Below, piece by piece: positions 1 to 64,000 of a stretch of 64,000 bases of DNA. The notes under the pieces were generated by a model. It did no database searches, was not told where the DNA came from, and saw only the letters and a list, made by a program, of their open reading frames with translations. The stretch comes from Lachnospiraceae bacterium (lineage in GTDB: Bacteria; Bacillota; Clostridia; Lachnospirales; Lachnospiraceae): assembly GCA_902363835.1 (NCBI GenBank), contig CABJBM010000013.1:1-64000 (forward strand), given 5' to 3'. Within the stretch, counting starts at the first letter, position 1, and each line of letters starts with the position of its first letter. The position numbers were made by a program, and so were the translations under genes.

Positions 1-47
1 ATTCAGTTGTCAAAGTACACAATAAATTTAATTAAGTTGACGACATT

Positions 48-144
48 GGGCATTCGCCCTATGAAATAGGCCATGAGAAAGTTTTCTTATGTGCAAGCAC
101 AACGAAAATTTTCTCCTGTCCTATTTCTCACTGCTCATTGCTTT
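48..144 (-). repeat. Structured hairpin repeat, copy A (3' end of cobQ)
   Basis: Read on the minus strand, this roughly 97-base stretch matches copy B at 21093-21190 (plus strand) along its length. Both start with AAAGCAATGAGCAGTG, fold into a long stem capped by GTTGTGC/GCACATAA, and end with ATAGGGCGAATG followed by CCC or TCC. The outer stem here is GAAATAGG pairing with CCTATTTC. The repeat overlaps the last codons and stop of cobQ, so it would be the 3' untranslated end of the cobQ transcript and may act as its terminator or stabiliser. Family and function are not known to me. Confidence 0.75.
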
Positions 145-1659
145 CGTGAACATTATCCCATAAATCCTTTCCATGTCAAGGCTGTTCCTTAATTGGGCGG
201 CAAGGTGGTTATATTGTTTTTCCTTGTATTCCTGATAGTTGAAACTGTCATCCAGTTCCATGGATATTCCCTTCTTTTTTGCAAGGGACTTTACAATGGT
301 CATTGCAATCCCTTCCTTATCAAAGAAGCCATGGATATAAGTGCCGTATACATTTCCCCTTTGGCAGCCGTCCATTTTTGCCAGGTGGGAGTTTGACTGG
401 GTTTCTATGACATAGGCAAGGGGCGGCACGGATCTGGTGGTTTCTCCCATGTGGATTTCATAGCCTTCCACCTCCATGCCTGACAGCTCCTCAAATATTC
501 CTCCCACAGCAGTACAGGAGCCGGACACTCTTGTCCTGGTCTTTTCCTTTCCAAATACCGTGCGGACCGGCAAAAGTCCCATGCCCCGTACTGATGGGAC
601 GGCCGTTTCTGATTCCATCTGGAAGGGATCGGATATGGTTTCTCCAAGCATCTGGAAACCGCCGCAGATTCCAAATATGGGGATTTCCCTTGCTTTCAGC
701 TTTAAGATGGCCGCCTCAAGGCCGCTTTCTCTCAGCCATAGTAGGTCTTCTACAGTATTTTTGCTTCCAGGTAAAATGACCATATCCGGATTTCCCAGAT
801 CAGATACACGGTCCACATACCGCAGGCATACCCTGGGGAAGCTTAAAAAGACCTGGAAATCCGTGAAATTGGAGATTCTGGGCATCCGGATGACAGCGAT
901 CTCCACTGCAGTCCGGTCTGTTCTGGCCGTTCCTGCCAGATGATTTCCAAGGCTGTCCTCATCTTCTAAATCCACATCCATGTAGGGAACCACACCTGCC
1001 ACGGGGATGGAAAGCCGCTCTTCAATCATGTCCAGCCCCGGTTCCAGAATGGTTTTATCTCCGCGGAATTTATTGACGATCAAACCTTTTATCAAGGCTT
1101 TTTCATCAGGTTCCAAAAGCATTACGGTTCCATAAAGCTGCGCAAACACGCCCCCCCGGTCAATGTCCCCCACCAAGAGTACGGGAGCCTCCGCCATTTT
1201 TGCCATTCCCATGTTTACAATATCATCCTGCTTTAAATTGATCTCCGCCGGGCTTCCGGCTCCTTCTATGACGATGATATCGTATTCCTCTGAAAGCTTA
1301 TGGAATGCCCGTTCAATCTCCGGCACCAGTGTTTTCTTGTATGCAAAATACTCTCTGGCAGGCATATTTCCAATGGATATGCCGTTTACAATTACCTGGG
1401 ACCCAATGTCATTGGTGGGCTTTAAGAGGATGGGATTCATGGCTGCCTCCGGCTTTACTCCCGCCGCTTCCGCCTGGACCGCCTGGGCCCTTCCCATTTC
1501 CAGCCCCTCTTCCGTAATATAGGAATTCAAGGCCATATTCTGGGATTTGAAAGGGGCCACCCGGTAGCCATCCTGCTTGAAGATCCGGCATAATCCGGCC
1601 GCAATCAGACTTTTTCCTGCATTGGACATGGTCCCCTGTATCATGATCGTCTTTGCCAT
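121..1659 (-). CDS. cobQ: Cobyric acid synthase (CobQ/CbiP)
   Basis: Glutamine-dependent amidase that amidates side chains b, d, e and g of adenosyl-cobyrinic acid a,c-diamide to give cobyric acid; cytoplasmic. At 512 residues it has the family length. It has an N-terminal DRAP/BioD-like ATP-binding domain with GTMSNAGKS at residues 9-17, and a C-terminal class I glutamine amidotransferase domain with [11 protein letters not shown] (nucleophile Cys332) and EIHMG (His403). It is the last gene of the cobS, cobU-like, cbiB, cobD, cobQ run, 4 bases after cobD. Its stop codon lies inside hairpin repeat A. The family assignment is secure. Confidence 0.97.
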
Positions 1660-1663
1660 TTGG

Positions 1664-2752
1664 TTATTTCCCTTCTGTCACTATGGATTTCAGTATGGAA
1701 AGAAAGGCTTCATTTTCCTTCCGCTGCTTGACGCAGATGCGGTAATAGGTATGGTCAAGCCCTCTGTAGTTGGAACAGGAACGTATCAGAACTTTCCGGT
1801 TCAGAAGCTGTTTATAAAGAAGCTTTTCCAGGGTAAGGGCTTTTGGCCTTAAATCCTTGAAAAAAATATAATTGGCCATGGAGTCAAAAACCTGAAAGCC
1901 AAGATCAGAAAGGGCTGATTTTAAATACTCCCGTTCACAGCTGATTAACTGTCTTGTTTTCTCCACGTATGATCTTTCTTTAAGAGCCGCCTCTCCTGCT
2001 GCCTGGGCAATGCTTGAAACGCTCCAGGGCTGGCGTATGAGATTCATTTGGTCCAAAACCTCTTTTTGGCTGCATATTCCATAACCCAGGCGCAGCCCGG
2101 CCATGGCGTACAGCTTTGTAAATGCCTTTAAAAGAAACACGTTCTCATAACCGCCGCGGCCTATGAGATCAAGAACCGAAAACTGTTCCGGCTCCTGCAA
2201 AAATTCATTAAAGCATTCGTCCACCACGCAAAAGATTCCATGATCCCTGCAATATTCCAGAATCTCTGCCATGACTTCCTTGTTTACCGCAAAGCCGGTG
2301 GGATTGTTGGGGTTGCATAGAAACAGCATCTGAAAATCCACCCCGCTTTTTTCCAGCCAGTTTTTCAGTTCCTTTTCATTTAGCTGAAACCCATATTCCT
2401 CCCTTAGGGCAAAATGCACCACGTTACAGGAGGATGCTTTAAGGGCCTGTTCGTATTCCAGAAAAGACGGGGCAATCAGCAGGGCATTTTTCGGTTTTAA
2501 TGCCTGTACGATTTGAAAGATCAGATCCGCGGCCCCGTTTCCGCAAATGATGTACTCCATAGGAACCCCGTGAAAGCCGGAAAGCTCTTTGCGAAGTTTC
2601 ATGGATTGGCTGTCCGGATAGCAGGCGCACTCATCTGCTGCTTTATAAACAGCCTCTTTTACTCCAAGGGCAAGCCCAAGGGGATTAATATTGGCTGAAT
2701 AGTCCATTTTCACATTGTTTGTATAAATATCTCCGCCATGCTGGTATTCCAT
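1664..2752 (-). CDS. cobD: L-threonine-O-3-phosphate decarboxylase (CobD)
   Basis: PLP enzyme of aminotransferase fold type I that makes (R)-1-amino-2-propanol O-2-phosphate, the linker between corrin ring and nucleotide loop. At 362 residues it is typical for CobD. The PLP lysine is Lys213 in [15 protein letters not shown], and NPNNPTG at about 147-153 is the class I/II cofactor motif. Histidinol-phosphate aminotransferase (HisC) is the closest alternative, but the position between cbiB and cobQ strongly favours CobD. It starts at ATG 2752; the spacing to cbiB is 33 bases, so co-transcription is likely. Confidence 0.94.
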
Positions 2753-2785
2753 ATCATTTTCTCCCGGTCAAATATAAAATTGTGT

Positions 2786-3781
2786 TTAAAATGCTATGAG
2801 GAACATCAAAAATACAGGGATCAATCCTAACACATAGGTAATGGTCATCAGGTAATTAGCCCTGGGGATATCCTCGTATTCTACCGGCCTTACCGGATCT
2901 CCAATGGTGGGCTTTTCATATAACTTTCCAAAATAATAAGCATTTCCCGCCAGCTGGATCTGCAATGCCCCTGCACAGACCGCTTCTGTCTGGGCTGAAT
3001 TAGGACTTTTGTGGTTGAACCGGTCCCGTTTAAAGATCCTAAGGCCGTTCCTGCCGCTGTAAGGGTTTCCTTTTCCCTTGAATCCATATAAAAGCTGACA
3101 CACATACCCTGCCCCTATCATAAGGGCCGCGGATAACCGGGCCGGTATGAAATTACAGATATCATCAAGCCTGGCCGCTGCCCTCCCAAACCAGAGATAC
3201 CGTTCATTTTTATAGCCTACCATGGAATCCATGGTATTTACCGCCTTATATAAAAACACTCCCACGCCTCCAAAGAGAGCCATGCAGAGCAAAGGTGCTA
3301 TGATTCCATCTGAAGTGTTTTCCGCCACGGTTTCCACCGCTGCCTTTGTGATCCCCTCTTCTGACAAGTTTTTTGTATCACGGCCTACAATCATGGATAC
3401 GGCCGTTCTGGCCCCTTCCACATCCCCACTCAAAAACGCCTTATAGACCTTCATGCTTTCCTCCCGCAAGGAACGCCATGCCATCATCTGGCCGCACATC
3501 ACGCTTTCTATAAGAAATCCGGCATAGGGAGAAAGGAAATAAGCGGTCCACAGAATTGCCCCGGACAGGGCACCTGTTACCAAAAGCACAAGAATCACCA
3601 GACATAAACCGGCTCTCCTTTCCCCTGTTTCTCCCTTGGGAAATCTTTTCCTTAGTTTTTTCTCCAGCCAGCTTATGAGCCAGCCAATCCCGCAGACCGG
3701 ATGCCAAAGGAAACGGGGATCTCCAAAGCATAAATCCAGAAAGCATCCGGCCAGCACTGCTGCTAAATGTAATCTTATCAT
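2786..3781 (-). CDS. cbiB: Adenosylcobinamide-phosphate synthase (CbiB)
   Basis: Integral membrane enzyme that joins aminopropanol phosphate to adenosyl-cobyric acid. From ATG 3781 it has 331 residues, near the usual 310-330. The N-terminus (LDLCFGDPRFLWHPV) is the CbiB signature, followed by AVETVAENTSDGIIAPL and AVNTMDSMVGYKNERY, both hallmark segments. The open frame continues upstream to about 4003, but that extension overlaps the preceding gene and resembles no CbiB, so the internal ATG was chosen. Several membrane segments are evident, two of them near the N-terminus and one at the C-terminus. It lies between the cobU-like gene and cobD. Confidence 0.95.
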   Translation of the reverse strand: MIRLHLAAVLAGCFLDLCFGDPRFLWHPVCGIGWLISWLEKKLRKRFPKGETGERRAGLCLVILVLLVTGALSGAILWTAYFLSPYAGFLIESVMCGQMMAWRSLREESMKVYKAFLSGDVEGARTAVSMIVGRDTKNLSEEGITKAAVETVAENTSDGIIAPLLCMALFGGVGVFLYKAVNTMDSMVGYKNERYLWFGRAAARLDDICNFIPARLSAALMIGAGYVCQLLYGFKGKGNPYSGRNGLRIFKRDRFNHKSPNSAQTEAVCAGALQIQLAGNAYYFGKLYEKPTIGDPVRPVEYEDIPRANYLMTITYVLGLIPVFLMFLIAF

Positions 3782-3803
3782 GTTCCATTTCCTGACCTTT
3801 TGT

Positions 3804-4226
3804 CTATTTGATCCGAGACGCAATTCCGCATACCATGCGGTAAACCTCTCCTGAGGTCCGGGCCAATCTAACGGAGGCCCTTCCCGACACTTCTCTCCAT
3901 TCCCTGTCCCCCGGATCCATGGGCACGATGCCGCAGCCCAGTTCATTGGAGGTAATAATAACATGGGGATTTTGCTGCAGGACCGCTGAAAGAAAGTCAT
4001 CAACGCTTTTTCCTTCTTTTAAAAGCCGTCTTATATACTCATGAAGACCGTGGATGATCCGGCACTTCATGGCAGCTTCAAAGCTGTCCCTGCTGCCTTC
4101 TGCGATCTCATACTCTTCCTTTTTCTCATTTTTAAACGCCGGTGAATCAGGGGGATATGCTTTCTTTGCCAGTTCCACGGCAAAGGCCAGCTTTCCCTGC
4201 CAAGCTCCGCCTACAATCAATATCAT
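3804..4226 (-). CDS. Short CobU-like protein (degenerate cobinamide kinase/guanylyltransferase?)
   Basis: A 140-residue relative of the bifunctional adenosylcobinamide kinase/adenosylcobinamide-phosphate guanylyltransferase, which normally has about 180-190. It keeps the CobU C-terminus: ITSNELGCGIVP, then REVSGR and SGEVYRMVCGI. The N-terminal P-loop is altered (GGAWQGKL rather than GG-GSGKS), and the segment carrying the guanylylated histidine (HR--R in the full-length CobU at 50413) is missing. ATG 4226 has a purine-rich GAAAGAGGAGAG upstream and starts at the conserved ILIVGG strand. A full-length cobU exists in the other B12 block, so this copy may have lost guanylyltransferase activity or changed role. 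Confidence 0.8.
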   Translation of the reverse strand: MILIVGGAWQGKLAFAVELAKKAYPPDSPAFKNEKKEEYEIAEGSRDSFEAAMKCRIIHGLHEYIRRLLKEGKSVDDFLSAVLQQNPHVIITSNELGCGIVPMDPGDREWREVSGRASVRLARTSGEVYRMVCGIASRIK

Positions 4227-4235
4227 GCTCTCCTC

Positions 4236-4281
4236 TTTCCTGCCTATGCTTTTTGGGCATAAAGGTATACCCCATGGGTGT
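4236..4281 (-). repeat. GGGCATAAAGG hairpin motif, copy 1 (cobS/cobU-like gap)
   Basis: In the 67-base gap after cobS, the minus strand reads a small hairpin with ACCC/GGGT arms, then CCTTTATGCCC, then CATAGGCAGGAAAGA, ending just before the start of the cobU-like gene. Nearly the same series recurs before cbiD (60053-60101) and a partial version follows the spore protein gene (60162-60212). The function is unknown; it could be a weak terminator or RNA-processing site. Confidence 0.45.
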
Positions 4282-4293
4282 TTCCTCTCTCTT

Positions 4294-5061
4294 TTACAGT
4301 GATACCAGATGGGATACAACAGCCAGTCCTGCCACAAGGGCCAGTTCGCATATCTGCAGAAAATATCCCGCCAGATCACCGGTGATCCCTCCAAACTCCC
4401 GCCTTGCCATGGCATAATAATACCAGTAAATAAGAAGACAGATCAAAAGGGTTGCAACGGCAGGAATCATTCCTCCCAGATACCAGATTCCCCACTCCGC
4501 CGCTGCCAGATACAAAACCATCACAACAGCCACTGCCCTCTTCCCAGCCGCACCGGAAAAGGAGGCCGCCAGCCCGCTTTCCTTTGCCATGGGAAATGTG
4601 ACAACGGACAGGCCGCTTAAGGCCCTGGTAACCACAAAGGTGATGCAATAGACCGGTATCATGGCCGGACGCATTTCCAAAAAGGCGGCCAGATAGAGAA
4701 CCAGGTATACACCGCAGCCGATGATGGCAAACGCTCCTGTATGAGGATCTTTTAATATTTCAAGCTTTTTCTTTCTCTCCCCATGAGAAGATCTGGCATC
4801 TACCACATCCAGAAATCCATCCATATGGATGCCTCCTGTAACCAGGATAGGAATTACCACAGGAAGTATTTGTCCGAAATGACGAAAACCAAGAGCATTG
4901 CAGCCAAAAATAACCGAAACGTTCAACAGGCCGATAACTGCTCCAATAAGAGGAAAAAAACACATAACATATTTCATCCGCTCCTTTGTCCATTCCAGTT
5001 GGGGCATTGGAACACGGGAGTACATGGAAAACGCAATAACAAAGCTGCCAAAAAGATTCAT
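4294..5061 (-). CDS. cobS: Adenosylcobinamide-GDP ribazoletransferase (CobS)
   Basis: Polytopic membrane enzyme that joins adenosylcobinamide-GDP and alpha-ribazole (phosphate) in the last step of B12 assembly. It has 255 residues, as expected. Recognisable segments are AFSMYSRVPMPQLEW at the N-terminus, FFPLIGAVIG, and GGIHMDGFLDVVDA, the CDP-alcohol-transferase-like Asp-rich motif, followed by DPHTGAFAI. ATG 5061 has an AGGAGGTGG site 5 bases upstream, so the longer frame to 5106 is not used. It is the first gene of this B12 block, behind a good promoter at 5115-5143. Confidence 0.95.
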   Translation of the reverse strand: MNLFGSFVIAFSMYSRVPMPQLEWTKERMKYVMCFFPLIGAVIGLLNVSVIFGCNALGFRHFGQILPVVIPILVTGGIHMDGFLDVVDARSSHGERKKKLEILKDPHTGAFAIIGCGVYLVLYLAAFLEMRPAMIPVYCITFVVTRALSGLSVVTFPMAKESGLAASFSGAAGKRAVAVVMVLYLAAAEWGIWYLGGMIPAVATLLICLLIYWYYYAMARREFGGITGDLAGYFLQICELALVAGLAVVSHLVSL

Positions 5062-5114
5062 ATTCCACCTCCTCATGATGCTTAAACCAGGCGGCACGCC
5101 CGGCATTTAAAATA

Positions 5115-5143
5115 ATCATAACACAGAAAATGGAAAATGTCAT
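5115..5143 (-). promoter_or_regulatory. Promoter of the cobS-cobQ block
   Basis: On the minus strand ATGACA (5138-5143) is followed after exactly 17 bases by TATGAT (5115-5120), a good sigma-A-type match. Transcription would start near 5108, leaving a leader of only about 47 bases before cobS. That is too short for a cobalamin riboswitch. Confidence 0.6.
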
Positions 5144-5202
5144 TTCCATTCAGAAGTCCTTCCGCCAGAATCCGCCAAAGAAACTGAGGCGTGTTAATAC
5201 AC

Positions 5203-5243
5203 AAATAGCCATCCCCCGCGCAAAATCCGGGGAACGGCTATTT
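5203..5243 (-). terminator. Terminator after the GH2/sulfatase operon
   Basis: AAATAGCC and GGCTATTT arms enclose TCCCC/GGGGA pairing just after the GH2 stop codon. The following T-tract is weak (ATTTGTG), so termination may be partial, or read-through into cobS is possible. Confidence 0.55.
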
Positions 5244-5256
5244 CTGCCTGTCTGTG

Positions 5257-6972
5257 TCATTCTCTTCCAAATATCTTTTTCAGCTTTTCAATCCCAACTT
5301 TTGGTGTTCTGTCCGGATACAAAAGGCCATTTACCTCCTGCATCACATCAGTCATCTGAGTATAACAGTATCCGGCAAACCTTCCGCTGTTTATTAAAAA
5401 ACCGGTAACAGGCTCTAAGCGGGCAAGGAAATCATCTTCTCCCTGTACCTTGTTATAATACCCCCAGCCCTCTTCACCGTTGTCAAAAGCAATACCGCCA
5501 TACTCCGTCACCAGCACCGGCTGTCCCTGATAGGTTTGTCCCTCTGCCAGAACTGCCCTGGTCTCAGCTCTTCCTTCAATAACCGCTGCAAAGTCATCGT
5601 ACTTATCCAGGTTGTGAGGCTGCAGCAGGTAATCGTGAATTGCCAAAATATCGGTATGCTCTGTTTGTTCCCAACCGTCATTGCCGCTGACTATTCTGGT
5701 TGGATCCAGAGCTTTAATCAGATATATCATTGCATTTGAAAAATTCTGCTGCTGAAGGCTGGTCCGCACATTGCGGATTCCCCAGCTTTCATTGACAGGC
5801 ACCCAGGTAATCATACAGGGATGGTTAAAATCCCGGTCAATGAATTCCATCATTTCGTTTACCGAATGATACACGGTTCTGTCATTATAAAGGTAGCAGC
5901 TGGGCAGCTCACCCCACACCAGCAGGCCAAGTCTGTCCGCCCAATAATAATACCTGGGATCATCAATTTTCTGATGCTTTCTTGCACCGTTAAATCCCAT
6001 TTCTTTTGTGAGTCGCACATCCTTTTTTATGGCTTCTCCATCAGGAGGTGTCAGAAGGGAATCCGGCCAGTACCCCTGGTCTAAAACCAGACGCTGGTAC
6101 AGTTCTTCTCCATTTAAGTAGACTTTTCCCTTTCTTATTTCCACGGAACGCATGCCGAAATAGGTGCTGACCTGGTCAATGGTCTGCTGATCCTTAAGCC
6201 TTACCTCCACGTCAACCAGATTTGGTTCTTTTGGGCTCCAGATGATGTAGTGCCGTCTGATATCCCAGTCCGGAAAAGCAATGACACATTTTCCGTATCC
6301 GTTTTCACACAGGATCGTCTGCCTTCCCAGCCAGATCTTTTCTCCTAATGAAACGGAATCCACTGTTACATCAATTTCTGCCTCCAGTTTCCTGTTGTCA
6401 GATAGAAAGACTTCGCAGAGTGCCTCCTGCTCTTCCAGGCGGGGAGTGATCTTAACTCTCGTTATGTGGGTATCACCCGCATATTCCAGCCATACCGACT
6501 GCCAGATCCCTGTTGTAGGTGTATACCAGCACCCAAAAAGCTCACCTGTCCAGCTCTGCTTGCCCCTGGGCTTATCAGCCTCTTTCCCATCCCGGACTTT
6601 AACCATTAAAACCGTTTTTTCTTCTTTCACATAGTCCGTGATATCTACTTCAAAAGGAGTACTTCCCCCTTTGTGGATTCCGGCTAAACAGCCATTTACA
6701 TAAACAAAGGCTTCATAGTCCACTGCCCCGAATTTAAGCAGCAGACGCCTTCCCTTCATTTTCTCCAAATCAGCATAAAAGGTTTTCCGGTACCATACGA
6801 TTTCATGATCTTCCGTCTCACCGATTCCGCTCATTTTAGATTGACAGCAAAAAGGAACCATGATTTTTCTGTCAAAGGTATCCTTGTCAAAGGAAAAATC
6901 CCATTCCCCATCCAGGCTGATCCAGTCTTTGCGGATAAAATCCGGCCTGGGGTAATATTCTCTTTCCAACAT
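5257..6972 (-). CDS. GH2 family glycoside hydrolase (beta-glucuronidase/galactosidase-like)
   Basis: Retaining beta-glycosidase of 571 residues with the GH2 order: sugar-binding domain (about 1-170, with DGEWDFSFD), immunoglobulin-like domain (about 170-280), and TIM barrel. The acid/base is Glu395 in WVPVNESWG and the nucleophile Glu490 in VTEYGG. There is no signal peptide, so it acts in the cytoplasm on imported oligosaccharides. ATG 6972 has GGAAG 5 bases upstream; a GTG six bases earlier is the alternative. It is last in the operon after the sulfatase, which suggests a glucuronic acid- or galactose-containing sulfated glycan. The exact sugar cannot be read from sequence. Confidence 0.88.
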   Translation of the reverse strand: MLEREYYPRPDFIRKDWISLDGEWDFSFDKDTFDRKIMVPFCCQSKMSGIGETEDHEIVWYRKTFYADLEKMKGRRLLLKFGAVDYEAFVYVNGCLAGIHKGGSTPFEVDITDYVKEEKTVLMVKVRDGKEADKPRGKQSWTGELFGCWYTPTTGIWQSVWLEYAGDTHITRVKITPRLEEQEALCEVFLSDNRKLEAEIDVTVDSVSLGEKIWLGRQTILCENGYGKCVIAFPDWDIRRHYIIWSPKEPNLVDVEVRLKDQQTIDQVSTYFGMRSVEIRKGKVYLNGEELYQRLVLDQGYWPDSLLTPPDGEAIKKDVRLTKEMGFNGARKHQKIDDPRYYYWADRLGLLVWGELPSCYLYNDRTVYHSVNEMMEFIDRDFNHPCMITWVPVNESWGIRNVRTSLQQQNFSNAMIYLIKALDPTRIVSGNDGWEQTEHTDILAIHDYLLQPHNLDKYDDFAAVIEGRAETRAVLAEGQTYQGQPVLVTEYGGIAFDNGEEGWGYYNKVQGEDDFLARLEPVTGFLINSGRFAGYCYTQMTDVMQEVNGLLYPDRTPKVGIEKLKKIFGRE

Positions 6973-6997
6973 CTCCACTTCCGCCTTCCAATTGTTT

Positions 6998-8554
6998 TTA
7001 TTTGCTTCCCCTGCTGCCGATTGCTTTCATGGGGCGTACTCCGGTATCCGGAGAAATATAGCTTTGATTCCAATACCCTTTTGGATGAAGCTTTGTCCGA
7101 TAGCGGTTATGAGGCACAGGAAGAGGATCTGAGGCCTTCATCATTGCAGCTGAAAGCTGGATTAGAAGCTCCGTTTTTATGCCTTGGCTGTCCCCATCCT
7201 CCCATAAGTTCCTGCATTCATGGGGATCGTTTTTTAAGTTGTATAAATATCCCTCCCCCATCATATTCAGCTGAATGTGGTAATCTCCCTTCCACAATGC
7301 CCTCACCTGACCGCATTGAGTCCAGGTATTTAAGCAGTCAAAGGCTTCCCAGTTTTCCGGAACTGCCCCCTCCTGGGGCAGGGTCAGTTCATCCGCCTCA
7401 TTCCAGAACAGGCCGGAATACCCGCTTTCTGCATAGGCTGTATCAAATTCCTGTTTTGGAATCTCCTCATCCTTTAGTACGGGTAACATGTTTTTCCCCT
7501 GGCAGCCAAGGGGTATATCCACCTCCAGCAGATTACAGATGGTAGGAAGAACATCAATTAAATTTACAAACTCTGTGTTTCTTTTTCCGTGTTCCGGGAT
7601 CCCCGGACCTCTCCATATCATAGGGATATGGGTCAGTACGTCGGGCAGATCCGGCCCCTTACGGATCAGACCATATTCACCGGCAAAGTCCCCGTGGTCT
7701 GATACAAAAATAACAATCGTGTCTTTTTCTAAATCTCTTTCCCTAAGCCCGGTAATCAGCCGTTTAAACTGGTCATCAATAAGCCTTAGCATCCCGTGAT
7801 AGTTAGAACGCGCCCGCAGGATACGTTTGTCAATGTCTGATCCTAAAACCTGTTCCCATACCTTGCGAAGCCAGACAAAGCGTGGTCCTTTGCCTTCTAA
7901 ATCCGCTGCGCCTGCAGCCAGTTCAGGAAGACTTTCAGGTGGGAACATATTAAAATACGGTTCAGGCACCTGATAAGGATTATGAGGCTCTGCAAATGAC
8001 AGCCAGGCAAAAAACGGCTGATTCTCCTCCGTCTCGTCAATAAAACGGAATATGGAAGATACATTTCTATATGGATGCTGCACCTCCACCCCCTGAGGGG
8101 AAGGGACATGTGTTTCCATATGCTTTGTATCAATTAAAAACTTTGCGAACTCCTTTTGGGCAGGTGTTGTATTTATTTCTCCTTCATTTCCCAGATGGCC
8201 GCATGTTTCATAGTAATCAAACTCCTCGTTCTTTCTGTGGGAATGATTTTTCCCGCACAGCGCCATCCGGTATCCACAGGATTTAAGAACGTCCATGAGA
8301 TCCTCAGTATATAAGGCATCAACCGCATTATGATTGGTGCGCACCTGATGGCACTGGCTGTAGCGGCCGGTAAACATACTGACCCTGGCCGGCATGCAGG
8401 TAGGATTTGGTGTATAGGCCCGGTCAAAATCCACCCCGCCCTTTGCCCACTGATCTAAAAAGGGCATGGTATCCAATTCATATCCTCTGCTTTTTCGCAG
8501 ATCCCAGCGCTGCTGGTCAGTCATAACAATAATTATATTAGGTTTCTTTTCCAT
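6998..8554 (-). CDS. Cys-type sulfatase (formylglycine-dependent)
   Basis: Alkaline-phosphatase-superfamily sulfatase of 518 residues that hydrolyses sulfate esters. The N-terminal NIIIVMTDQQRWD supplies metal-binding aspartate. PTCMPARVSMFTGRY carries the C-x-P-x-R signature with Cys53 as the residue converted to formylglycine. In an anaerobe this needs an anSME-type radical-SAM maturase, which is not in this window. FVSDHGDFAGEYG is the second metal-site motif. No signal peptide is visible, so desulfation is probably intracellular. It lies 25 bases before the GH2 gene and 4 bases after the permease gene, so it belongs to the same operon. Confidence 0.93.
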   Translation of the reverse strand: MEKKPNIIIVMTDQQRWDLRKSRGYELDTMPFLDQWAKGGVDFDRAYTPNPTCMPARVSMFTGRYSQCHQVRTNHNAVDALYTEDLMDVLKSCGYRMALCGKNHSHRKNEEFDYYETCGHLGNEGEINTTPAQKEFAKFLIDTKHMETHVPSPQGVEVQHPYRNVSSIFRFIDETEENQPFFAWLSFAEPHNPYQVPEPYFNMFPPESLPELAAGAADLEGKGPRFVWLRKVWEQVLGSDIDKRILRARSNYHGMLRLIDDQFKRLITGLRERDLEKDTIVIFVSDHGDFAGEYGLIRKGPDLPDVLTHIPMIWRGPGIPEHGKRNTEFVNLIDVLPTICNLLEVDIPLGCQGKNMLPVLKDEEIPKQEFDTAYAESGYSGLFWNEADELTLPQEGAVPENWEAFDCLNTWTQCGQVRALWKGDYHIQLNMMGEGYLYNLKNDPHECRNLWEDGDSQGIKTELLIQLSAAMMKASDPLPVPHNRYRTKLHPKGYWNQSYISPDTGVRPMKAIGSRGSK

Positions 8555-8558
8555 TCTG

Positions 8559-9449
8559 CTATCCTTTCACCGCACCAATCATTACTCCCTTTACAAAATG
8601 TTTCTGAATAAAGGGATAAATAAGAATCATCGGTATGCTGGAAACCACAATGGCAGAATATTTAATCGCCTCAGCCATTTTGATTTTTTCCGCCATTCCC
8701 ACATCATTTGTGCCCATTTGTTCCGTCTGCCCCAAAAGAAGTATATTGCGAAGAACAATCTGCAAAGGATGTTTGGCGGTGTCCTTTAGATAAATCAATG
8801 CATCAAAATAAGAATTCCAGATTCCTACTGCATAGTACAAAACCAAAACCGCAAGTATGGCCTTGCTTAAAGGCAGCACGATTTTAAACAGCATTTGAAT
8901 GTTCCCGCAGCCGTCTAAATAAGCCGACTCGTACAACTCCTCTGGTATGCTGTTTTCAAAAAATGTCTTAGCCACAATTAAATTATAGGTGGACAGAGCC
9001 GCAGGAACTAAAACTGCCCATACCGTATTATACATACCCAAATCTCTGACAAGAAGATAAGTGGGCACCATTCCCCCGCTGAAATACATGGTAAACAAAA
9101 TTCCCATCATGAGTAAGTTTCTTCCAGGCAGACCTTTTCTGGAAAGCGGGTAGGCTGCCAGAACAGTCAGCGTAACACTGATCAGGGTTCCGGCAGCAGT
9201 GTAAAACACAGAGTTGGCAAATCCCCTCCATATATCCTTGTTTTCAAAAACCATGGTATATGCCTTTGTCGTTATTCCCTTAGGGATGAGGAATACCTTT
9301 CCCCGAATCACCATATCCGGGTCAGAAAAGGAGGCTGCCATCACGAATATCAAGGGGATCAGCACGATCAATATTACAATCATTGCGATCAGGGTTATCA
9401 CCCAGTCAAACAGCCGGTCGCTGTGAAGAGCTTCTGATATTTTTTTCAT
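8559..9449 (-). CDS. Carbohydrate ABC transporter permease (LplC/YtcP type)
   Basis: Inner-membrane permease of 296 residues in the MalG/LplC group, with about six membrane helices starting at LIAMIVILIVLIPLIFVMAAS. The EAA loop (EELYESAYLDGCGNIQMLFKIVLPLSKAI, described here only by its ends) contacts an ATPase. The ending KHFVKGVMIGAVKG is typical for the family. It is the partner of the LplB-type permease 9 bases upstream and of the binding lipoprotein at 10388. No ATPase gene lies nearby. Substrate is inferred to be a sulfated or acidic oligosaccharide from the neighbouring enzymes. Confidence 0.92.
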   Translation of the reverse strand: MKKISEALHSDRLFDWVITLIAMIVILIVLIPLIFVMAASFSDPDMVIRGKVFLIPKGITTKAYTMVFENKDIWRGFANSVFYTAAGTLISVTLTVLAAYPLSRKGLPGRNLLMMGILFTMYFSGGMVPTYLLVRDLGMYNTVWAVLVPAALSTYNLIVAKTFFENSIPEELYESAYLDGCGNIQMLFKIVLPLSKAILAVLVLYYAVGIWNSYFDALIYLKDTAKHPLQIVLRNILLLGQTEQMGTNDVGMAEKIKMAEAIKYSAIVVSSIPMILIYPFIQKHFVKGVMIGAVKG

Positions 9450-9458
9450 GATACCCCC

Positions 9459-10376
9459 TTACCACAGTCCTGTTTTTGCGGTCTTTTTGCTGATCATGTT
9501 TGCCCCGACCAGCAGCAAGAAATTAATGACAGAGTTAAAGATACCAACCGCCGTACTATAGCTGAACTGGCCTTTTTGTATTCCGTTCTTATAAATGAAG
9601 GTGGAAATCACCTCACTGACAGACAGGGTCACATCCCTCTGCATGATCAATACCTTCTCAAAGCCTACGTCCATAATGCTTCCGATCCTCATGATCAAAA
9701 GAATGAGAATGGTTCCCATAATTGCAGGAATTGAAATATGTATGATCTTTTGAAATCTGGAAGCACCGTCAATGGAAGCCGCCTCATACAGCTGGGGATC
9801 CACGGAAGTCAGCGCCGCAATATAAATTATTGCATTAAATCCCATATATTGCCACACATTGGAAAACACATAAAGAGGCTGAAACGCCGTAGGCTTTGAC
9901 ATATAATCCACCGGCCCCATCCCAAAGAAACCGGTTATCTGATTAAATAATCCATATTCTTTATTGGAAAATAAGGCCAGCATGCTGACAATTACGACCA
10001 CTGACAAAAAGTTCGGCATATAAGTGATATTTTGTACCGCCTTTTTTAGGCGGGTATTTTTAATTTCGTTGATAACCAGCGCCAGAAAAATCGGCGCCGG
10101 AAATCCAACGAAAAGAGTAAATACACTTAAGGAAACCGTATTAAACAGCACATCCTTAAAATAATAAGAATTAAAAAACTGTTCAAAGTAAGTGAACCCC
10201 ACCCACGGACTTTTCATAATTCCCAAAGTCGGGTTAAACCTGCGAAAAGCGATCTGAAGTCCATACATGGGAATATATTTAAACACGATATACCAGATTA
10301 CAGGGATTGCCAGGAGTATGTACAGCCCCATGTTTTTCCGGATATCCTTCAGCAATTTATTAGAACCTGCCTTCAT
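9459..10376 (-). CDS. Carbohydrate ABC transporter permease (LplB type)
   Basis: Permease of 305 residues related to LplB, the first of the two membrane subunits. Helix 1 is YILLAIPVIWYIVFKYIPMYG, followed by GLQIAFRRFNP, a characteristic LplB segment. The EAA loop around LYEAASIDGASRFQKI docks with the shared ATPase. The gene ends with KKTAKTGLW, also typical. It is 11 bases after the binding-protein gene and 9 bases before the second permease, so the three are one transcription unit. Confidence 0.92.
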   Translation of the reverse strand: MKAGSNKLLKDIRKNMGLYILLAIPVIWYIVFKYIPMYGLQIAFRRFNPTLGIMKSPWVGFTYFEQFFNSYYFKDVLFNTVSLSVFTLFVGFPAPIFLALVINEIKNTRLKKAVQNITYMPNFLSVVVIVSMLALFSNKEYGLFNQITGFFGMGPVDYMSKPTAFQPLYVFSNVWQYMGFNAIIYIAALTSVDPQLYEAASIDGASRFQKIIHISIPAIMGTILILLIMRIGSIMDVGFEKVLIMQRDVTLSVSEVISTFIYKNGIQKGQFSYSTAVGIFNSVINFLLLVGANMISKKTAKTGLW

Positions 10377-10387
10377 CCTTTTCCCCT

Positions 10388-11998
10388 TTACTTTGACGAA
10401 TCAAGTGCTTTCTGGTAAATTTGCTCCAGCTCCCTGATACCGATCTGCTCCAGGGTAGCGCAGTATTCATCCCATTTGTCAAAGCCCCATTCACCCAGAA
10501 TGAACTTTGCCACTGCTTCCTTTTTATAGTTGTTCAAGTCCTGCTCAATGGCTGTTACCCTGTCTAAATCTTCTATGGCAACTGAGGGCTTGGAATATAC
10601 CTTATCAGGAAGAAAATCCGCAAGAACAGCAGCCGCATCTTTTGTTCTCTGGCTTGCCACTACATGGTCCGTGGCATCCGTTCGTATGGACGGGAATCCC
10701 CCTCCCGGTACCAGGGTGATCTTACCAAGGGCTGTCATAAACCCTTCCGGGCTGTTTAAAATCTCGTCTTTAAACCGCGGAGAACCATGTTCGTCTAAAT
10801 CATACGTCTCTCCTTCTTTCCCAAAGGCAAAAAATAAATCCCCTTCCGTTCCATAGAAATAATCCACCCAGCGGATCGCAGCTTCCGGATTGGTGCAGGT
10901 ATTGCTGATTGCAAAACTTCCCTTGGCAAACACACCGTTTTGTACGTCTGCCCACATCTTATCTCCATGAGGGCCGGTAAGAGGCTCATACCCTGTATAA
11001 CTGTCCTCACAGTTAATGAACACATCTGAATATGGCATGTACATGGCCCCGAAAAGTTCTCCTGCAAGGTTGCTTCTCCATGCAGGCAAATCTCTTTTAT
11101 AATAATCCTGCCATAAAAGCCCTTCCTTATACAGGTCATTTAAATACATCAGATATTCCTTAAATGCATCGTCTCCCAGCCAGTTATGAAGCGTTCCGTT
11201 CTCGTCAATATTATAAGTATCCTTCATCTGGGTCTGGAGCCCAAAGCTTCCTCCCAGAACATAAACGGCATCCGCATCCCTGATCCCTAAGGGAATTTCA
11301 TCCTTTAGACCATTTCCATTGGGGTCCTGATCCTTAAAGGCAATCAATACATCCTTAAACTCCTCAAGATTGGTCGGAATCTCTTTTCCCACCGCTTTCA
11401 GCCATTTCTGGTTTATCCACTGCTTAAACTGAATCAGCCCCGTCTTGCTTAAGTCAATCTGATAAATGGAATAAATGTGCCCATCCGATGCAGTAAAAGC
11501 CTGTTTAATTAAGGGGTTTTCCTCAAAAATCCTGGTGAGATTCGGGGCATACTCCTCAATTAAATCCTCAAGAGGAATCAGCTGCCCGCTGGTCACTCCA
11601 TAATTGGCGATCTGCTCCTGGGTAAAATCACAGCGGACAAACATATCCGGCAATTCATTTGAGGCAAACAAAAGCTGCTTGTTCTCCTCAAAGCCTTCCC
11701 CTCCCGGCACCTCCTGGTAATCCAGCCGGATATTGGTCATCTTCTCGTATTCTTTCAGGATATAGATCTCATTCCATGGTGCCTGATTTTGATCCTTTGC
11801 TCCGTAAATGCTTAAGGTTATGGGTTCATTCACAACAGGAAACCCTTCCCTGTTTAAATTGCCTGCATTTTCCGTTCTTTCAACGTCCCCGTTGTTCTCA
11901 GAGGGCACCTGGTTTTCAGCAGTATTTTTGCTTCCACAGCCTGTTAAAAGGCTTGCTGCCAGGGCAATGCCAACCGCCATTCTTGTTAATCTTTTCAT
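10388..11998 (-). CDS. Extracellular solute-binding lipoprotein (LplA-type, family 1)
   Basis: Lipoprotein of 536 residues that captures an oligosaccharide outside the cell for the two permeases that follow. The signal peptide ends in LLTGC with lipid-modified Cys21. The mature part begins with a Ser/Asn-rich linker, then PVVNEPITLSIYG. A calcium-binding-like DQDPNGNGLKDEIPLG segment (about residue 230) is common in this group of large LplA-type binding proteins. It lies downstream of the kinase/regulator pair. A weak candidate promoter with an extended -10 (TGTTACAAT, 12038-12046) sits 40 bases before the gene and may allow extra expression. Confidence 0.92.
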   Translation of the reverse strand: MKRLTRMAVGIALAASLLTGCGSKNTAENQVPSENNGDVERTENAGNLNREGFPVVNEPITLSIYGAKDQNQAPWNEIYILKEYEKMTNIRLDYQEVPGGEGFEENKQLLFASNELPDMFVRCDFTQEQIANYGVTSGQLIPLEDLIEEYAPNLTRIFEENPLIKQAFTASDGHIYSIYQIDLSKTGLIQFKQWINQKWLKAVGKEIPTNLEEFKDVLIAFKDQDPNGNGLKDEIPLGIRDADAVYVLGGSFGLQTQMKDTYNIDENGTLHNWLGDDAFKEYLMYLNDLYKEGLLWQDYYKRDLPAWRSNLAGELFGAMYMPYSDVFINCEDSYTGYEPLTGPHGDKMWADVQNGVFAKGSFAISNTCTNPEAAIRWVDYFYGTEGDLFFAFGKEGETYDLDEHGSPRFKDEILNSPEGFMTALGKITLVPGGGFPSIRTDATDHVVASQRTKDAAAVLADFLPDKVYSKPSVAIEDLDRVTAIEQDLNNYKKEAVAKFILGEWGFDKWDEYCATLEQIGIRELEQIYQKALDSSK

Positions 11999-12110
11999 TC
12001 ATTTTCTCCCTTCCATCAGCTCATTCATGATAAGAGGATTGTAACACGTTTCTTCTGCCTGAAATGGGCGGATTACTCTTTGATTTTTACCTATCTGTTC
12101 ACTATTTTTA

Positions 12111-13595
12111 CTATCCTTTGTTTTGGGCGATATATTCTTTTGGAGTTAAGCCTGTATACTCTTTAAAGGTACGCAAAAAATACCCGTAATTGCGGAATCC
12201 GCACCGGTATACAATATCCTTTAAAGGGAGATTCTCCTCCAACAGCTTTTTTGCACGTTCAATTCTCATGTTATTTAAGTATTCCGTTATGGTAAAATCA
12301 GTCTCTTCACGAAAAATACGGCTTAAATAGGAACTGCTTACCCCAATATAATCCGATATCACCCTGAGACTGATTGGCTCATGAAAATGCTTGTTCTGAT
12401 AATCAATGGCCTGATTAACCACTTGTGAAAAACCTTGTTCTGCTTTTTTCATTTCCCTGATTTCTCTCAGCACATTTTGATATAAGCCTGCAATATTGGA
12501 AACCAGGGTATCACGGCTTTTTACCTTTGCATATTGAAAAAGCATAAATTCCCTTGGTAAAAAATCCAGCTTTAACTGATACTCATTGGATATCCGCTGA
12601 ATGATCTCCAAAAGCTCTTTGGTCACCATCAGACATCTTCCATCCTGATTCAAAGGAATATCTTCATAAATCATCCGAACCAGCTGTTCTGCCTGGTCAG
12701 GATCATGTTTCTCTGCCACGGACAGCAATTGCTTATATTGCCCAAGAGAAAGGGCCAGTGCAGCCTCTTCCTTTTCCGGCACCATGGCTTCCTCCAGTTT
12801 GTGAAGCAGAAAGGATTTAAGGGATTCCTCATTAAAAAAGAAAGGACATTGATATATTTTAATGCGTAAATGATACAGACGTAATACACTGTCTTCGATC
12901 ACTACCTGGTTGCATGTCATCTGATTTCGCATCTCCCCCTCAGAGACCGTATCATAAAACCTGGTCAAAAGTACTACGGAGCCGGGATACATGACACAGG
13001 CCAGCACATCCATACTGTCTGTTGAGACAGCCTCCCCTATTTTCCCGATGCCTTCCAATATTCCTTCATCTTTTAGCCATGTATCATTTTGCATATGCTG
13101 CACAGTAATGATGGATGCCACCATTCTGCTGTTATCAGAAGTAAAAGGGCTGACTCCATTTTCCCATATCCAGGCACTTGCCTGCCGCCTTAAGCCGGAC
13201 TTTATTTCCCAGGGCGAGCGCTCTTTTATTCTTGCTTTCATATTTTTCAGTGTAAACAACAATAATTCTTCCGACAGACGGCTTTTTAATATATAGTCAT
13301 GAGCTCCATTTTTCAAAAGCTCTCTTACATAGTCATAATCATCAAAGCTGCTCACTGCCATAATTGCCATACGGGGATACAGCTTCGACAAAATGCCGGA
13401 GAGCACCACACCGTTCTTACCAGGCATTGACACATCCAAAATCACAATATCTGCGGCATTTCTTTCCAGAAATGCCAGCGCCTCATCCCCGTTTCCAGCC
13501 TCCCCGTACAGCTGGAATTCTCCTTCTTTCCAAAGATTCATGTTCTTTATGTAAGTGCGAAAAACCGGTTCATCATCAACAAGCAATACCTTCAT
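12111..13595 (-). CDS. Response regulator, REC plus AraC-type DNA-binding domain (YesN-like)
   Basis: Transcription factor of 494 residues. The receiver domain (1-120) has DDE at 7-9, phospho-acceptor Asp54 in VILDVSMPG, and the lysine in YILKSRL. A long middle region follows, and two helix-turn-helix motifs of AraC type form the C-terminus (ISDYIGVSSSYLSRIF and DIVYRCGFRNYGYFLRTFKEYTGLTP). ATG 13595 begins directly at KVLLVDDE; the frame runs further upstream but overlaps the kinase gene. It likely activates the binding-protein/permease/sulfatase/GH2 genes downstream when phosphorylated by the neighbouring kinase. Confidence 0.94.
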   Translation of the reverse strand: MKVLLVDDEPVFRTYIKNMNLWKEGEFQLYGEAGNGDEALAFLERNAADIVILDVSMPGKNGVVLSGILSKLYPRMAIMAVSSFDDYDYVRELLKNGAHDYILKSRLSEELLLFTLKNMKARIKERSPWEIKSGLRRQASAWIWENGVSPFTSDNSRMVASIITVQHMQNDTWLKDEGILEGIGKIGEAVSTDSMDVLACVMYPGSVVLLTRFYDTVSEGEMRNQMTCNQVVIEDSVLRLYHLRIKIYQCPFFFNEESLKSFLLHKLEEAMVPEKEEAALALSLGQYKQLLSVAEKHDPDQAEQLVRMIYEDIPLNQDGRCLMVTKELLEIIQRISNEYQLKLDFLPREFMLFQYAKVKSRDTLVSNIAGLYQNVLREIREMKKAEQGFSQVVNQAIDYQNKHFHEPISLRVISDYIGVSSSYLSRIFREETDFTITEYLNNMRIERAKKLLEENLPLKDIVYRCGFRNYGYFLRTFKEYTGLTPKEYIAQNKG

Positions 13596-13614
13596 TTCTA
13601 CCCCTTCCGCCTGT

Positions 13615-15333
13615 TTACACCCCTTCTCCAAAGGGCAGGCACAGCTCAACACAGGTAAACATTCCCTCACAGCTGTATATTGTTCCTCCATAAGGCTCTC
13701 CGTAAATCAATTTGATCCGGTTAAACACATTGGCAATTCCAATGCGCCGGAACCCTGAACGTTCCGGCTCATTCACGTGATCCAACAGCTTTCGGAGGAT
13801 TTCCTCACTCATTCCTTTTCCATTATCCATGATCTTGCAGATTACTTCTGATTCCTGTCTGTATATTTTAATGTTGATCATACCGCCCTCAGACCTTGAC
13901 GAAATTCCATGAATCAGTGCATTTTCCACCACCGGCTGCAAAAGCAGCTTAGGAACCGGGTATACCCAAAGTTCCTCATCCACATCCCATACCACATCAA
14001 AGGGATGGCTGTACTTAAATCGTTCGATGGCAATAAAATCATTCACATAATCCTTCTCTTCCCAAAGGGTAATATACTCATTGCGATTGGAAAGCACGCT
14101 GCGAAGCAGGGAGGAAAGGGATTTTGCCACAGACTCTATTTCATCTTCCCCTCTCAAGTGGGCAACATATTGCATGCTGTCAATGGAATTATAGAGAAAA
14201 TGGGGTTCAATCTGTGAAGCAAGCACATCCTGCTCCGCCTCCCACCTCATCTTTTCTTTACCTGCGATTTCTTCCATGAGATTCTCAATCCGATCCATCA
14301 TTGTATTAAAGGTATCTGCCAGATTTCCGATTTCATCGTTGGTTTTTATTTCCATTCTGACACTGAGATTCCCCTCATGATTCACAGACTCCATGCCTTT
14401 TGAAAGGCTGCGGATATTCATGCATATCCGTTCAGCTAAAAACCAGCTGGCTAAAATAGCCGCCAGTGAGGCAAAAATGCCGATCAGGAGAAACTTCTGT
14501 TTTAGATTTTCAACATCCTTTAATATCAGATGCTGGGGAATCAAGGTGATCAGGGTCATTTTGCTTGTATCGGACAGATACTTTGTATAATATTGCCGTT
14601 CTCCTCCCCAATCCACATACCCTTTGCTTTCTTTTTTCATCCTGATATCCTGGCTGATCTGTGTTTCATCATGATCTGTGTTGGAAAATAAAAGCTGCCC
14701 ATCCGGGAGATAAAGATAAATATTCATTGCATTTAGGGGTTCAATCTCATAAGCAGCCATCATATAATCATAGTTTAGGTGAATGACAATCGTGCCTTTT
14801 TTCGACCTGTTTTCATAGAATACCGGCCGGCTGAGAAGCAGCAGCCGGGAGCTGGAATCATAAAACAGCTCCATCACTTCACTGGAAAGAGCTGTTTTCA
14901 TTGCTTCCGTCTCCAGGTCCTTGCGAAACACAAAGTTTTCACCCCCCTGATAGACTTGTCCGTCCTCCATAATCAGGAGAATGTCCTGGATATATTCTTT
15001 TTGTATAAAAAAACCGGAAAGAAAATCTTTGATCTGCTTTTTCTTCTGAAAGCCTTCATAAGTGACCTCCTCTCCTTTCTCCAGCAAATTATGAGAAATG
15101 ATATCCTGGGCCAAAGCAACGGAAAGGACCACTTTTTTCGAGTCATTGAGCATTACATTAAAATCTCTGTCCGCAAAGGTCACATACTGCTCCATGTACT
15201 TTTCTGCCGTTTTCTTTACGATACGGGTTTCTGTATAATAGGAAATCAACAGGGAAGCCACCACCGTTCCAATTGCAATCAAAAGGCTGACTGACATTAT
15301 TTTTGTTTGAATTGAGTTAATCTTAAGAGACAT
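13615..15333 (-). CDS. Sensor histidine kinase, YesM type
   Basis: Membrane sensor of 572 residues. TM1 is about 12-32, an extracellular sensing domain follows (33-275), TM2 about 281-300, then a HAMP domain, and the YesM-type histidine region QIEPHFLYN with His378 (the usual sequence is QINPHFLYN). The ATP-binding domain shows QPVVENALIHGI (N box), MDNGKGMSEE (G1) and GIANVFNRI. It ends 19 bases before its regulator gene. It presumably senses an extracellular sugar handled by the downstream importer. ATG 15333 has GGGGGAGGAG upstream. Confidence 0.94.
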   Translation of the reverse strand: MSLKINSIQTKIMSVSLLIAIGTVVASLLISYYTETRIVKKTAEKYMEQYVTFADRDFNVMLNDSKKVVLSVALAQDIISHNLLEKGEEVTYEGFQKKKQIKDFLSGFFIQKEYIQDILLIMEDGQVYQGGENFVFRKDLETEAMKTALSSEVMELFYDSSSRLLLLSRPVFYENRSKKGTIVIHLNYDYMMAAYEIEPLNAMNIYLYLPDGQLLFSNTDHDETQISQDIRMKKESKGYVDWGGERQYYTKYLSDTSKMTLITLIPQHLILKDVENLKQKFLLIGIFASLAAILASWFLAERICMNIRSLSKGMESVNHEGNLSVRMEIKTNDEIGNLADTFNTMMDRIENLMEEIAGKEKMRWEAEQDVLASQIEPHFLYNSIDSMQYVAHLRGEDEIESVAKSLSSLLRSVLSNRNEYITLWEEKDYVNDFIAIERFKYSHPFDVVWDVDEELWVYPVPKLLLQPVVENALIHGISSRSEGGMINIKIYRQESEVICKIMDNGKGMSEEILRKLLDHVNEPERSGFRRIGIANVFNRIKLIYGEPYGGTIYSCEGMFTCVELCLPFGEGV

Positions 15334-15542
15334 TTCTCCTCCCCCAATCTGCTTTTCCTTTATTGTATTTGATATGAAATATAAAAGTTGAATACTATTT
15401 TTACTTCTTAGTATACTATTTTGCAGTCACTCCTCATTTTATCATGGATTGCTATAAATTCCTATTTTCTTATTTCACCAATCCGGGACTGGTTCCTAAG
15501 CGGTGAATAGGCCATGGGCTTGCCGGATACCTGAAAATAAAA

Positions 15543-15576
15543 GAGAAACGCTGCATAATCAAACAGCGTTTCTCTG
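15543..15576 (-). terminator. Terminator after the isomerase operon
   Basis: Perfect arms AGAGAAACGCTG and CAGCGTTTCTCT with a 10-base loop start 7 bases after the isomerase stop. On the minus strand they are followed by TTTTATTTT. The rest of the 15334-15542 gap is AT-rich; I see no gene there, only likely upstream control sequence for the kinase gene. Confidence 0.85.
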
Positions 15577-15582
15577 ATATTT

Positions 15583-16473
15583 TTATTTTTCCTTCCGGTA
15601 CATGCCGGTAAGCTTTTCCCCGGCTTCATATGCTTTCTTTAAAAACCTGTCAATATTCTCATCATAGCACGTTAATTCCAGAGTCAGAGGCAGCTCATAC
15701 TCTGTCCGGGCAAGGGCTGCCATGACCTCCTGCCAATTGATATTACCTTCCCCCGGAATCTGATGAAAATCTGCGGAACCGCTGTTGTCATGAATATGGA
15801 CTGCATACAGGCGGTTTTGGTACCGATGAATGACATCAGTCATCTTCCTGCCCCAAACCATGTTGGCATGCCCTGTATCCAGGCAAAAGCCCATAAACTG
15901 CGGCGGATACTTATCAATGAGTCTGTCCAGCTGATCCAGCTCATGCCGTTCCGGTACATCGAATAAGTTCTCAATACAGATGCATACTCCTTTTTGAATG
16001 CAGTAAGGCTGCAGTTCATCAAAGGACCGGTATACCTGCTGATAAAAATGCTCCTCTGTCTCCGGCTTCTCCCGAATCGTGAAATGAGGAACATACAGAT
16101 GAAGAACGATCTCCTTTGCACCCATGCACGCAGCCAGATCGACCCGGTTTTTAATCAATTCCACCCCTGCTTTTCTGTTATACTCCACCTCAGAGGTATA
16201 ATCCTTGCGGTAATGCCCGTCAATCATGTTTGTATTCCGCCTGGAACCCTTGGAGGCATGAAGGGCTTTTGCCTTCAGGCCATATTGATCCATCCATTCC
16301 CTGATCTGCTGCATCTCATAGATGGAATACATATAATCCCCATCCCATTCAAAGCACCAGTGAATATGGGTGAAGCCTGCCCGTGCTATTTTATATAATA
16401 TTTCTCTGATTTTTTCAATTTGGGGAAATTCTCCCGCAAAATCTGTTGCAATTGCCAATTGTAAGGTGCTCAT
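15583..16473 (-). CDS. Sugar phosphate isomerase/epimerase-like TIM-barrel protein
   Basis: Protein of 296 residues in the AP-endonuclease-2-like xylose isomerase superfamily (IolE/IolI, tagatose 3-epimerase relatives). Metal-ligand segments are visible: HLYVPHF, ICIENLF (Glu), GFCLDTGHANM (Asp/His), YAVHIHDNSG, DFHQIPGEGNINW and a C-terminal LTLELTC (Glu). ATG 16473 has GGAAAGGAGAGAAT just upstream; the longer frame lacks such a site. It is last in the operon with the MFS carrier and ABC permeases, so it probably isomerises the imported sugar. The substrate cannot be told. Confidence 0.85.
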   Translation of the reverse strand: MSTLQLAIATDFAGEFPQIEKIREILYKIARAGFTHIHWCFEWDGDYMYSIYEMQQIREWMDQYGLKAKALHASKGSRRNTNMIDGHYRKDYTSEVEYNRKAGVELIKNRVDLAACMGAKEIVLHLYVPHFTIREKPETEEHFYQQVYRSFDELQPYCIQKGVCICIENLFDVPERHELDQLDRLIDKYPPQFMGFCLDTGHANMVWGRKMTDVIHRYQNRLYAVHIHDNSGSADFHQIPGEGNINWQEVMAALARTEYELPLTLELTCYDENIDRFLKKAYEAGEKLTGMYRKEK

Positions 16474-16507
16474 ATTCTCTCCTTTCCATTGCCTATACGG
16501 CGCAAAA

Positions 16508-17761
16508 TCAGCCGTTTCTTTCTGTTCTAACAAATAATAAGCAGAGAAGTCCTGCCAAAACCGTCACCGCCAGCCATACATATATGGTTGCCTGCCATCC
16601 CCGGTATTCTACCATAAGACCAATGGTAAAAGTCGAAATTGCAGTTCCTAAATATGCCATGGCATTGAGGAAGCCGGATACACCGGATACACGTCCCTGC
16701 CCCAGGAAGCGCAATGGATAAATATTGACCACCAGCGTATTCACTGCCATCATGGATGCCGTAATCATTGCCAGGAAACATGCCGTTATGACCGGCGAAA
16801 GCCTTCCCAGCCTGCATAACAGAACCAGCCCTGCCGTGGCCCATGCGAAAAAGAAGAATACGGATAATCCCATCCTCTCTCCTGTCTTCTGGTAAACAAA
16901 TCTGGCCAGATATGCCCCTGATAAATTGATGACCGGCAATATGGATGTCAGCAAAACAGAAAAGGAAGCTGCGATTCCGAAGGACTCACTGATATAGGTG
17001 GGAACCCAGGAAGTCACCCCATCCTTTAACATGCCATGTACCATAATAGGTATTAAAAGTGTCAAAATACCGGAAGTTACCATCAGCTGTCCAAAAGAGG
17101 CAGAAACCTGCTCCTCCTGTCTGCAGGTTTCTTTTATTTCCCTTTCTTCCAAGGCGGTCCCGGCATGGCGGCAAATATCCCAAAAGCCCATGCTCCACAG
17201 GAAAGAAACTGCCGCCAGCAAAACTGCTGCCATAATAAATACTCCCGGCCAGGCCGCAACAGCCAGCACTGCCGCAGACAGCAGATAGGAAATCAGGGTC
17301 CCTATGATCTGTGACGAAACAATGTTCACGCTGCAGTTTACCCGGTCTTCCCCGTGAAGCATTTCCGCAAATATGCGGATAATAGGCGCCCATATCATTG
17401 CCTGAAAATATCCGTTGGCTCCCCAGGACAATGCCATCCATGGAGCGCTTCGGCTGATGCCCATGGCAATGTTGGCAAGCCCGGAACAAAACAGCCCTGT
17501 AAATATCATACGCCTTGGATTAACCCGGTCCCCCAGAAACCCATTGATCATCTGCCCTATTCCGTAGGCAAAGAAATAAGCCATGCTGATAAAACCTGCC
17601 TGAGATGCTGTTAAAATACGTTCTGAGATGATCTGGGCCATGGCGGAAGAATAATTCAGCCTTCCTATATACGATATACAATATACAAGCCAGCACAAGA
17701 GGAATAATCTTCTGACATACTTTCTGTCTCTGATCTTACACAATACCTTTGCTTTATCCAT
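16508..17761 (-). CDS. MFS transporter, OPA (GlpT/UhpT-like) group
   Basis: Twelve-helix carrier of 417 residues. The start (LLCWLVYCISYIGRLNYSSAM) resembles the organophosphate:phosphate antiporter signature, where an Arg-x-Asn pair follows helix 1. MINGFLGDRVNPRRMIF is the MFS loop 2-3 motif. A paralogue lies at 35900-37168 next to two PHP-domain genes. In this operon it sits between ABC permeases and a sugar isomerase. A sugar phosphate or an acidic sugar is a reasonable guess for the substrate; the sequence alone does not settle this. Confidence 0.85.
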   Translation of the reverse strand: MDKAKVLCKIRDRKYVRRLFLLCWLVYCISYIGRLNYSSAMAQIISERILTASQAGFISMAYFFAYGIGQMINGFLGDRVNPRRMIFTGLFCSGLANIAMGISRSAPWMALSWGANGYFQAMIWAPIIRIFAEMLHGEDRVNCSVNIVSSQIIGTLISYLLSAAVLAVAAWPGVFIMAAVLLAAVSFLWSMGFWDICRHAGTALEEREIKETCRQEEQVSASFGQLMVTSGILTLLIPIMVHGMLKDGVTSWVPTYISESFGIAASFSVLLTSILPVINLSGAYLARFVYQKTGERMGLSVFFFFAWATAGLVLLCRLGRLSPVITACFLAMITASMMAVNTLVVNIYPLRFLGQGRVSGVSGFLNAMAYLGTAISTFTIGLMVEYRGWQATIYVWLAVTVLAGLLCLLFVRTERNG

Positions 17762-17786
17762 ATCCGCTCCTTCATTCCTGACACTT

Positions 17787-18617
17787 CTAGCCCTTTACCG
17801 CACCGTTGGTCAAGCCTCCGATGATCTTTTTCTGCATAAACACGTAGAATACCATAATCGGCAGCATGGACAGAAGGAAAGCCGCAAAAATCATTGGATA
17901 GTTAATGGCATGTGTCATCTTAAAGTTGTATTGGAACAGCGTAAGGGTCCAATAATCCGGTGACTTATTTAAGGTCAGCAGCGGGAGCAGAAAGTCGTTC
18001 CAGAACCAGAGTCCGTTTTTGATCAATACTGTGGCTGTCATGGGGCCCAGCAGGGGGAAGATGATATGAACGTAAATCTTCCCGGTGGATGCCCCGTCAA
18101 TATATGCCGCTTCTTCCAATTCCGCAGGAATCCCCTGTATGAATGCCACATAGAGGAATACCCCTTCACAGACAGCGCTTGATATGTATACGATAATCAG
18201 CCCGGGGATATTCAGCATATTCATCACTGACATGACCTTAATTAACGGAAGCATTTTTACCGTAAAGGGGACGAAAATGCCTGCCAGTAAAAAGAAATAC
18301 AGGTATTTATAATATCTTTTTTCACTCATGCTCCTGGCAATTGCATAGGAGACCATGGGAATAACGGCTAATGTCCCAAGGGAAGCAAACACCGTAATTG
18401 CCAGGGTGTTTAAGACGGTTCTTGGATAGCCGGAATCCGTTACAATGGAAAGAAAATTGTCAAAATTAAAACGCTTTGGCAATGCAAAAAAGCTCTGGCT
18501 CAATTCCTGGGGTGTTTTCATGGAGGTTATTACCGTTAAATAGACCGGATATGCAATCATTATAACACCTGTCATCAGAAAGAGATACAATATTATCCGT
18601 TTCAATTTACTGCTCAT
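17787..18617 (-). CDS. Carbohydrate ABC transporter permease (MalG/UgpE type)
   Basis: Permease of 276 residues with six helices. It starts with IILYLFLMTGVIMIAYPVYLTV and has the EAA loop AELEEAAYIDGASTGKIYVHI. The ending KKIIGGLTNGAVKG is typical for the second membrane subunit of family 1 sugar importers. Its start overlaps the end of the preceding permease gene by 4 bases (ATGA), showing tight translational coupling. With the lipoprotein at 19621 it forms an importer whose ATPase is missing here. Confidence 0.92.
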   Translation of the reverse strand: MSSKLKRIILYLFLMTGVIMIAYPVYLTVITSMKTPQELSQSFFALPKRFNFDNFLSIVTDSGYPRTVLNTLAITVFASLGTLAVIPMVSYAIARSMSEKRYYKYLYFFLLAGIFVPFTVKMLPLIKVMSVMNMLNIPGLIIVYISSAVCEGVFLYVAFIQGIPAELEEAAYIDGASTGKIYVHIIFPLLGPMTATVLIKNGLWFWNDFLLPLLTLNKSPDYWTLTLFQYNFKMTHAINYPMIFAAFLLSMLPIMVFYVFMQKKIIGGLTNGAVKG

Positions 18618-19510
18618 CCCTCATCCTCCTGGTATACACTTCTTTTATTGCTGAAGGTGATCTGTATAAATGAAATGGAGCAGATAATTACGGTCACAAC
18701 CACCGCTTCTGCAATACCCATGGAGAAATTAACCTCCTTAAAGCCATGGTTATAGATCAGTAGTGCCGTACTTTCCGTTGCACCGCCTGGTCCTCCATTT
18801 GTTAATGCAACAATATAATCATATATTGTCAGGCCATCCTTGATCACCAGGACCATGACCACAGTAAGTACAGGAAGCAGGAAGGGAAAAGTAATGTATC
18901 TGAATACATCCCATTTTCTGGCCCCGTCCAAAGAGGCCGATTCCACAAGCTCCTGGGGTACATTTTGCAGGCCCGCCATTAATAACACCGTGGGGATTGC
19001 AATTCCCTGCCATACATTGGTGATTAAGACCGCATAAATTGCCGTTTTAGGACTGGACAAAAGACTCCTGCTCAGCCAGCCGATATGGAGCATCTGTCCG
19101 ATCTGGGGAAGAACCTGAAAAAATACCTCGTTAAAAATAAGGCCTACGGTCAGCATACTGACAACTGCCGGGAAAAAGTACGCTCCCCGGAAGAAACCCT
19201 TTGCCTTGATTTTACTGTTTAAAAGAAGAGCCATGATCAGGCTGAACCCTACGATGGTTACAACCAGCAGGACCGTATATCTGAAGTTAAACCAGATTGC
19301 ATTCTGAAAGCGGCTGCTGAGTACCACCCTGACATAATTCTTTATTCCAATAAACTGATAATTACTGGTCAATCCGTTCCAGTCGGTCAGACTGTAGTAG
19401 ATTCCCGCACCTACGGGATAGATAAAAAAGAGAATATATAATACCGTTGCCGGAACAGAAAAAGCAAACATCGTAATATTCCTTTCCGTTATCCGTTTTC
19501 TTTTCTTCAT
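18614..19510 (-). CDS. Carbohydrate ABC transporter permease (MalF/UgpA type)
   Basis: First membrane subunit, 298 residues, with helix 1 MFAFSVPATVLYILFFIYPVG and the segment YYSLTDWNG that marks MalF/UgpA relatives. The EAA loop QELVESASLDGARKWDVF contacts the ATPase, and TNGGPGGATESTALLIY is conserved in this family. It follows the binding-protein gene across a 110-base gap with an intrinsic terminator (19531-19570), which probably lowers permease expression relative to the binding protein. Confidence 0.93.
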   Translation of the reverse strand: MKKRKRITERNITMFAFSVPATVLYILFFIYPVGAGIYYSLTDWNGLTSNYQFIGIKNYVRVVLSSRFQNAIWFNFRYTVLLVVTIVGFSLIMALLLNSKIKAKGFFRGAYFFPAVVSMLTVGLIFNEVFFQVLPQIGQMLHIGWLSRSLLSSPKTAIYAVLITNVWQGIAIPTVLLMAGLQNVPQELVESASLDGARKWDVFRYITFPFLLPVLTVVMVLVIKDGLTIYDYIVALTNGGPGGATESTALLIYNHGFKEVNFSMGIAEAVVVTVIICSISFIQITFSNKRSVYQEDEG

Positions 19511-19530
19511 ATATCTTTCTACCTTTCTAA

Positions 19531-19570
19531 AAAATGGCTACTGTAAGTACCTCATTACAATAGCCATTTT
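19531..19570 (-). terminator. Intercistronic terminator between binding-protein and permease genes
   Basis: AAAATGGCTA and TAGCCATTTT enclose CTGTAA/TTACAA, giving a stem of about 16 pairs with one mismatch, then TTTTTT on the minus strand. It lies between the lipoprotein gene and its permeases, a common way to make more binding protein than membrane subunits. Confidence 0.85.
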
Positions 19571-19620
19571 ATTTGTGGCAGGCAATTCAGCCTGCCCATA
19601 TGCCTCACTTCTGTCTGCGA

Positions 19621-20934
19621 TTATTGGGCTGCATATTTTTCCTTACAGATTCTGTCTGTTTCTTTTAAGAAATTGTCCGTATTCTTGTCTGAAATAAGCT
19701 GCTGTACATATACGGACCACTCGGAACGCCATCCCGACGGCCAGAAGTTTACCATGGTCAGAAAGGTATTTCCGCTGTCAATGACTTCCTTAATCTTCTT
19801 TAATGGTTCAATGTTATAATTCACACCCTGAATTACCGTAGGGGTTCCTTCTTCATCCGCTACCATCTGGTAAATCTCCGGTCTTGATAAGAATTCAATG
19901 AATGCTTTTGCCTCTTCCTGATAAGGGGTCTTGCTGGATACGCCATATGCAATATCCACATTAATGGGAATCTTATAATTATCGCTTACCGGACTGGGAT
20001 AGGGAATTAAGGTGAAGTCCAAATCAGGGTTGTTTTGCTGGATCACCGTGTATTTGGCTGTTATTGCAACAAACATGGGGATCTTCCCGTTGGCAAAATC
20101 AGCAACGCACTGTTCAATACCATAGGACAGGGTATCTCCCGCATATTCCCTGGTTTTAAGCATTGCCTGGGCAAGCTCTTTAAAATAAGGCTTATCTTCA
20201 TCGCTGAAAGAGGCCTGGGTTTTGCCTACTGTCTCCGTGTCCAGGCAAACATCATTTTTAATAATGCCAACAACTCTTTCCCCTTCTTGTGCCAGATAGC
20301 CGGGATCCTTATCTACAAAGGTAAAAGGCGTAATTCCTTTTTCCTGGAAGGCCTCACATACGGCAATTAATTCACTCCAGGTAGAGGGCAATTCCAGACC
20401 CGCTTCCTGAAACATGGTCTTGTTGCAATAAATTCCAAAGGAATTCAAAGCAAAAGGCATTGCAAATATTTTACCGTTCCAGGTAGAAAATTCCAGAGCA
20501 CTGTCCGATGCCCTGTGCAGCCACTCTTCATTGGTCAGTTCTGTATACACCCCGTCATCCATCATGGTGTGATAAGCTGTCTCTGCCGGGTATACTGACA
20601 TAATATCAGGAACATCCCCGGTTGAAACTCTGGTAAACAATACGGTTTCCGAATCTGCAGATGCTGTCTGCTTTATTATCACATTGGGATATTCCTCTTC
20701 AAATTTTTCAATTACTTTATTAAATACCGCTTCCCCCTCAACCTTGCAATTGAAAAATTCCAGCTCCACCTTCCCATCACCAGAAGCCCCTTTTCCATTT
20801 CCCCCATTGGAACCGGCAGCCCCTTTCACCTCCGTACTGCTTTGCCCTGCCGTCTGCCCAGCCAGACCACAGCCAGCCAGAGTCAGCGCCACCAACGTAA
20901 TCCCCAGCCCAACACCCAATACTTTCTTTTTCAT
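19621..20934 (-). CDS. Sugar ABC transporter substrate-binding lipoprotein
   Basis: Family 1 binding lipoprotein of 437 residues. The signal peptide ends in LTLAGC with lipid-modified Cys22, followed by a Gly/Ser-rich linker. VELEFFNCKVEGEAVFNKVIEKFEEEYPNV (ends given only as a landmark) is the first lobe. It serves the two permeases downstream. AAAGGAGG lies 6-7 bases before ATG 20934. A -10-like TATAAT on the minus strand at 20978-20983 could be its promoter, though the -35 is poor and may need the divergently encoded regulator. Confidence 0.93.
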   Translation of the reverse strand: MKKKVLGVGLGITLVALTLAGCGLAGQTAGQSSTEVKGAAGSNGGNGKGASGDGKVELEFFNCKVEGEAVFNKVIEKFEEEYPNVIIKQTASADSETVLFTRVSTGDVPDIMSVYPAETAYHTMMDDGVYTELTNEEWLHRASDSALEFSTWNGKIFAMPFALNSFGIYCNKTMFQEAGLELPSTWSELIAVCEAFQEKGITPFTFVDKDPGYLAQEGERVVGIIKNDVCLDTETVGKTQASFSDEDKPYFKELAQAMLKTREYAGDTLSYGIEQCVADFANGKIPMFVAITAKYTVIQQNNPDLDFTLIPYPSPVSDNYKIPINVDIAYGVSSKTPYQEEAKAFIEFLSRPEIYQMVADEEGTPTVIQGVNYNIEPLKKIKEVIDSGNTFLTMVNFWPSGWRSEWSVYVQQLISDKNTDNFLKETDRICKEKYAAQ

Positions 20935-21079
20935 AAGAAACCTCCTTTAAACTCCTGTTGTTTTAGTTCGCATGATCATTATAGAGGATTCCAACCCGAT
21001 ATGCTTGCCATATTTTCTGATCTTGTTGCCATTTCTTCTGATCTGTCAAAGAGAGTTCTTTTTTATGGGGGGTGTGTGG

Positions 21080-21085
21080 TATAAT
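21080..21085 (+). promoter_or_regulatory. Extended -10 promoter of the plus-strand kinase gene
   Basis: TGGTATAAT is an extended -10 sequence on the plus strand with no good -35 at the usual distance. A transcript from here would carry hairpin repeat B and the neighbouring palindrome as a leader of about 190 bases before the kinase gene at 21284. Confidence 0.45.
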
Positions 21086-21092
21086 ATCCACA

Positions 21093-21190
21093 AAAGCAAT
21101 GAGCAGTGCGAAACAGGGTACGGAAAGTTTTTCGTTGTGCCCCGCACATAAGAAAAACTTTCCATACCCTGTTTCATAGGGCGAATGTCC
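21093..21190 (+). repeat. Structured hairpin repeat, copy B (leader of kinase gene)
   Basis: Plus-strand copy of the element also found at 48-144 (minus strand). The stem is nearly perfect: GAAACAGGGTA pairs with TACCCTGTTTC, GGAAAG with CTTTCC and TTTTTC with GAAAAA, capped by TTGTGC/GCACA. Compared with copy A, at least two pairs change on both sides (C-G to T-A in the outer stem, G-C to A-T in the inner stem), while loop and flanks stay the same. That pattern points to selection on structure. Confidence 0.8.
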
Positions 21191-21192
21191 GT

Positions 21193-21223
21193 GAGCTGGC
21201 AAAACCTCCGGTTTTGCCAGCTC
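21193..21223. repeat. Perfect 14-bp palindrome beside repeat B
   Basis: GAGCTGGCAAAACC and GGTTTTGCCAGCTC flank a 3-base centre. Outside them GTCCG pairs with CGGAC and GGCG with CGCC, so the fold extends from about 21180 to 21240 and continues from the tail of repeat B. It could be the second domain of the same RNA element or a bidirectional terminator; no T-tract follows on the plus strand. The rest of the 20935-21283 gap holds the divergent promoters. Confidence 0.7.
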
Positions 21224-21283
21224 CACTGCGGACTTACGCCATAACAACCACAAGAACAACCACAAGAAAGGCCCCCCTCCATC

Positions 21284-22915
21284 ATGATGAAAAAATCAGA
21301 CTTCCACCTCTCTTCCCCCAAGATGAACACGCAGCTAAAGCTAATGCTGATTCTGGAAACCATCGTGCTCCTAGGCGCCTACATCATTATCACAAGCACG
21401 TACCAAAACCTGGAACAGCATAAAACCGAAGAAGCCGTAAGACAGCTAAACGGCACCCTGATGACCAATATGGAGCATACCGCCAATGCCCTGGACACGC
21501 TTACCAAGTCCCTGATCAGCAGTGAAGCCTACGAGGTATCCCCTTCTCTCTGGAGCTATTTAAAATCCCAGGCCAGGCAAAAAGAAAATCCAGGAAGGCT
21601 GGATGCACTATTCATAGAAAAATACTACCAGCTGACCATCTTATTTCCCCAGCTAAACTGCCTTTTCCTGTTTCAGCCACAAGGAGATTTAATGTGCTAC
21701 AAATACAACGATCAGAAATACCACCTGCTAAAAGAATTGCCTGAAAACGACTGGGTCACCACACTGAAAGACAACCGGGGAGTCTTATCCTTTATCACCC
21801 AGAAAGAAGCCGAGGATTTAGGATACCAGGCAAACAACAGACTGCTGTTTGCCGGACGGGTTTTAAACAATATCAGTGCCTCCAAACCGGTAGCCATTAT
21901 CATGGCCGGCATTAACATCTCGGATCTCCAGTATGATTTCAAATGCAGAAAATTGTTTGATTCCCAGCAGTTTGCCTGCTTTGATGCCAACAAAAAGCTG
22001 TTGTTTTCTTCCGATGGGTTTGAAGACATTACCTGGGAGGAAATATACTCCCCAAAAGCCCAATCTCCCTATGTATATTACCTGACTGCCAATAACAATC
22101 ATACCTTATACAGCGTCATTGCCACGGATAAAAGGAACATCACCCAGTCCTCCTCCTTCCTTCGCCCTGTTTTTCTCATAATCATCCTGGTTATTTTCCT
22201 GTCCAATCTTCTGCTGTCCTGGATGATTACCAAAAAGGTCATAAAATCCTACGGCGAAATGACGAAACAGGTATACCAAAAAAGCCTGGCTGAAAAGGAT
22301 TTGAATCTGCAGATGCTGCGGTCCCAGATCAACCCCCATTTTTTATACAATACCCTGGACCGGATGCGGATGGCCTCTCTCAATGCCAGCTACCCCCATT
22401 TGGCAACCATGTGTGAGCTGCTGGCAAAAATTCTCCGTTTCGGAGTCTCCGATACCAATCAGCTGGTAACCGTGGAAGAAGAAAATGCTCATTTAGAAGA
22501 ATACATACGTTTAATCAAACTAAGCTACGCCAGTGTATCCATCAGCACCAGCCTGGATCCCGGAATTCTGTCCTGCCGGATGCTTAAGCTGCTGCTGCAG
22601 CCTTTGGTAGAAAACAGCATTAATCACGGTATTATTGATGATGCCTCCAATGGTTCCATTCAAATATGGGGATATGAAAAAGACAGCAATCTGATTTTTA
22701 CGGTTTCCGACAATGGAAACGGCATGGATGAAGAACACCTGGCTCTGCTGCGGGATTATCTGGAGGATAAGAATGCCGCATTTCACAGCATCGGTTTAAA
22801 AAATATCAAAAAAAGAATTCAACTTTATTATGGAAAAGAGTATGATTTATACATTGACAGCCGGCTTCACCAGGGCACAACCGTAACAATTAAAATTCCG
22901 GTCACAAAAGAATAA
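21284..22915 (+). CDS. Sensor histidine kinase, YesM type
   Basis: Membrane sensor of 543 residues on the plus strand. TM1 is about 19-37, an extracellular domain spans 38-293, and TM2 about 294-314; the linker to the kinase core is short with no clear HAMP domain. QINPHFLYN holds His352; QPLVENSINHGI and SDNGNGMDEEH are the N and G1 boxes. It is followed 32 bases later by its regulator and is divergent from the binding-protein gene at 20934, which it probably controls. The first of two adjacent ATG codons was used; the ribosome site there is weak. Confidence 0.92.
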   Translation: MMKKSDFHLSSPKMNTQLKLMLILETIVLLGAYIIITSTYQNLEQHKTEEAVRQLNGTLMTNMEHTANALDTLTKSLISSEAYEVSPSLWSYLKSQARQKENPGRLDALFIEKYYQLTILFPQLNCLFLFQPQGDLMCYKYNDQKYHLLKELPENDWVTTLKDNRGVLSFITQKEAEDLGYQANNRLLFAGRVLNNISASKPVAIIMAGINISDLQYDFKCRKLFDSQQFACFDANKKLLFSSDGFEDITWEEIYSPKAQSPYVYYLTANNNHTLYSVIATDKRNITQSSSFLRPVFLIIILVIFLSNLLLSWMITKKVIKSYGEMTKQVYQKSLAEKDLNLQMLRSQINPHFLYNTLDRMRMASLNASYPHLATMCELLAKILRFGVSDTNQLVTVEEENAHLEEYIRLIKLSYASVSISTSLDPGILSCRMLKLLLQPLVENSINHGIIDDASNGSIQIWGYEKDSNLIFTVSDNGNGMDEEHLALLRDYLEDKNAAFHSIGLKNIKKRIQLYYGKEYDLYIDSRLHQGTTVTIKIPVTKE

Positions 22916-22947
22916 ATTATTTGAACAGAAGGTCATAGGAGGCGTAT

Positions 22948-24480
22948 ATGACAAGCTACTATATTTTAATCGCAGATGATGATCCGGATATTCTGGAAGG
23001 CCTTACCCATGCGGTGGAAAAGGAATTTGAAAATAAGCTAAACGTGCTGAGCTGCAAAAACGGGTCCATTGCAGCCGATATCTTAAAATGCAATACCATT
23101 GATATCCTGATCACCGATATTAAGATGCCGGTTATGAATGGAATAGAATTGCTGGGCTTTGTCAAGCAGCATCACATCACCTGCAAAAGTGTTGTTCTAA
23201 GCAGCTATGATGATTTCAACCTGGTAAGAGATGTCCTTCGCCTGGGTGCTGCCGACTATCTTTTAAAGCCCGTTGACTTTCCGGTGCTTTACCAGCTCTT
23301 ATACCGCTTGTTAGCTCAGGTCATGTCAGAGCACGGCAGCTGTGCAGGGCGTAACTATCCCATTAATATGCAGCAATTACTGGAATCCTATTTGCAGAAT
23401 CCCTTACATAAAACTGCCCACATGCTTGCCTTTGAAGAGAAATATTCCCTGACCCGGGATTCTGCCTGCATTGTGGGCTGTATTAAGCTGGATGCAGTTT
23501 ATTCCGGAAAGCTTTTCCAGCTTCAGGAAGGACTGCGTGAGGACCTTTACCACTGCCTGAATCAGTTCCATATTCAATACCGGAATATTATAACAGGGGA
23601 AATGGCCTCCTGCTTTGTATTCATGCTGTTTCCGGATACGGATATCCCCAGGTGTCTGGACTGCCTTCACTCCTATGGGGAGAATCTGGCTGACCAGGGA
23701 TATAAGTTTAAGTTCAGCAAACAATACCTTACCTTTTGCCAGTGCTCCGATGGGTTTAAGGATTGCCTCACCTGGTTTGAATCCGGCTATTACGACCTCC
23801 CTTATAACCATGCTTATGAATCCTATACTGCTGAGGATATTTCCGCATATATTCATCAGGCAACGAATTCCTTAGGAGTTTATGACATGAAGAATACCCT
23901 GCATTCTCTCCGCCTTTTCTTTGCTGTCAGCAATCATTTAAAGCCGCCGGTAAGGGAGACAAAAAAAACACTGAATAACTTTATCTATGGGCTGATCCGG
24001 CAAAATCCAAAATACATTGAGCCGGTCAGCGGACTTAAATTCAGTGAACATGATCTGTTCAGCCAAATCGAGAATGCTCCTTCCCTGTCAATTCTGGAGA
24101 AGGAATTATACTGTTCCTTAAATCACCTGGTTGAAACTGTATTACGTTCCCTGCCCAATAAGGAGGGCTGCATCATTGAAAAGGCAAAATCCTACATAGA
24201 GAAAAATTACAATGAATGCATCAGCTTAGAGGATGTGGCAGCTCATGTTTATATGAATAAAAGTTATTTTTCCTCGTTTTTTAAAAGCAAAGTGGGCCTC
24301 ACTTACCGTGATTATCTGCGCAATTACCGCATCAAAAAATCCATTGGCCTTATTGCGGGCAGCAATATGAAAATCTATGAAATCGCCCAGGCAGTGGGCT
24401 ATAATGATTCTGCACATTTTATCCGGGCTTTCAAGGAAGTAACCGGCAAGAGTCCCGGCGATTACAAAGTATCCCCTTAA
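22948..24480 (+). CDS. Response regulator, REC plus AraC-type DNA-binding domain
   Basis: Regulator of 510 residues. The receiver domain has DDD at 10-12, Asp57 in ILITDIKMP, and LLKPVD with the conserved Lys-Pro. The C-terminus carries the AraC pair of helix-turn-helix motifs (VAAHVYMNKSYFSSFFKSKVG and IAQAVGYNDSAHFIRAFKEVT). A clear AGGAGG site precedes ATG 22948. It is partner of the kinase just upstream and probable activator of the divergent ABC/MFS/isomerase operon. It converges with the MATE gene with only 9 bases between stop codons. Confidence 0.94.
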   Translation: MTSYYILIADDDPDILEGLTHAVEKEFENKLNVLSCKNGSIAADILKCNTIDILITDIKMPVMNGIELLGFVKQHHITCKSVVLSSYDDFNLVRDVLRLGAADYLLKPVDFPVLYQLLYRLLAQVMSEHGSCAGRNYPINMQQLLESYLQNPLHKTAHMLAFEEKYSLTRDSACIVGCIKLDAVYSGKLFQLQEGLREDLYHCLNQFHIQYRNIITGEMASCFVFMLFPDTDIPRCLDCLHSYGENLADQGYKFKFSKQYLTFCQCSDGFKDCLTWFESGYYDLPYNHAYESYTAEDISAYIHQATNSLGVYDMKNTLHSLRLFFAVSNHLKPPVRETKKTLNNFIYGLIRQNPKYIEPVSGLKFSEHDLFSQIENAPSLSILEKELYCSLNHLVETVLRSLPNKEGCIIEKAKSYIEKNYNECISLEDVAAHVYMNKSYFSSFFKSKVGLTYRDYLRNYRIKKSIGLIAGSNMKIYEIAQAVGYNDSAHFIRAFKEVTGKSPGDYKVSP

Positions 24481-24489
24481 ATAGCTGCA

Positions 24490-25809
24490 TTACGAACGGA
24501 TTGGCTTAACCCCTTTTTTCCAAAATACCAATGCCATTCCAAGGATACTCACCAATCCTTCTGTCACAACAAAGGCCAGCCATACTCCTGTCATCTCCCA
24601 GATCCGGCTTAATAAAAGCACCATGGGAACAAGAACAATACACCCCCGCGCAACAGATACAAAAAAAGCATTCAGCCCCCGCTCGGCAGCGCTTAAATAC
24701 ATGCATACAATAATATTGATCCCGGCAAAGAAAAACCCGGCAAAGTAAATCCTGAGCCCTTCCCTTGCAAGAAGTGCAATTGCGGCATTCTGCTCACTGT
24801 TAAACACATGTATCATTTGATCTGAGAAGAAAAATACCAGGGAATAAATTGTTGACGCAATAGCCAGGGAGGTAAAAACCGCATAGAGAAGCAATCTTTT
24901 TATAATCATGTTGTTTCCCTGGCCATAAGCTTTGCTGACCAAAGGCTGTATGCCCTGGGCGATTCCTGTGAAAACAGAAATTCCTACCAGGGCAATATTG
25001 GCCACAATCCCGTAGGAGGCAACACCCAGGTTCCCCTCCAGCCCCAGGATGACCAGATTAAAGGTGATGAGAACAATGGCAGAAGACACCTCCGTAATAA
25101 ATGCGGCCATGCCAAGGCCAAGGATATCACAGACTGCTTTTCCCTGAATTCTGCTTTGTACCCACTTAAGACCGCTTTTCCCCCGGATAAAGTGAACGGA
25201 TAAAACCCCAAGGCTGATGACAGGCGCCAGACCGGTGGCAAAGGCCGCACCAAACATTCCCATTCCCAGAGGGAACATAAATATATAATCCAAAACAATA
25301 TTGGAAAGGCTTCCTGTGAGCATTGCAATCATTGACAGCTTAGGATTATTGTCATTCCTTACAAATGCCAGCAAAATATTATTCAGGATAAAAAACGGCG
25401 CAAAACAGAGTATGGTTCCCAGATAAGACTTTGTCAGAGGCAAGGTAGCTGCGTCCGCTCCCAATAATACGGCCAGATGCCCGGTACCCAGTATTCCTGT
25501 GATTGCAAACACCACTCCTGCGATAATTCCCAGCTTTAAGCTGGCTGCAAAAACAGTATTAATCCCTTTTCCCTGATTCTGGGATTTTAAAATGCTGTAA
25601 CGGGTAGCACCTCCTATACCGATCATCAGTCCGGTGCCATGAATCAGGCTGTAAATCCCAATTGAAAAATTCAGTGCAGCCAGACCGGCAGCTCCCAGTG
25701 ACTTTGATACAAAAAAAGTATCTGCCAGTATATAGCAGGACAGCCCTATCATTCCCAGAATATTAAGGCTCACATATTTGGCATAGCTTTTTAAGACAGA
25801 TTGTTCCAT
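24490..25809 (-). CDS. MATE family efflux transporter
   Basis: Twelve-helix Na+/H+-drug antiporter of 439 residues in the DinF/MepA/NorM superfamily. The N-terminal SYAKYVSLNILGMIGLSCY and repeated motifs such as GIYSLIHGTGLMIGIGGA and GIAQGIQPLVSKAYG (second half) show the two-fold MATE repeat. AAAGGAGG lies 7 bases before ATG 25809, so that start is preferred to one seven codons upstream. It is preceded by a promoter and a leader with two hairpins, the second a terminator, suggesting control by attenuation. The exported compound is unknown. Confidence 0.92.
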   Translation of the reverse strand: MEQSVLKSYAKYVSLNILGMIGLSCYILADTFFVSKSLGAAGLAALNFSIGIYSLIHGTGLMIGIGGATRYSILKSQNQGKGINTVFAASLKLGIIAGVVFAITGILGTGHLAVLLGADAATLPLTKSYLGTILCFAPFFILNNILLAFVRNDNNPKLSMIAMLTGSLSNIVLDYIFMFPLGMGMFGAAFATGLAPVISLGVLSVHFIRGKSGLKWVQSRIQGKAVCDILGLGMAAFITEVSSAIVLITFNLVILGLEGNLGVASYGIVANIALVGISVFTGIAQGIQPLVSKAYGQGNNMIIKRLLLYAVFTSLAIASTIYSLVFFFSDQMIHVFNSEQNAAIALLAREGLRIYFAGFFFAGINIIVCMYLSAAERGLNAFFVSVARGCIVLVPMVLLLSRIWEMTGVWLAFVVTEGLVSILGMALVFWKKGVKPIRS

Positions 25810-25833
25810 CCCATATCCTCCTTTCAACATAAA

Positions 25834-25888
25834 AAGGTGTTCTGAACATATTCCTTCTATGACCTAACGGAATATTTCAGAACACCTT
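25834..25888 (-). terminator. Attenuator-like terminator in the MATE leader
   Basis: About 20 paired bases (arms beginning AAGGTGTTCTGAA and ending TTCAGAACACCTT) with a 14-base loop, followed on the minus strand by TTTTT. It lies between the promoter (25943-25971) and the ribosome site of the MATE gene, so transcription must read through it to express the pump. Confidence 0.8.
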
Positions 25889-25891
25889 AAA

Positions 25892-25913
25892 ATTCTTTAC
25901 CCGGTGGCAAAGA
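25892..25913 (-). promoter_or_regulatory. First hairpin of the MATE leader
   Basis: TTCTTTGCC, loop ACCG, GGTAAAGAA forms a 9-pair stem with one G-U pair, placed 3 bases before the terminator hairpin. Its position suits a sensing or anti-terminator element. The tetraloop resembles but does not match the ACGR loops of guanidine-II RNAs, and only one such hairpin is present. Confidence 0.5.
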
Positions 25914-25942
25914 ACAGGTTTATTTATATAAGCCAAAGCTAT

Positions 25943-25971
25943 CATAATACAGGTTCGGCAATTTGTCAATC
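25943..25971 (-). promoter_or_regulatory. Promoter of the MATE gene
   Basis: TTGACA (25966-25971) and TATGAT (25943-25948) are separated by exactly 17 bases on the minus strand, a near-consensus housekeeping promoter. Predicted start is near 25935, giving a 125-base leader. Confidence 0.8.
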
Positions 25972-26022
25972 CTCTGTGAGCTTAAGCCTTTCTCCAGAAA
26001 ATTGCATGTATGACATATCACG

Positions 26023-26163
26023 TTACTCTTCTTTTTTGTCCAGAAGATTTTTTTCTACCCACTGAAATCCCATGATAAGCAGTGTGATAACGATGATAAC
26101 TACAAATATACTGAGCATTCCCTTCCACATGATTCCCAGTGACAAAAGAAATTTATCAAACAT
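26023..26163 (-). CDS. Small OadG-like membrane protein (Na+-pump decarboxylase gamma subunit)
   Basis: A 46-residue protein: one membrane helix (about 17-35, rich in Val/Ile), then a charged tail ending LLDKKEE. Size, single N-terminal helix and position directly after the beta-subunit gene match OadG-type subunits that anchor decarboxylase pumps. AAAGGAG lies 8 bases before ATG 26163. It is 49 bases after the oadB-like gene, so co-transcription is likely. Sequence similarity of such short proteins is weak, so the family assignment rests mostly on context. Confidence 0.75.
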   Translation of the reverse strand: MFDKFLLSLGIMWKGMLSIFVVIIVITLLIMGFQWVEKNLLDKKEE

Positions 26164-26212
26164 AGCTGGCTCCTTTCTATCAGGCCGTAAAAATTCCGTT
26201 GACAGATACCGG

Positions 26213-27349
26213 TTATAATAAAGTGGTCAAAAGGTTTAAGACAATTCCCCCTGCCAAAACAGAGGCGATCTGTCCGGAAACATTGGCCCCAATGGCATGC
26301 ATCAGCAGGTGATTGGTAGGGTCTTCTTTAATGGACATTTTCTGCACGACGCGGGCTGACATGGGAAAAGCGGAAATACCGGCTGCGCCTATCATTGGAT
26401 TGATCTTGTTCTTACGGAATAAATTAATGAACTTGGCAAACAGCACTCCTCCTATGGTGTCAAAGACAAACGCAACAAGGCCAAGACCAAGGATGAGAAG
26501 GGTCTGCCAGGTTACAAAGGCTTCCGCCCTCATGCTGAAGGAAATGGTGATTCCCAGCAGCAGGGTAACCAGATTGGCAAGAATATTCTGTGCCGCATCT
26601 GATAAGCTGTGCAAAACACCGCATTCTCTTAACAGGTTTCCAAACATCAGAAACCCAACCAGAGAAACGGACTGAGGTGCAACAAATCCGGCAATCATGG
26701 TCACTACAATGGGGAACATGATCTTAAGCCTTTTGGACACTGATACGGGATTGTAAGGCATCCGGATCATGCGTTCCTTTTTGGTGGTAACCAGCCTGAT
26801 GGCAAAGGGCTGTACCAGAGGAACCAGGGCCATGTAAGAATAAGCCGCCACCGCAATCGGCCCGATGTAATTGGATTTAAGGATCTGGGATACCAGGATG
26901 GATGTAGGTCCGTCGGCAGCACCGATGATTCCTATGGAAGCTGCGTCAGAAAGATTAAATCCCAGTAAGACAGCAACAGTTATGGTTAAAAAAATACCAA
27001 ACTGAGCCGCTGCACCGAACAGCATCATAATGGGGTTGGACAAAAGAGGCCCAAAATCAATCATGGCTCCGATTCCGATAAACAGGAGAAGCGGCAGTGC
27101 TTCCGAAGCTTCAATTCCGGCTTCAAACAGCCACTGGATAATACCATGGGTTTCTCCTATGCCGGGAAGAGTCTGATCCACCACGCCGGACAAGGGCAGA
27201 TTGACCAGAATAGCTCCAAATCCCATGGGAAGGAGGAGCGAGGGCTCGTACCCCTTTTTAATAGCAAGATAGATCAGTAAAAATCCTACAAAATACATGA
27301 CTAACTGGGGAATCGTAATAGAAGTAATGCCTGACAATAAAAAATCCAT
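26213..27349 (-). CDS. oadB: Na+-translocating decarboxylase beta subunit (OadB/GcdB/MmdB family)
   Basis: Polytopic membrane protein of 378 residues that in complete complexes couples decarboxylation of a carboxybiotin to Na+ export. The signature GIIGAADGPTSILVSQ contains the conserved aspartate of the Na+ path; PLLLFIGIGAMIDFGPLL and the final GGIVLNLL are also typical. There is no carboxyltransferase (alpha) or biotin carrier gene beside it, only the 46-residue gamma-like gene. It may pair with subunits encoded elsewhere (oxaloacetate, methylmalonyl-CoA or glutaconyl-CoA). A roughly 213-base leader with its own terminator precedes it. Confidence 0.93.
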   Translation of the reverse strand: MDFLLSGITSITIPQLVMYFVGFLLIYLAIKKGYEPSLLLPMGFGAILVNLPLSGVVDQTLPGIGETHGIIQWLFEAGIEASEALPLLLFIGIGAMIDFGPLLSNPIMMLFGAAAQFGIFLTITVAVLLGFNLSDAASIGIIGAADGPTSILVSQILKSNYIGPIAVAAYSYMALVPLVQPFAIRLVTTKKERMIRMPYNPVSVSKRLKIMFPIVVTMIAGFVAPQSVSLVGFLMFGNLLRECGVLHSLSDAAQNILANLVTLLLGITISFSMRAEAFVTWQTLLILGLGLVAFVFDTIGGVLFAKFINLFRKNKINPMIGAAGISAFPMSARVVQKMSIKEDPTNHLLMHAIGANVSGQIASVLAGGIVLNLLTTLL

Positions 27350-27410
27350 TTTTTATCTCCCTTCACATCTGCGCTCTTTTCCTGCCGGTAATAATCATCC
27401 TGGACAACCG

Positions 27411-27457
27411 AAAAAGACAAGTCCCGCTCCTAAATCAGGACACAGGTCTTGTCTTTT
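27411..27457 (-). terminator. Terminator in the oadB leader
   Basis: AAAAGACAAG and CTTGTCTTTT form a 10-pair stem enclosing a smaller TCCT/AGGA hairpin; on the minus strand TTTTT follows. It sits about 62 bases before the oadB start and after the promoter, so it can act as an attenuator. Upstream in the leader, CCGGAAC/GTTCTGG (27468-27487) forms another hairpin. Confidence 0.75.
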
Positions 27458-27569
27458 CAAATGAAACCAGAACCTCTTAGTTCCGGATATTGATTTCACT
27501 GCATGCCAATAAACTCAAGGCTTTTTCAGCTACCCCATGATGACTGTTCCTTTATATCTGGCTATTATT

Positions 27570-27598
27570 ACCATATCACAAGTATGTCCATAAGTCAA
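27570..27598 (-). promoter_or_regulatory. Promoter of the oadB operon
   Basis: TTGACT (27593-27598) and TATGGT (27570-27575) are 17 bases apart on the minus strand. Start of transcription would be near 27563, giving a long leader (about 213 bases). The remainder of the 27350-27666 gap is this leader. Confidence 0.55.
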
Positions 27599-27666
27599 CA
27601 TGAACAAACATTTTTATACAATCTATTAACGTTTGTAGGATACCGACAAAGCAAAAAGCGATCCGG

Positions 27667-28863
27667 TTAAGGCAGCAGCTCCTTGAGATGGGGAAATACT
27701 TTAACGCTCCTTTTTAAAATCCCTTTCATATAAGCGATTGCAGTTCCATAATTGGTAAAGGGCACCCCGGCATCTGCCGCGCATTTTCTCCGGTATTCCA
27801 TCTCCCTTTCATTTAACATGCAGCCGCCGCAGTGAATGATCAGCTTATAGGCTGACAAGTCTTCCGGAAATTCCCGCCCGGAGGAGGTTTCTATCAAAAG
27901 ATCCTTCCCGGTATGCTGCCGGAGCCAGCGGGGAAGCTTTACTGTTCCTATATCATCGCACTGCCTGTGGTGGGTGCAGCCTTCGGAAATCAGGATCCTG
28001 TCTCCATCCTTTAAATCCCCTATGGCTGCCACTCCCTTTACGGCATCCTCTAAAAAGCCCTTATACCTGGCCATAAGAATGGAAAATGAGGTGAGAAGGA
28101 TCTCTTCCGGCGTATCCTTACTTACCTGTTCAAAGGCCTGGCTGTCCGTAATCACAAGAGCCGGCCTGGTTCCCAGCCTTTCCAAGGTTTCCTTTAATTC
28201 CGTTTCTCGGACAACCACTGATATGGCTCCCGCCTCTAAAATATCCCGGATCGCCTGCTGCTGGGGCAGGATAAGACGTCCTTTTGGCGCAGCCTTATCA
28301 ATGGGGATCACTAAAACCACCAGATCATATGGATTCAGCAAATCTCCTACAATCCTCATTTTTGTATCCCCGGTGTTTACAAGGGTCCCGATCTTTTCCT
28401 TTAGCTCATGGATGAACAGGTCTTCTGATGCGCTGACAGAAAGTCCGTCCTCATAGTTCATTGGCCCGGTTAAGTCGCATTTGTTATAAGCCACCACATA
28501 AGGGATCTTCTTTTCCTTAAACAAAAGAATCAGTTCTTCATCGGTTTTTGTTTTTCCGGCGGTTCCATCCACCACCAGAACCGCACAGTCCGACCTGTTT
28601 AATATCTGCTTTGTTTTCCTTACCCGCAGCTCTCCCAAAGCACCTTCATCGTCAAAGCCCGGGGTATCAATGATGACCACCGGTCCCATGGGAAGAAGCT
28701 CCATGGATTTGTATACCGGATCCGTGGTTGTCCCTTTTACCTGGGATACAACGGACAATTCCTGTCCTGTCACTGCATTGACAACGCTTGATTTTCCTGC
28801 ATTGCGGCGGCCGAAAAAGCCAATGTGCACCCGCTCAGAGGATGGTGTTTCATTCAGTCCCAT
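27667..28863 (-). CDS. hydF: [FeFe]-hydrogenase maturation GTPase HydF
   Basis: Scaffold GTPase of 398 residues on which the 2Fe subcluster of the H-cluster is built before delivery to apo-hydrogenase. GRRNAGKS (18-25) is the P-loop, with IDTPGFDDEG as G3 and NKCD as G4. The C-terminal cluster-binding part shows GCTHHRQCDDIG and IIHCGGCMLNEREM, the His and Cys ligands of the HydF [4Fe-4S] site. ATG 28863 has AGAGG 8 bases upstream; a GTG three codons earlier is less likely. It lies 33 bases after hydG. Confidence 0.96.
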   Translation of the reverse strand: MGLNETPSSERVHIGFFGRRNAGKSSVVNAVTGQELSVVSQVKGTTTDPVYKSMELLPMGPVVIIDTPGFDDEGALGELRVRKTKQILNRSDCAVLVVDGTAGKTKTDEELILLFKEKKIPYVVAYNKCDLTGPMNYEDGLSVSASEDLFIHELKEKIGTLVNTGDTKMRIVGDLLNPYDLVVLVIPIDKAAPKGRLILPQQQAIRDILEAGAISVVVRETELKETLERLGTRPALVITDSQAFEQVSKDTPEEILLTSFSILMARYKGFLEDAVKGVAAIGDLKDGDRILISEGCTHHRQCDDIGTVKLPRWLRQHTGKDLLIETSSGREFPEDLSAYKLIIHCGGCMLNEREMEYRRKCAADAGVPFTNYGTAIAYMKGILKRSVKVFPHLKELLP

Positions 28864-28896
28864 GATTATCACCTCTTCTACTCTTCATTTCAGCCA

Positions 28897-30312
28897 TCAG
28901 AAACGGAAATCCCTGATCCCATTTTCTATTTTCTGTAAATGGTCTTCGCAGATCATACGGACCTTTTCTTTTGGAATGTGGTTTAACTCCGATGCAATCA
29001 GTTCTTCCCCGATTCTTCTCGTATCCCGGGAAGCATAATCCATTAAATATTCTTTTAATGTCATCAGGGCATTTGGCTGGCAGCAGTTCTGGATCTGCCC
29101 GCTTTTACAAAGGCTCATAAACCGGTCTCCGGTACGCCCTTCCCTGTAACAGGCCGTACAGAAGGAAGGAATATAACCCATATCCATAAGCCAGTGAACC
29201 ACCTCATCAAGGGAACGCTGATCTGATACGTCAAACTGCTCCGTGTCCGTAGGGCGGACTTCCTCCTGGTAGCCGCCAACGCTGGTTCTGGAACCGCCGC
29301 TGATCTGGGACACGCCCAGGCGGATCACCTTTTCTCTTACTTCCTGGCTCTCCCTGGTGGAAACAATCATTCCCGTATAAGGGACTGAAATCCGGATCAG
29401 GGCGCAGAGCTTTGCAAATATTTCATCATCAATCCCATTGTCAAAAGCATTGGGATCAATGTCATCGGCTTTCTTGATTCTGGGAACACTGATGGTATGA
29501 GGTCCTACCCCATGGACCGCCTCCAAATGCTCCGCATGCATTAAGAGTCCTGCAAATTCGTACTGGTACAGCTCCAATCCAAAGAGAACACCCAGGCCTA
29601 CGTCGTCAATGCCGCCTTCCATTGCCCTGTCCATTGCCTCGGTGTGGTAGGCATAGTCGTGCTTTGGGCCTGTTGGATGGAGCTTTTCATAGCTTTCCTT
29701 GTGATAGGTCTCCTGAAAGAGAATATACGTTCCGATCTCCGCCTCTTTCAGCTTCCTGTAATTTTCTACCGTTGTTGCGGCAATGTTTATATTGACCCGG
29801 CGGATGGCGCCGTTCTTGTGCTTGATGGAATATATGGTTTTGATGCAATCCAGAATGTATTCAATGGGATTGTTCACAGGATCCTCTCCTGCTTCAATGG
29901 CAAGCCGCTTATGCCCCATATCCTGAAGGGCAATGACTTCTTTTTCCACCTCTTCCATGGTCAGCTTTTTCCTGGCAATGTGCTTGTTTTTTAAGTGGTA
30001 TGGACAGTAGGTACAGCCGTTCACACAATAGTTGGAAAGGTAAAGAGGTGCAAACATGACGATGCGGCTTCCGTAGAAATCCTTTTTGATCTGTTCTGCC
30101 AGATCATAGATTTCCTGTATTTTTTCCGGAATGCCGCAGGCTAAAAGAACAGATGCCTCCCGGTGGGTCAGGCCTTTTCTCAGCCTCGCTTTTTCAAGAA
30201 TCTGGCCGATCAGTTTTTCATTGTCTTTGTTTTTCTCCGCATAATCAAGAGTTTCAAGGATTTCCTCGTGGGAAATGAACTCCTCCGCTTTTAGGGATTT
30301 TGGATCATACAT
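28897..30312 (-). CDS. hydG: [FeFe]-hydrogenase maturase, radical SAM tyrosine lyase HydG
   Basis: Radical SAM enzyme of 471 residues that cleaves tyrosine to p-cresol and supplies CO and cyanide as Fe complexes for the H-cluster. The SAM cluster motif CVNGCTYC (Cys96, Cys100, Cys103) has the CX3CX2C spacing, and the C-terminal auxiliary cluster motif CTACYREG with a later CKSGQIQNCC is HydG-specific, separating it from ThiH. ATG 30312 has AAAGGAAG upstream. hydF follows; hydE is not in this window. Confidence 0.97.
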   Translation of the reverse strand: MYDPKSLKAEEFISHEEILETLDYAEKNKDNEKLIGQILEKARLRKGLTHREASVLLACGIPEKIQEIYDLAEQIKKDFYGSRIVMFAPLYLSNYCVNGCTYCPYHLKNKHIARKKLTMEEVEKEVIALQDMGHKRLAIEAGEDPVNNPIEYILDCIKTIYSIKHKNGAIRRVNINIAATTVENYRKLKEAEIGTYILFQETYHKESYEKLHPTGPKHDYAYHTEAMDRAMEGGIDDVGLGVLFGLELYQYEFAGLLMHAEHLEAVHGVGPHTISVPRIKKADDIDPNAFDNGIDDEIFAKLCALIRISVPYTGMIVSTRESQEVREKVIRLGVSQISGGSRTSVGGYQEEVRPTDTEQFDVSDQRSLDEVVHWLMDMGYIPSFCTACYREGRTGDRFMSLCKSGQIQNCCQPNALMTLKEYLMDYASRDTRRIGEELIASELNHIPKEKVRMICEDHLQKIENGIRDFRF

Positions 30313-30396
30313 AGTAATTCTTCCTTTCTTTAGGGTCAGCATTTGCTTTTCCGTCAGTTTTATTTTTATAAGGTTTTGCCTTTTAAAACAGCTTTG

Positions 30397-30648
30397 TTAT
30401 GCCTGTTTTCCCTGATAGGCTGTTTTGGAACTGATCCCCTTTAATTTTCCGATCTTCCCGGTAAGGGCGGAAATAATGCTCTGGGGCGCATCCACTGCAA
30501 TACTGATGATACTCACCTGTTTTTTAGGGTAAGGGATTCCCATGCGGCCAATGATGTGCTGCCGGTACTCGTGAAGGATATCATTGAGTAATTCCACGGA
30601 TTCCTCCTCTTCTACCACAATGCCGATTACTGCAATTCTGGTTTCCAT
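30397..30648 (-). CDS. TM1266-family iron-only hydrogenase system regulator
   Basis: Protein of 83 residues with an ACT/NikR-C-like fold predicted from the family. It begins METRIAVIGIVVEE and contains YRQHIIGRMGIPYPKKQVSIISIAVDAP (landmark ends only), characteristic of the putative regulators found beside hydG/hydE/hydF. Three ATG codons stand in a row; the third (30648) has the best spacing (7 bases) from GGAGG. It is first in the operon, behind a leader with an intrinsic terminator. Its biochemical role is not established. Confidence 0.88.
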   Translation of the reverse strand: METRIAVIGIVVEEEESVELLNDILHEYRQHIIGRMGIPYPKKQVSIISIAVDAPQSIISALTGKIGKLKGISSKTAYQGKQA

Positions 30649-30700
30649 CATCATTCCTCCATCTTTCTTTTTCTTCCTTCTGAATTCCGCTTCATAACGC

Positions 30701-30725
30701 AGAAAACCGCGCCATAAAGGCGCGG
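30701..30725 (-). terminator. GC-rich terminator upstream of the hydrogenase-maturation operon
   Basis: CCGCGCC, loop ATAAA, GGCGCGG forms a 7-pair GC stem, followed on the minus strand by TTTTCTG. It lies downstream of both the marR stop and the promoter at 30803-30831, so it can end the upstream operon and attenuate the TM1266-hydG-hydF transcript. Confidence 0.8.
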
Positions 30726-30802
30726 CAAAATAAACAATTTCTCAAGTGCCGAACCTTCTACCTCAAACCGGATTTTTGGTGTCAGGATGCTGCTATGTTT
30801 GT

Positions 30803-30831
30803 ATCATATCATAAGTGAGAAATTTTTTCAA
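30803..30831 (-). promoter_or_regulatory. Promoter of the TM1266-hydG-hydF operon
   Basis: TTGAAA (30826-30831) and TATGAT (30803-30808), 17 bases apart on the minus strand, begin 16 bases after the marR stop. The leader from about 30796 to 30648 would be about 149 bases and includes the GC-rich terminator. Confidence 0.65.
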
Positions 30832-30847
30832 TTTGGTTTTAATATAT

Positions 30848-31279
30848 TTAACTTCCATCCTCAATATTTTCAAGCATTTTGCCAAGTGTTGATTTAAATA
30901 CATCCAGTTCTTCAACAGAGATCCCGTTAAGCACGTCTGATTTGAATTTTTCTGCCACATCCAGCATGGCTGTTTCAATTTCTTTGCCGGCATCAGTCAG
31001 AATTAAAAACTTGCTTCTTTTGTCATCGTTGTTGCTGATGCGGTTAACCCAGCCAAAGACCTCCATCTTATCGATTAACCTGACAACGCTGGGTTCTTTT
31101 AAAGACATTTTATCGGCCAACAGCTTTTGAGTGATCATATTATTATTTTTGATATAATATAATGCAATCCATTGACTTCTTGTTATATTAAAATTATTCA
31201 GCCTCTTTTCCAAAGAATCTGCTAAATCCTTTGCACCTTTGCAAGTGATAAAGGCAATGCAATCATCTAAATTAAACAT
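30848..31279 (-). CDS. MarR-family transcriptional regulator
   Basis: Winged-helix dimer of 143 residues; QKLLADKMSLKEPSVVRLIDKMEVFGWVNR (ends as landmark) is the recognition region and DKRSKFLILTDAG the wing. Cys7 and Cys13 lie in helix 1, close to where OhrR-type peroxide sensors carry their redox cysteine. ATG 31279 has GGTGAG 4 bases upstream; an earlier ATG at 31291 lacks a ribosome site. It is the last gene of the osmC-lpdA-lplA-marR group with an extra promoter of its own. I infer that it represses this operon and responds to organic peroxides or a related thiol oxidant. Confidence 0.88.
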   Translation of the reverse strand: MFNLDDCIAFITCKGAKDLADSLEKRLNNFNITRSQWIALYYIKNNNMITQKLLADKMSLKEPSVVRLIDKMEVFGWVNRISNNDDKRSKFLILTDAGKEIETAMLDVAEKFKSDVLNGISVEELDVFKSTLGKMLENIEDGS

Positions 31280-31310
31280 AGCACTCACCATCTGATTTTT
31301 TTTATTTCAT

Positions 31311-31339
31311 ATATTAACACAAAACCATCGTGTGTACAA
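31311..31339 (-). promoter_or_regulatory. Promoter of marR
   Basis: TTGTAC (31334-31339) and TAATAT (31311-31316) are separated by 17 bases on the minus strand. A TGTTA half-site like that of the osmC palindrome overlaps the -10, compatible with autoregulation. Confidence 0.5.
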
Positions 31340-31364
31340 TGTTTTTAAAATCTTTTCTTTACTA

Positions 31365-32285
31365 TTACGTAAATTTAAGATGATTTGAGAGGTAAAGCTC
31401 TATACAGTCCCATATTGCCTGCTCATGGAAAAGTGATTTATACAGTTTCTTTTCACAGGCTTTAAAATCATACAGCTTTAAACTATCCGTGTTTATTTTT
31501 ACATTTTGAATCAGGTTATCAGCTACATTGATATACACAGATATGGTTCCAAATGGATAGTTACGTTCCAGTTCCATATCAAATTCAGGGGACTGACCAA
31601 ACAGCCAATCGTCAGAGGAGATGACTTTCTCCAGGTGCGGGTGAAAATTGCTTTTATTAATATATTCAATATTTGTACATTCAAAGGTTTCAACAAAAGC
31701 ATGAATGACTGCCTGGGGAGTTATGGTATTGTCTGTTTCCCATAGATTTATCACTCTGCTCCTTACTGACCGGATTCCTTTTGACTTTAACTTTATGTTT
31801 GACGGGGTAAGGGCATTTTCCAATTGTTCAAAATTTACATTGACCAGAACCGTACCATGGTACATGTAATTATCCCCATCCGCATAATAAGCGTGACCGG
31901 AAAATTTCCGGTTTTTGAATAACAGATCATTTCTGCCGCTAAACTCGCAGTCAATTCCAAGGCGCAGCATTGCAGCTTGTACGAGTTTGATGAAGCAGTC
32001 ATGACTTGCTGAGGATTCTTTTATAATAAAAGTAAAATTGACATTGCCTTTGTCATGGTACACTGCCCCGCCTCCGGAAAACCTGCGGACAGCTTTGATG
32101 TTATGTTCCTTTAGATAGGCAATATCACATTCAGCGTATAGGTTCTGGTTTCTTCCTATGATAACGGAAGAATCATTTTGCCATAGAAACAGGTGCATAT
32201 CTTCCTGGGAGTCTGAAAACAGCTGATGCTCTGCAGCTATATTAAAATAGGGATCAAATTCCTGGGATATTATTATTTTTTTCAT
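31365..32285 (-). CDS. lplA: Lipoate-protein ligase A
   Basis: ATP-dependent ligase of 306 residues that attaches free lipoate to a lysine of a lipoyl domain. RRFSGGGAVYHDKGNVNFTF is the lipoate-binding motif, and KFSGHAYY contains the conserved lysine of the active site. A C-terminal accessory domain (about 240-306) is present, so it should activate lipoate on its own. The start overlaps the lpdA stop (TAATG), indicating translational coupling. Its obvious target is the lipoyl domain at the N-terminus of the Lpd encoded just before it. Confidence 0.94.
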   Translation of the reverse strand: MKKIIISQEFDPYFNIAAEHQLFSDSQEDMHLFLWQNDSSVIIGRNQNLYAECDIAYLKEHNIKAVRRFSGGGAVYHDKGNVNFTFIIKESSASHDCFIKLVQAAMLRLGIDCEFSGRNDLLFKNRKFSGHAYYADGDNYMYHGTVLVNVNFEQLENALTPSNIKLKSKGIRSVRSRVINLWETDNTITPQAVIHAFVETFECTNIEYINKSNFHPHLEKVISSDDWLFGQSPEFDMELERNYPFGTISVYINVADNLIQNVKINTDSLKLYDFKACEKKLYKSLFHEQAIWDCIELYLSNHLKFT

Positions 32286-33967
32286 TATTGATGCAAGGCT
32301 CCAATTCCAAAATCCAGTGCAGCTTCATGAATGGTTTCGCTGGTAGTTGGGTGGGGAAATATGGTTTCAGATATTTCTTTCTCAGTAAATCCATTGGCAA
32401 TCCCTAAGGTTAGTGAGCTGATCAATGAAGATGCATCGGCACCGATTACTGAACCGCCTATTATTTTCCCTGTTCTCTTGTCTTTTATCAGCTTCACAAA
32501 ACCCCGCACCTCATTCATGGTCAACGCTTTTCCATTTCCGGCAAAAGAAAATTTACTTACTGCAATGTCAATGCCTTTCATTTTTGCTTCGTCCTCCCCT
32601 ACGCCGACACTTGCAATTTCAGGTGAGGTAAAAATCACATTTGGGACCGATGAATAATGCATTTCTTTCTGCTTTCCCAGTATGTTTTCCACGGCAACAA
32701 TCCCCTGGTGGGAAGCTACGTGGGCAAGCTGAATGATATTTGTCACATCACCAATTGCATAAATATGGCTGACATTTGTGCGCATGGAATGATCTACATG
32801 AATCCCTTTTCCCCTGTCATTTAACAATACGCCGCTTTTTTCAACGGATAACCCATCCAGATTAGGTTCTCTGCCAATGGCCACCAATACCTTTTCGCTT
32901 ACTACCAGGTGTTCTCCGGCCTTGTCCTCATAGGCAGTGACTGCCATTCCATCAATTGAGCTTTGAATTTTCATCACCCTTGAACCGGTATGAACGTGAA
33001 TGTTATTTTCCTCTGCAATGTCCCGGATTTCTTCTGACACATCACTGTCCACCATGGTCAGCAGCCGGTCCATAAATTCAATCACATGAACATCAACACC
33101 AAAATTTTTATATATAAACGCAAATTCCATTCCAATGACACCGCCGCCAATAATGGTTATGGATTTTGGAAGGCTGCAGTCAGCCAGGGCTGTTGTACTG
33201 TTTAACACAAAAGGCAATTCCATGCCCGGAATGGGAATCTTTGAAATCTTTGAGCCTGTTGCCACAATAATATTTTTTGCCTTTACAATATAATTTTCCC
33301 CGCCTTTTACGGTTACTGTATTTTCATCCAGGAACGATGCATGACCGGAAATTACATTGATTTCATTTTTCTTCATAAGAAAATCAATGCCGGAAACAAG
33401 CCTGGCCTTTATCTGGTCCTTACGTTCAATGACCTGTTTCATATTTACTGAAACCGGGCAATCGATCTCAATGCCAAAAACTGATGAATTCTTTACATTG
33501 TGGCAGATTTCTGCTGATTTAACAAGGGCTTTTGTGGGAATGCATCCCACATTAAGACAAGTGCCGCCTAATGCGGACTGCTCGATCAATGTTACTTTTA
33601 AGCCGCTTTTAGCTGCATAAATAGCGGCCACATATCCGCCGGGACCAGCGCCTATGATCAGTAAATCGGCAGAGACTTCCTTTGATGGTTCCTGTGATCC
33701 ACAGTCATGATCTGCCATAACATCTCCATTTGCTGTCAGAGCCTCAGCAAGTTCAAACATCTCAGCATTTGATCCAATATCCATCCCCTCTTCACATAAT
33801 ATTCTGCAAATGGTTCCATCTGATGCGGCTTTGATTTGACGGTTTCCTTTTGCCGTTTCTACCTGCGCAAGTACGTCGCCGGCCTTAACCTTATGGCCTG
33901 CTTTCACATTTATTTTACCTACTTTACCCATCTTCCCACCGGGAATTGCTGACATTTTAATGAGCAT
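32285..33967 (-). CDS. lpdA: Dihydrolipoyl dehydrogenase with N-terminal lipoyl domain
   Basis: Flavoprotein of 560 residues that oxidises dihydrolipoyl groups with NAD+ or, in reverse, reduces lipoyl groups with NADH. Residues 1-75 form a lipoyl/biotinyl domain with Lys40 in QVETAKGNRQIKA, a variant of the usual ETDKA. Residues 100-560 are a full Lpd: FAD motif GAGPGG at 106-111, redox pair Cys137/Cys142 in GGTCLNVGCIPTK, NAD motif GGGVIGME, and C-terminal HPTTSE with the active-site His-Glu. AAGGAG precedes ATG 33967. No E1 or E2 component is nearby, unlike acetoin or pyruvate dehydrogenase operons. Confidence 0.95.
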   Translation of the reverse strand: MLIKMSAIPGGKMGKVGKINVKAGHKVKAGDVLAQVETAKGNRQIKAASDGTICRILCEEGMDIGSNAEMFELAEALTANGDVMADHDCGSQEPSKEVSADLLIIGAGPGGYVAAIYAAKSGLKVTLIEQSALGGTCLNVGCIPTKALVKSAEICHNVKNSSVFGIEIDCPVSVNMKQVIERKDQIKARLVSGIDFLMKKNEINVISGHASFLDENTVTVKGGENYIVKAKNIIVATGSKISKIPIPGMELPFVLNSTTALADCSLPKSITIIGGGVIGMEFAFIYKNFGVDVHVIEFMDRLLTMVDSDVSEEIRDIAEENNIHVHTGSRVMKIQSSIDGMAVTAYEDKAGEHLVVSEKVLVAIGREPNLDGLSVEKSGVLLNDRGKGIHVDHSMRTNVSHIYAIGDVTNIIQLAHVASHQGIVAVENILGKQKEMHYSSVPNVIFTSPEIASVGVGEDEAKMKGIDIAVSKFSFAGNGKALTMNEVRGFVKLIKDKRTGKIIGGSVIGADASSLISSLTLGIANGFTEKEISETIFPHPTTSETIHEAALDFGIGALHQ

Positions 33968-33987
33968 AAACTTTCTCCTTTTCTATA

Positions 33988-34023
33988 GAAAAAGAGCCAA
34001 ATTTATAATATAGGCTCTTTTTC
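33988..34023 (-). terminator. Intercistronic terminator between osmC and lpdA
   Basis: GAAAAAGAGCC and GGCTCTTTTTC form a perfect 11-pair stem with a 14-base AT loop; on the minus strand the right side ends in TTTTTC. It sits in the 68-base gap and should make osmC transcripts more abundant than those of lpdA-lplA-marR. Confidence 0.75.
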
Positions 34024-34035
34024 TGTAAATATGAT

Positions 34036-34476
34036 TTAATCAATTGCCACGCCGGATAACACTAATTTTACACCGTTAGCCAGACAGTCACCAACAGGGC
34101 AGGTATTCTCTATAAATTTTGCAAACGCTTCAATTTTTTCTTTTGGTTCGCTTGTTTTAAAATGCATTACAAAACGAATTTCCTGAAAGCCATTTCTTAC
34201 ATCAGCCAGTCCCATAAACCCGTCCGGATCAAGATCCCCTTCCAGTTCAACATGAAATTCATCAAAAGTAATGTTATGGGCAGCCGCAAATGCCTTGGCT
34301 ACAATAGACTGGCATGCGCCCAGGGCACATAAGAGGCCCTCCACAGGATTCATTGCAGTATCTGTGCCACCTAAATCTTCCGGTTCGTCAAAAAGGATTT
34401 TAAAACCTCTTGAATTGGTTTCCACCTGTAAACCTTCAGGTAATGCTTTTGCAGTTGCTTTAAATGTAGTCAACAT
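34036..34476 (-). CDS. osmC: OsmC/Ohr-family peroxide-reducing protein
   Basis: Protein of 146 residues in the OsmC/Ohr family of thiol-dependent hydroperoxide reductases. The reactive cysteine is likely Cys55 in LCALGACQSIV and the resolving cysteine Cys126 in NTCPVGDC; both lie where the family has them. Known Ohr/OsmC proteins are re-reduced by dihydrolipoyl groups supplied by Lpd, and here osmC is in an operon with lpdA and lplA. Ribosome site GGAGAAGGAGATGG is upstream of ATG 34476. Confidence 0.92.
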   Translation of the reverse strand: MLTTFKATAKALPEGLQVETNSRGFKILFDEPEDLGGTDTAMNPVEGLLCALGACQSIVAKAFAAAHNITFDEFHVELEGDLDPDGFMGLADVRNGFQEIRFVMHFKTSEPKEKIEAFAKFIENTCPVGDCLANGVKLVLSGVAID

Positions 34477-34523
34477 AATACCATCTCCTTCTCCCAGTCA
34501 TGTGGGATTCATAACTTTTATTT

Positions 34524-34559
34524 TGTTAATAATATAACATATTGCGGAAAGAAAATCAA
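34524..34559 (-). promoter_or_regulatory. osmC promoter with overlapping palindromic operator
   Basis: TTGATT (34554-34559) and TATATT (34531-34536) are 17 bases apart on the minus strand. TGTTAATAATATAACA (34524-34539) is a perfect palindrome of 5-base arms around a 6-base centre that covers the -10, a classic repressor position. The operon's own MarR protein is the obvious candidate to bind it. Confidence 0.65.
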
Positions 34560-34706
34560 TAGTTAGCTAAGCATATATTTTAATACATTTTCTCATGGTT
34601 GTAGAAATTCATATCTTTTTTAAGCAGCTTTTCACATTCCATGGCAAATAACCTGGTGGGCGGATTGGTCTCCTCTCATGTCGGAACATGTGCCTGCCAG
34701 ATATAA

Positions 34707-34752
34707 AAACAGGTTCCATGGACGATTATTACAACCGCCATGGAACCTGTTT
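34707..34752 (-). terminator. Terminator of the PHP/MFS operon
   Basis: Perfect 15-pair stem AAACAGGTTCCATGG/CCATGGAACCTGTTT with a 16-base loop, followed on the minus strand by TTTTATAT. It ends the large operon whose last gene stops at 34906. I see no gene in the rest of the 34560-34905 gap. Confidence 0.85.
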
Positions 34753-34905
34753 CATATGAGATATCATTGATTTCATAGACTCCCCTATTCTTTCAGAATA
34801 AAGTCAACGCTTTCTGTAACACAATTGTTTCGAGAAAAATTCTACCTCATTCTTTTCCTCTGCCAACTCATATAGCATCATATATTCATATAAACCATAA
34901 TCCTT

Positions 34906-35880
34906 TTAAAATCCCATATCAGAAAGAAAATAGGCGTTGCTGTTGGCAAATAACCCCTTCTCATCTTTACATTCCACCCGGATATACGATTCATTTCCTT
35001 GGAGAGGAAACCTTGCTTCCGTAAGGAACTCTCCCGGAGCGGCTGCTCTGCTGCAGGCCCTTCCCCTGTCCGTGATCCCGCAGATGGCCTGGACCGGACC
35101 GGTCTTTACCACCAGTTCCCTGGCCTCCACATAAAGCTCCTTTATCTCCGGTCCCATGGAACTGTAGAAATGACCTTTTATCAGGCCCTTTACAACTGCA
35201 TCATAGCTTAAGCTCTCCGCCTTTATCATGGTAAATCCTCCGAAAGAATCACACAGGGGATTGTCAAAGGGATAACTGTTATGGTTGTCATCGGTTGCCA
35301 GACACCACAGCCGTTTGCCCAGGCGGAGCATCTCATCATAGGCCTGGGGATTATAGCCGTACAGCCCGTCATGTTCACATCCGTAATTATAGATTTCCAT
35401 GGCAAAAAGACCGTTTAAGCCTTTGTAATCGTTATAATTCTGCACGGACCAGTAAGGATGATTGTAGCAGGTAAGAAATCCCAGCTCCTTCATCTCTTCC
35501 AAATACTGATTGATGTAATCAAAATCCCCATACTTGCATTCCGGGCAAATCCCCTGTTCCTTTCTGTCCCGCTTGTATCCGGGATTTGTATCATACAGAT
35601 TAATATGGTATGTCTTGTCCCTGGGGCGCAGTCTGTCCGGGCCTGTTTCATTAATATCCACCTCTACGGCTGCAAGGGCCAAAAATCCCTCATCGTTTAA
35701 CGCTTCATGATTTCGGTAAATCCTGTGATCCGTAAATGCCATGATCTCATATCCGCGCTTCTTATAGTTCTCCTTTGCCTCTTCCGGGGTCATTCTTCCG
35801 TCTGATACCACCGTATGGCTGTGAAGGTTTGCTTTATAAAACCTTCCTGTCTCAGGCAATAAATAAATTCTGTTTTCCAA
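34906..35880 (-). CDS. PHP-domain metal-dependent phosphoesterase-like protein
   Basis: Protein of 324 residues with PHP-superfamily metal motifs: ANLHSHTVVSDG (HxH and Asp), MAFTDHRIYRNH, AAVEVD (Glu), CYNHPYW, and CLATDDNHN (the final DxxH-type pair). A complete set of ligands suggests an active hydrolase, probably a phosphoesterase. It starts at TTG 35880 with GGGAGG upstream; alignment with the paralogue at 37211, which begins MNERIYLLPE, confirms that start. It follows the MFS gene by 20 bases and is the last gene of the operon. The substrate is unknown. Confidence 0.85.
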   Translation of the reverse strand: MENRIYLLPETGRFYKANLHSHTVVSDGRMTPEEAKENYKKRGYEIMAFTDHRIYRNHEALNDEGFLALAAVEVDINETGPDRLRPRDKTYHINLYDTNPGYKRDRKEQGICPECKYGDFDYINQYLEEMKELGFLTCYNHPYWSVQNYNDYKGLNGLFAMEIYNYGCEHDGLYGYNPQAYDEMLRLGKRLWCLATDDNHNSYPFDNPLCDSFGGFTMIKAESLSYDAVVKGLIKGHFYSSMGPEIKELYVEARELVVKTGPVQAICGITDRGRACSRAAAPGEFLTEARFPLQGNESYIRVECKDEKGLFANSNAYFLSDMGF

Positions 35881-35899
35881 CTTGTTTTCCTCCCATCCC

Positions 35900-37168
35900 T
35901 TAGATGCCCTTTTCCAGAAACCGCTTCCACCGGGCTTTACCTGCCCAGCACACTGCTGATCCTAAAATGGCAATGATGATCCAAATCAAAATGGTGGTAT
36001 CCCAGCCCACCTGTTCAGACAATACTCCGATTCCATAGGCAGAAACCGCTCCCCCCACATAGGCGGAGGAATTTAAAACTCCGGAAGCAGTGGAGGATTT
36101 CCCGTAAGGAGCAAAGTATATGGGTACCATACTGACCAGCATGGTGTTCACCGCCATCATTGCAGTCGTTGCCAGGCCGAATAAAACCAGCACAGCCAAT
36201 ACGGATCCGCCTCTATAAAACAATAACAAAGTCAGCGAGGCAGCACATAGGACAAAAAAGAAAGCAGAAGTAACAATCTCGCTTTTAAAAATCTTTTGAT
36301 TTGCAAAGGATGCCATATAAACGCCGCTTAAGTTAAAAACCGGTATGATGGTGGTGCTGATAATGGAAATTACGGATTCCATATGAAATTCCTCCCGGAT
36401 ATAAGTGGGGATCCAGGTAGTCACCCCATCCTTTAAAACTCCCTGGAACATCAGCCCAAAGCAGAAGAATATCATTCCGGAAACCAGGATTAAGTTCCAC
36501 ATGGAAGCATTTGTTTGTCTATTATCCTGTGAAACAAAAACCGATTCTTCTATAATCCCGTTTTCTTCCACATCCCGCCTTATTTTGCGGCTGCCCACAT
36601 ACCAGATCACGCTGATAGCCGCCAGACACAAGGATGAAAAGAAAAAAACCGTTCTCCAGTGGAATTTCCATATAATAAATGCTGTCAGCCCATATGCCGC
36701 AAAGGTGCCAATGGGAACACTGCTGTTGATATTGATACAAAATCTTTTCTGGTTTCTTTCCGGGATCCAGTCGGAAAACAATTTAATAATAGGCGACCAG
36801 ATCAGGGACTGAAACAAACCATTGATGCACCATACCACCGCCATCTGCCACACAGATGCGGACATCCCCATCACCCCATTGCAGATTCCCGAACCAAGGA
36901 CACCTATAAAAATCATTTTATAAGGTTTTTTCTTATCTCCTAAAACTCCGCTGAAAAGCTGCCCAAGACCATAGGAAAAAAAGAATGCGGTTCCAATAAA
37001 GCCTGCAGCTCCCTTTTCATATCCTTCTGCCCTGATGATTTCCGTTAAAGAGGCGGAATAATTCAGCCGCCCAAGATATGTGGAAAAATAGGCTGCCCAG
37101 CATAACCAGAACAGCATGGACTGCCCCTTTTCTGACCGGATCTTTTTTTGATGTACCATTCTGTCCAA
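35900..37168 (-). CDS. MFS transporter, OPA (GlpT/UhpT-like) group
   Basis: Twelve-helix carrier of 422 residues, paralogous to the protein at 16508: both share CW--Y---Y-GRLNYS near the N-terminus and IWSPII/IWAPII in helix 4. FSGVLGDKKKPYKMIF is the loop 2-3 motif. It probably starts at TTG 37168, which has AGGAGG 6 bases upstream; the ATG three codons later has poorer spacing. It is placed between two PHP-domain genes, so it may move the compound they act on, perhaps a phosphorylated sugar. That is an inference from family and context. Confidence 0.85.
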   Translation of the reverse strand: MDRMVHQKKIRSEKGQSMLFWLCWAAYFSTYLGRLNYSASLTEIIRAEGYEKGAAGFIGTAFFFSYGLGQLFSGVLGDKKKPYKMIFIGVLGSGICNGVMGMSASVWQMAVVWCINGLFQSLIWSPIIKLFSDWIPERNQKRFCININSSVPIGTFAAYGLTAFIIWKFHWRTVFFFSSLCLAAISVIWYVGSRKIRRDVEENGIIEESVFVSQDNRQTNASMWNLILVSGMIFFCFGLMFQGVLKDGVTTWIPTYIREEFHMESVISIISTTIIPVFNLSGVYMASFANQKIFKSEIVTSAFFFVLCAASLTLLLFYRGGSVLAVLVLFGLATTAMMAVNTMLVSMVPIYFAPYGKSSTASGVLNSSAYVGGAVSAYGIGVLSEQVGWDTTILIWIIIAILGSAVCWAGKARWKRFLEKGI

Positions 37169-37210
37169 GTTTTGCCTCCTGATAAGTCAGACGGATGATT
37201 TCTTTCAACC

Positions 37211-38209
37211 TTATGTCTCCTGCTCTGTAATAAATTCTAAAGGCAGATCCTTCAGAAAATATGCATTGGTATTTGCATACAGTCCGTTTTCACTGCGGCA
37301 AACCACGCGGATATAGCCTTCCCTTCCAGTCAGAGGAAATCTGGCCTCTTCCAGGTTTTCCCCGGGAGACGCCGCCTTTATATGGCAGTTCCTGCCTTCT
37401 GTTTTCACATAAATCTTCTCTGCCGGGCTGGTCTTTACCACCAGGTCCCTGCCTTCTATGTAGAGGGAATGAATCTCAGGACCCATGGAGCTGTAAAAAT
37501 CGCCCTTTTTTAAAGCCAGCATCACTGCCGGATAGGTAAGCTCTTTTGCCTTGATTTTTATAAAACCCCCAAAGGAATCGCAGAAGGGATGGCCCATTGG
37601 ATATTTATTCCTGTTGCCATCTGATGCCAGGCAGTAAAGCTTTTTCCCCTGGCGCAGCATTTCATCATAAGCCTGGGGATTGTAACCGTTCAGCCCTTCA
37701 AGTTCGCTGCGGTAATGATAGATTTCCATGGCAAAAAGTCCTTCAAGCCCTGTATAGTCCTCATAATTGTGCAGGGACCGGTATGGATGGCTGATGCTTG
37801 CAAGAAAACCAAGGTGATTCATCTTCTTTATGCAGGCGTTGATGCCGGAATGGTCATAATTCTTTGCCTCCGGCATGCAGATTCCCGCTTTTTCTTCTGC
37901 CATTTCAGTTGGGGCAGAATCATAGAAACTGATGGAAAAGGTCTTTCCTCCGGTTTGCTGCCGATCCTCAGATTTTTCCTTAAATTCCGCCTCAAAGCCT
38001 GCCAGGGCAAGGAAATCCTTTGTGCTCAGTTCCGGATGAGGGCAATAGTTTCCCTGATCTGTATAAGCCACGATCTGGTAGCCCCTTTTCTGATACTCCT
38101 CCTTTACCTCTTCAGGGGTCAGATTTCCGTCTGAGACCGTTGTATGGCAGTGCATGTTCGCTTTATAAAAATCCCCCTCCTCAGGGAGGAGATAAATCCG
38201 TTCATTCAT
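37211..38209 (-). CDS. PHP-domain paralogue lacking metal ligands
   Basis: Protein of 332 residues that aligns along its length with the PHP protein at 34906, roughly half identical. The first motif is kept (ANMHCHTTVSDG), but TDH has become TDQ (AYTDQGNY), and the last motif TDDNHN has become SDGNRN. Two metal-binding histidines are therefore lost, so it is likely inactive or altered as a hydrolase while keeping substrate-binding parts (GYNPQAYDEML, CDSFGGF, FYSSMGPEI). ATG 38209 has AAGGAAGAG upstream; the longer frame to 38269 has no support. Confidence 0.82.
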   Translation of the reverse strand: MNERIYLLPEEGDFYKANMHCHTTVSDGNLTPEEVKEEYQKRGYQIVAYTDQGNYCPHPELSTKDFLALAGFEAEFKEKSEDRQQTGGKTFSISFYDSAPTEMAEEKAGICMPEAKNYDHSGINACIKKMNHLGFLASISHPYRSLHNYEDYTGLEGLFAMEIYHYRSELEGLNGYNPQAYDEMLRQGKKLYCLASDGNRNKYPMGHPFCDSFGGFIKIKAKELTYPAVMLALKKGDFYSSMGPEIHSLYIEGRDLVVKTSPAEKIYVKTEGRNCHIKAASPGENLEEARFPLTGREGYIRVVCRSENGLYANTNAYFLKDLPLEFITEQET

Positions 38210-38291
38210 TTCTCTTCCTTTTCCCTTTCCTGCCGTTTCTTTCTCCACCGGAAAAGAAAGCGCTGCCAAATGCCATGGCAGCGCCTTCTCA

Positions 38292-39677
38292 TTATTTCTG
38301 TGCTTCTTCTATCGCTTCATTTGCTCTGTCCTGAATGGATTTCATGGTGTCTTCCAGCGGCTTTTGTCCCTGGCCGTATAACTGACCTTCCTCGGTGTAA
38401 ATCTGTCCGATGGTTGTATCAGCAGTACCCATGATCTTTTCCCCTAAGTATGCTCTGCTGTTGTCAAACCAGCCTGCCATAAAATCTTCTACTGTTAAGT
38501 TGTCATCTTTGAATTTTGGAAGCAGACTGCTTTCAATATAAGCTTTTGCTTCATCCTCTGTTAAGATCTTGGCAGGAACACGTCCGTAACCTAAGGTGTA
38601 CTTGTTTTCACAAATGGTTTTGATTGCCTCAAATGCTGCCTCCTTGTTCTTGGATGTCTTTGGGATTGCATAGCAGTTTGTAATGGTCAGGGAAGATGGA
38701 TCAGAGCCTTCTGGATAAGGCATTGGAAGGATTCCCAGTTCCCAGTCTCTTGGATATTTCACTTTGTCAGATAAAGCACTGGCTACCCAGCCGCCGTATA
38801 CATACATTCCGATGTTTCCATTTACCATAAAGGAGTTATATGGATATGTACCGGAAGCCAGATCAAGGCAGTTTGGCTGAATCTTTAACTCATTTCCCAG
38901 GCTGAAGAACCACTTCATGGCATCGGCATAGGCCGGATCATCGAAATTAGCGGTTCCATCCTCTTTGTAAGGGGATACGCCCTTCTGTGTTGCCAGCATA
39001 TAGTTGCATGCAACGTCATCACTCATAAAGGAGCCCCAGACGTTTTTATCAGGATTGTTTAATTTTTGGGCAGTTTCAACATATTTTTCCCAGGTCCAGC
39101 CTTCTGCAGTTGGATATGGAACATTGGCTTCATCAAAAATCTTCTTGTTATAATAGGTCAGCCATATATCTTTTTCAGCCGGAACTGCATATGTCTGATC
39201 TTCAAATTTTACAGTTTGGCCGCCATATATGGTGTCCATATCATAATTATCTGCTTTTGCAAGCTCATCAATCGGCTCTAAAACAGCAGCTTTGTAGAAT
39301 TCTTCCAGCTGAAGGGGAGTTCTGTTTACAATGTCCATTTCCTCTCCTGCCATCAGGCTGACAAGCACCTTGTCCATTTCCCCTGCTTTTGATGTAGGGG
39401 TAATGAAAAACTCTACATTAATACCTGTTTTTTCTTTGATCAATGCTACCATTTCTTTTGTTTCCGTACCAGTTGCAGCATTATCTGTTAATGCCCATTT
39501 TACTGTTACACCATCAAATGGCTTGTCGCTGTCCGTTTTCTGAGTGGTTTCTGCTGTTGTTTTACTGTCCGCATTGGCCTTTGTATTATCAGATTGTCCG
39601 CATCCGGCAGTACTTAAAACCATTGTTGCAGCCAAACTGAATGCAGCGCCCCGTTTTAATGCACTTCTTAATTTCAT
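38292..39677 (-). CDS. Sugar ABC transporter substrate-binding lipoprotein
   Basis: Family 1 binding lipoprotein of 461 residues. The signal peptide ends in LSTAGC with Cys26 as lipidation site, followed by a Lys/Thr/Asp-rich linker (28-52). FDGVTVKWALTDNAATG starts the first lobe. Its permeases are at 44727-46498, separated by three sugar-enzyme genes, all on the same strand. AAAGGAGGG precedes ATG 39677. The substrate is probably an oligosaccharide containing galactose, fucose or unsaturated uronic acid, judged from the neighbouring enzymes. Confidence 0.92.
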   Translation of the reverse strand: MKLRSALKRGAAFSLAATMVLSTAGCGQSDNTKANADSKTTAETTQKTDSDKPFDGVTVKWALTDNAATGTETKEMVALIKEKTGINVEFFITPTSKAGEMDKVLVSLMAGEEMDIVNRTPLQLEEFYKAAVLEPIDELAKADNYDMDTIYGGQTVKFEDQTYAVPAEKDIWLTYYNKKIFDEANVPYPTAEGWTWEKYVETAQKLNNPDKNVWGSFMSDDVACNYMLATQKGVSPYKEDGTANFDDPAYADAMKWFFSLGNELKIQPNCLDLASGTYPYNSFMVNGNIGMYVYGGWVASALSDKVKYPRDWELGILPMPYPEGSDPSSLTITNCYAIPKTSKNKEAAFEAIKTICENKYTLGYGRVPAKILTEDEAKAYIESSLLPKFKDDNLTVEDFMAGWFDNSRAYLGEKIMGTADTTIGQIYTEEGQLYGQGQKPLEDTMKSIQDRANEAIEEAQK

Positions 39678-39807
39678 GTCTGTTACCCTCCTTTTGTTTA
39701 TAATCCCATTATAACTGACATTTTAGCGGGTTTATATAGGTTGTATTTTAACTTTATGTGTTATTCTTATCATTCCATGGGTATTTTAAAAATAAAACCT
39801 ATTTTTT

Positions 39808-41220
39808 TTATTCATATATACCAATAAACGAAAGTGCTGGTCCTACCCTGGAATCTGATATTCGTATGATCAGTGCATCCGATTCCACCTGCGGAAAGCG
39901 GGCAATTTTTTTATAACCAACCGTAGTTCCCCTGTATATATGCATAAGGCTTCCGTTCTTTATGGACAGAATTTCAAAAGCCTCAACTCTCTGACTTTTT
40001 AAGATGTTTTCCTTTAAAATGACTGCCGAAATCTTTTGGGGAGCATTCCAGGAAATTTTAAATTCTGCCTTGGGACTTTTTCCCTGATAATAAGTTTCAT
40101 AGTCATCTTTTTGCAGGCTGTCCACCACAGTCCATCCATTTTCTTCTTTGACCTGAATTTCAGCTTCTTCTGCCAGGTTTTTACCGTATCTTTTTTGTAT
40201 TTCCCTGCCCAGCTCCTCCAGCCTTTTCACATCTTTCTCATGAAGCAGTCCGTTGGGCATAGGAGGAACATTTAAAAGCAGTGTTGTATTTCCTCCTACG
40301 GATTTTTCGTAAATATCCATCAGGTTTTCCAGGGACCGGATCTTGTCATCTTCTTCCGGATGGTAAAACCAGCCCGGCCTTATGGACACATCCACCTCTG
40401 CCGGATACCAGATTAAGTGCTGTTCCCGTACCAAACGCTGCCTGCTTCCCAAATCCTCTTCCGTACTGCTTATTACCCTCTGGCGAAAAGATGGATCGTC
40501 ACTATGCTGGCTGAAAGCCGCCACCCGCTCAGCCAAGGATAAATCTGCCGGTACAACACTCCATTCACTGGTACGGGTGTCACCTGCCTCATTGCCGCAC
40601 CAGCGGACATCAGGCCCGCTTACGGCAATGCAGGCATCCGGCATATAGGTTCTTACGGTATCATAATAACGCTGCCAGTCATAGGCCTGTTTTTTACCGT
40701 TAGAACCTTCTCCGCAGGCGCCGTCAAGCCATACGCTGAAAATATCCCCATATCCGGTAAGCAGTTCAATAAGCTGTGCCACGAAATAATCGTCATATGC
40801 TTTTCCCTGGCCATAGGTTTCCTGGTTCCTGTCCCATGGTGAAAGATAAATGCCAAATTTCAGACCCGCTTTTTTACACGCGTTTGATACTTCTTTAACA
40901 ATATCTCCCTTTCCATTCCCATAAGGGCTGTACTTCACAGAATGCCTTGTGTATTTGCTGGGCCATAAGCAAAATCCGTCATGGTGCTTACAGGTGAGGA
41001 TTGCTCCTTTCATCCCTGCTGCCTTAACAGCCTGAATCCATTGATTTGCATCCATTTGATCAGGATTGAAAATTTCTGTTGATTCTGTTCCATATCCCCA
41101 TTCCGTTCCGGTAAACGTATTCACAGTAAAATGAAAGAAGGCATAAAATTCTGTGTTCTGAACCATAACCTGCCTGTCAGACGGAATAATTTTTATAAGC
41201 CTTTCATCGGGTTGTTTCAT
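39808..41220 (-). CDS. GH29 alpha-L-fucosidase
   Basis: Retaining alpha-L-fucosidase of 470 residues. WGYGTESTEIFNP and CKHHDGFCLWPSKYT are barrel motifs of GH29; the nucleophile is Asp166 in VWLDGACGEG. A C-terminal beta-sandwich (about 350-470) follows. The shape resembles the alpha-1,3/1,4-specific subgroup, but specificity is not certain from sequence. No signal peptide is present, so it removes fucose from imported oligosaccharides. It lies between GH88 and the binding-protein gene. Confidence 0.9.
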   Translation of the reverse strand: MKQPDERLIKIIPSDRQVMVQNTEFYAFFHFTVNTFTGTEWGYGTESTEIFNPDQMDANQWIQAVKAAGMKGAILTCKHHDGFCLWPSKYTRHSVKYSPYGNGKGDIVKEVSNACKKAGLKFGIYLSPWDRNQETYGQGKAYDDYFVAQLIELLTGYGDIFSVWLDGACGEGSNGKKQAYDWQRYYDTVRTYMPDACIAVSGPDVRWCGNEAGDTRTSEWSVVPADLSLAERVAAFSQHSDDPSFRQRVISSTEEDLGSRQRLVREQHLIWYPAEVDVSIRPGWFYHPEEDDKIRSLENLMDIYEKSVGGNTTLLLNVPPMPNGLLHEKDVKRLEELGREIQKRYGKNLAEEAEIQVKEENGWTVVDSLQKDDYETYYQGKSPKAEFKISWNAPQKISAVILKENILKSQRVEAFEILSIKNGSLMHIYRGTTVGYKKIARFPQVESDALIIRISDSRVGPALSFIGIYE

Positions 41221-41235
41221 TTTTCACTCTCTTTT

Positions 41236-42411
41236 CTACCAGTAGACTTTCCACTTTTGCGTCAGCCGTACAAGTGCTTCTGTATAAAAGTAATCTCCCC
41301 ATAGGGTGCATTCATCAACACCGCTGTCCTTTACCGAATTATAAGGAGAACTTTTTGCATAGGTGGAATGAAGCAGTATTCCGTTGGTATTATCACCGGA
41401 ACGGTATAAACAGTGCCGGGTCAGCGCCTTTAACAAACGTTTTGCATGCTGCAATATGTCTTTTGCTTCCTCTGGTTCTAAATATTTTGCCATTTCAAGC
41501 ATTCCGCAGGCTGCGATTGCCCCGGAAGAAGAATCCCTGGGTTCAATACTGCCATCTGTAAAGTCAAAATCCCAATAAGGCACTAAATCCCCGGGTAAAT
41601 GCTCCAGAAAACACGTTGTAATCTTTCTGAAGCTTTCTATGTACATTGGATCAGGACAGTATTTGTAGGCGATTGCAGAGCCGTATATCCCCCATGCCTG
41701 ACCTCTGGCCCATATGGAACCGTCTCTATGGCCTTGAGCCGTTGCACCGCCCACCGGGTTTCCTGTCTCAAGGTCAAAATAATAGGTATGGTATGTGGAA
41801 GAATCTTCACGGACAATATATTTCATGCAGGTTCGAATATGGCGGAGTGCGGTCTCACGGTATTTTGAATCCTTTGTTTCCTCTGACGCCCAAAATAACA
41901 GGGGCATATTTAAAAGACAGTCAATGATTAACCGGTATTCCTCCGGATCTCCCAGCCTTCCCCAGGCCTGAAAAAATTCCCCTTTATCCTGAAACCGTCC
42001 CATCAAATTATCTGCTGCCATCAGGGCAGTTTCTCTTGCCGGCCTGTCACCGGTAAGCTTATAAGCTGCCACACAAGAGGGTGTATATAAAAATCCCATA
42101 TCATGGTGATCCACAACAATTCTTTTGATCAGACGATTCCGGAAGCTTTGTACCTGATAAAGGGCGGCTTCCTTAAAAGCCGCCTCCTTTGTATGCTCAT
42201 ATGCCAGCCACAGCTGTCCGGTCCAAAATCCATTGGTCCAATCATTGTTTTCCGAAGCAGAATATATCTGGTTCCTGCTGCTTGCTGTGGGGAAACTATC
42301 ATAAAATTCTGAAATATTATTTCTGATTTGGGCAACCGCATGGTTTAGGGCATTCCCCGCCTCCTCAATCGTGATTGCCTCGTATGTTTCAAATGTTTCC
42401 TTTGTCTGCAT
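41236..42411 (-). CDS. GH88 unsaturated glucuronyl hydrolase
   Basis: Six-hairpin barrel enzyme of 391 residues that releases unsaturated uronic acid from oligosaccharides made by polysaccharide lyases, by hydrating the double bond. The catalytic pair is likely Asp104 (DHHDMGF) and Asp164 (IIDCLLN), matching the family pair about 60 residues apart. HRDGSIWARGQAWGIYG and RDSSSGAIAACG are signature segments. Usual substrates are fragments of hyaluronan, chondroitin, heparin or gellan. GH105 is the nearest alternative but is less similar. It is cytoplasmic. Confidence 0.88.
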   Translation of the reverse strand: MQTKETFETYEAITIEEAGNALNHAVAQIRNNISEFYDSFPTASSRNQIYSASENNDWTNGFWTGQLWLAYEHTKEAAFKEAALYQVQSFRNRLIKRIVVDHHDMGFLYTPSCVAAYKLTGDRPARETALMAADNLMGRFQDKGEFFQAWGRLGDPEEYRLIIDCLLNMPLLFWASEETKDSKYRETALRHIRTCMKYIVREDSSTYHTYYFDLETGNPVGGATAQGHRDGSIWARGQAWGIYGSAIAYKYCPDPMYIESFRKITTCFLEHLPGDLVPYWDFDFTDGSIEPRDSSSGAIAACGMLEMAKYLEPEEAKDILQHAKRLLKALTRHCLYRSGDNTNGILLHSTYAKSSPYNSVKDSGVDECTLWGDYFYTEALVRLTQKWKVYW

Positions 42412-42483
42412 AATGATTATGGGCCCTTTCCAATCTTGTAAGGCTGAAGGGAAAACACCGCTCAGCCATATTCCATTGATTCA

Positions 42484-44658
42484 TCAGGCTTCAATGAAGG
42501 AAAACCACAAAATATCATTAGCCTTTAACTGCATGGAGCATTCTTTGCCTTTTCCGTCGTAAATCACGGTTTCCTGAGGCTCATAGGTGTTGTTTACAAT
42601 ACAGTATTTGCCCGTAGCCGGATAATAATTGACTTCAACGTTATAGTTGCTGCTGTACCATTTCTTCATCTCCTGCTCCATGCCTGCGGCCCAGAAAATT
42701 GCCCGGTAAAGCATTCTGGAGTTTTCAAAGGAATAGGGAATTCCGCTGATATATACGCTTCTTCCATCCCCGAACCTGTTGACAGCCATCTGGACATCTT
42801 CCCCGTCCTTTTTTAGGATCTCTGCGCCTGGAAGAGCATAGATGTTCTTCATCCCTTCTCCAAAATCAATGGTTTCAGAGGAATCCTCCATAATAAAATG
42901 GCTGTGCTCTTCCCAGTTGTACTTATCTGTTGACAGGGAAAAACCAACTTCTTTATTTACGCCAAGGACATTTGCCAGGGTAAAATACCTGCCCTGGTAT
43001 TCGCAGGCAGAGGGTTCTCCCACTCCAATCAATCCGCCTCCTCCGGCTGCAAAGGCCTTTACAGCGCTGCTGACCTTTGGATTGGTCCAATAGGACCCGC
43101 CGCTTGGAGCTGTATAAGCATCACCAACATTGATGACCACCTTGCATTTCTTTAATACATCCGGATCTGCGATCACATCCTCAAAGCTGATGAATTCCAC
43201 ATCAAAAGGCATTCCGCTTAAGGCTTCCAGGACTCCGGCATAGGAATAGGTCTGCTTATAATCAATGGCATGGGCCACCATATGGGTTCCCCAGGAACGG
43301 ATCTTTCCCCAGGAATTCAGCACTCCCACCTTAAAATGGCTGTAAGGGCTCTGTCCTCCCACATTCTCATAAAGAAGGCGGAATTCATCGCAGACTTCCT
43401 CAATATATTGAATGAACTCCGGAAATTCCAGGGCTAACTTTATATATCCTCCATAGCCGATCCTGTCCACCGGTTTTCTTAAGATGGCCCGCCTTGCGGT
43501 CACCCAGTTTACCTTTGCTTCTTTTATGGGATCGCCCCCTTCATGGAACACATCGGGGAAAAAGTAAGGCAGAAAACGGCCTTCCGTGTATTTTACTCCC
43601 GGAATGTCGGAAATCAGGCGAAGGGTAGTTCCGTTTCCCACGCTTCCCACTACCGCATCCAGTCCTACGTTTTTAAAATACTCTCCAAATGGCTCTGTTC
43701 CGATCCAGTGGTCTCCTAAAAACATCATTGCTTCCTTGCCGTGATCGTGGCAGATGTCCACAAGGACCTTCATGAGCTTTGCAACCTCTCTTTGCTGGAA
43801 CTCCTGGAAATCCCGGAACTCCTTAGAAGGCACCCGGTTGGTGTTGTTGTGGTATCCCTGGTCAATGATATATTCCGGACGGAAAGGATAACCCGCTTCT
43901 TTTTCAAACTGTTCTAAAATATAGGGGCTGACGCTGGCGCTGTATCCAAACCAGTCAACAAATTTTTCTTTTGCATATTCATTAAATACAAGGGTGAACT
44001 GATGAAAGAAGGTGGTAAAACGCACCACATCACTGTCCGGGTTTTCTTCCATCCAGCGGTTTAATTTTTCGATCACATGCTTTTGAGTCTTTGGCTGGCG
44101 CACGTCAAAGGTGATCTGGTGCTCCACATCCTGCCAGTCATTGGTGATGAAATTATACATATGGACCGGATCCCAGATGATGAAGGCCAGGAAGCTTACG
44201 GTATAATCGTGATACCGCTCCGGAAGGGAAATGATGACTTCCTGGGTATTTTCTTCATATTCCCATGCCTGGGCAGCAAGGGGTTCCCCTGTGGTCCGGT
44301 CCACAACCTCCCACCAGCGCTTGATGTCATGAATGGTATTGGGCTTTAACTGATCCTTGTACAAATGCTTCATCAAGGGAATGCGAAGCCCGCCTTCATC
44401 CATTGCCGTATAAAATTCCGTCATCAAATAGACCTGCTGAACCTCATCCGGGTTCTCCATTGCCCAATGATTGTCCTTTCTGGTGGTGTAATAGGTGGAG
44501 TAGATTTTTACGGGCATTTTCTTAAGCTCCTCCGGCATATTTGTCCCATCACAATCCCGCAGGGCATCGGCTCCCCACCGCCTGGCAATCTCCTTTGTCT
44601 CCTGAATCATATCCACATCAGTGGGAACAGTGACTCTTCCGGTAAGTTTTCTTTCCAT
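42484..44658 (-). CDS. GH112 beta-galactoside phosphorylase (galacto-N-biose/GalRha phosphorylase)
   Basis: Phosphorylase of 724 residues, the usual GH112 size, that splits a beta-galactoside with phosphate to yield galactose 1-phosphate. Typical segments are GRVTVPTD at the N-terminus, YYTTRKDNHWAMENP, WDPVHMYNF, FHQFTLVFNEYAKEKFVDWFGYSASVSP (ends as landmark) and RIGYGGYIKLALEFPEF. Members act on galacto-N-biose/lacto-N-biose (mucin, milk glycans) or on galactosyl-1,4-rhamnose (pectin); the sequence alone does not decide. Presence of GH29 and GH88 beside it fits host mucin and glycosaminoglycan fragments, but rhamnogalacturonan is possible. It saves ATP during sugar use. Confidence 0.9.
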   Translation of the reverse strand: MERKLTGRVTVPTDVDMIQETKEIARRWGADALRDCDGTNMPEELKKMPVKIYSTYYTTRKDNHWAMENPDEVQQVYLMTEFYTAMDEGGLRIPLMKHLYKDQLKPNTIHDIKRWWEVVDRTTGEPLAAQAWEYEENTQEVIISLPERYHDYTVSFLAFIIWDPVHMYNFITNDWQDVEHQITFDVRQPKTQKHVIEKLNRWMEENPDSDVVRFTTFFHQFTLVFNEYAKEKFVDWFGYSASVSPYILEQFEKEAGYPFRPEYIIDQGYHNNTNRVPSKEFRDFQEFQQREVAKLMKVLVDICHDHGKEAMMFLGDHWIGTEPFGEYFKNVGLDAVVGSVGNGTTLRLISDIPGVKYTEGRFLPYFFPDVFHEGGDPIKEAKVNWVTARRAILRKPVDRIGYGGYIKLALEFPEFIQYIEEVCDEFRLLYENVGGQSPYSHFKVGVLNSWGKIRSWGTHMVAHAIDYKQTYSYAGVLEALSGMPFDVEFISFEDVIADPDVLKKCKVVINVGDAYTAPSGGSYWTNPKVSSAVKAFAAGGGGLIGVGEPSACEYQGRYFTLANVLGVNKEVGFSLSTDKYNWEEHSHFIMEDSSETIDFGEGMKNIYALPGAEILKKDGEDVQMAVNRFGDGRSVYISGIPYSFENSRMLYRAIFWAAGMEQEMKKWYSSNYNVEVNYYPATGKYCIVNNTYEPQETVIYDGKGKECSMQLKANDILWFSFIEA

Positions 44659-44726
44659 CTTATATCCCCTTTCTATCTCATCTTTTTTATTTCAAAGGCT
44701 TTTTAACCTGCCTTAAGTTTCATTTG

Positions 44727-45560
44727 TCAGCCCTTTACACCGGAGGAAGCAACGCCTTCGATGAAAAATTTCTGGCAGAACAGGAACGCAATCAAAATCG
44801 GCAGAAGCACAGCCGTTGCTGCGGCCATCTGTGATCCGTAATCCTGGATCAGACCGGAGGAAAACAGCTTCACTCCAACGGAAAGCATCTGCTTATCCAT
44901 GGTTGATATGTACAGATACGGCCCCATGTAGTCGTTCCAGGACCAGGTAAAGGAAAACAGGGCCATGGTTGCAATGGCCGGCTTTGCCAGGGGGAAGATG
45001 ATCTTCCAATAAATGCGCAAGTGGCCGCATCCGTCTATTTTTGCCGCTTCGCTTAAGGAATCCGGAATGGAAACAAAGGACTGGCGCAGCAGGAATACAA
45101 AATACACATCAACGCAGCTTGGAAGGATCAGCGACCACATGGTATCCAGGATATGGAGATTTTTAAAGATCATGTACCTTGGTATGATCATAATATCGCT
45201 GGGTATCATCATGGCTGACAGCAGTATGAGAAATATTGCGTCTTTTCCCTTAAATTTAATTCTTGCAAATCCATATGCTGTAAAGCTTACGAAAAATATC
45301 TTGATCACAATGGTAAGGGCCGTCATGACCACAGTATTGAAATACCATTTCTGAAAGTTATAAATGCCGTTTGTAACTAATGCCTTAAAGTTCATCAGGG
45401 TTGGATTATCCGGAATCAAATGCCACGGAAATTTCATGACCTCTCCGCTCACTTTAAAGGAAGAGGAGATCATGAACAGAAACGGAAAATTAGATGCCAG
45501 CCCGATCAACAGGATTAAAACCGTAAGTGCTATCTTTATACTTTTCTTTTTACTTGTCAT
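44727..45560 (-). CDS. Carbohydrate ABC transporter permease (MalG type)
   Basis: Second membrane subunit, 277 residues, six helices. It starts IALTVLILLIGLASNFPFLFMISSSFK, and has EAA loop DSLSEAAKIDGCGHLRIYWK and the usual end IEGVASSGVKG. It comes 14 bases after the partner permease and 68 bases before GH112. It serves the binding protein at 38292. No ATPase gene accompanies it. Confidence 0.92.
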   Translation of the reverse strand: MTSKKKSIKIALTVLILLIGLASNFPFLFMISSSFKVSGEVMKFPWHLIPDNPTLMNFKALVTNGIYNFQKWYFNTVVMTALTIVIKIFFVSFTAYGFARIKFKGKDAIFLILLSAMMIPSDIMIIPRYMIFKNLHILDTMWSLILPSCVDVYFVFLLRQSFVSIPDSLSEAAKIDGCGHLRIYWKIIFPLAKPAIATMALFSFTWSWNDYMGPYLYISTMDKQMLSVGVKLFSSGLIQDYGSQMAAATAVLLPILIAFLFCQKFFIEGVASSGVKG

Positions 45561-45574
45561 TGATGATTCCTCCC

Positions 45575-46498
45575 TTAATAATTAACCCATTTTTTCTGTC
45601 CGCGCCACTGGATAAGCGTTACGATCATGACCAGCACAAACATGACGAAAGCCATTGCACTTGCCAGACTGGTTTCATATTTTGTAAATGCGGTACGGAC
45701 AATATTTACGGACATTACGGTAGTCGCCTGTCCCGGTCCCCCTTCCGTAAGGGCCTGTATGCAGGTAAAGTTCTGGAAGGAACCGATAATGGAACTGATT
45801 ACCAGGAAAAAGGTGGTGGGAGAAATCATGGGTATGATGATATTGCGGATCCGCTGCCATTTTGATGCCCCGTCAATCTGTGCCGCTTCCAAAAGCTCGG
45901 CAGGCACCTCCTGGAGCGCTCCAAGATAAACCACCATGTTAAGGCCAACGCCCTTCCACACGGAAATCATGGCAACCGTAGGCAGAGCCAGCTTTAAGTT
46001 CAGCAAAAGCAGAGGCGGATCAAATCCCATATTTCTTAAGCCAAGGATTATGGGACTGCTGTTTCCAAGCAGCACTTTAAAAATTACGGCCACAGCCACC
46101 ATGTTGGATACATAGGGCATAAATACCAGGGAACGCATGGCCTTTTTCATATAGACTCCATTGTTCAGCATAAATGCCAGCACAAATCCAAGAATCATGA
46201 TAAGGGGCACATATACCAGAGAATATTGAAAGGTTCTTATAAGGGAATCCATGATTTCCTTATTGGTGAATACTTTAACAAAGTTTTGAAACCCTACAAA
46301 TTTAAGGTTATCCAACCTGGTAATGTATTTCATGTTTAAAAACGACATCACAATTGCAATAACAAAAGGAATGCCGGTGAAAACAGTGAAAAAAATCAGG
46401 TAGGGGGAAATAAACAGCCATCCATACCTGTTCTCTTTTTTCTGGGCTATGGATGTCTTTACTTTTGTTGTGGATACTGGTGTTTTTTCCTTGTTCAT
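45575..46498 (-). CDS. Carbohydrate ABC transporter permease (MalF/UgpA type)
   Basis: First membrane subunit, 307 residues. It has a polar N-terminal tail (1-25), then YGWLFISPYLIFFTVFTGIPFV as helix 1. AELLEAAQIDGASKWQRI is the EAA loop, and QALTEGGPGQATTVMSV is conserved in the family. It is the first gene after the two-component pair, separated by 142 bases of AT-rich sequence that may hold the promoter controlled by the regulator; no convincing -35/-10 pair was found there. Confidence 0.92.
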   Translation of the reverse strand: MNKEKTPVSTTKVKTSIAQKKENRYGWLFISPYLIFFTVFTGIPFVIAIVMSFLNMKYITRLDNLKFVGFQNFVKVFTNKEIMDSLIRTFQYSLVYVPLIMILGFVLAFMLNNGVYMKKAMRSLVFMPYVSNMVAVAVIFKVLLGNSSPIILGLRNMGFDPPLLLLNLKLALPTVAMISVWKGVGLNMVVYLGALQEVPAELLEAAQIDGASKWQRIRNIIIPMISPTTFFLVISSIIGSFQNFTCIQALTEGGPGQATTVMSVNIVRTAFTKYETSLASAMAFVMFVLVMIVTLIQWRGQKKWVNY

Positions 46499-46640
46499 GG
46501 GCCTGCCTCCCGCTTTTTATTTTAGGGAGAAAGGCTTGTGGGAATACAACCTTTCTCTTACTTATATTCTAACGGATTTTTTCCCGATAAACATAGGCCG
46601 ATTTTTGTATTTGTTGGTTATTTTCGCTTTTTATCCTGTT

Positions 46641-48563
46641 TTATCTGTTTTTCCTGTCAAACGGATATTCCCTATCCCCTTTGCTGCCTGATTTGATCAA
46701 ATTGCCCTGGTCGTCAATGTCCGCCCCGGTGATTCTGGGAATCCTTATGACGGTCAGGGTTCCTGCCTCCTTTTTGCTGAAGATGGAAACAGCCCTGTCC
46801 ACCCCAAAGTACAGCTTGATTCTGGCTTCTATGCTGTGAAGCCCGATACCGGTGCTGCGCCTGTTCTGCTCTTCCTCTTCCTTATTGACTTTTCCAAAAC
46901 GGATCTGATCCCGGACCTCTTTTAATTTCTCCTTATCCATGCCCTTGCCGTTATCCATTATTTTTATTATGACCCACCCACCTTTTTCCTTTACCGTAAG
47001 ACGGATCATCATGGGATGCTTTAGGCCTGCCATTCCGTATAGAAAAGAATTTTCCACCGCAGGCTGTAAAATTATTTTTAAGGAAAACAGTTCATGGATC
47101 TGCCGCATATCCGTCATAAGATCAAATTCAAAATCTTCCTTATAACGGTTTTTCTGGATCTTTACGTAGGCCATAAGATGCTCGATTTCATGTTCCATTG
47201 GAACGATCACCTGTCCTCCGCTGATGGATAAACGGTACATCCTTCCAAGGGAAGCTGCCGTCCGCCCAATGTCCGGCCGTCCTGCCTCATTGGACATCCA
47301 TACGATGTTTTCCAGAGTATTATAAAGAAAATGGGGATTGATCTGACTCATGAGCACTTCCAGCTCCAGCTCCTTTTTCTTCCGGTCAGCCTGCAGGCCT
47401 TCGATGATATGGGTATTGATCCGCTCCAGCATGGAATTGTAATAGCGGATCATATCGCCCACTTCATTTTTCTGCTTTACCTCAACATAGGCATTTAAGT
47501 TTCCGCCGTACACCTCTTTCATGGAAACATTCAGCTTCCCAATGGGATCCATAAAGCTTTTGTATAAATATAATATCATCATGGCACAAAAGCTGACACA
47601 TGCCACCATAACCAGGAAAATCCTGTAGTACAGCACATCCACTTCCTTTGTCACCGCTTTTACAGGGACCACCATAAGGATTTTCCAGTCATTGACCTCA
47701 GAGGCCTTTACCTGGATCATCTGGTTGCCCAGGGACTCCCACCCCTCTTTTAACTCTCCTGTTTGTCCTAAGATCACTCCCTTTAGCTTCTCTGAGATTT
47801 GTCCTGCTTCCACAGCTGTTTCACTGCTGGAGGAAATCAGGCTTCCATCCTCTGTGATCACATAAATATCTCCGGGGATGGATTCCGCCAGTTCCCTGTA
47901 TTGTTCATAAATATCCTGCTCTTTTAAAGCAAAAAGCTGTACATATTCATACCTTGCTTTTTGCCAGGAATAGATCCTGCGGATGCCCATGACAGCCTTT
48001 CTCTCCCTGACCTGGCCGGGCTCGTCGCTGAGAAGGAAGTTATCCTGAATGGGAAACCAGCGGAATTTCATCAAAAGGTCGGGATCTTCAATGTTCATGG
48101 CCCGCAGTCTGCTGATCACCTCTTCCGTATCGTTGTTGGGATCCAGAAAATTAAACAATTCTCCCTTATAGGTGTATATGGCACTGATCCTCTCCCGCTG
48201 GTTCAGCATGTCATAAGCTCCGAATATGTTGCTGTAAATCTTCACAATATCAAGCTTTTTATACATCTGCTCCTGAGGGGAATATTCCTTTTCAATGTAT
48301 TTATCCAGCTGGTCATTGGCTGCAAAATTGTCGGAAACACTGTAAATGTCCTGAAGCTTTGCATCAATCTTATTGGCAATATCCGTGATCCGGCTCTGAG
48401 TGGTGCGCATGTACTCCTGCTTCATCACCTTTCTCGTATGCCAGAACAGCATGGTAATGATCACCATCACCGGGATCAGCACCTGCAAAATGCCATACAG
48501 CATCCTGCCCTTTAAACCCATATTCCGCTTTTTTGCCTGCCCCTTTTCCCTATTCATTTTCAT
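46641..48563 (-). CDS. Sensor histidine kinase, YesM type
   Basis: Membrane sensor of 640 residues. TM1 is about 21-40, a large extracellular domain spans 41-313, TM2 is 314-334, followed by a HAMP domain and the histidine region SQINPHFLYN with His411. QPAVENSFLYGM and MDNGKGMDKEK are the N and G1 boxes. The gene overlaps the end of the regulator gene by 14 bases, so the regulator comes first, the reverse of the order at 13615. It likely senses the sugars imported by the downstream transporter. GGGGAG precedes ATG 48563. Confidence 0.94.
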   Translation of the reverse strand: MKMNREKGQAKKRNMGLKGRMLYGILQVLIPVMVIITMLFWHTRKVMKQEYMRTTQSRITDIANKIDAKLQDIYSVSDNFAANDQLDKYIEKEYSPQEQMYKKLDIVKIYSNIFGAYDMLNQRERISAIYTYKGELFNFLDPNNDTEEVISRLRAMNIEDPDLLMKFRWFPIQDNFLLSDEPGQVRERKAVMGIRRIYSWQKARYEYVQLFALKEQDIYEQYRELAESIPGDIYVITEDGSLISSSSETAVEAGQISEKLKGVILGQTGELKEGWESLGNQMIQVKASEVNDWKILMVVPVKAVTKEVDVLYYRIFLVMVACVSFCAMMILYLYKSFMDPIGKLNVSMKEVYGGNLNAYVEVKQKNEVGDMIRYYNSMLERINTHIIEGLQADRKKKELELEVLMSQINPHFLYNTLENIVWMSNEAGRPDIGRTAASLGRMYRLSISGGQVIVPMEHEIEHLMAYVKIQKNRYKEDFEFDLMTDMRQIHELFSLKIILQPAVENSFLYGMAGLKHPMMIRLTVKEKGGWVIIKIMDNGKGMDKEKLKEVRDQIRFGKVNKEEEEQNRRSTGIGLHSIEARIKLYFGVDRAVSIFSKKEAGTLTVIRIPRITGADIDDQGNLIKSGSKGDREYPFDRKNR

Positions 48564-50187
48564 TGTTTTTCTCCCCGCTGCCCCCTTCCGGCTGGAGGAT
48601 ATTCCGGTATTCTTTGGGACTTATTCCATACCTTTTCTTAAACAGCTTAATGTAATTGGATACATCGGCCCAGCCCATTTCCTGGGATATCTCATAGATT
48701 TTCCGTGCAGGATCTTCAAGGAGCTTCCTGCTTTTTTCCAGTCTTTTTGTAATGATGTAATCGCTGAAGTTGCAGCCAAATTCATTTTTAAATATTTTGG
48801 AAATATAGGCGGAATTCTTGTGCACCTTTGTCCCGACATATTCCAGGGATATCTGGTTGGAATCATATTCCTCATCCACAATGTCCCTGATTTTCTGTGC
48901 AAGGCTGCTCTGACTCTTCCATTCTCCCCTCATTCCGGCCATTTCCCTGGAAACCTCCCGGAGAATCCGGGATAAAAATTCTTTTTTCTCCTTCAGGCTT
49001 TTTAAGGGATAGATGCCGGTATAGGTGTAATCCAGCTTTTTCATCACCTTTTCCAGGCGGACGCCGTAACGCAGCAGGGCACGGGATAGGTTAAACAAAA
49101 GCTCAAGGCTTAAACGGTTGATATAATCATAATCCAGAATCACCTTTCCTCTGAATTCAGAAAAGATCCCATCTAAAATATCCTCGGCTTTATTTTCCTC
49201 CTGCTCCAGGATTTCCTTTAAAATCTGGCCCGTATCAAAGGAAAGGGCATAGTAATCAAAATCTGCTTCCTGTATCTCCTTATAGGTCATGACCAGGTTC
49301 TTCCCTTCGCTGTAGATCTTCTGGCTGGCACAGCATTTTGCCTGCTCATAACACTGTGGAAGCATCTGAAAATCCGTATAAAAATTGCTGATTCCCGCAT
49401 ATATGGGAATTCCGCTCTCCTTTAAGACGGTTTCCGCCATGTGATTCACATAGGAATACAGCTCCTCTTCCAAGGGTTCCTCCCCAGCGCTTAAAATCCC
49501 GGTTATTTTCTCCTCAAAGTTCCAGATATAGGTTCCGTCAATCCCTTTCTTTGAAACTCTTTCATTCAGAATCTTTTCCACCTTTATCTGGTCCTGATAA
49601 AAGGCGTTTTTATCTTTTGTGTCCGGAACCTCCAGATGGATCAGCACCACGCCGTACCAGTTTTCTCCCTGGCGGAAGAATTCTTCCTCCATTTCTTCCT
49701 CATGATATCCGTATCCCTTGATTAAAGCATTGTATTTTCTTCTGAGCTTTAAATTCCTGCTCTCTTCGTATGTTGATTTTAATTCCCGTTCTTCCAGTTC
49801 CTTTTTCCCTTCCTCATCAAGACGTTCTTTTATCCTCCGGAAGGTCACCTCAAATTCATCAAGGTCCGTGGGCTTTAAGAGATATTCCATGACCCGGTTT
49901 TTAATGGACATCTGTAAATATTCAAAATCATTATAACCGCTTAGGATAATGATTTTGATTTCCGGATAATGCTGGTTTAAATGCTGCATCAGCTCCACTC
50001 CATCCATTTCCGGCATCCGGATATCCGAAAGCACCACATGAGGTTTGTCCCTTTTTATCTGCTCCAGCGCCTCTATTCCATTGCTGCAGACGCCGTTTAT
50101 GATAAATCCCCAGGCTTCCCATTCAATGCTGTTTGCAATTCCATATGCGATTGATTTTTCATCTTCCACTATCAATAGTTTGTACAT
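48550..50187 (-). CDS. Response regulator, REC plus AraC-type DNA-binding domain
   Basis: Regulator of 545 residues. The receiver domain starts at YKLLIVEDE and has Asp55 in VVLSDIRMP and LLKPTD. The C-terminal AraC helix-turn-helix pair reads VGTKVHKNSAYISKIFKNEFG and ISQEMGWADVSNYIKLFKKRYG (landmarks). ATG 50187 has GGAGGT 6 bases upstream; the frame continues to 50358 but the extension is not receiver-like. It is the first gene of the long glycan operon, overlapping its kinase gene. Confidence 0.94.
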   Translation of the reverse strand: MYKLLIVEDEKSIAYGIANSIEWEAWGFIINGVCSNGIEALEQIKRDKPHVVLSDIRMPEMDGVELMQHLNQHYPEIKIIILSGYNDFEYLQMSIKNRVMEYLLKPTDLDEFEVTFRRIKERLDEEGKKELEERELKSTYEESRNLKLRRKYNALIKGYGYHEEEMEEEFFRQGENWYGVVLIHLEVPDTKDKNAFYQDQIKVEKILNERVSKKGIDGTYIWNFEEKITGILSAGEEPLEEELYSYVNHMAETVLKESGIPIYAGISNFYTDFQMLPQCYEQAKCCASQKIYSEGKNLVMTYKEIQEADFDYYALSFDTGQILKEILEQEENKAEDILDGIFSEFRGKVILDYDYINRLSLELLFNLSRALLRYGVRLEKVMKKLDYTYTGIYPLKSLKEKKEFLSRILREVSREMAGMRGEWKSQSSLAQKIRDIVDEEYDSNQISLEYVGTKVHKNSAYISKIFKNEFGCNFSDYIITKRLEKSRKLLEDPARKIYEISQEMGWADVSNYIKLFKKRYGISPKEYRNILQPEGGSGEKNNENE

Positions 50188-50362
50188 CTCATACCTCCAT
50201 CCCGCCATATTATATAACAAAATCCCTGATCTTCTCAAGCTTCTTTTCTCTTTACCTTCCAGACCAAGCTGCCTTAGGCTGCCCGAGTAAATGAAAAGGT
50301 TCCGGTTCTGATCAATTTTAATGGGAAAACCCGGGTACATGCAGGACTTTTTATACATAGGA

Positions 50363-50397
50363 AGGGCGTCTCAAAAATTTCACTTTTAAGACGCCCT
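50363..50397 (-). terminator. Terminator-like hairpin after cobU
   Basis: AGGGCGTCT and AGACGCCCT form a 9-pair stem extended by AAAA/TTTT, 16 bases after the cobU stop. No strong T-tract follows on either strand, so it may act more as a 3' end stabiliser of the B12 transcript. I see no gene in the rest of 50188-50412. Confidence 0.6.
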
Positions 50398-50412
50398 CAA
50401 TGTCTGCAATTC

Positions 50413-50982
50413 CTATATTTTATAAGGATTTTCATCCCTTTTCACCACAACCGGAATTCCCGCCACCACTTCTATCACAGTATGGGAAATTTCCGCGATT
50501 CTCCGGTTGATCTTCCCTAGAACTTCCCTGTAAGCCATGGTCTCTTTGCCGTAGCTGTCCCCATCGGAAAAAACCTCATTGGTCACGATGATGAAATGCC
50601 CGGCCTGTTCCTCTATTTTCCTTACCCCTTCCAGAATCTCTTCCACTGCAAGATCTCCCTTTGTGGGCAGGGCTTCCCCCTCTTCTCCCAGACCAAAAAC
50701 CTCATTGGACACCAGGTTTGACATGCATTCCAGAAGAACAGTTGGCGGCTGTTTCCCGTTAATATCCAGGTTAAGCCCTTTTAGGCCCCGGTAGCATTCC
50801 AGGGTTTCAAACTGTTTTTCAGCCCTCATCTGCCTGTGCCGCTCAATCCTGCACAAACATTCCTCATCCCAGGGCTTCATGGTGGCAATGTAAATCCGCC
50901 TCCCTTCTCCCTGACTCATGACCAGGCTTTCCGCGTATTCTGATTTTCCGCTTCCGCTTCCTCCAATAACTAAAGTGACCAT
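50413..50982 (-). CDS. cobU: Adenosylcobinamide kinase/adenosylcobinamide-phosphate guanylyltransferase (CobU)
   Basis: Bifunctional enzyme of 189 residues that phosphorylates adenosylcobinamide and transfers GMP to form the GDP intermediate. The P-loop GGSGSGKS is at the N-terminus. RIERHRQMRAEKQFETLE carries the histidine that is guanylylated, and VLLECMSNLVSNE and IIVTNEV follow. The C-terminal VVAGIPVVVK is as in CobU. Two ATGs stand in tandem; the second (50982) has GGGAGG at 6 bases and overlaps the cobT stop. The short paralogue at 3804 lacks several of these parts. Confidence 0.95.
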   Translation of the reverse strand: MVTLVIGGSGSGKSEYAESLVMSQGEGRRIYIATMKPWDEECLCRIERHRQMRAEKQFETLECYRGLKGLNLDINGKQPPTVLLECMSNLVSNEVFGLGEEGEALPTKGDLAVEEILEGVRKIEEQAGHFIIVTNEVFSDGDSYGKETMAYREVLGKINRRIAEISHTVIEVVAGIPVVVKRDENPYKI

Positions 50983-52061
50983 CATTTGCCTCCCATAGGC
51001 TTATAGGCTTCAATATGTATGTCTTCAAAGGAACTCATTTTTATATAAACCCCGGCGGCCATATCAAGAAGGGGAATTGCTGCCACAGCCCCTGTCCCTT
51101 CCCCCAGACACATGCCTGCCTGTATGAGAGGTACAAGCCCCAGTTCATCAAGGAGCAGCCTGCCTGCAGGTTCTGCCGAAACATGGGAAGCCAGCATATA
51201 ATTGCGGCATCCCGGATAAATCCGGTCTGCTGCAAGGGCTGCCGCCGCGGAAATGAATCCGTCCACCAGTACGGGTATCCGGTAAATGGCTCCGCCTAAA
51301 AACACGCCCGTAAGCCCTGCCAGATCAAAACCACCCACACAGGCAAGGATGTCCACCGTATCCCGGCATACCGGACCGTATGTTTCCACGGCTTCTTTAA
51401 TGACCTCAAGCTTTTTCTTTAAGCCCTGATCATTTAATCCTGCCCCTCTTCCTGTCAGGACTTCCGGCGGTTTCTTTAGAAGCAGGGAGGCAACCGCACT
51501 GCTGGTGGTGGTATTTCCGATTCCCATTTCTCCGGTGGCAATGAGATGATAGCCTGTCTCTGCCAGCTCTTTAACCAGTTTGATGCCTGTTTCTATGGAC
51601 TTGACCGCCTCTTCCCGCTTCATGGCAGGTTCCTTTCGGAAGTTTTTTGTCCCGTAAGCGGTTTTTCTGCAAATAAGGGGATGACAGGAGCCGGAAACCA
51701 GATCCCTTGCAACTCCTATATCCACTGGAAACACATCCACTCCTGCCCTGTCAGCCATAATGCAGACGCTGCTGTCTCCTCTTGTCATATTCTCAGCTAC
51801 AAGGGCTGTCACTTCCCTGCCGGTCTGGGTGACCCCTTCCTCCACAATCCCATTGTCCGCGCACAGGATGACAAGCGCCCGTTTGTCTATATCCACATTT
51901 GACGTTTCCCTTATTCCTGCCATCTTTACAATATCATCTTCCAGGACGCCTAAGCTGTTAAGCGGTTTTGCCACCTGGGACCACCGTTTCCGAGCCGTTT
52001 CCATGGAGGAAGCATTCAGAGGCCGGATCTGTGACACATATGCCCTAAGTTCTTCATTCAT
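50982..52061 (-). CDS. cobT: Nicotinate-nucleotide-dimethylbenzimidazole phosphoribosyltransferase (CobT)
   Basis: Makes alpha-ribazole phosphate from nicotinate mononucleotide and a base, starting the lower-ligand branch. It has 359 residues as usual. KPLNSLGVLEDDIVKMAG, the catalytic-site GEMGIGNTTTSSA, and the C-terminal CLGEGTGAVAAIPLLDMA with the catalytic glutamate are all CobT signatures. ATG 52061 has GGAAAGG upstream; a TTG six codons earlier is the alternative. It overlaps cobU by one base. Confidence 0.96.
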   Translation of the reverse strand: MNEELRAYVSQIRPLNASSMETARKRWSQVAKPLNSLGVLEDDIVKMAGIRETSNVDIDKRALVILCADNGIVEEGVTQTGREVTALVAENMTRGDSSVCIMADRAGVDVFPVDIGVARDLVSGSCHPLICRKTAYGTKNFRKEPAMKREEAVKSIETGIKLVKELAETGYHLIATGEMGIGNTTTSSAVASLLLKKPPEVLTGRGAGLNDQGLKKKLEVIKEAVETYGPVCRDTVDILACVGGFDLAGLTGVFLGGAIYRIPVLVDGFISAAAALAADRIYPGCRNYMLASHVSAEPAGRLLLDELGLVPLIQAGMCLGEGTGAVAAIPLLDMAAGVYIKMSSFEDIHIEAYKPMGGK

Positions 52062-52098
52062 CGTTTGAAACCTTTCCAAGTCAAAGTTTTTAAGTCTT

Positions 52099-53487
52099 TC
52101 ATTTTCCCAATTCCCTTATTCCCTTGCAGGCCTCCACAAAACGCTTTGGCAGCTCAGGGTTGGAAGGGTAATAAAAATGAGGGAAACCAGCCAGCAGATT
52201 GCCTTTCCCATGAACGCAGTCCCAGCTTTTTTTCCTGCCTGGTTTTTTTGCCTCCATATAAGTCCCGTTGTTTGTGCTGTCCCAATAGTGAAATTCATGT
52301 CCCCTGATGGACTCTCCCTTTTTTAACAGTAAGGTATCCTCTCTGGGAAACACCTCAATATAACCGAACCGCAGCAAACGTTCTGTTGGAAACACACTTC
52401 CGTCTATGACACCGGCCATGGAATAGGTTTTATGATCTTTTGTTTCAAGCTGGTCATGGAGATACATAAATCCTCCGCACTCAGCCAGTATGGGAAGGCC
52501 GCGCTTCCAAGCTTTTTTTATTTCCAGGAGCATGGATTTATTTTCCGACAGCTCCCGGCCGTAAAGCTCCGGATATCCTCCGCCAAGTAAAAGGCCGCAG
52601 ATGCCGGAAGGCAGGTTTTTATCGTGCAAAGGACTAAAAGGGATAAGCCTTGCTCCCATTTCTTCAAGAAGCTTTAAATTCTCCTGATAGTAAAAACAGA
52701 AAGCCTCATCAAGGGCCAGCCCTATGAGCACCTCTTTCTCCGGTGCAGTCCGGGAAATCCGTCCCTTTGATCCCTCATGAGAAGGCGGCAGAGGATTGGC
52801 ATCCCGGGCCAGCTTTAAAAGACCCTCTAAGTCTATTGTGGATTCCAGGGTCATGGCAAGCTGATCAAGCTGGTCTTTCAGCCCCTTTAATTCTCCCGGA
52901 AGCACCAGGCCCAGGTGCCGGCTGCCAAAAGATCCTTCCTCACATTCCGGTAAATATCCGTAAACCTTCACTCCCAGTTCCTCCATCACCGGTGTCAGCC
53001 GCTTTGCCATGACAGAAGACGTGCGGTTTAAAATCACGCCCTTTATATGGCTGTTCTTCCTGTATTCTAAAAAGCCTTTCACCACTGCTGCCAGGGACAG
53101 GCTGGCGCCTTTGCAGTCTAACACCAATACTACCGGTGCATCCAGGGCGCATGCCACCTGATAAGAGCTTGCCTGGGTGGTATCTCCCCCTACTCCGTCA
53201 TAATACCCCATGACCCCTTCAATGACGGAAATCCCGGCTCCCTTGGCCTGATCTAAAAACTGGTCCCTGACCTGCTCCTCCTCCAGGAAAAAAGTATCCA
53301 GATTTCCGCCCTCAATGTTAAGCACGTACTTGTGGAACATGGGATCAATATAATCCGGGCCGCATTTAAAGGACCGGCAGGACAGCTTTCTTAAGAGAAA
53401 TGCGTTTAAAAGCCCGCAGGTCATCATGGTTTTTCCGCTGCCGCTTTTAGGAGCTGCAATCATGAACCTTGGATAGGAATTACTCAA
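52099..53487 (-). CDS. cbiA: Cobyrinic acid a,c-diamide synthase (CbiA/CobB)
   Basis: ATP- and glutamine-dependent amidase for side chains a and c of cobyrinic acid; 462 residues from TTG 53487. Features are IAAPKSGSGKTMMTCGL (P-loop), KCGPDYIDPMFH, VIEGVMGYYDG and the glutamine amidotransferase part with GGGYPELYGREL and AECGGFMYLHDQL (Cys about 337). The TTG start has GGGAGG 6-7 bases upstream and overlaps cbiT by 8 bases; the ATG at 53523 has no ribosome site and would overlap by 44. Confidence 0.94.
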   Translation of the reverse strand: MSNSYPRFMIAAPKSGSGKTMMTCGLLNAFLLRKLSCRSFKCGPDYIDPMFHKYVLNIEGGNLDTFFLEEEQVRDQFLDQAKGAGISVIEGVMGYYDGVGGDTTQASSYQVACALDAPVVLVLDCKGASLSLAAVVKGFLEYRKNSHIKGVILNRTSSVMAKRLTPVMEELGVKVYGYLPECEEGSFGSRHLGLVLPGELKGLKDQLDQLAMTLESTIDLEGLLKLARDANPLPPSHEGSKGRISRTAPEKEVLIGLALDEAFCFYYQENLKLLEEMGARLIPFSPLHDKNLPSGICGLLLGGGYPELYGRELSENKSMLLEIKKAWKRGLPILAECGGFMYLHDQLETKDHKTYSMAGVIDGSVFPTERLLRFGYIEVFPREDTLLLKKGESIRGHEFHYWDSTNNGTYMEAKKPGRKKSWDCVHGKGNLLAGFPHFYYPSNPELPKRFVEACKGIRELGK

Positions 53488-54052
53488 GGAGATTCCTCCC
53501 TTCCCCTCCAAAGGAGACCACATACACCGGATTTTGTCCCATCATCAGATGATAAGCTCCTGCTTCCCTTCCTTTGGATATCTGCACCTGTACGAATTCT
53601 GCTATGATGGAATGCTTTTTCAGCCAGGAAAGAACTTCAGCCAGGGATTCCAGGGCAATTGCATTGATCACGATCCTGGCCCTTGGATTTTTTTCTAAAA
53701 CCAGGGAAATCACCTTGTCCATGGAGCCGGAGGTTCCTCCGATAAATACGTGGGAAGGAGCTTCAAGAGATGTTAATGCTTCAGGCGCAGCTCCTTCAAC
53801 GATTTCCAGCCGGTCTGCGCCGAATTTTTCCTTATTGGCCCTTATAAGTTCTATGGCTTCCGCCTTCTTTTCAATGGCATAGACCCGTCCTTTGGTGAGA
53901 TACCGGGACGCTTCTATGGATACGGAGCCGGTTCCCGCTCCTATATCGTACAGGATGGAATCCTGATCCAGTTCCAGCTTTGATATGGAAACAGCCCTGA
54001 CCTCGCTTTTTGTCATGGGTACATCTCCCCGGATAAATAGTTCATCTCTCAT
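53480..54052 (-). CDS. cbiT: Cobalt-precorrin-6B C15-methyltransferase/decarboxylase (CbiT)
   Basis: SAM-dependent Rossmann-fold methyltransferase of 190 residues, which methylates C15 and decarboxylates the C12 acetate side chain. It begins with RDELFIRGDVPMTKSEVRA, the typical CbiT start, followed by the SAM motif LYDIGAGTGSVSIEASR. VFIGGTSG is also conserved. The other half of the CobL reaction, CbiE, is fused to CbiJ in the preceding gene. TTAGGAGG precedes ATG 54052. Confidence 0.95.
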   Translation of the reverse strand: MRDELFIRGDVPMTKSEVRAVSISKLELDQDSILYDIGAGTGSVSIEASRYLTKGRVYAIEKKAEAIELIRANKEKFGADRLEIVEGAAPEALTSLEAPSHVFIGGTSGSMDKVISLVLEKNPRARIVINAIALESLAEVLSWLKKHSIIAEFVQVQISKGREAGAYHLMMGQNPVYVVSFGGEGRNLLE

Positions 54053-54095
54053 AAATTGCCTCCTAAGGAATCAAACGGATATTTTTCTTTTAACT

Positions 54096-55553
54096 TTATC
54101 TCTCAATCAATACGACCGACAATATATCAAACTCCAACTCTTCCAACTCTTCCGGCGTTCCAACGGTTATCCGTTCATCAGGATAGGAAAGCCGCTCGCC
54201 CACGGACAGCCGGGCTTTGTTAAACCCTTGTTCCTTAAGAGTGCAGCACAGACTTTTCACCGTATTGGTTTTGTCCAGAAGGGCAAATACCCTGGAATAA
54301 AGGGTCAATTCCTTTACAATATCCCAGGTACGGCCATGAAGACTTACAAGCTCCACATCCTCCCAGCTGGTTTTCAGCCTGGAACATAAGTAGGAAACCG
54401 ATGATATTCCCGGCAGAACCTCCAGGTCATACATCTGGCCCTGGGGCTCCGCCATCAATGCTTCCGCCATCTTTTTGGCCCCGCTGTAAAAGCCTGTATC
54501 ACCGGAATAGAGAATCCCGATCCTGGTGAATTCCCTGTGTTCCTCAAGCCAGGGAAGGATGTCCCTGCCGGTATAAAACGGCACTTTAACAGCATGGGAA
54601 ATTCCGGGAGAAATGCCGGAGAGCATCCGCTCCGCACCGAATATCACCTGGCATTGTTTTAATTCCTTCCAGGCCCTTACAGTCATCTGATCCTCTCCGC
54701 CCATGCCGGTTCCCATTAAAAACACCTTTCTCTTTTCAGGCTGTTTCCGGGGCTTTTGCATTGCCTGGCACAAATCCGTTTCCTTATAATCAGATAAAAG
54801 CTTCTTGGCATCCCTGACCGTGATTCCTTCTTCCTTTCCCGGACGTCCGATGACAACTGCGGTAATCCCGCATTCTGCTGCTGCCTCCATTTTTTCCGGA
54901 AATCCTCCCGCAGCTCCTGCTTCTTTTGTCACAAGACAGCTGATGTTATACTGCCTTATCATGGCCCGGTTCAGCTCAGCAGTAAAAGGTCCCTGCATTC
55001 CTATTAAATGCTTTCCCTTAAATCCCATCTGCTCACAGGCAGAGATTACGGACAGGGAAGGAAGCACTCTGGCATAAACCCGTTCCTCCCAGGAATCCAG
55101 GCTGGTAAAGGCGGAAAGCTCCTTGCTTCCCGTTGTGACAAGAAGATTTCCAGGTATGGTGTGCAAGGCATGGACCGCTTCCTCTAAGTCACTGACCCAA
55201 AGGACTTTCCCTTCCTGCCGGTTTTCCGGTTCCGGTCCCTGGGAAGATTCTCTTACGACCCTGTTGCAGGAAACCCCTGCCCTTTCACAGGCAGAGCGTA
55301 TGTTTTCACTTGCCAGGATTGCATAGGGGTGAGTGGCGTCAAATACAAGGGTGATGCCGTTTTGCTCTATAAACCGTTCCATCTCATGAGCATCCATGGG
55401 ACTTTCATGGATATGGAGGTACTTGCTCTCCAAAAGAACTTCCCTTCCGTATCCGGTGGCCACACTGACCCATGCATTTATCGCCTTTTCATGGCAGTAT
55501 TCCGCCAGAATCCTGCCTTCCGCAGTGCCGCCGAAAATCAGGACCCTACACAT
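54096..55553 (-). CDS. cbiJE: CbiJ-CbiE fusion: cobalt-precorrin-6A reductase and precorrin-6Y C5-methyltransferase
   Basis: Fused protein of 485 residues. Residues 1 to about 250 are CbiJ/CobK, the NADPH-dependent reductase (LIFGGTAEGRILAEYC at the start, DATHPYA, TTGSKEL, IGMQGPF, VTKEAGAAGG). Residues about 270-485 are CbiE, a tetrapyrrole methylase (VFLMGTGMGGEDQMTVRAW, LYSGDTGFYSGAKKM, LPGISSVSYLCSR). The two act in consecutive steps, so the fusion can channel a labile intermediate. It overlaps cbiH by 8 bases and is followed by cbiT. No frameshift was seen between the halves. Confidence 0.94.
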   Translation of the reverse strand: MCRVLIFGGTAEGRILAEYCHEKAINAWVSVATGYGREVLLESKYLHIHESPMDAHEMERFIEQNGITLVFDATHPYAILASENIRSACERAGVSCNRVVRESSQGPEPENRQEGKVLWVSDLEEAVHALHTIPGNLLVTTGSKELSAFTSLDSWEERVYARVLPSLSVISACEQMGFKGKHLIGMQGPFTAELNRAMIRQYNISCLVTKEAGAAGGFPEKMEAAAECGITAVVIGRPGKEEGITVRDAKKLLSDYKETDLCQAMQKPRKQPEKRKVFLMGTGMGGEDQMTVRAWKELKQCQVIFGAERMLSGISPGISHAVKVPFYTGRDILPWLEEHREFTRIGILYSGDTGFYSGAKKMAEALMAEPQGQMYDLEVLPGISSVSYLCSRLKTSWEDVELVSLHGRTWDIVKELTLYSRVFALLDKTNTVKSLCCTLKEQGFNKARLSVGERLSYPDERITVGTPEELEELEFDILSVVLIER

Positions 55554-56286
55554 TTTTATACCCCCTTGGCGTTACCATTCTGCCGTTTATTAATTTTGTC
55601 ATGGAATTTCCTATGAAAACGGTGGTAAACATATCTGTCTGGGTATCTCTTAAGCTTTCCAGAGTCATGACAGCCATTTCCTCCTCTTTCCTGCCGATAT
55701 TTTTTACGAGACCGCATACTGTTGACCGGCTTTTGTACTCCATGAGGATATCACAGGCCTTTTTTAAATAATCGGCCCGTTTTCTGCTGGAAGGATTATA
55801 AAGACAGATGATCATATCCGCCTGGGCGGAAGCCCTGAGCCTTTTTTCAATTAATCCCATTGGGGTCAGTAAGTCACTTAAGCTGATCACTGCAAAATCA
55901 TGGCCAAGAGGAGCGCCTAAAACAGCTCCGCCGCTTAAGGCTGCAGTCACTCCCGGTATGATCTCCATTTCCAGCCCTTCCTCTGACCGGGCCAACTCAA
56001 GAATCAGCCCGCTCATGCCGTAAACACCTGAATCTCCGCTGCATACCATGGCTACAGCTTTCCCCTTTTTCGCTTCGTCAATGGCCAGCTGACACCGTTC
56101 CTGTTCCCTGCGCATGGGGGTGGAAATCATCTCCTTACCGGGAAAATGCTCCTTGATCAGGTCTATGTATACAGTATACCCTACAATAACTTCACTTTTT
56201 TCCAGCGCCTTTACTGCCCTTATGGTCATATCCTCATAGGAACCCGGACCAATCCCTACTACGTAAAGCTTTCCTGATTTTGTCAT
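55546..56286 (-). CDS. cbiH: Cobalt-precorrin-3 C17-methyltransferase (CbiH/CobJ)
   Basis: Tetrapyrrole methylase of 246 residues that methylates C17 and helps ring contraction. KLYVVGIGPGSYEDMTIRA is the N-terminal SAM motif; CSGDSGVYGMSGLI and PGVTAALSGGAVLGAPLGHDFAVISLSD (ends as landmark) identify CbiH/CobJ. The C-terminus TVFIGNSMTK is also characteristic. It is 49 bases after cbiG and overlaps the fused cbiJE gene by 8 bases. Confidence 0.95.
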   Translation of the reverse strand: MTKSGKLYVVGIGPGSYEDMTIRAVKALEKSEVIVGYTVYIDLIKEHFPGKEMISTPMRREQERCQLAIDEAKKGKAVAMVCSGDSGVYGMSGLILELARSEEGLEMEIIPGVTAALSGGAVLGAPLGHDFAVISLSDLLTPMGLIEKRLRASAQADMIICLYNPSSRKRADYLKKACDILMEYKSRSTVCGLVKNIGRKEEEMAVMTLESLRDTQTDMFTTVFIGNSMTKLINGRMVTPRGYKNV

Positions 56287-56335
56287 AATTTGTCTCCTGA
56301 TAAATCAAGAGGATGTGCTTGCATATCCAGTTGAT

Positions 56336-57400
56336 TCATAAACTCACCTTCCAATCACGGACAGCTACAGCTGCCGTCACTCCCTCCGCCGCCTGTTTTC
56401 TTACCAGAAGCTTGCCGCCTCCCAGTTCCTTTACACAGGTAAGGGCCGCCCGTTCACATACATTATCCACTCCTGTGACCTGCTTTACAAAGGAAGAGGA
56501 AGAAAATTCCCCTTCTGTTTTTGCAAGCACTTCGGCAGGATAGGTATAAAAGGGAACTCCTTTTGCAGAAGCAAATTGGCAGATCCCCTGTTCTTCCTTC
56601 TTTATATCAATGCTGGCACATGCAGACAGGCCTTCAAAGGATAAATTCCATTCCTTAAAAGCCCGGTCCACAACCTTTTCTATGGTTTCAGCCGGGACCC
56701 CTTTTCTGCAGCCGATGCCCAGAACCAGAATCCTTGGAACCAGTTTTAAGGACTCTTTAAGCACCTCGTCCCTGGATCCCTCTTTTATGGTAATCCAAAG
56801 ATTTGTGCGGCAGGCTTCCCCCTGGATAAGCCCTGAAGGGAGTTCGCCTGAAACCGGAAAATCGCAGTGAAACCCTACGTTTTCCCCCTTGAGAATAGCT
56901 GAGGAAATCTCTTTGATCTTTTTTAATTCCGTAATGACCAGCCCCTGTTCCTTGGCAAACAAATCCACTGCAAATCTGCCGTGAATGTCCGTGGCAGTGG
57001 TAATGACCGCCTGGCCGCCTGCCATCTCTGCCAGACGCTCTGCCAGTTCATTGGCCCCTCCTAAGTGGCCGGATAAAAGGGAAATGGAAAACCGGCCCAT
57101 ATCGTCCATGACCACAACAGCCGGGTCCTCTGCCTTGCTCTTTATATAGGGTGCAATCGCCCGGACAGCGATACCTGCGGCTCCGATGAAAACAATTCCT
57201 TCCTTTTGGGAGAACTGCTCCCCTGTCCACTGTGACAGGGAGGTTGAAACAGGATTCAAAAGATTTCCGTCAGGACAAGATTTGAGAAGGGTCTCCGGCC
57301 CATATCCCTCACAGGGCTGTCCGGATTTTAAGAATTCTTTTACAAGTTTTACACAGAGCCTGGCTCCTGCCTCTGTAAAGCAGATAACGGAAAGCTTCAT
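56336..57400 (-). CDS. cbiG: Cobalt-precorrin-5A hydrolase (CbiG)
   Basis: Opens the lactone of cobalt-precorrin-5A and releases acetaldehyde, a step special to the anaerobic route. At 354 residues it has the CbiG N-terminal (FIGAAGIAVRAIAPYIKSKAEDPAVVV, landmark ends), middle (LLSGHLGGANELAERLA), and C-terminal CobE-like domain (VLGIGCRKGVPAETIEKVV, then ASIDIKKEEQGI). Its ATG overlaps the cbiF stop (ATGA), indicating coupled translation. Confidence 0.95.
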   Translation of the reverse strand: MKLSVICFTEAGARLCVKLVKEFLKSGQPCEGYGPETLLKSCPDGNLLNPVSTSLSQWTGEQFSQKEGIVFIGAAGIAVRAIAPYIKSKAEDPAVVVMDDMGRFSISLLSGHLGGANELAERLAEMAGGQAVITTATDIHGRFAVDLFAKEQGLVITELKKIKEISSAILKGENVGFHCDFPVSGELPSGLIQGEACRTNLWITIKEGSRDEVLKESLKLVPRILVLGIGCRKGVPAETIEKVVDRAFKEWNLSFEGLSACASIDIKKEEQGICQFASAKGVPFYTYPAEVLAKTEGEFSSSSFVKQVTGVDNVCERAALTCVKELGGGKLLVRKQAAEGVTAAVAVRDWKVSL

Positions 57401-58164
57401 CCCTTTTCCCCCGTTCCTTTCCGGTATTCTGTGGTAAAAACCGGGTCATAAAGCCTGGAACGCTCATACCTGTTCTGGGCCACCGCATTGCCCACAACAA
57501 TCAGAGCTGTCTTTTTTATATTCTCCCGTCTGGCGCTGGCGCATAAGCTTTCCACCGTACAGATTACAGTCTTTTCTTCCTCCCAGGTAGCTTTATAGAC
57601 AATGGCTGCGGGAGTATCCGGAAGGTAACCGCCTTTTATTAATTCCTCAGACAGCTCCTCCAGCATTCCTGTACTTAAAAAGATCACCATAGTGGCTTCA
57701 TGGGCAGCAAAGGAAGCAATGGATTCCCGCTCCGGTACAGGCGTTCTGCCTGCCATCCGGGTGATAATTACGCTTTGGGTCACATTGGGAAGGGTATATT
57801 CCATCTTAAGGGAAGAAGCTGCTCCGCAAAAAGAGCTGACTCCCGGACATACGTCATAAGTGATTCCCCTATCCTCCAGGGCATCCATCTGTTCTCTTAT
57901 GGCACCATAAATACAGGGATCTCCGGTATGAAGCCTGACCGTTGTCTTTCCTTCCAGTTCCGCTTTCTCCATAACGGCGATCACTTCCTCAAGGGTCATT
58001 TTGGCGCTGTCATAAACCTGGCACTGTACCTTTCTGTTTTCTAAAAGGGCAGGGTTTACCAAAGAGCCTGCATAAATGATCACATCCGCCTTTTCCAGCA
58101 GCTCTTTGCCTCTTACTGTAATTAAGTCCGGCGCTCCCGGACCTGCTCCAACGATATGTATCAT
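57397..58164 (-). CDS. cbiF: Cobalt-precorrin-4 C11-methyltransferase (CbiF/CobM)
   Basis: Tetrapyrrole methylase of 255 residues acting on C11. MIHIVGAGPGAPDLITVRG is the SAM motif, VIIYAGSLVNP and LHTGDPCIYGAIREQMD are CbiF-specific, and PGVSSFCGAASSLKMEYTLP follows. Two bases separate it from cbiL and it overlaps cbiG by 4. The assignment is secure among the methylases by these motifs. Confidence 0.96.
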   Translation of the reverse strand: MIHIVGAGPGAPDLITVRGKELLEKADVIIYAGSLVNPALLENRKVQCQVYDSAKMTLEEVIAVMEKAELEGKTTVRLHTGDPCIYGAIREQMDALEDRGITYDVCPGVSSFCGAASSLKMEYTLPNVTQSVIITRMAGRTPVPERESIASFAAHEATMVIFLSTGMLEELSEELIKGGYLPDTPAAIVYKATWEEEKTVICTVESLCASARRENIKKTALIVVGNAVAQNRYERSRLYDPVFTTEYRKGTGEKG

Positions 58165-58166
58165 AA

Positions 58167-58844
58167 TTACCTCACAATCACCAAAGAATAATAGCCGGCA
58201 TCCTCCGGAATCTCCTCCAAAGACTCATAGATCCGTTCATCCGGCATTCCGCAATTTTCCACCATCATAACCCTTGCCCCGCATTTTCTCAGTTCTTCTT
58301 TAACCGTTCCCATTTGCCTTCCTGCCTTCATAAGCACTTTTACTCCCGGAAGTTTTAAAGCCTCCTTTACCTGGTAAGAGGCCGGTATGATATGAAGTTC
58401 CTCTGCCCCTGATACAAGGGGAATTCCAAGTCTTGCCGCCACCGCACAGAAAGAGGGAATTCCGCTTTCCAGGCGGGTATTATAACCTTCCTTCCAAAGC
58501 CGTTCCATAAGATAGGTGAAGGTGGAATAAATGCTTACATCTCCAAGAGTGATAAATCCCACGTCCTCTCCCCTGTCCAGATACTCCATTACAGTTCCGG
58601 CCGCCAGGTCATGGCTTTCTTTCAGCACAGTTTCATCCTTTGTCATTGGCATGTGCAGATAAAGGCATTCCTTTTCCTCTATTTCCGGCACTGCCTGTCT
58701 GGCGATCTGATACGCCGTACACTGTTCTTTATTTTTATGGGGAATGGCAATGACCTTTAATTCTCTGATCCTTTTTACCGCTTTTAATGTCATAAGCTCC
58801 GGATCTCCCGGTCCTACTCCGATCCCGTACATGATTCCAGCCAT
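58167..58844 (-). CDS. cbiL: Cobalt-precorrin-2 C20-methyltransferase (CbiL/CobI)
   Basis: Tetrapyrrole methylase of 225 residues and the entry point from (cobalt-)precorrin-2. YGIGVGPGDPELMTLKAVKRI is the SAM motif (landmark), VGFITLGDVSIYSTFTYL and ESGIPSFCAVAARLGIPLVSG follow, all typical of CbiL. The first ATG (58844) is used; a second four codons later is possible. It lies 3 bases after cbiD. Confidence 0.95.
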   Translation of the reverse strand: MAGIMYGIGVGPGDPELMTLKAVKRIRELKVIAIPHKNKEQCTAYQIARQAVPEIEEKECLYLHMPMTKDETVLKESHDLAAGTVMEYLDRGEDVGFITLGDVSIYSTFTYLMERLWKEGYNTRLESGIPSFCAVAARLGIPLVSGAEELHIIPASYQVKEALKLPGVKVLMKAGRQMGTVKEELRKCGARVMMVENCGMPDERIYESLEEIPEDAGYYSLVIVR

Positions 58845-58847
58845 TGT

Positions 58848-60041
58848 TTACTCCTCCTGTTCTTTCCGTCCGGCCGCTGCCTCGGAAAACAGCCTGATAA
58901 GCTCCGTAGCTTTGCGGCTCATTCCAAGTATACCGTACATTGTGGAAAATGTCACCACTTCCACCTCTGCCCCCCCTGACCAAAGAGTCATGTATCCCCT
59001 GATCCTGTTAACCGTATCCTCCATGACAGGCTCAAGGATCCCATGGCTCTTAAGGATGCCCGCGGCCTCCTCCATGGTGTTGGCTCCTAAAATTTTATCT
59101 TTTAACCCGTTTTCTTCCCCTGAAAAAGGGGCGGTACAATCCCATAATATTTCCATACGGCGATCCCCATATTTGGAATGGGTATTAGGCACTCCTCCTG
59201 CCACCTTGATCAATTTCCCAATATGTCCTGCAAACAGGATCCGGTGAAATCCTTCCTCACCGGCCGCTTTTAAAGCTTTCTCAATAAAATTGCTGCAGGT
59301 CACCCCATCCTTTAGGTCAAGGCCAAGGGTTTCCTGTATAAACGCTTCCCCATAATTTCCCGGAACCAGGATCACCTGTTTCATTCCTGTCACAGCCTTC
59401 ATATGTAATTCCAGACCTATGGTGGCGATCAGCGCCTCTTCACTCATGGGCTTTACAATTCCTGTGGTTCCCAGGATGGAAAGTCCGCCTTCAATTCCAA
59501 GCCTGGGATTAAAGGTCTTTTCCGCCAGTTTTTTCCCTTCCGGCATCCAGATGGTGATTGTTAAAGAACCGTCAAAGCCCGCCTCTTTTCTGGCCTCCTC
59601 CACTCCGCCAAATATCATGTCCCTGGGGACAGGGTTAATGGCCGGCATTCCCACCGGACAGGATAACCCCGGCTTTGTCACCCAGCCGATCCCCTCGCCG
59701 GCAGTGAGAAAAAGGGGACCTTTTCCCTCTTTTCCTTCCCTACGGTAAATTCCCCGGGCTTGTCCTTCCCTGTTTCCGTCAGAATATTGAACCGAGGCAA
59801 ACACCATGGCCTGGTGGGTCACATCAGGATCATCTCCTGCATCCTTTTTAACGGCGCACACCGCCTTTTCCTGTTTCAGGACAACATGAAAAAGAGGAAG
59901 ATCAGCCGACCTTCCTTTTGGCATCATAAGCTTCATATGTTGTAATTTACCCCCGGTAAGCAGCATGACCGCCGCTGCCTTGGCAGCAACAGCGGCACAA
60001 GTCCCCGTGGTGAATCCGCTTCTTAATTCCTGTTTCTCCAT
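58848..60041 (-). CDS. cbiD: Cobalt-precorrin-5B C1-methyltransferase (CbiD)
   Basis: SAM-dependent C1-methyltransferase of the anaerobic route, 397 residues. LRSGFTTGTCAAVAAKAAA is the CbiD hallmark at the N-terminus, followed by DDPDVTH, TAGEGIGWVTKPGL and AINPVPRDMI. ILGTTGIVKPMSEEA and FAGHIGKLIKVAGGVPNTHS lie in the second half. ATG 60041 has AGGAAG directly upstream; the longer frame to 60077 lies in the leader repeat. It is the first gene of the main corrin operon, behind a promoter at 60114-60142. Confidence 0.96.
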   Translation of the reverse strand: MEKQELRSGFTTGTCAAVAAKAAAVMLLTGGKLQHMKLMMPKGRSADLPLFHVVLKQEKAVCAVKKDAGDDPDVTHQAMVFASVQYSDGNREGQARGIYRREGKEGKGPLFLTAGEGIGWVTKPGLSCPVGMPAINPVPRDMIFGGVEEARKEAGFDGSLTITIWMPEGKKLAEKTFNPRLGIEGGLSILGTTGIVKPMSEEALIATIGLELHMKAVTGMKQVILVPGNYGEAFIQETLGLDLKDGVTCSNFIEKALKAAGEEGFHRILFAGHIGKLIKVAGGVPNTHSKYGDRRMEILWDCTAPFSGEENGLKDKILGANTMEEAAGILKSHGILEPVMEDTVNRIRGYMTLWSGGAEVEVVTFSTMYGILGMSRKATELIRLFSEAAAGRKEQEE

Positions 60042-60052
60042 CTTCCTGCATC

Positions 60053-60101
60053 TTTCCTGCCCATGGATTCCGGGCATAAAAGGATGCCTGTAAGGCCTTC
60101 C
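60053..60101 (-). repeat. GGGCATAAAGG hairpin motif, copy 2 (cbiD leader)
   Basis: On the minus strand: a small hairpin with GGCC/GGCA-type arms, CCTTTTATGCCC, GGAATCCATGGGCAGGAAAGA, then the cbiD ribosome site. The tail closely matches the sequence before the cobU-like gene (4236-4281), including GGCAGGAAAGA. It lies in the transcribed leader of the operon. Confidence 0.5.
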
Positions 60102-60113
60102 TCTTTGAAGTAC

Positions 60114-60142
60114 ATTATAAAAGATTTTCCCTTAAGGCGCAA
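60114..60142 (-). promoter_or_regulatory. Promoter of the cbiD-cobU operon
   Basis: TTGCGC (60137-60142) and a perfect TATAAT (60114-60119) are 17 bases apart on the minus strand. Transcription would start near 60107, giving a leader of about 66 bases, too short for a cobalamin riboswitch. Confidence 0.7.
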
Positions 60143-60161
60143 GAAAATTTCCGACTTTTCC

Positions 60162-60212
60162 TCTCTTGTACCCACTCTTTCCGGGCATAAAGGGATACCT
60201 GCAAGGTATCTC
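60162..60212 (-). terminator. Terminator-like hairpin after the spore protein gene (motif copy 3)
   Basis: GCATAAGGAGATACC, starting at the last codon and stop of the spore gene, pairs with GGTATCCCTTTATGC around a 5-base loop, with one mismatch and one G-U pair. It shares CCTTTATGCCC with the motif copies at 4236 and 60053. A short TTT run makes it a moderate terminator. Confidence 0.6.
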
Positions 60213-60213
60213 C

Positions 60214-60435
60214 TTATGCTTCTACCTCATTTTCCAGAGCATCTTTCTTCATTTCTCTTTTTCTTTTTGTAATCAGTCCCCCGATCCGTCCGCTTTCCTT
60301 TGCGCTGAGACTGCGCCATCCACTTTGTATCACCTTATCACCAAGACCAAGCTCTGTAGCGATTTCAAATTTAAGTACTTCCTCCGGCTTCATGTTGCGA
60401 GGATCAAATGGTTCGTTTTTCTTTCCCTTTGACAT
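60214..60435 (-). CDS. Small acid-soluble spore protein, alpha/beta type
   Basis: Protein of 73 residues that coats and protects DNA in spores. The core is FDPRNMKPEEVLKFEIATELG, then WRSLSAKESGRIGGLITKRK, which is the clostridial alpha/beta SASP pattern; the E-I/E-L pair near EIATELG is where germination protease usually cuts. AAAGGAGATG precedes the ATG. A CATACT sequence about 30 bases upstream might be a sporulation sigma -10, but this is uncertain. The gene shows that the organism forms spores. It is not part of the B12 operon functionally. Confidence 0.93.
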   Translation of the reverse strand: MSKGKKNEPFDPRNMKPEEVLKFEIATELGLGDKVIQSGWRSLSAKESGRIGGLITKRKREMKKDALENEVEA

Positions 60436-60521
60436 ATCTTTACATCTCCTTTTCTTAAATCTAAAGAGAGTATGCCCGCTGGCAGAAGAATTAAACGTAA
60501 ATCTTTTCCAGTATTTACAAA

Positions 60522-60547
60522 AGAAAAAGCAAGCTTAAACGGCCTGC
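60522..60547 (-). terminator. Terminator of the PspC/PadR envelope operon
   Basis: GCAGGC and GCTTGC (with one G-U pair) around a 7-base loop, followed on the minus strand by TTTTTCTTTT, 25 bases after the stop of the small PspC gene. Confidence 0.75.
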
Positions 60548-60572
60548 CTTTCCTTTATCTGCAAATTCTCTT

Positions 60573-60761
60573 TTATCGTCTGGGAATAATGATCGCTGCA
60601 ATAAAATAGGCCACAATACCTGTGCCTGAGCAGGCAAGCACTGCCCATAAAAGCCGGATGATGGTAGCATCCACGTTAAAATACTCCGCAATTCCTCCGC
60701 ATACCCCACAAAGCATTTTATCCGTATCGGAACGGTATAATTTCTTTTGATTATCTTCCAT
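60573..60761 (-). CDS. Small PspC-domain protein
   Basis: Protein of 62 residues: KKLYRSDTDKMLCGVCGGIAEYFNVD then one or two membrane helices (LLWAVLACSGTGIVAYFIAAIIIP). This is the minimal PspC domain common in Firmicutes. AAAGGAG precedes ATG 60761; the frame to 60830 overlaps the neighbouring gene. A second PspC protein is encoded at 62822, at the other end of the same operon. The role is probably membrane-stress related, by family only. Confidence 0.88.
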   Translation of the reverse strand: MEDNQKKLYRSDTDKMLCGVCGGIAEYFNVDATIIRLLWAVLACSGTGIVAYFIAAIIIPRR

Positions 60762-60819
60762 TTTTGTATCTCCTTTCAGTCCTTTGATCTGTGAAATCTG
60801 CGCCTTCCCATAAATCACA

Positions 60820-61722
60820 TTATAATCCATTCCTAAAATCCACCTGGATCGCTCCTGTTTTGCAATCCAGATCCATGTTCTTGCTCGCCCCGTTATCCGT
60901 CTGCTGACTGCCTTTTAAGGCTGCAGTTCCCTGGTCTCCGATTTTTATGGCTCCCATTTTACACTGGACATCGTAATTATAATCTTCCTTTTTCCCTGCA
61001 AGCTCCAGCCTTATGGCCCCGACCCGGCATTCCGCATCAATATCCCCGGAAGTGGATCCTGAAAATTCTATGGCTCCTGCACTGCTTTCAAGGTCAAGCT
61101 TTCCCACGTTTCCGCTGCTGATCTTTACTGCACCGGCCTGGGCTTCAATATCCAGTTCTTCTGCTGACAGGGTTTGAGCCATTATGGCCGGACCGGAATA
61201 CTCCCTGTCTAAAAGCCGGTTTGAATGAACGGATTTTAAACTGACATGGGAAAAACGGTAATCCTTTGGTACCTGAACCGTAAAGAGCAGTTCCGGGCCA
61301 TCCTTTCTTTCCCAGCCGGTGTATTCCTGAAGCTCAAGCTCATCGTCTTCCTGATCAAGATTCCAGCAGCTTTTATCCCTGTTGCAGAAAATCTTGACCT
61401 CACTTCCCTGCGGATCCTCCACAAAGACAACGTTTCCCGTACGTATTACTATATCCAGTTTTTTTACTTCCGGAGAAGAAAAAATTTCCTTTCCTTTTCC
61501 TTCCTTATTAAAAGTTTCCGGAATGTAAAAATTTTCAAAACTGCTTTCATCCCAGAAGCCATCCAGGGTAATTCCTGATATTTCCCTTTTCCATTCAAAG
61601 GCTCTTTGGGGTATGATATCCTGTAAATTTCCTCCCATTACAGCGGATACGGCTGAAATTCCTCCGCCCACTAAAATGCAGATGCTTCCGGCAATCAAAC
61701 ATATTTTTACAAACCTTTTCAT
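60820..61722 (-). CDS. DUF4097-family beta-strand repeat protein
   Basis: Protein of 300 residues with an N-terminal membrane anchor or signal (FVKICLIAGSICILVGGGISAVSA, landmark) and an outer part of repeated short beta strands with a DxxAxxGAIxxxxG-like period in the last 120 residues (ELDIEAQAGAVKI, KLDLESSAGAIEF, DIDAECRVGAIRL, DLDCKTGAIQVDF). Such DUF4097 proteins usually follow DUF1700 and PadR genes, as here. It overlaps DUF1700 by 4 bases (ATGA). Function is unknown, likely at the cell envelope. Confidence 0.88.
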   Translation of the reverse strand: MKRFVKICLIAGSICILVGGGISAVSAVMGGNLQDIIPQRAFEWKREISGITLDGFWDESSFENFYIPETFNKEGKGKEIFSSPEVKKLDIVIRTGNVVFVEDPQGSEVKIFCNRDKSCWNLDQEDDELELQEYTGWERKDGPELLFTVQVPKDYRFSHVSLKSVHSNRLLDREYSGPAIMAQTLSAEELDIEAQAGAVKISSGNVGKLDLESSAGAIEFSGSTSGDIDAECRVGAIRLELAGKKEDYNYDVQCKMGAIKIGDQGTAALKGSQQTDNGASKNMDLDCKTGAIQVDFRNGL

Positions 61723-62462
61723 AAACGACTTCTCCTTCCGTGAAATAACCTGCTAAGGACGTTCACACAGCTTCTGAAAAGAAAAGGAAGAAATCTTCCA
61801 TAAAAAGCGCCGCAAACAGACAGGGCAATCAGGCCAAGGCCAAGAAACAGGATTCCCAGTCCCAAAAGCAGGGCTCCGCTTAAAGGGTGAATCACCATGG
61901 AAACAAAACTGGCAAAAATCATACAAACTCCTGCTGCAAGGAATGCAAAGGTTATGGCACCTACTCCGATAACCGCTGCGGCAAGACACCCCAGAAGACC
62001 GCCTGCAATGCCGGCAAGCCCGCCTCCTATTCCCATAAGTAAGGGAGAAGCTACAATAATTAATATAATCCACAAAACAATTCTTACGGTCCTGTTCCCA
62101 TCCATATGAGTTCTGTGCCTGCGGTGTTTTTTACCTGCTCCATGTTCCTGGTATCTCTGATCATCTGATACCTCAGGAAGGTCATACCGCTTTGCCATCT
62201 GGTAATTGGGATCTTTAAACCGTTCATCCCGGTAGCCGGTCTCCGTAAACTCTCCTCCATCCTTTAAATTACCGGATACATCCGAACGGATAATGGCTGC
62301 TATTCGCTCAGGGCTTTCAAATTCCTGTATTACTTTTTCCTCATTTTCCTGCCCTGCTTCCTCCAGATAATCCCTGTAATATTCGATGGCATCCGCCTTT
62401 TCTTCATCTGGAATATCCGACAGCAGATATTCCAGCTCTCTCATAAACTCATCCCTGCTCAT
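61719..62462 (-). CDS. DUF1700 (HAAS-type) membrane protein
   Basis: Protein of 247 residues. The N-terminal HAAS-like part, MSRDEFMRELEYLLSDIPDEE with AIEYYRDYLEEA, is a short helical domain that often partners PadR regulators; residues about 125-230 form several membrane helices rich in Gly/Ala (LLMGIGGGLAGIAGGLLGCL). Start and stop overlap PadR and DUF4097 genes by 4 bases each, indicating coupled translation. It may link membrane state to PadR, by analogy with similar operons. Confidence 0.9.
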   Translation of the reverse strand: MSRDEFMRELEYLLSDIPDEEKADAIEYYRDYLEEAGQENEEKVIQEFESPERIAAIIRSDVSGNLKDGGEFTETGYRDERFKDPNYQMAKRYDLPEVSDDQRYQEHGAGKKHRRHRTHMDGNRTVRIVLWIILIIVASPLLMGIGGGLAGIAGGLLGCLAAAVIGVGAITFAFLAAGVCMIFASFVSMVIHPLSGALLLGLGILFLGLGLIALSVCGAFYGRFLPFLFRSCVNVLSRLFHGRRSRL

Positions 62463-62779
62463 ATATGTGCCTCCTCAAAAATCCGGGATATCTTCTGCGA
62501 GTAGCTTTCCCACTCACCTTTATAGAGATTCAATTGAACCCTTCCTTTTTCCGTAATCTTATAATATCTTCTGTTTCTTCCGTCAAATGCCAAATCATAA
62601 ACCTCCAGACACTCTTCCTTCTGCAATCTTCGGAGTACCGGATAAAGGGTTGATTCTGAAATCTCAATGACATTTCTCACATCCTGGGTAATTTTATAAC
62701 CATAGGTACCCTCTTGATCCCTTGATACTACCGCAAGGACAATGGCGTCCAATAATGCTGCTCCTGTGTTAAAAACCAT
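62459..62779 (-). CDS. PadR-family transcriptional regulator
   Basis: Winged-helix regulator of 106 residues: LDAIVLAVVSRDQEGTYGYKITQDV, then SESTLYPVLRRLQKEECLEVYD, a classic PadR recognition helix, and RNRRYYKITEKGR as wing. Its short C-terminal helix places it in the PadR-s2 type. It is likely to repress its own operon through palindromes around the promoter at 63126-63178. It overlaps DUF1700 by 4 bases. Confidence 0.92.
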   Translation of the reverse strand: MVFNTGAALLDAIVLAVVSRDQEGTYGYKITQDVRNVIEISESTLYPVLRRLQKEECLEVYDLAFDGRNRRYYKITEKGRVQLNLYKGEWESYSQKISRIFEEAHI

Positions 62780-62821
62780 ATGTCCACTCCTATCTTTAAT
62801 ATTGCCTATGCTTTGATAATA

Positions 62822-63070
62822 CTACTTTGTTTCATCCTTTGGCGTCTGGGGTATGATTACCGCAGCAATGATATAAAGAACCAGACTTCCTCCCACCAGG
62901 GAAAATCCCATAAATGAATGGAACAAATGACGCCAAGATTGGAGGAACATCAAAAGAACCCATATCAACCTTATCATCACAGGATCGACCTGAAAATATT
63001 CTCCAATGCCGCCGCATACACCGCAGAGGACTCTGTTCTTTACAGACCGGTACAAACGTTTTGGCTCCAC
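62822..63070 (-). CDS. PspC-domain membrane protein
   Basis: Protein of 82 residues: KRLYRSVKNRVLCGVCGGIGEYFQVDPVMIRLIWVLL (landmark ends) then a helix near the C-terminus (LVGGSLVLYIIAAVIIPQTP). It is a second, slightly longer PspC protein. It begins with GTG 63070, with AAGGAAGGTGG upstream. It is first in the operon, 42 bases before padR. About half identical to the PspC protein at 60573 over the core. Confidence 0.87.
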   Translation of the reverse strand: MEPKRLYRSVKNRVLCGVCGGIGEYFQVDPVMIRLIWVLLMFLQSWRHLFHSFMGFSLVGGSLVLYIIAAVIIPQTPKDETK

Positions 63071-63125
63071 GATTGCCCACCTTCCTTTCTACTATATGAA
63101 CTGATGTATAATATTATTTTACTTT

Positions 63126-63178
63126 GTATATTATATACCGTATAACAATATTATATGCTATATAATATTACTTGTCAA
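63126..63178 (-). promoter_or_regulatory. Consensus promoter with palindromic PadR operator candidates
   Basis: TTGACA (63173-63178) and TATAAT (63150-63155), 17 bases apart on the minus strand, form a consensus promoter. A perfect palindrome with 10-base arms AATATTATAT/ATATAATATT (63147-63169) fills spacer and -10, and a second, GTATATTATATAC (63126-63138), covers the start region. Both are well placed for repression by the operon's PadR. The surrounding 63071-63221 is very AT-rich, with no gene. Confidence 0.75.
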
Positions 63179-63226
63179 CACCTATTAAAAAACTTTTTTA
63201 ACCCACTTTATAATAAAACAAAAAAG

Positions 63227-63265
63227 AGATGCCTTCAGACAGTTGATCACTCTCTGAAAACATCC
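63227..63265 (-). terminator. Terminator of the TRAP binding-protein gene
   Basis: GATG/CATC and TTCAGA/TCTGAA arms with an internal mismatch, followed on the minus strand by TTTTTTGTTTT, 38 bases after the stop at 63304. Confidence 0.7.
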
Positions 63266-63303
63266 CTTATGATTTTCCTTCTCAATCTCCAAAATACAAC
63301 CAA

Positions 63304-64000
63304 TTACCGGACCTGGGCGATCCGGTTCACCACGTCAATATATTCGCTGCAATACATCTGATAAACCTTCATGACAGCTGCCCGAAAACGCACCTGTTCT
63401 GAGGGGCTCAGTTCCGTAACAACGCAGCCGGCCTTTGTCAGCCGGTCCCTGACACTCTGCTCCCTGGCCTCCCACAGCTGCCTTTCATACCGGGCGGATT
63501 CCTCTGCACAGGCCGCCATAATTTCCCTGTCCGTTTCACTTAACTTCTCCCAGGTGGCCTGGGAGGCCAGCTGCATTTCAGGAATCCGGCTGTGGGCATC
63601 TAAGGTAATGTATTTTGCCACCTCATAATGCTTCATGGTTTCATAGGATGGCCAGTTGTTTTCCGCACCGTCAATGCTGCTGGTTTCCAGCGCAGCATAT
63701 ACTTCCGAATAAGCCATTGGCACCGCTCTGGCTCCCAAAGCCTCCACCATAGCAGCCATCATGTCGGACTTTGCAACACGGATGCGCATTTTTTTCAAAT
63801 CCTCCACACGTTCTATGGGACCGGAGGAATTGTAAAAATGCCTGGCACCTGCATCATACCAGGAAAGAGCAACCAGACCGCTTCCCCCAAATTCCTTCTT
63901 AAATTCCTCCCCGATCTCTCCGTCCAGCACCTTCCACATATGGCTTTCATCCCGGTACAGATAAGGAAGCTGCAGCACATTAAATTTAGGATTTATTTCT
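63304..64000 (-). CDS. TRAP transporter substrate-binding protein DctP (partial)
   Basis: C-terminal 231 or so residues of a DctP-family periplasmic-type binding protein; the frame stays open to the window edge, so the N-terminus and signal sequence lie outside. INPKFNVLQLPYLYRDESHMWKVLDG, landmark ends, is the usual mid-protein segment. The DctP block MRIRVAKSDMMAAMVEALGARAVPMAYSEVYAALETSSIDGAENNW (ends as landmark) contains the conserved Arg that binds the carboxylate of the ligand. It should feed a TRAP importer (DctQ/DctM) for an organic or sugar acid. Partners may lie beyond the edge. Confidence 0.9.
   Translation of the reverse strand, partial: EINPKFNVLQLPYLYRDESHMWKVLDGEIGEEFKKEFGGSGLVALSWYDAGARHFYNSSGPIERVEDLKKMRIRVAKSDMMAAMVEALGARAVPMAYSEVYAALETSSIDGAENNWPSYETMKHYEVAKYITLDAHSRIPEMQLASQATWEKLSETDREIMAACAEESARYERQLWEAREQSVRDRLTKAGCVVTELSPSEQVRFRAAVMKVYQMYCSEYIDVVNRIAQVR

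Follow-up and report, generated by a model that had tools for sequence, protein, structure and literature searches.

Clostridiales-1 (Rfam RF01699), which Weinberg et al. (2010) scored as a probable RNA that is probably neither cis-regulatory nor a switch (PMC2864571), is the described family closest to the repeat reported here. BOX elements of Streptococcus pneumoniae are dispersed, transcribed, and strongly folded; they contain tandem inner units and likely affect cotranscribed genes, according to the account in PMC3049150. In Bacillus subtilis, long downstream mRNA can be stabilized when a hairpin forms or a protein binds at, or close to, the 5′ end (PMC3997798).

We analyzed a stretch of 64,000 nucleotides from a Lachnospiraceae bacterium (referred to here as the window). 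An initial annotation had noted a 97-base repeat in it, at 48 to 144 (minus strand; copy A) and 21093 to 21190 (plus strand; copy B), and both copies were confirmed at these places. The repeat proved to be the 5′ two-thirds of a folded element of ~147 nucleotides (nt). Like BOX, the element is a dispersed, strongly folded repeat with tandem inner units; BOX differs in being modular (boxA/boxB/boxC) with terminal inverted repeats that are compared to an insertion sequence, and the likeness is one of description, not of sequence (PMC3049150). With the aprE-leader-type 5′ stabilizers of Bacilli (PMC3997798), the element shares a stable structure at the message 5′ end; those stabilizers are not a repeat family, unlike the element, for which we infer a stabilizing role. 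The element was not named in the titles and abstract openings of the literature searched, was not seen in the portion of PMC8632094 covered, and might be unnamed among the 3,161 candidates of PMC8040213.

Fold of the element and its two copies in the window

An alignment of 20 copies yielded a fold of four helices. P1 (GCAGTG/CACTGC) closes the other three: P2, a long hairpin with a variable stem and a fixed tip; P3, a mini-hairpin with the sequence GGGCGAAnGCCC; and P4, a second variable hairpin 3′ of P3. The 97-base repeat is therefore real but too short, since P4 and the 3′ strand of P1 also belong to the element, and P1 encloses the long stem.

Copy B is complete (21089 to 21235, plus strand; model positions 1 to 146; 159.1 bits). 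Its P1 strands are GCAGTG at 21103 to 21108 (supported by alignment, covariation, and fold) and CACTGC at 21224 to 21229 (alignment and covariation). Between them lie P2 (21110 to 21175; fold, alignment, and covariation), with a variable stem and the conserved tip CGTTGTGC..GCACATAAG; P3, GGGCGAATGTCC (21179 to 21190; alignment and covariation); and P4 (about 21194 to 21222; alignment, covariation, and fold), which had been overlooked. A possible pseudoknot, for which the support is mixed, would pair CAC (21089 to 21091) with GTG (21191 to 21193). Copy A (148 to 48, minus strand) is truncated (102.4 bits; model match at 13 to 148). It retains the P1 5′ strand (134 to 129), P2 (127 to 63), and P3 (59 to 48), without P4 or the P1 3′ strand; it breaks off after GGGCGAATGCCC, and the letters beyond window position 48 cannot be aligned to the element. 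The orthologue of copy A (L014/L031) in G001, the nearest genome among those compared, is whole. Past the break, window positions 1 to 47 (minus strand) may belong to the margin of an insertion that extends outside the window.

The 5′ tag, conserved tip, mini-hairpin, and compensatory stem changes described in the initial annotation were all visible in the aligned pair. Compared with 200 shuffles, none of which was as good, the single-copy folds had z scores of −4.6 (copy A) and −7.7 (copy B), and the segment from 21092 to 21235 of copy B reached −12.2. By eye, no T-run stood directly behind the fold in copy B or in 20 G001 copies, which bears out the earlier view that this is not a simple terminator; an intrinsic terminator or attenuator is rejected on the same ground. 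A kink-turn at the base of P1 did not fit the spacing.

A −10-like hexamer stands 3 nt upstream of both window copies. For copy B it is TATAAT (21080 to 21085, plus strand), within the extended form TGTGGTATAAT (21075 to 21085); the gene behind is that of a sensor histidine kinase (21284 to 22915, plus strand; His_kinase and HATPase_c domains). Neither a terminator nor an evident arm masking the Shine-Dalgarno (SD) sequence was seen by eye in copy B. For copy A, the promoter-like sequence (179 to 152, minus strand) consists of TTGACA (179 to 174), a 16-nt spacer, and GATAAT (157 to 152). Because these hexamers precede it, copy A seems to own a promoter. Copy B had been correctly placed in a leader, and the −10-like hexamers of both copies are to be added to the initial description. 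The last codons and the stop (123 to 121) of cobQ, encoding cobyric acid synthase (121 to 1659, minus strand), lie inside the first bases of copy A.

Covariation and strand-specific signal

In the G001 genome, GCAATGAGCAGTG matched exactly at 16 sites and with at most two mismatches at 215, versus 28 for the reversed control pattern. Among the 30 best of these loci were 20 copies of the long element and 2 without the hairpins. The first alignment comprised 19 G001 copies and copy B, with copy A and L013, which has an enlarged P4, excluded. Two-sided changes were present in 32 of its 51 pairs (at least one copy each), and P3 read GGGCGAATGCCC. A model (R1) was built from these 20 copies. A large alignment was then composed of 84 R1 matches (E ≤ 2e-15) from 81 sources, a hand-picked, mostly nonredundant subset of 177 loci; L097 and matches weaker than 2e-15, including antisense echoes, were left out. 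With three pseudoknot pairs added, 93.9% of the cells were paired (71.1% when shuffled; 37 to 47% when slid), and 49 of 54 pairs had two-sided changes. None of 500 shuffles, which leave the relatedness of copies in place, attained any of five measures.

A second set consisted of 93 copies in 100 of at least 120 loci from a genome scan for the P3 core (20 loci were not modelled). Because the model used here (R2) derives from the first set, the second set is independent in finding, not in alignment. Its pairing was 89.1% (65.5% shuffled), with two-sided changes in 44 of 51 pairs, and again none of 500 shuffles did as well. P1 covaries even though its strands are separated by about 115 nt that hold three hairpins. 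On this comparative evidence, the fold of four helices is under strong pair-preserving selection. Covariation in two sets, together with the genome searches, supports the initial annotation in calling this a structured, RNA-like repeat family: the searches returned many copies with covarying pairs, where two copies alone, or pairs that do not covary, would have spoken against it.

In most scanned copies, P4 is unpaired at columns 170/272 and 172/271 of the second-set alignment (A5; 69 and 71 copies not paired). Read by eye, these are G-A/A-G mismatches, which are absent from the G001 copies and possibly represent a tandem G-A motif.

On the sense strand, G·U outnumbered A·C by 40 to 13 in 28 copies (one per genus) and by 102 to 60 overall; the second set gave 61 versus 40 (P = 0.046). 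This excess favors a sense strand that acts single-stranded, and a C-to-T bias could mimic it.

Regarding the CAC/GTG pseudoknot, pairing was 83.6% overall (75.7% shuffled), and two-sided cells numbered 16 (4.6 shuffled), each unmatched by any of 500 shuffles; the number of pairs with a two-sided change was attained by 177 of 500. Copies without their own −10 hexamer paired in 47 of 71 cases (34.8 shuffled; maximum, 42 in 2,000), and promoter-bearing copies paired in 66 of 85 (66.0 shuffled) without covariation, a weak split since the pattern for the second-set (A5) scan had a fixed GTG. The lack of signal in promoter copies fits CAC falling just upstream of the expected transcription start. 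Where the 5′ side was not CAC, promoter-less copies paired at about the shuffled level (14 of 37; 12.3 shuffled); a count on a different selection gave 21 of 56 for such copies (10.9 shuffled; 16 of 137 rows left out). We regard the pseudoknot as possible only.

Distribution, age, and probable relation to Clostridiales-1

The R1 model detected the element in all 25 genomes of the genus, seven of which were high-copy (32 to 51 rows, counting antisense echoes of the palindrome); the others had 1 to 6. G001 alone carries 23 copies of at least 117 bits; the two unrelated sites of the initial annotation thus exist and understate the family. Beyond the genus, R1 matched 123 of 299 family genomes (filtered search; 10 candidates scored per genome). 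R2 matched 60 of 295 order genomes, including 32 from beyond the family, and 21 of 291 class genomes, including 11 from beyond the order, some of the latter matches being weak (E up to 9.8e-4); E values of both models are rough. An Aquibacillus candidate (L222) gave no model match. Copy B had no blastn match in plasmid and phage collections, and eight viral contigs with the P3 core yielded two weak partial model matches (24.5 and 18.3 bits) and no full element. A phage or plasmid carrier is rejected on these results.

Within the genus, orthologous positions formed 18 clusters of 64 copies (cluster L063/L263 is one copy counted twice). Among copy pairs, which are nonindependent, 371 double changes kept pairing and 26 broke it, and 191 one-sided changes kept the pair and 237 broke it. 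Four positions, with both flanks homologous, are common to other genera (behind groEL; before a lipoprotein gene; L091/L052; behind a PucR-like gene), two of them with a downstream flank identity of only 34 to 35%. Two more, the leaders of hddC-like and trpS genes (named by eye), are homologous on one flank. By eye, the stem letters at the intergenus positions have diverged widely, with the smallest difference at the PucR-like gene. The sharing could possibly also reflect independent insertions into a preferred site.

The kinase gene of copy B was found in 3 of the 25 genus genomes: G009, which has the element, and G006 and G021, in which the promoter is the same and the element is missing. 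At this occupied/empty pair no clean target duplication was seen, and the difference fits gain or loss alike. The term "mobile" in the initial annotation found little backing: there is this one presence/absence difference, but many positions are common to several species. The P2 hairpins of copy A and L009 are near-identical, though the copies are nonorthologous.

Several variant copies were observed. At one gene position (L064, L065, L066, and L039), P4 is a near-perfect hairpin in every form yet varies widely from species to species, except that L065 and L066 are alike. Tandem units of the 3′ part (CACTGCGGAYT-like; about 20 nt) follow the element in L005, L011, L015, L017, L027, and L065, and L035 has three P2-P4 units at 1260 to 1646 with a period of about 126 bp. 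Two G001 leaders (L007 and L019) have CACGAAAGCAATGAGCAGT shortly before the gene start, around locus position 1501, without the hairpins; L007 resembles a deletion between TGCG repeats at the fold base.

No Rfam model matched at the gathering level in the window or in L070 to L084. The initial annotation's statement that the family is undescribed holds to that extent, and is to be qualified by a sub-threshold relation to Clostridiales-1. Three permissive scans covered 8, 8, and 6 loci, with three loci scanned twice, and the models that fell on the element were those of RF01699 and of microRNA hairpins alone; RF01699 did not appear in the first of these scans, of eight G001 loci. It matched across the whole model, below the 48-bit cutoff, in L188 (44.4 bits), L197 (36.3), L112 (35.8), and L092 (35.7). 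Because microRNA models gave 33 to 37 bits on the same kind of copies, the weaker of these scores mean little. Within the genus, 6 of 25 genomes had an RF01699 match at E ≤ 0.1, and the highest-scoring one (46.4 bits) fell on the copy behind groEL; no genome attained the gathering score of 48 bits. Corynebacterium glutamicum, one of 14 control genomes, matched at E ≤ 0.1 as well. Conversely, 6 of 27 RF01699 loci were matched by R2 at E ≤ 0.1, the best of them with 40.3 bits (E = 7e-9). RF01699 members over the cutoff occurred in 7 of 291 class genomes.

The two families have in common their taxa, a closing helix P1, and a long variable hairpin. The tip of that hairpin contains GCTTGC (GCUUGC) in 58 of 93 element copies and 17 of 23 RF01699 copies (2.2 and 0.6 when shuffled). 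Part of each family also has AGCGAAGCGGA with at most one mismatch: 29 of 93 element copies and 5 of 23 RF01699 copies (0.2 and 0 when shuffled). They differ completely in the middle, where Clostridiales-1 has a large hairpin (AUGAG..CGGA..CGAAU) and the element, in the copies read, has its 12-nt P3 of the GGGCGAAnGCCC type. Flanking genes of RF01699 (23 of 30 loci) were (+,+) in 19 cases versus (−,−) in 1, and 17 of 20 copies with an upstream sense gene start −25 to +3 nt from its stop. RF01699 copies (L337 to L363) were likewise seen to start at the stop codon of the preceding gene, where more than one frame is often closed (TGATGATA). We conclude that the element and Clostridiales-1 are probably relatives, as separate families.

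Placement at gene boundaries and its possible meaning

As read from the scanned sequences, the element lies mostly on the sense strand, with its 5′ end in most copies 3 nt after TATAAT and elsewhere abutting the end of the upstream gene. The gene caller behind the flank counts was simple, and some starts will be wrong. In 124 distinct copies (mostly one genus, orthologues included), flanking genes were (+,+) in 85 cases versus (−,−) in 6, and the downstream gene was in sense in 108 of 119. In 92 copies from the P3-core scan (one duplicate removed), the counts were 47 versus 1 and 72 of 74. TATAAT with an exact 3-nt gap preceded 56 of these 92, and at least five of its six letters preceded 65. 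A logo of the latter displays an extended −10 (TGTGG) and a weak −35 signal. T at −2 was present in all 65, and G at element position 4 was present in 64; copies without the hexamer had T at −2 in 56 of 71. By the geometry of sigma-70-type promoters, with TATAAT standing 3 nt upstream, transcription is expected to start at about element base 4.

Of the 57 scan copies with an upstream sense gene, 14 begin −33 to +9 nt from its stop, and the first bases of the element often supply that stop (cobQ in the window; a dnaB-like gene in L055). Distant copies begin right after tRNA-Thr (L183, L188, L191, and L197) or 5S rRNA (L196), and further copies begin after T-runs by eye (L108, L113, and L115). 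Regarding MITE features, P1 measures only 6 to 7 bp in Lachnospiraceae copies, and by eye the terminal inverted repeat extends further in some distant copies, to about 21 bp in L191. The genes behind copies, named by eye from protein starts, are what we take to be trpS, hisB-like, hrcA-like, rsmD-like, and kinase genes, with no evident common pathway.

We put at roughly 0.5 the probability that the element is an old, dispersed, cis-acting structured leader or boundary RNA bordering transcription and translation units, which stabilizes or insulates the message behind it. It would form a folded 5′-terminal or intercistronic block acting on that mRNA, most likely with a protein bound to the fixed tip of P2 and to P3. 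The downstream message might be shielded from 5′-end-dependent decay (RNase J/RppH type) or, alternatively, insulated from events in the upstream cistron. The fold sits at the transcript start or after a stop, whatever the gene, which suggests a general effect on the message; as the genes share no evident pathway, an mRNA-level role is favored over a single-metabolite switch. Against this reading, the conserved letters of the P2 tip and P3 exceed what a plain roadblock needs, one-sided pair-breaking changes are common at orthologous positions, DNA-level processes could keep long hairpins, and a role for the downstream message is less clear behind tRNA-Thr and 5S genes.

The main rival is a tolerated parasite at such sites, i.e., a mobile, non-autonomous repeat (a MITE or a BOX/ERIC-like sequence) that uses its fold to be copied, as single-stranded DNA or RNA, and for which any host function is incidental; strand and stop-codon siting would then reflect selection tolerance or a preference of the insertion machinery. 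The dispersal of copies (23 strong ones in G001), a copy number of 1 to over 20 within one genus, the near-identical P2 of nonorthologous copies, the presence/absence difference at the kinase gene, the tandem 3′ units, and the longer terminal inverted repeats of some distant copies all accord with it. We nevertheless consider it somewhat unlikely, given the strand bias relative to genes, the four positions kept between genera, the sole occupied/empty pair, at which no clear target duplication was seen, and the results from plasmid, phage, and viral sequences; two high-copy genomes also had no Y1 transposase match. REP sequences and BIMEs are extragenic palindromes often found beside stop codons, and the element resembles them in this. 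A move by a RAYT transposase, as suggested in the initial annotation, is largely refuted and scarcely credible, because no Y1_Tnp (PF01797) match was obtained in G001 or G006, which are both high-copy, and the 20 of 25 genus genomes that do have one include low-copy genomes. As described in PMC2817692, REP/BIME are moreover short hairpins tied to RAYT genes, whereas the element has four helices and no RAYT link.

A regulated leader, riboswitch-like or under protein control and switching one global regulon, would explain the 5′ leader position, the complex fold with its conserved tip and P3, and the leaders kept at orthologous genes (trpS, hddC-like, and lipoprotein; named by eye). It appears doubtful, since the genes are unrelated, copies also follow stop codons and tRNA or 5S ends, copy B has neither a terminator nor an evident SD-masking arm by eye, and the related Clostridiales-1 is scored as probably neither cis-regulatory nor a switch in the account of PMC2864571. 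The P2 and P4 stems turn over fast, and a DNA artefact might be invoked in which palindromes are kept perfect by template switching during replication with no selection at the RNA level. Long hairpins can indeed self-correct in this way. We judge this very improbable in view of the P1 covariation across about 115 nt with three hairpins between, the strand-specific G·U excess (to which C-to-T strand bias could add), and the narrow spacing from −10 hexamers and stops.

Overall, the reading in the initial annotation is partly supported, and a leader or boundary RNA is our preferred explanation of the element. A bolder version, which we consider a long shot, is that the element and Clostridiales-1 form one clan of boundary RNAs that block 5′-to-3′ exonucleases or recruit a dedicated protein, and so, across whole genomes of Clostridia, delimit operon segments and the 5′ ends of mRNAs, having spread by copying. 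The 5′ end would be held near P1, perhaps through the pseudoknot crossing P1; the odds are lowered because the pseudoknot is unsupported in promoter copies and partly supported elsewhere. If true, such a clan would be a bacterial counterpart of viral exoribonuclease-resistant RNAs. The element itself is widespread in abundant gut Lachnospiraceae, yet lies below every Rfam threshold. It provides a link to an RNA family that was listed without a function in 2010, through a shared context rule (sense strand, at a transcript start or gene end), and because this rule is consistent, the function of both RNAs would be directly testable.
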